Below, in pieces: positions 1-12,865 of a stretch of 12,865 bases of DNA (within the stretch, counting starts at the first letter, position 1; each line of letters opens with the position of its first letter). The DNA comes from an uncultured Candidatus Nemicrothrix sp. (GTDB taxonomy: Bacteria > Actinomycetota > Acidimicrobiia > Acidimicrobiales > Acidimicrobilacustridaceae), in NCBI GenBank assembly GCA_903827085.1, contig CAIKHC010000420.1:1-12865 (forward strand), written 5' to 3'. Made by a program: the position numbers and the translations under genes. The notes under the pieces were generated by a model. It worked only from the letters and a program-made list of their open reading frames with translations. It searched no databases and had not been told where the DNA came from.

Positions 1-15
1 GATTGGTAGAAATGC

Positions 16-1434
16 TCACGAGTGGGAATGGATCAGTGGTTCGCTGGGCCATCCGCCATGTCCACGCGTAAGTGACTGTGCTGCCTTTGGCCCCCACGAA
101 CCTTGCGCGTACTTCTCGACCGGCGGGAAGTCAGTGAGGATGCGCTCGACAATTCGCCAAGATTCAAGAACAGAGTCTTCGCGTGCGAAGAGTGTCGGGT
201 CGCCCTTCATGGCTTCTTCGATCAGAAGCTCATACGGTTCAGGTCCGGTGTCGCGTCGTTCCTCGGGGGAAGGAGCAAGCGTGATCGCCTCGGGCATCAT
301 CGTTTCGCCCGGCTCCTTGTGCAGCCAAGTAATTGCCGCGAAGTTTTCGGGCTTTGCTTCGATGCGAATCGAATTGTTGGGGACATGATCGTGGTCATCG
401 ATCCAAAGTGGCCGCGGTGGGCTTTTGAATTCGATTGTCATCTCGGTAACGGTTTCGGCCAACGCTTTGCCAGCGCGGAGATAGAACGGAACACCGCTCC
501 AGCGTGGTGAATCGATATCGAGTCGGAATGCTGCGTAGGTCTCAGTATCGGACTTGGGTTTCACACCGGCGACATTGAGATAGCCGTCGTACTGGCCGCG
601 CACAAAGTTCTTTGGCTCAACAACTCGACAGGCTTCAAGAACCTTTCCCTTTTCATCGCGAAGAGATTTCGAGTGCTCGTTTACTGGTTGTTCCATAGCG
701 AGCAAGGCAACCATCTGCAGTAGATGGTTCTGCATGACGTCTCTCATGGCGCCAACTGAGTCGTAGAACGAACCACGGTCTTCAACACCGAATGCTTCGG
801 CCATCGTGATCTTCACCGATGAAACAACATTGCGGTTCCAGAGTGGTTCAACGATTGCATTTGCGAAACGTGTGACAAGAAGACTCCGGAGTGCTTCTTT
901 TCCGACGAAATGATCAATGCGAAAGACTGCGGATTCTGCGAAGTATTCGTGGAGCGTGGCGTTGAGGGCGACTGCGGAGTTGTAGTCGCGTCCGAATGGC
1001 TTTTCGATGATCAGACGAGCCCCTTCGGCGAGACCGCAATTGGCGATGCCGGTGGCAACGGTGGCGAAGAGCGAAGGCGGAACAGCGAGGTGGAAGATCG
1101 GATGCTTGGCGCCCCCCGCTTGACGAGCGAGTTCAGCAAAGGTCGCAGGGTCGGCGTAGTCGCCAGTGACGTAGGACATCTTGGAAGCGAGACGGTCGAA
1201 CGCCGCCTGATCCCATTCCTCGCCGGCCTCAGCAATCGCGTCTCGGCAGTGATTGCGCAGATCGTCGTCGGTCCAAGCCTCACGGGCGACCCCAATGACT
1301 GGAATACCCAGACGGCCTCGGCATTCGAGTCGGTAAATGGCAGGGAACAGTTTCTTCTTGGCGAGATCTCCGGAGGCACCAAACATGACGAGGAGGTCTG
1401 AGATGGGTGCATTGGTCAGCGATTGCAGCGGCAT
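16..1434 (-). CDS. zwf: Glucose-6-phosphate 1-dehydrogenase
   Basis: Oxidises glucose 6-phosphate to 6-phosphogluconolactone with NAD(P)+, the first step of the oxidative pentose phosphate pathway, in the cytosol. The 472-residue protein has the N-terminal dinucleotide-binding motif GASGDLAKKK (19-28), EKPFG (144-148), and the substrate signature RIDHFVGKE (172-180; usual form RIDHYLGKE). A histidine at 237 (MQNHLLQMV) matches the catalytic base of the family. Length is slightly short of the usual 480-510 but both domains are complete. The ATG start has a GGGAGA Shine-Dalgarno sequence at 1439-1445, 4-5 bases upstream. It is divergent from the TrkA pair across about 230 bases. The stop codon is at 16-18, so the usual partners (opcA, pgl, gnd, tal) would lie beyond the left edge if present. 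Confidence 0.97.
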   Translation of the reverse strand: MPLQSLTNAPISDLLVMFGASGDLAKKKLFPAIYRLECRGRLGIPVIGVAREAWTDDDLRNHCRDAIAEAGEEWDQAAFDRLASKMSYVTGDYADPATFAELARQAGGAKHPIFHLAVPPSLFATVATGIANCGLAEGARLIIEKPFGRDYNSAVALNATLHEYFAESAVFRIDHFVGKEALRSLLVTRFANAIVEPLWNRNVVSSVKITMAEAFGVEDRGSFYDSVGAMRDVMQNHLLQMVALLAMEQPVNEHSKSLRDEKGKVLEACRVVEPKNFVRGQYDGYLNVAGVKPKSDTETYAAFRLDIDSPRWSGVPFYLRAGKALAETVTEMTIEFKSPPRPLWIDDHDHVPNNSIRIEAKPENFAAITWLHKEPGETMMPEAITLAPSPEERRDTGPEPYELLIEEAMKGDPTLFAREDSVLESWRIVERILTDFPPVEKYAQGSWGPKAAQSLTRGHGGWPSEPLIHSHS

Positions 1435-1593
1435 GGGGTCTCCCTAACGAAGCCGTGGGCGAGGCTCAAACTACTCATGACTGCGGCGCCCCGAAGGCCC
1501 CACGCTGCTGTCGAAGAGACGAGACTCAACGCGAGTCGGTGAATCTTTGCGTTTTCGCAATGTGAATCGGATATGAACCGGAGTGGGTTCGTC

Positions 1594-1622
1594 TTTCGGT
1601 TGCCGTTGCGCGGTCGTAGGAT
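1594..1622 (+). promoter_or_regulatory. Candidate promoter for the trkA pair
   Basis: A TAGGAT -10 box at 1617-1622 lies 17 bases after a poor -35 (TTTCGG, 1594-1599). Transcription would start near 1629, immediately before the hairpin at 1630-1647. The -35 match is weak, so the call rests on the -10 box and its position. Confidence 0.3.
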
Positions 1623-1629
1623 CGTCAGC

Positions 1630-1647
1630 GGTGTCCACCGGGACACC
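1630..1647 (+). promoter_or_regulatory. 5'-leader hairpin abutting the trkA Shine-Dalgarno
   Basis: GGTGTCC and GGACACC form a perfect 7-bp inverted repeat around the loop ACCG. It ends one base before the GGAGGTG ribosome-binding site (1649-1655) of the first trkA gene. The 3' arm contains CACC (1644-1647), which could instead pair with GGTG (1652-1655) inside the ribosome-binding site, so the two pairings exclude each other. Function is inferred; it could simply be an mRNA-stabilising 5' stem. Confidence 0.4.
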
Positions 1648-1662
1648 TGGAGGTGGTGCGAA

Positions 1663-2334
1663 GTGCACGTCGTCGTTGTTGGATGCGGCCGAGTCGGTTC
1701 TGGCCTCGCCGCCACATTGGTCGAACAAGGTCACACCGTTTCGGTGATCGACCGAAAGGCAACGGCGTTCCGTCGGCTGCCGGAAAACTTCAGCGGAGAC
1801 ACCATCGTTGGTGTCGGCTTCGATCGCACACGTCTTCGTGCTGCTGGTATCGAACGAGCTGATGCGCTTGCCGCTGTTACCAATGGCGACAACTCCAACA
1901 TCCTCATCGCGCGTACCGCCCGAGAGTTCTTTCACGTCGACCGAGTCGTCGCTCGTATTTACGATCAGCGCCGCGCTGCGATTTACGAACGACTTGGCAT
2001 TTCCACGGTCGCCACAGTTCAGTGGGCGATCGAGCGTGTCCTTCGTCGAATCCAACCTGATACCGATGGTGTCGAGTGGGTCGACCCCAGTGCTCGCGTT
2101 TGTCTCGTCGAACGGGTAGTCCCTGTTTCCTGGGCCGGGCGTCCGCTCGTCGAACTCGAGTCCGAAGGGCGATCACGGGTCGTCGCGCTCACGCGCCTCG
2201 GAGTCGCACAGTTGGTGAGCGCAGCATTGCTCGCTCAAGAGGGCGACATTGTCTGGGTCGCTATCGACGGAGATCACATCGGAGAGTTCGATCGCCATCT
2301 TGCGTCGGCACCGACTCAAGGAGGTCATCACTGA
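1663..2334 (+). CDS. trkA: TrkA-type K+ uptake regulatory subunit (first copy)
   Basis: Cytosolic NAD(H)-binding subunit that gates Trk/Ktr-type potassium transport. The 223-residue protein has an RCK_N Rossmann domain (GxGxxG as GCGRVG at 7-12, closing acidic residue D30) and a C-terminal RCK_C-like domain from about residue 145. An upstream in-frame ATG at 1573 would add 30 non-homologous residues. The GTG at 1663 is preferred because GGAGGTG sits 7 bases upstream and the TrkA fold begins right there (HVVVVGCGRVG). It overlaps the next trkA by one base (TGATG), so the two are translationally coupled. This resembles the paired ceoB/ceoC genes of mycobacteria, known from the family literature. 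No TrkH/TrkG membrane subunit lies in the window. Confidence 0.92.
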   Translation: MHVVVVGCGRVGSGLAATLVEQGHTVSVIDRKATAFRRLPENFSGDTIVGVGFDRTRLRAAGIERADALAAVTNGDNSNILIARTAREFFHVDRVVARIYDQRRAAIYERLGISTVATVQWAIERVLRRIQPDTDGVEWVDPSARVCLVERVVPVSWAGRPLVELESEGRSRVVALTRLGVAQLVSAALLAQEGDIVWVAIDGDHIGEFDRHLASAPTQGGHH

Positions 2335-3002
2335 TGCGCGTCGTCATTGCAGGTGGTGGAAACGTTGGCACCTACATCGCCACCGAACTCCAGCAAGCAG
2401 GTCACGAAGTTCTGATTGTCGAAGTTGATCCCGCTCGTGTTGCTCAGGCGCAAGCCGACGGTGAACCCGCAGGCGTGAAGTGGCTGGCAGTCGATGGTTG
2501 TGAAGTTTCCGAGTTCGCAAAGGCTGAACCCGATCGCGCCGACGTTGTTGTTGCCGTAACCGGTGATGACGAAGACAACCTGGTCATCTCGCTGCTTGCC
2601 AAGCAGGAATTCAGCGTGCCTCGTGTTGTTGCTCGAGTGAACAACCCTTCGAATGAGTGGATGTTCAACGCGAGTTGGGGTGTCGACGTTTCAGTGTCGA
2701 CTCCGCACTTGCTCACCGCACTCGTTGAAGAAGCGGTCACGGTTGGCTCGCTCGTTCGTATCATGACGTTCGAAAACGACGCAGCGCGCCTTTCCGAAAT
2801 TCGTCTCGCCGAGTCATCACCTGCCAACGGCGTCTCGATCGCGAACCTCGGTCTTCCTCGAGAGTCCACGATCGTTGCGGTAGTGCGTGACGGCAAGGTC
2901 ATCTTCCCCCGAGGCGACGTCACGCTCGGCGCTGGTGACGAGGTTCTTGTTCTGGCTGTGGCTGAATGCGAAGAGGCAGTCCGTAAGGTCCTCGTCGGCT
3001 GA
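2334..3002 (+). CDS. trkA: TrkA-type K+ uptake regulatory subunit (second copy)
   Basis: Second RCK-domain subunit, 222 residues, probably a heteromeric partner of the preceding protein in regulating a potassium channel. The Rossmann motif GGGNVG is at 7-12, with glutamate at position 30, the residue that usually holds the NAD ribose. The RCK_C domain occupies roughly 140-222 (GDVTLGAGDEVLVLAV near the end). The open frame extends upstream to 2076 inside the first trkA, but the true start is the ATG at 2334: AAGGAGGT (2318-2325) lies 8 bases before it and the fold begins at its first residues. The start overlaps the stop of the first gene. The downstream gap holds the candidate riboswitch and no convincing terminator, apart from a small 3019-3034 stem. 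Confidence 0.93.
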   Translation: MRVVIAGGGNVGTYIATELQQAGHEVLIVEVDPARVAQAQADGEPAGVKWLAVDGCEVSEFAKAEPDRADVVVAVTGDDEDNLVISLLAKQEFSVPRVVARVNNPSNEWMFNASWGVDVSVSTPHLLTALVEEAVTVGSLVRIMTFENDAARLSEIRLAESSPANGVSIANLGLPRESTIVAVVRDGKVIFPRGDVTLGAGDEVLVLAVAECEEAVRKVLVG

Positions 3003-3059
3003 TTCCCTCTCCTTTGTGGTCGGGGAGACCCGACTATGAATCGCCGCGATTTGCGGCCA

Positions 3060-3065
3060 TACTGT
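3060..3065 (+). promoter_or_regulatory. Candidate -10 box for the riboswitch-ATPase transcript
   Basis: TACTGT fits the TANNNT form seen before several genes in this window. It would start transcription at about 3071-3073, just before the first paired base of the candidate aptamer (GAGG, 3075). No good -35 box is visible 16-18 bases upstream. Confidence 0.35.
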
Positions 3066-3070
3066 CCAAC

Positions 3071-3180
3071 CAGTGAGGGGAGTATCCCATCGCAGCGGTG
3101 TCGTCATCACGGCGCAACGGCTTTCGAGCCCGAGCTCCCGGTGCCGCTGGTTCATTCGCAACAAACTCGTCGGTCCTCGG
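3071..3180 (+). ncRNA. Candidate yybP-ykoY (Mn2+) riboswitch aptamer
   Basis: Seen in sequence: GGGGAGTA (3077-3084), the conserved first-loop signature of yybP-ykoY RNAs; TGTCGTCATCACGG (3099-3112), matching the conserved GUCGUCANNACGG core; and CCGGTG opposite it (3138-3143). Helices fit the family layout: GAGG (3075-3078) with CCTC (3175-3178) as the closing stem, CAGCGG (3093-3098) with CCGCTG (3144-3149), and a distal GGCT-TTCG-AGCC hairpin (3119-3130). Known: this class senses Mn2+ and commonly precedes P-type cation ATPases, TerC and MntP exporters. The match is from remembered consensus (Rfam RF00080), not a covariance search. The 3' segment before the closing stem departs from the usual GCAAGACC, and pairing around the distal stem is imperfect. 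Confidence 0.65.
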
Positions 3181-3209
3181 ATCTTCGAAAGCGGATGAGC
3201 GGGAGAGAC

Positions 3210-3264
3210 CTCCGGTCGGCGAACCATTCTCGGTTCCCCAATCGTCTATATGACATGACCGGAG
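3210..3264 (+). promoter_or_regulatory. Anti-Shine-Dalgarno helix, riboswitch expression platform
   Basis: CTCCGGTC (3210-3217) is the exact reverse complement of GACCGGAG (3257-3264), whose last four bases are the Shine-Dalgarno of the ATPase. Pairing can extend outward through AGAG (3204-3207) with CTCT (3266-3269) across a small internal loop. A competing helix, GGTCCTC (3172-3178) with GAG-A-GACC (3203-3210), shares bases with the aptamer closing stem. That is the arrangement expected of a translational switch. Which state exposes the ribosome-binding site is not settled by sequence alone. Confidence 0.5.
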
Positions 3265-3271
3265 ACTCTTT

Positions 3272-6058
3272 ATGACCCTTCATTCGACCGAACAGCAACA
3301 CGATGACTGGTGCACGCTCCCCAGCGACGAAGTTGTTCAGCGCCTAGCGGTCAACGCCAGCACAGGGCTCTCTCATGCAGAAGTTGCCGATCGGCGCGCG
3401 CTTCACGGATCCAACCGGCTGACCGAACCACCTCGTCGCTCAAAGTGGCTGGTGTTCATTGATCAGTTCCGTGCCGGAATTGTTTACGTCTTGGCCGGTG
3501 CCGGTCTGATCGCTGGCTTGTTGGGCGACATTAAAGATCTCGTCATCATCTTCGTGGTTCTCATCATCAACGCCATCATGGGCTTTGCCCAAGAGGCGAA
3601 GGCATCGAATGCGCTGGCAGCCCTTGAGCGCATGCTGGTCACTCAGGTTCGGGTGCGTCGCAATGACGTCACTGACGAAGTGGCGATCGATGAACTCGTT
3701 CCTGGCGACATCGTCTTGCTTGAGGCCGGCGATCGAGTACCAGCCGACGGCCGATTGCTACTCGCAGCAAATTTGTCTGTCGATGAATCGAGCCTGACGG
3801 GTGAATCCGTTCCCGTTGAAAAGCGCGCCGATGCGCTGACATCAGCAGGTTCGCCAATTGGCGATCGCCTTGGCATGGTGTTTATGAACACCACCGTTAG
3901 TCGTGGCCGAGCCGAAGTTGTTGTGACTAGCACTGGCATGGCCACCGAAATGGGCAAGGTCGCCGAGATGCTTGTCTCCGCGAAACCATCGAAGACCCCG
4001 CTCGAACGTCAACTCGATTCGCTCAGCAAAACTCTGGCGATGATCGCCGGAGCAGCGGCATTCATCGTGTTCGTTATCCAATGGATCATTGAACAGAATT
4101 TCAAAGACGCCCTTCTTGGCGCCGTGGCCCTCGCTGTTGCAGCCATTCCTGAAGGTCTTCCTGCCGTCGTTACGGTCACCCTGGCAATTGGTATCTCGAA
4201 GATGGCGAAGCAGAACGCCATCGTGAAGCGTTTGCACTCAGTCGAGACACTCGGATCAACATCGGTTATTTGTTCAGACAAAACCGGCACACTCACGCTG
4301 AATCAGATGACCGCCCGTGAAGCGTTTCGTGGCGGCGAGGTCTGGTTGGTAGATGGCGGGGGATACGGCACCGAAGGAACCATCACCTCTTCGGGTGGTC
4401 GTGTTGTCACGCCGGAATTTTCCACCGATGCACTTCTGCCGGCAGCGTTGTGTTCCGACGCCGTTCTTGTGCCGCATGCACCTGATGGTCCGGGAATCAT
4501 CGGTGATCCAACCGAAGCAGCTCTTGTTGTCATGGCAGCAAAAGCCGGACTCGATGCGCCAACGGAACGTGCGCTCCGCCCGCGTCTCGCCGAGGTCCCG
4601 TTCGATTCAGCCACCAAGTTCATGGCCACGTTCCACCTGGCCGATCCGAACTCGCCGAACGGCGATGTCCTGATCTGCGTAAAGGGCGCACCCGATGTTG
4701 TCCTTGGAATGTCGACCACCTTCTCTGAACCCGATGGTTCGGAACAAGTGCTCGACGCCACAGCGCGTGGGTTCCGTCGCTCCGATAACGACGGGCTCGC
4801 TTCGCAGGGCATGCGGGTCCTTGCTGTCGCCACACGCCGCGTTCCCGCTTCGCAGATCATCGACGCCAACGGCACGGTGACCAATCCTGAAAGCTGGATC
4901 AGCGACCTTCGACTCGAACTTCTTGTTGGCATTGTCGACCCAGCTCGGACTGAAGCCCGCGATGCGATTGCGTTGTGTCATCGCGCCGGAATCGACGTCA
5001 AGATGATCACTGGCGATCACGCAGTGACGGCCGGTGCTATCGCTGCTCAGTTGGGTATTCAGGGCGAGGTTGTTACCGGCGACGATCTCGACGCAATGTC
5101 TGACGAGGAATTGTCGGCTCGGATCGGCGCAATCGCGGTATGCGCCCGCGTCTCCCCAGAGCACAAGGTGCGAGTCGTCGAAGCACTTCGAAGCAACGGT
5201 GAGATTGTCGCAATGACCGGAGATGGCGTGAACGACGCCGCCGCCTTGCGACGTGCCGACATTGGCGTAGCGATGGGTATCACCGGAACGGAAGTCACCA
5301 AAGAAGCCGGCGACATGGTTCTCGCCGACGACAATTTCGCCACAATTGTTGAAGCCGTGCGCGGCGGCCGAGCCGTCTACGACAACATCCTCAAGTTTGT
5401 TCGATTCCAAGTAGCGACCGCATTCGGCGCAATCGCCACAATTCTTGGAGCCTCAGCGTTCGGGCAGCATGTGCCGTTCTCGCCAATTCAAGTGCTTTGG
5501 GTCAACTTGATTGCAGATGGACCCACCGCGGTTTCGCTTGGTGTCGACGCCCCCGCACCGGGCCTCATGAATCGCAAACCGATTCCCGCCGATGCAGTGA
5601 TTCTCAGTCGACGCCGTCTGAGTCAGGTCATGTTTCAAGGTTTCGTTACCGCCTTTGGGGTGCTCGCTGTTTACCTCTTTGCGATCAATGAATACGAACC
5701 CGATGTCGCAAAGGGCGAGGTACCCGTCGTCGCAACGACGATGGCGTTTACTGCATTCGTGTTCGCACAGTTAGTGAACGTCTACAACGCTCGTTCTGAA
5801 ACTTCATCACTCTTTTCGCGGTACACACTGACCAACTGGAAACTCGGTGCGTCGGTTGTCATCGTATTCTTCTTGCAAATCTTGCTGACAGTCTTTGAGC
5901 CGATGAAAAATCTTTTCGATACTTCGTCGCTTACCGCCACACAGTGGGGACTATGTCTCGTACCGCCGCTGTTACTGCTTGTAGCGGTGGAACTGTGGAA
6001 GTTGGTTGTCCGTAGCCGCGTCACTCGCCCGACGACGATCGACTCAAGCGATGAATGA
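3272..6058 (+). CDS. P2-type cation ATPase (Ca2+/Mn2+ efflux type)
   Basis: Integral membrane pump, 928 residues, coupling ATP hydrolysis to cation export. In order: cation-ATPase N-terminal domain (about 10-80), actuator motif TGES (176-179), TM4 PEGLP (293-297), phosphorylation motif DKTGT with Asp336, nucleotide-domain KGAPD (471-475), TGD (580-582), hinge GDGVND (650-655), and a C-terminal membrane bundle (about 700-912). By manual alignment with SERCA, site II ligands are kept (Glu294, Asn745, Asp749). Site I is lost: N768 is Ala717, E771 is Ala720, T799 is Ala748, E908 is Gln833. That resembles PMCA and the Golgi SPCA/PMR1 pumps, as does DGPxAxSLGV in TM6. The ATG has GGAG 7 bases upstream. 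The candidate Mn2+ riboswitch ahead suggests Mn2+ efflux, but PMR1 Gln783 is Val754 here, so Ca2+ remains possible. Confidence 0.95.
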   Translation: MTLHSTEQQHDDWCTLPSDEVVQRLAVNASTGLSHAEVADRRALHGSNRLTEPPRRSKWLVFIDQFRAGIVYVLAGAGLIAGLLGDIKDLVIIFVVLIINAIMGFAQEAKASNALAALERMLVTQVRVRRNDVTDEVAIDELVPGDIVLLEAGDRVPADGRLLLAANLSVDESSLTGESVPVEKRADALTSAGSPIGDRLGMVFMNTTVSRGRAEVVVTSTGMATEMGKVAEMLVSAKPSKTPLERQLDSLSKTLAMIAGAAAFIVFVIQWIIEQNFKDALLGAVALAVAAIPEGLPAVVTVTLAIGISKMAKQNAIVKRLHSVETLGSTSVICSDKTGTLTLNQMTAREAFRGGEVWLVDGGGYGTEGTITSSGGRVVTPEFSTDALLPAALCSDAVLVPHAPDGPGIIGDPTEAALVVMAAKAGLDAPTERALRPRLAEVPFDSATKFMATFHLADPNSPNGDVLICVKGAPDVVLGMSTTFSEPDGSEQVLDATARGFRRSDNDGLASQGMRVLAVATRRVPASQIIDANGTVTNPESWISDLRLELLVGIVDPARTEARDAIALCHRAGIDVKMITGDHAVTAGAIAAQLGIQGEVVTGDDLDAMSDEELSARIGAIAVCARVSPEHKVRVVEALRSNGEIVAMTGDGVNDAAALRRADIGVAMGITGTEVTKEAGDMVLADDNFATIVEAVRGGRAVYDNILKFVRFQVATAFGAIATILGASAFGQHVPFSPIQVLWVNLIADGPTAVSLGVDAPAPGLMNRKPIPADAVILSRRRLSQVMFQGFVTAFGVLAVYLFAINEYEPDVAKGEVPVVATTMAFTAFVFAQLVNVYNARSETSSLFSRYTLTNWKLGASVVIVFFLQILLTVFEPMKNLFDTSSLTATQWGLCLVPPLLLLVAVELWKLVVRSRVTRPTTIDSSDE

Positions 6059-6446
6059 TTCTTCACATCAGAGCCGCCGCGAACGATTCGAGGAATTCGA
6101 AAAGGCCGCAATTGAGGCGGAACTCGAAACGGGTCGTCGAGAAGAGTCGATTGCCGAAGCAAAGCGGCACATCCTCATTCGCATCGGTCGCGTTTTTCTC
6201 GGGACGATTGTGGTCATTTCGGGCCTGTTGATGCTGCCGCTTCCAGGTCCAGGCATGCTTACGATTGCTGCCGGTCTTGCGTTACTCGCATCCGATGTTC
6301 CGTTCGCCCGCAAACTTCTTGAAAATGTCCGCAAGCGTCTGCCGGCAGACGCCGATGGCAAAGTGTCGAAGCCTGTTGTGATCGGTGGCCTCGTCGTGAG
6401 CGTCGTGACCGTCGCTTCCAGCCTTTGGTGGACATTCTTCCGCTGA
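6051..6446 (+). CDS. PGPGW-family small membrane protein
   Basis: 131-residue protein of unknown biochemical role. A charged, helical N-terminus (about 8-40, rich in Arg and Glu, possibly coiled coil) precedes a transmembrane region (about 43-80) carrying the family signature LPLPGPGMLTIAAGLALLA (62-80), then a basic stretch (ARKLLENVRKR) and a second hydrophobic helix (about 108-128). This matches the putative transmembrane PGPGW family. The ATG at 6051 overlaps the ATPase stop by 8 bases (ATGAATGA). There is no clear Shine-Dalgarno, so translation is probably coupled to the ATPase. The frame stays open to 6006, but an earlier start would sit deeper in the ATPase. It may assist or stabilise the pump; that is inferred from linkage only. 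Only 17 bases separate its stop from the convergent next gene. Confidence 0.85.
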   Translation: MNDSSHQSRRERFEEFEKAAIEAELETGRREESIAEAKRHILIRIGRVFLGTIVVISGLLMLPLPGPGMLTIAAGLALLASDVPFARKLLENVRKRLPADADGKVSKPVVIGGLVVSVVTVASSLWWTFFR

Positions 6447-6463
6447 CGCCCGCGGGCACTGGG

Positions 6464-7192
6464 TTACGGGACGACGCTGGCCCACGCATCAAGAAGTGAA
6501 GCGTCTCCTGCGGTGTCGAGTCCATCAGTGGTGATTGGTACTCGGTTCCAGGCCCATGCATAAAGCGGAGAGGCAGGACCGCGAACGGCGATATCGCCCT
6601 TTGCGTGTTCGCGAATCGTGGTGGGATGCCCGTCGACAAACGTCGTGAGCCATTCCCCAGCCGTGTCGGTGCAGTGCAAGTGGAAGCTTGACGAAAGCGT
6701 GGGGTTCTTCACCGAAGACAAGATCGGCATCAACACGGTCAGGAGTTCGTCGATTCCATCAACTGCGGAGGCATCATGAAACGGATCGATAGCGCTACCA
6801 GCAGCGTTCTGTGCATCCCAGCGATGGATCTCGACCTCATGGGCCATGCGCCGCTGCCAGAACTCGTTCGTGAAGTTCTCGCCGCTGAAATTCCACGAGG
6901 GCCCGTCGGGATCGCAGGATTCAAGCGTGTCGCAAATGACAGAGAGGATCTCGTCGAAGGCGTCGAAGAGTGCCTCGTCGCGCGGGAGGCTCACAAACGC
7001 GTCCTCGGCAGGCGGGGACATCAGCGCCTCGGCAACGCACAGGTTGGTGCGTTGCAGCACTTTGCCCGTGTGGCCGAGAAGGCGGCCGACAGCCCAGCCA
7101 GGGCAGTGTTCGATGGGTGTCTCAAGGCCAGCAGCTCGTGCAGCTGCGGAAAGTCGGGTGCCTTCGAGTCGGAGAGTTTCGACGTGATTCAT
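6464..7192 (-). CDS. Mycothiol-dependent maleylpyruvate isomerase-family protein
   Basis: 242-residue soluble protein of the DinB-like TIGR03083/MDMPI family. The N-terminal segment has the family motif CPGWAVGRLLGHTG (30-43). The predicted metal triad is His41, Glu119 and His123 (HEVEIHRWDA, 118-127), with the Exxx-H spacing of the characterised Corynebacterium maleylpyruvate isomerase. Family members use mycothiol as cofactor, which supports an actinobacterial host. The actual substrate is unknown; most members are not true maleylpyruvate isomerases, and no gentisate-pathway genes are next to it. The ATG at 7190-7192 lacks a Shine-Dalgarno, but a TAGAAC -10-like box ends 6 bases before it, suggesting a leaderless mRNA. 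It is convergent with the PGPGW gene and divergent from the DUF2071-DCC gene. Confidence 0.87.
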   Translation of the reverse strand: MNHVETLRLEGTRLSAAARAAGLETPIEHCPGWAVGRLLGHTGKVLQRTNLCVAEALMSPPAEDAFVSLPRDEALFDAFDEILSVICDTLESCDPDGPSWNFSGENFTNEFWQRRMAHEVEIHRWDAQNAAGSAIDPFHDASAVDGIDELLTVLMPILSSVKNPTLSSSFHLHCTDTAGEWLTTFVDGHPTTIREHAKGDIAVRGPASPLYAWAWNRVPITTDGLDTAGDASLLDAWASVVP

Positions 7193-7198
7193 CGCGTT

Positions 7199-7204
7199 GT
7201 TCTA
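7199..7204 (-). promoter_or_regulatory. Candidate -10 box, leaderless start of the MDMPI-like gene
   Basis: On the minus strand TAGAAC matches TATAAT at four of six bases and ends 6 bases before the ATG. No purine-rich ribosome-binding site lies between. This spacing puts transcription start at or within a base or two of the start codon. Confidence 0.35.
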
Positions 7205-7268
7205 CACGGTGAGGGGCCAGTAGGCCCTTCTTCTTTCCTTTGGTCGGAGCGAATCTTGCTGATGCCGA

Positions 7269-7274
7269 TACCGT
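7269..7274 (+). promoter_or_regulatory. Candidate -10 box, leaderless start of the DUF2071-DCC gene
   Basis: TACCGT (TANNNT form) ends 7 bases before the ATG at 7282, with no Shine-Dalgarno between. This is the geometry of leaderless actinobacterial promoters and is the main reason for choosing 7282 as the start. No convincing -35 box is visible. Confidence 0.4.
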
Positions 7275-7281
7275 CAGAGCC

Positions 7282-8418
7282 ATGACAAGTGACGGCGAAC
7301 CAATGGGCGAGAAGCCCCGCAGCCCGATCTGTCCGCATGTCATCAAGAGGCCCGTGATGACACAGGTCTGGCGCGACGTCACGTTTGCGCATTGGGCGGT
7401 GCCGATTGCCGACGTTGCGGCGCTCCTGCCATCCGGCCTCGAGGTCGATACCCATCAGGGTCAGGCCTGGGTATCGCTCGTTGGTTTCGAGATGGACGCG
7501 CTGCGGCTGCGCGGGTTTCCTGCGATTCCGACCACGCATCGTTTTCTTGAGTTCAATGTTCGTACCTATGTCATCGGTTCCGAAGGCCCGGGAGTGTGGT
7601 TCTGTTCGCTCGATGTTGCGCAGTGGCTTCCTGCTTTAGTTGCGCGAATCGGATTCGCACTTCCGTATGACAAAGGTGCAGTCGACGTGAGTCATGATCG
7701 TTCGCGCATTGTGTGGACGGTTGATCGAACGTGGCCCGAGCGCGCGCAGGGGAGTCTTGCCGTCTCGGTCGAAGCTGACGACGTTGCCCCTGTCGTCGAT
7801 GATCCGCTTGCAACCTTTCTCACTTCTCGTTGGCGTTTGTATGCCAAAACACGTGGTGGACGTTTAGTCACCGCGCCGGTTGAACACGAACCATGGCCAC
7901 TTTCATCTGCTCGTTTTATTGGGGCCGACACGGGGCTTGCATCGATTGCAGGTTTCGATGTGCAAGGTGATCCGATTGTGCATCACGCCTCTGCAGTGCA
8001 CGTTCGTGTTGGTCTGCCAAAACTGCTTCCGAAGCGTCGAGCCCGAGGTCCTGTCACGGTGTGGTTCGACGATGATTGCGGTGTGTGTTCCGCCTCAGTT
8101 CGTTGGCTAATGAAGCGCACTGATTCCTCGGTCATATTCCGACCCAACCGAGAACTCGATGACGCCGCCCTTCTGAGTGCGTCGTCTGATGCCATCGTCG
8201 TCACAGCCGCAGGCGAGTCATGGACGGCGATTGCGGCGGTGGCCACAGTTCTCGATCGATCGGGCTGGCTGGGTCGTGTGGGGGCCTTTGGCCTGCGATT
8301 CCCAGGCATTCACGCCATCGCGGGGCTGGTCTATCGATGGATAGCGGCGAACCGGGCCCTGCTCTCGGCCCGCTTGGGGCTGGCCGCCGGTTGCCAGCTC
8401 CCAAAAAGTACCTCTTGA
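7282..8418 (+). CDS. DUF2071 domain fused to DCC thiol-disulfide oxidoreductase-like domain
   Basis: 378-residue two-domain protein. Residues about 23-245 match the DUF2071 (YqjF-like) family: RPVMTQVWRDVTFAHW at 23-38, then LLPSGLEVDTHQGQAWVSLVGF. Residues about 257-375 match the DCC (DUF393) family: VTVWFDDDCGVCSASVRWL, with the CxxC pair Cys266/Cys269 and a final YRWIAANR segment. DCC proteins are thioredoxin-like predicted oxidoreductases. DUF2071 has no settled function, so the role of the fusion is unknown. Start choice: the frame opens with a TTG at 7240. ATG 7282 is preferred because of the TACCGT box 7 bases before it; ATG 7303 is also possible. The stop codon overlaps the -35 box of the next gene. 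Confidence 0.85.
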   Translation: MTSDGEPMGEKPRSPICPHVIKRPVMTQVWRDVTFAHWAVPIADVAALLPSGLEVDTHQGQAWVSLVGFEMDALRLRGFPAIPTTHRFLEFNVRTYVIGSEGPGVWFCSLDVAQWLPALVARIGFALPYDKGAVDVSHDRSRIVWTVDRTWPERAQGSLAVSVEADDVAPVVDDPLATFLTSRWRLYAKTRGGRLVTAPVEHEPWPLSSARFIGADTGLASIAGFDVQGDPIVHHASAVHVRVGLPKLLPKRRARGPVTVWFDDDCGVCSASVRWLMKRTDSSVIFRPNRELDDAALLSASSDAIVVTAAGESWTAIAAVATVLDRSGWLGRVGAFGLRFPGIHAIAGLVYRWIAANRALLSARLGLAAGCQLPKSTS

Positions 8419-8444
8419 CAAAGTAACTTTTAGCAAAGCAATAT
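8415..8444 (+). promoter_or_regulatory. Promoter of the amidohydrolase-marR unit
   Basis: A perfect TTGACA -35 box (8415-8420) overlaps the stop codon of the upstream gene (TGA, 8416-8418). An 18-base spacer leads to CAATAT (8439-8444), a moderate -10 match. The segment is clearly AT-richer than its surroundings. A short palindrome occupies the start of the spacer. Confidence 0.5.
8420..8430. promoter_or_regulatory. Candidate operator palindrome in the promoter spacer
   Basis: AAAGT-A-ACTTT is a perfect 5+1+5 palindrome between the -35 and -10 boxes. Wider TGACA (8416-8420) and TGTCA (8444-8448) arms flank the spacer. The likely ligand is the MarR-type regulator encoded in the same unit, as an autoregulatory site; this is inference from position and symmetry. 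Confidence 0.35.
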
Positions 8445-8489
8445 GTCAGGGTCCGCAGAACGCCTACGAGGCACCGCAGGAGGAACCCC

Positions 8490-9743
8490 ATGACACCGAC
8501 ACAGAAGGCCATCACCAACGTCGATGTGACCCCGGCCGAAGCAGATCTTCCGACCATGATTTCGGTCGATGACCACGTCATGGAGCCCAAGGAACTCTGG
8601 CAAGAGCAACTGCCGGCCTCGCTGCGTGAACGCGGCCCTCGCACCGTGCGCGAGAAGGTCAAGCTTTCATTCAAGGGCGGCCACTACGGCTTCGAGCGCA
8701 ATGCTGAAGACGGCCAATGGTGCGATGTTTGGTTGTTCGACGATCTCGTCACGCCCACGGGTCTGTTGCATGCTCCCGCCGGCGTGCCGCGTGATGAACA
8801 GCGCAACATTCCTGCGGTCTATGAAGATTTTCGCGACGGAACCTGGGATCAAACCGCACGGCTTGCTGACATGGATCTCAATCATGTCGATGCTGCTATC
8901 AACTACCCAAATATTTTTCCGCGCTTTGCCGGTCAGGGTTTTCTTGAGCGATCCGACAAGGAACTCGCGCTCACGTGTTTGCGCATTTACAACGACTGGA
9001 TGATTGACGACTGGTGCGCCGGTGCTGGCAAGGGTCGACTCATTCCGCTCACGCTTGTTCCCCTTTGGGACCCAGCGCTTGCAGCAGAAGAAGTTCGACG
9101 TTGTGCCGCCAAGGGCAGCTACGCAATTGCGTTCAGTGAGAACGTTGCCAAACTCGGACAGCCTTCGCTCTACACCGGAGCATGGGATGTCTTGTGGGAG
9201 GCCTGCCAAGAGACCGAGACCAGTGTGTCAATGCACATCGGTTCGTCATCTTCGATGCCCACGACATCTGACGATGCACCGCTGGCAACGTCAATGTCGA
9301 TGTATGCACAAAACGCTCAAGGTTCATTATGTGATTGGGTGTTTTCGGGTTCTCTTGAACGATTCCCCGACATCACGATTGCTTATGCAGAAAGCCAAGT
9401 GGGCTGGATGCCCTTCCAATTAGAACGCATGGACGCGGTGTGGCGCGACGGCCGTGGCGATGTCGACCACGTAAAGACTCTGCCCAGCGAACAGGTCAAG
9501 GGCCGGGTCTACGGATGCGTGTTCGACGATCTCCACGGATTAATCAATCGCGATGCTGTTGGAACAGATCACATTTTGTGGGAGACCGACTACCCGCACT
9601 CCGACGGCACGTTTCCTCATTCACGAAAGATCGCACACGAGTTGTTCACCGCTGCCGGCATGAATGCAGAAGAGTGCCGCATGGTGTTGCGTTCGAACGC
9701 GGTGAAGGCGTATGGGCTCGACCGCTTTGGTGTCACGCCCTAG
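8490..9743 (+). CDS. Amidohydrolase-2 family metal-dependent hydrolase or decarboxylase
   Basis: 417-residue TIM-barrel protein of the amidohydrolase-2 family (PF04909), which includes ACMSD and gamma-resorcylate decarboxylase. Visible elements: the N-terminal metal motif VDDHVMEP (26-33; D-x-H-x-x-E), MHIGS with His249 at the barrel middle, and WETDYPHSD with Asp367 near the C-terminus, the usual late metal or catalytic aspartate. The ATG has AGGAGG (8478-8483) 6 bases upstream. It is the first gene of a unit with its own TTGACA promoter, and its stop overlaps the marR start by one base. The substrate cannot be read from sequence; actinobacterial relatives often sit in aromatic or steroid catabolic clusters. 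No signal peptide; cytosolic. Confidence 0.9.
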   Translation: MTPTQKAITNVDVTPAEADLPTMISVDDHVMEPKELWQEQLPASLRERGPRTVREKVKLSFKGGHYGFERNAEDGQWCDVWLFDDLVTPTGLLHAPAGVPRDEQRNIPAVYEDFRDGTWDQTARLADMDLNHVDAAINYPNIFPRFAGQGFLERSDKELALTCLRIYNDWMIDDWCAGAGKGRLIPLTLVPLWDPALAAEEVRRCAAKGSYAIAFSENVAKLGQPSLYTGAWDVLWEACQETETSVSMHIGSSSSMPTTSDDAPLATSMSMYAQNAQGSLCDWVFSGSLERFPDITIAYAESQVGWMPFQLERMDAVWRDGRGDVDHVKTLPSEQVKGRVYGCVFDDLHGLINRDAVGTDHILWETDYPHSDGTFPHSRKIAHELFTAAGMNAEECRMVLRSNAVKAYGLDRFGVTP

Positions 9744-10207
9744 TGGCTGAGCAACTTCCTGGAACCGACGGGCTTCTTGGCCACGTGGTGCGGCTCAACG
9801 TGGCGGTCGATCGCGTGCTGAACGAGATCGTCGGTTCCTCGGGAATTTCTGTCGCTGACTATCTCGTGCTCGGTGTTGTCCGCCGATCCCCCAACCATCG
9901 CAGCGCCCCAACCGCGATTTGTGAAGTGCTCGGTCGCACCACCGGCGGCATGTCGCTGACACTCGATCGTCTCGAGGGCGCCGGCCTCATCCGGCGCTTG
10001 CCCGATCCTGGCGATCGTCGTCGAGTGGTGGTCGAAGCAACACCGACTGGCGTCGATCTCGCCAAGCGGGTGAACGCCGACCTTCACGGGTGGGAAGACT
10101 CCCTTGGTCTCTCTGGGGCCGAGAGGTCCGATCTGGCGGGGGCAATTGGACGTCTGACTGAAGCCATCGATGGTGCTCCTGATCGCATGGCATCGCCTGT
10201 TTCTTAG
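9743..10207 (+). CDS. MarR-family transcriptional regulator
   Basis: 154-residue winged-helix DNA-binding protein. Helix-turn-helix region about 40-86 (APTAICEVLGRTTGGMSLTLDRLEGAGLIRR), followed by the MarR wing signature DPGDRRR (88-94) and a C-terminal dimerisation helix. The frame is open from 9440, but residues before 9743 lie inside the amidohydrolase and have no homology. The GTG at 9743 shares its first base with the amidohydrolase stop (TAGTG), giving tight translational coupling and a normal MarR length. No strong Shine-Dalgarno, consistent with coupling. Candidate targets are the palindromes at 8420-8430 and 10301-10322, flanking its own unit and the SDR gene. The inducer is unknown, perhaps a substrate of the neighbouring enzymes. 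Confidence 0.88.
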   Translation: MAEQLPGTDGLLGHVVRLNVAVDRVLNEIVGSSGISVADYLVLGVVRRSPNHRSAPTAICEVLGRTTGGMSLTLDRLEGAGLIRRLPDPGDRRRVVVEATPTGVDLAKRVNADLHGWEDSLGLSGAERSDLAGAIGRLTEAIDGAPDRMASPVS

Positions 10208-10300
10208 GGGTTGAGACTGCGGGCATTCGGGTCCCGAGGGCTTCCCCTGCTAGAAAAACAGGGCTCCCGCCTCTGGACAGGGTCCATTGCTGGTGGGGCT

Positions 10301-10322
10301 TCATCACCTAGTCGGGTGATGA
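10301..10322. promoter_or_regulatory. 22-base palindrome upstream of the SDR gene
   Basis: TCATCACC (10301-10308) and GGTGATGA (10315-10322) are perfect 8-bp inverted arms around TAGTCG, ending 28 bases before the SDR ATG. Arm length and position fit an operator for a dimeric regulator such as the adjacent MarR protein, or a leader hairpin. No good -10 box is evident nearby, so which it is remains open. Confidence 0.45.
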
Positions 10323-10350
10323 TTCGATCGAACACGAAGGAACGCTTTCA

Positions 10351-11271
10351 ATGGGCATGCTCGACGGCAAGATCGCCATCGTCACTGGCTCGGGACACGG
10401 CATTGGCCGTGGTCACGCCATGGAACTCGCGAAGCACGGCGCCAAGGTTGTTGTGAACGACCTTGGTGGCAGCGTCACCGGTGAAGGCGCAGGCCGCGCC
10501 GCCGATGAAACTGTGGCCCTGATCGAAGCTCGCGGCGGAGTCGCGGTGCCGAATTATGGCAACGTCACCGATCACGAAGCATGTGGCGACATGGTCAAGC
10601 AGGCCATCGACACCTTCGGCGGTCTCGACATTGTCGTGAACAACGCGGGCATCGTGCGCGACGCAGCCATCTGGAACATGCCGGTTGAAGACTGGGATGC
10701 CGTCATGGCCGTCCACGTTCGCGGCACGTGGTCACTTAGCCACTTCGCAGCGAAGTACTTCCGCGATCAGTCAAAGGCGGGCACCCCGCGCGCTGGGCGA
10801 ATCATCAACACCACGTCAGGTGCTGGTCTTGGTGGAAACTTTGGTCAGACCAACTACGCCACAGCCAAGGCTGCAATTGCTGGTCTCACTCTCACTCTTG
10901 CGCAGGAACTCGCTGCCATCGGTACCACTGTGAACTGCATCGGCCCAGCGGGTCTCACCCGCATCACCGCCACCATGCCTGGCGCTGGTGAAGCGTTCGA
11001 GCCTGACGACATTGCCGATGACGACTTCCACCCAATGGATCCGGGTAACTCGTCTCCTCTGGTTGCATGGCTGGCAAGCGATCAGGCTGCCTATGTCAAT
11101 GGTCAGGTCATCCGCGCTCTTTACGACAAGATCATCTGGATGCAGGGATGGCGCGAGCGCATCACCATCGACAACAACAACAAGAAGTGGGACGCCACCA
11201 AGCTGGGGGGCCGTTTCGCTTCTGAGGTATTCCAGGTTGCTCCGACGGGTATCAATTTCTTGCAGGCTTGA
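10351..11271 (+). CDS. SDR-family dehydrogenase, MFE-2/17beta-HSD4-like
   Basis: 306-residue NAD(P)-dependent short-chain dehydrogenase, cytosolic. Cofactor motif TGSGHGIG (12-19), acidic residue in VVVNDLGG (33-40), NNAG (97-100), catalytic Ser156, Tyr169 and Lys173 (YATAK). VHVRG (121-125) has His where classical SDRs have the catalytic-tetrad Asn; as I recall, this substitution and the NDLGG motif occur in the peroxisomal multifunctional enzyme type 2 subgroup (3R-hydroxyacyl-CoA dehydrogenases). The C-terminus extends about 50 residues beyond a standard FabG. AAGGA (10337-10341) precedes the first ATG by 9 bases, so that start is preferred over the ATG two codons later. Probable role in beta-oxidation-type or steroid/lipid side-chain metabolism, by inference. 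Confidence 0.9.
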   Translation: MGMLDGKIAIVTGSGHGIGRGHAMELAKHGAKVVVNDLGGSVTGEGAGRAADETVALIEARGGVAVPNYGNVTDHEACGDMVKQAIDTFGGLDIVVNNAGIVRDAAIWNMPVEDWDAVMAVHVRGTWSLSHFAAKYFRDQSKAGTPRAGRIINTTSGAGLGGNFGQTNYATAKAAIAGLTLTLAQELAAIGTTVNCIGPAGLTRITATMPGAGEAFEPDDIADDDFHPMDPGNSSPLVAWLASDQAAYVNGQVIRALYDKIIWMQGWRERITIDNNNKKWDATKLGGRFASEVFQVAPTGINFLQA

Positions 11272-11290
11272 TTCATTCAGCCGCACGAAA

Positions 11291-11328
11291 CGCAATGGAG
11301 GGCGGCCAATAGGCCGCCCTCCATTGCG
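11291..11328. terminator. 17-bp perfect hairpin between convergent genes
   Basis: Bases 11291-11307 and 11312-11328 are exact reverse complements around the loop AATA, beginning 19 bases after the SDR stop. The stem is GC-rich at its centre. It lies between the SDR (+) and the phosphotransferase (-), so it can end transcription from both sides. There is no long T-run: GTTCGG follows on the plus strand and TTTCG on the minus strand. Confidence 0.7.
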
Positions 11329-11408
11329 TTCGGGGCGTTCCGCTCTCTGGCCAGCTGTTGCTCGTCAACTCGCGACAAAGACCTTGAAAGAACTTGGCTG
11401 GTAATTCG

Positions 11409-12479
11409 TTAAAGCAACGAGCGCGGTTCAAGATCGCGAATCGCTGCACACGAACGCGTGATCATTGATGAAAACATCGCGTTTGATGCATCTGAGGGTG
11501 TTGCAGTCGCGTAGACCGCACCGAGAACAGTGACGAGCGGACCTTGCGGGGTGCCGAGTCTGTAATCGTCGAAGCATTGTTCGACGGTGATATCGACGCC
11601 GTGTTTCGTGATTGCCTCGTGGTACGTCGCCACGAGATCACGTTCGTTTGCGCGTCGAAGTTCGGTGTCAACGCCAAGCCCGAGGAAGTAGCCGAGATCA
11701 CGACCGGCAAATCCGAGTCCGACGGTCTGCCAATCAAGCGTGGTGATTGGCGAGCCATTTGGAGCGATCATCAGGTTGTCGGGACGGAAATCTCCGTGGA
11801 TGAGCGTGAGGTTTGTGAGGCGGGACAGCAGCCAGTCGCCCATCCATGTCGAAAGATCATCAAGCGTTGCGATGTCGTCAGCCGACATCCATTCACCAAA
11901 CTGTGCGACGAACTGTGGCACCGCTCCGGCAAAAATCTGTGCGTGAAATCCTGCACCTTCTTCCGACGGTGGTCGTAGCGCGGGGATGTCAAGCAGCGTC
12001 GGATCGCCCCAACGAGGTCCATGGAGGCCAGCCATTTCGCGCAATGCAACATGCGCTTCAGGAACGGTGGCACCAGGGACTTGGGCACCGGGTTCGGACG
12101 GAGCGAGATCGTCGAGCAGAAGAACGAACGAGACCGCGTCATCGGTAATCGTTGCGTACCAACACTGTGGAATGCGGATGTCGACCGTGGAGCCGAGCTC
12201 GGTGTACCAGAGGTATTCGCTGCGGTAGCCGTCGGCGATCAGGGTGCGAGTTTCTGGATCGCCGCCTGCCATCTTCGCGACGAACGATTTGGGAAGCCCG
12301 TTCGCCGGGTCAGCCCAGTCGATGGTGAGACGCCAGGATTGGCCCATCTGGCCAGTCCCGACACGAAGTGAGCGAACGGACGAAACCTCTGAGCCGAGGG
12401 CAGCGCTCAACCAAGCGGGGTCGATATCGGCGATCTCGTCGGTGGGGGGTGCAGCGGGAAGATTCGTGGGTAGAGACAC
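11409..12479 (-). CDS. APH/ecdysteroid-kinase-like phosphotransferase
   Basis: 356-residue protein-kinase-fold small-molecule kinase. Visible: glycine-rich segment GTGQMGQSWRL (41-51), probable ATP-contacting Lys69 (FVAKM), the catalytic loop HGDFRPDN (228-235) with Asp230 and Asn235, and the metal-binding LDWQ (248-251) with Asp249. These place it in the aminoglycoside phosphotransferase superfamily (PF01636 or the EcKinase-like relatives). Environmental actinobacteria carry many such genes near lipid or steroid catabolism, so antibiotic resistance should not be assumed. The start is a GTG (12477-12479) with GAGGTG (12484-12489) 4 bases upstream. It is convergent with the SDR gene across the hairpin and divergent from the second amidohydrolase. 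Confidence 0.85.
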   Translation of the reverse strand: MSLPTNLPAAPPTDEIADIDPAWLSAALGSEVSSVRSLRVGTGQMGQSWRLTIDWADPANGLPKSFVAKMAGGDPETRTLIADGYRSEYLWYTELGSTVDIRIPQCWYATITDDAVSFVLLLDDLAPSEPGAQVPGATVPEAHVALREMAGLHGPRWGDPTLLDIPALRPPSEEGAGFHAQIFAGAVPQFVAQFGEWMSADDIATLDDLSTWMGDWLLSRLTNLTLIHGDFRPDNLMIAPNGSPITTLDWQTVGLGFAGRDLGYFLGLGVDTELRRANERDLVATYHEAITKHGVDITVEQCFDDYRLGTPQGPLVTVLGAVYATATPSDASNAMFSSMITRSCAAIRDLEPRSLL

Positions 12480-12483
12480 GGCT

Positions 12484-12494
12484 CACCTCAGGTG
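12484..12494 (-). promoter_or_regulatory. Palindrome covering the kinase Shine-Dalgarno
   Basis: CACCT-C-AGGTG is a perfect 5+1+5 palindrome that contains the GAGGTG ribosome-binding site of the leftward kinase gene. It may be chance, an operator in the shared intergenic region, or a weak sequestering element; the loop of one base is too small for a hairpin without opening inner pairs. Confidence 0.25.
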
Positions 12495-12522
12495 TGAGAG
12501 CGGGTGGAGATTGGCTACCGTA
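12494..12522 (+). promoter_or_regulatory. Candidate promoter of the second amidohydrolase
   Basis: GTGAGA (12494-12499; four of six bases of TTGACA) is followed after 17 bases by TACCGT (12517-12522), the same -10 sequence as before the DUF2071-DCC gene. The leader then holds a GCCCCG/CGGGGC stem (12531-12536 with 12544-12549) ahead of the ribosome-binding site. Confidence 0.35.
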
Positions 12523-12569
12523 GGCGAATCGCCCCGGGGGAATCGGGGCAGATCCACCTAGGGGGAACA

Positions 12570-12865
12570 ATGACCGAGATCACCACGGTGTTCGACGCTG
12601 ACAATCACTATTACGAGCCGATTGATGCGTTCACTCGCTATATCGAACCGGAGTTCAAGCGCCGCTGTATGCAGTGGGCCGAGGTCAATGGCAAGCAGAT
12701 GCTTCTGGTGGGCGGAAAGATCAACCGCTTCATCCCGAATCCCACGTTTGACATGCTCTCGGCGCCGGGAAGTCTTGAACAGTATTTCCGTGGCCGTAAC
12801 CCAAAGGGCGACAGCGTCAAGGACCTTTTCGGAGAGCTGTTGCCATGCGATCCCGCGTATCGCGA
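12570..12865 (+). CDS. Amidohydrolase-2 family protein, N-terminal part (cut by window end)
   Basis: An open frame with no stop before the window edge encodes the first 98 residues. It begins MTEITTVFDADNHYYEPIDAF, whose DADNHYYEP is the N-terminal metal motif (D-x-H-x-x-E) of the amidohydrolase-2 family, as in VDDHVMEP of the gene at 8490. The remainder (for example LLVGGKINRFIPNPTFDM) is typical of the actinobacterial members of this family. The ATG has AGGGGGAA 3-5 bases upstream (12560-12567). It is divergent from the kinase gene with 90 bases between starts. The two amidohydrolases are paralogs at family level but differ strongly, so they probably act on different substrates. Confidence 0.85.
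   Translation, partial: MTEITTVFDADNHYYEPIDAFTRYIEPEFKRRCMQWAEVNGKQMLLVGGKINRFIPNPTFDMLSAPGSLEQYFRGRNPKGDSVKDLFGELLPCDPAYR

Follow-up and report, generated by a model that had tools for sequence, protein, structure and literature searches.

A probable yybP-ykoY (Mn2+) riboswitch of the compact alx-like form upstream of a P-type ATPase gene in an uncultured member of the Acidimicrobiia

The leader at positions 3070-3264 of the window, the whole stretch of 12,865 nucleotides of Candidatus Nemicrothrix sp. DNA analysed here, is very probably a yybP-ykoY (Mn2+) riboswitch; it would belong to the compact alx-like form, which has no P2, and would act through a translational ON platform. This assignment is drawn from the sequence, namely from the fold, the covariation, the class-specific residues in L1 and L3, the homology to the E. 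coli alx leader and a CCTC segment that is common to P1.1 and to the helix that hides the Shine-Dalgarno (SD) sequence. The gap is flanked by two TrkA-like genes on one side and by a 928-aa P-type ATPase gene on the other, the latter starting at 3272 directly 3' of the leader, in agreement with the link to an ATPase made in the initial annotation. The interval proposed in that annotation ended at 3180 and proves too short, as the aptamer appears to run to about 3212 and the expression platform to 3264. The class itself is known and the leader is a further case of its alx-like form; the interest lies in the spread of this form and in its absence from the standard RNA-family library. The leader would also explain a probable tie of an actinobacterial pump gene to Mn2+. 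Among the papers listed by the literature searches, none was found that describes such a leader from Acidimicrobiia or treats it as a form general to actinobacteria. The annotated features are as follows.

3058..3065, + strand: candidate -10 region (CATACT 3058-3063 / TACTGT 3060-3065)
3075..3078, + strand: 5' strand of P1.1, GAGG, the putative switch helix (partner 3209-3212)
3079..3084, + strand: 5' strand of internal loop L1, GGAGTA, matching the class consensus
3085..3088, + strand: 5' strand of P1.2, TCCC (partner 3201-3204)
3089..3092, + strand: four-base linker at the place of P2, predicted three-way junction (from row lengths)
3093..3103, + strand: 5' strand of P3.1, CAGCGGTGTCG, 11 pairs with 3139-3149
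3104..3110, + strand: L3 heptamer TCATCAC; A3106 corresponds by position to the Mn-coordinating A41/A48
3111..3138, + strand: P3.2 hairpin, GG 3111-3112 with CC 3137-3138, distal stem variable (alignment, RNAalifold)
3139..3149, + strand: 3' strand of P3.1, CGGTGCCGCTG (covariation)
3150..3200, + strand: P4 hairpin, GTTC 3150-3153 with GAGC 3197-3200, distal part variable in length (covariation)
3201..3204, + strand: 3' strand of P1.2, GGGA (covariation)
3205..3208, + strand: 3' strand of internal loop L1, GAGA, equal to the GAGACC block of canonical members
3209..3212, + strand: 3' strand of P1.1, CCTC, shared with the anti-Shine-Dalgarno (covariation)
3210..3217, + strand: putative anti-Shine-Dalgarno CTCCGGTC, eight contiguous pairs with 3257-3264, nine with one G-U
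3257..3264, + strand: GACCGGAG with the Shine-Dalgarno GGAG at 3261-3264, seven bases before the ATG at 3272
3272..6058, + strand: putative controlled gene, PMR1/SPCA-like P-type ATPase of 928 aa (NCBIfam, structure matches)

The two conserved blocks on which the class had been proposed, GGGGAGTA at 3077-3084 and, 14 bases after it, TGTCGTCATCACGG at 3099-3112, were found in this order when their coordinates were rechecked, and the strands CAGCGG (3093-3098) and CCGCTG (3144-3149) do flank the second block. The order and spacing of the blocks recur in 35 aligned leaders and the pattern is found in at least 118 stretches, therefore they are not a product of chance. A GAGG/CCTC closing stem also exists, with the CCTC at 3209-3212 pairing in all 35 leaders, but the CCTC within 3071-3180 is not the partner. 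This only CCTC of that interval (3175-3178) was rejected: it is kept in three of the 35 leaders and replaced by a gap in 30 and by other letters in two, the three being the window and two leaders from one near relative, and it lies in P4. The leader pattern continues past the earlier interval and reads GAGG-GGAGTA-nCCC, short linker, P3.1, TCATCAC, GG, hairpin, CC, P3.1', hairpin, GGGn-GAGA-CCTC. The 3' half of the aptamer occupies 3197-3217, where GGGAGAGACCTC is the counterpart of the AGACC block taken to be missing. The absence of GCAAGACC that had been reported is thus not borne out, since 3201-3210 holds its equivalent, GGGA-GAGACC. The leader departs less from the class than had been claimed, although the distal stem of P3.2 is indeed variable. 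The linker at the place of P2 has four bases in 54 of the 59 rows of the wider set described below and three to seven in the remainder; a four-way junction was rejected as there is no room for P2. In the window and in the near-identical leaders L003, L004 and L041, the distal part of P4 (3154-3196 in the window) exceeds that of the next relatives by about 19 bases, with the rest of the aptamer kept.

When the leader was used as a DNA query against 99 genomes, 36 of them, including the source genome of the window, gave a match at E<=0.01, and 35 non-identical leaders including that of the window were aligned with MAFFT. From this alignment and with no structure given, RNAalifold returned 30 pairs, which include all 25 pairs drawn by hand and cover P1.1, P1.2, P3.1, P3.2 and P4. 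Standard pairs make up 96.6% of the 875 cells and 56 cells carry double changes. None of 500 shuffles reached either of these two values, three of 500 reached the count of pairs with double changes and four of 500 that of further pair types, and sliding the partner strand brought pairing down to 43-54%. The wider set consists of 59 matches (58 distinct rows) to R1, a covariance model built only from the 35 leaders, through which the rows were fitted to the structure; 14 of the 58 sources were already in the first alignment. In these structure-fitted rows 98.3% of cells pair and 219 double changes are found, with no shuffle out of 500 reaching any of the measures and slid structures pairing at 37-56%.

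Changes on both sides were observed among the 58 distinct rows in three of the four P1.1 pairs, in nine of the eleven P3.1 pairs and in all four P4 pairs. P1.1 covaries between GAGG/CCUC and GAAGG/CCUUC, and its outer pair changes from G-C to A-U in five of the 35 leaders. In P1.2, UCCC/GGGA is exchanged for CCCC/GGGG in eight of them. The initial annotation had named two findings that together would speak against the class, no match to the Rfam model RF00080 and no conservation or covariation in related leaders; only the former was found, conservation and covariation both being strong. Together with the match of R1 to E. coli alx, they uphold the membership in the yybP-ykoY class.

The 5' strand of L1 reads GGAGTA in 58 of the 59 rows and its 3' strand reads GAGA in 55 and AAGA in four. 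Within L3, the second position (C) and the third (A) are invariant in all 59 rows and positions 1 and 4-7 vary; this invariance is partly by choice, since both R1 and the strict sequence pattern select for conserved bases. By its position, the invariant A of L3 would be the Mn-coordinating adenosine. The L3 sequences reported for X. oryzae and L. lactis are ACAUACU and UCAAUUC, in which the A in third position contacts Mn2+ via N7, and an A of L1 is reported to make an A-minor contact (PMC6754395, PMC9190785).

If the candidate -10 region is used, transcription would begin near 3070-3072, where the aptamer has its foot. The TANNNT box proposed initially is there (TACTGT, 3060-3065), but no -35/-10 pair was detected by a generic promoter scan. 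Upstream of the 35 aligned leaders, an ATACT pentamer (3059-3063 in the window) occurs in 26 and TANNNT in 23, counts for which no chance level was computed.

Rfam at its gathering scores returned nothing in the window. RF00080, a search with which had been suggested over the leader, gave no match at E<=10 in a relaxed scan of 2900-3400, none at the leader position in the window's own genome and none at these leaders in 23 genomes (own and 22 relatives). Matches elsewhere at E<=10 were found in 17 of the 23, the best being 5.5e-6 in G030. Similarly, no family was matched when 20 R1 loci were compared with Rfam at gathering scores. RF00080 (Rfam 15) at its gathering score also misses both alx (L225) and mntP (L224) of E. 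coli K-12, which are verified Mn2+ riboswitches, therefore its silence in the window says little and is not decisive. The structure line of RF00080 has no P1, and where P2 would stand it shows a hairpin. R1, on the other hand, matches the E. coli alx leader with 34 bits (E 2.1e-8 in 4.5 kb) and the mntP leader with 9.7 bits (E 0.079 in 4.5 kb). On the eight loci pointed to by RF00080 in the phylum scan described below, R1 without filters matched L047 (3.7e-13), L048 (5e-5), L049 (0.0019) and L046 (0.0067) at the same places; the other four do not fall below E 0.01, with L052 at 0.016 and nothing below 0.6 in the remaining three. One R1 member, L099, has an L3 of exactly ACATACT and is matched weakly by RF00080, with 15 bits (E 0.025 in a search of 251 bases).

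The anti-Shine-Dalgarno segment at 3210-3217 overlaps the 3' strand of P1.1 by three of its four bases, and 3257-3264 has a ligand-free pairing probability of 0.975-1.0 when 3071-3290 is folded. A set of 153 unique aptamers was obtained with the strict pattern, 147 of them with enough downstream sequence for comparison. Allowing a pairing offset of 0-2 from the first C of CCTC, a contiguous anti-SD helix of at least 7 bp was found in 120 of the 147 loci against 24% of shuffled downstream sequence, and one of at least 8 bp in 69% of loci against 10% of shuffles. Anti-SD segments swapped in from other loci still pair (59% at >=7 bp, 31% at >=8 bp) because part of the helix is constant; among the 120 loci with the helix, positions 4 and 6-10 are occupied by more than one type of pair. 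A form of the test counted from the first C of CCTC only, which gave 90 of 147 loci at >=6 bp (22% of shuffles), was set aside as it missed the window's own genus, whose SD lacks the last G. The 116 loci that combine such a helix (>=7 bp) with an open reading frame (ORF) were folded. Without ligand, the SD helix has a probability above 0.5 in 109 of these and P1.1 in none. Several relatives carry TTGATG where the window has ATG (3265-3274), and the start codon may shift by one codon.

The default state is thus predicted to be OFF, and holding P1.1 is predicted to turn it ON. Since the P1.1 3' strand also pairs with the SD, Mn2+ should switch translation on, which is the direction reported for the class (PMC6754395, PMC9190785, PMC9603457). 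In the mechanism we propose, Mn2+ would dock L1 onto L3 during RNA synthesis, the docking would hold P1.1, the CCTC would then not be free to pair with GGAG, and the PMR1/SPCA-like pump would be translated and remove the excess Mn2+. The calculated aptamer state lies above the energy minimum by 10.1 kcal/mol on 3071-3271, and, before the SD is made, by 3.5 on 3071-3220 and 2.5 on 3071-3256. The aptamer is not the fold selected by energy models that leave out tertiary contacts; switching would therefore require kinetic control or a strong drive from the ligand, and the gap that is small before the SD and large after it suggests that the decision would be made during transcription.

The best NCBIfam family of the pump is TIGR01522 (659 bits, below the cut-off of 798), and among solved structures it comes closest to ATP2C1 and to lmo0841, a Ca2+-ATPase of Listeria. 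In 135 of the 147 loci, an ORF of 90 aa or more begins no further than 15 bases from the SD helix. BLAST clustering sorted these into 94 TerC/Alx, 34 P-type ATPase (a share inflated by the close relatives of the window), four AMP-binding acyl-CoA ligase, two M48/HtpX and one baeRF family 3 protein, each cluster being named from one representative by Pfam, and three of the five also by NCBIfam. The TerC representative belongs to the NCBIfam family R_switched_Alx, and no MntP cluster occurs among the 135. We know of no link to Mn2+ for the AMP-binding acyl-CoA ligase, and these four of the 135 genes count against the Mn2+ reading. The ligases are FadD-like and belong to the window's genus (aptamers at L026:1496-1591, L032:3092-3187, L033:2586-2681 and L034:2376-2471); their leaders have a P1.1 of GAAGG/CCTTC, with its own complement on the SD side. 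The aptamers preceding an HtpX/M48 protease gene are L035:2991-3113 and L069:1501-1605. At L075 two aptamers (1501-1593 and 2227-2322) lie on opposite strands of one locus, the second before the baeRF family 3 gene. A Mn2+ regulon elsewhere in the window's own genome was sought and rejected, the one R1 match being that of the window. The genome has one TerC gene (L226, G000:C39:2282-2845), and neither GGGGAGTA nor GTCATCACGG was present in the 3.6 kb searched there; no MntP was found in the genome.

Given a pump of the Ca2+/Mn2+ PMR1/SPCA type, the same RNA class and fold could answer to Ca2+, to Ca2+ with Mn2+ or to alkaline pH rather than to Mn2+ alone. Such a signal would suit a pump whose best families and structures are Ca2+ ATPases; the S. 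pneumoniae mgtA aptamer is reported to bind Ca2+ more tightly than Mn2+ (PMC9495176), and the E. coli alx reporter is reported to respond to pH 8.5 as well as to Mn2+ (PMC9603457). However, mgtA transcription is reported to be activated more by Mn2+ than by Ca2+ (PMC9495176), the same aptamer is followed by TerC/Alx genes in 94 of 135 loci, and there is no variation in the base whose N7 contacts Mn2+, hence we regard this reading as unlikely. A slightly lower probability is given to a Mn2+ riboswitch that acts mainly on transcription, by Rho or by pausing, with the ribosome site secondary. In E. coli, an action of Rho on mntP has been reported (PMC11647493), but the SD-hiding helix is kept in most loci and no terminator was found in 2950-3330 in a search for the intrinsic type alone.

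It is highly improbable that the leader is instead a protein-bound conserved element or an RNA thermometer that has converged on the Mn2+ class. The excerpts of the literature searched yielded no binding data for this RNA, which leaves some room for convergence, but the L1 strands, the L3 heptamer, the order of the helices and the regulon all agree with the class and R1 reaches as far as E. coli alx. The lack of any Rfam match is the single point in favour of a chance resemblance within an ordinary intergenic gap, a reading that we consider refuted by the conservation, the covariation and the occurrence of the pattern in named genomes.

The alx-like form has a wide distribution within Actinomycetota. 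Under filters that lose weak matches, R1 matched at E<=0.01 in 66 of 395 genomes of the taxonomic class and, in a sample of 396 genomes of the phylum, in 68. RF00080 run over 119 phylum genomes gave eight matches at E<=0.1, none over its cut-off, and at least 24 of these 119 genomes carry an R1 match at E<=0.01 (overlap counted by genome handle). In the named-genome collection, at least 118 stretches carry the pattern GGGGAGTAYYCC-N(8-20)-TCGTCATCACGG; 116 of the 118 stretches listed are, judging from the organism names, presumably from Actinomycetota. The genera among those listed include Nonomuraea, Cellulomonas, Kribbella, Saccharopolyspora, Actinomyces and Microbacterium, together with two Mycobacterium sp. 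Two pattern matches (L129, L185) preceding TerC-cluster genes fall outside Actinomycetota, in records that bear the titles Acidobacteria (MAG) and Larsenimonas salina, where contamination or transfer is possible. The yybP-ykoY class is reported from more than 75% of the taxonomic groups used in one study, the groups including Corynebacteriaceae and Mycobacteriaceae, which are not necessarily carriers (PMC3766115). As the alx-like form escapes the present Rfam model, Mn2+ regulation in this large phylum would be undercounted by Rfam-based surveys. We see it as an evenly balanced proposition that the compact alx-like form, lying below the Rfam threshold, is a common Mn2+ sensor of Actinomycetota and that some Acidimicrobiia have recruited it for the control of an acyl-CoA ligase and of the HtpX protease, through which lipid activation and membrane protein quality control would come under a signal of Mn2+ (or Mn2+/Ca2+).

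Among the known systems compared, the aptamers of L. lactis yoaB and X. oryzae share with the window the L1 and L3 docking elements and a seven-base L3 with an invariable A (PMC6754395, PMC9190785), whereas the reported crystal structures from X. oryzae and L. lactis have a four-way junction (PMC6754395) instead of the three-way junction predicted for the window. In Actinomycetota, the terC leader cg2157 of C. glutamicum was assigned to yybP-ykoY from Rfam (2013 model, 49.13 bits) and detected by RNA-seq in a study that lists RF00080 leaders of this species, and it is likened to the window here by that annotation (PMC3890552). S. pneumoniae mgtA resembles the window as a class member with a three-way junction that stands before a Mn2+/Ca2+ P-type ATPase, as described in a review, and differs from the translational platform predicted here in that it is said to act on transcription (PMC9495176). 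E. coli alx, like the window, has GGGGAGUA followed by the GAGACC loop, a short linker instead of P2, and a P3.1, and its L3 (UCAUUAC) is one base apart from that of the window (UCAUCAC). The two differ in the length of P4 and in the downstream gene, which is TerC/Alx in E. coli, as at most loci with the aptamer, and a P-type ATPase in the window. Since E. coli alx has a short linker in its alignment to R1 and mgtA is described as a three-way junction, P2 was not counted as defining for the class, and the P2-less form is not new.
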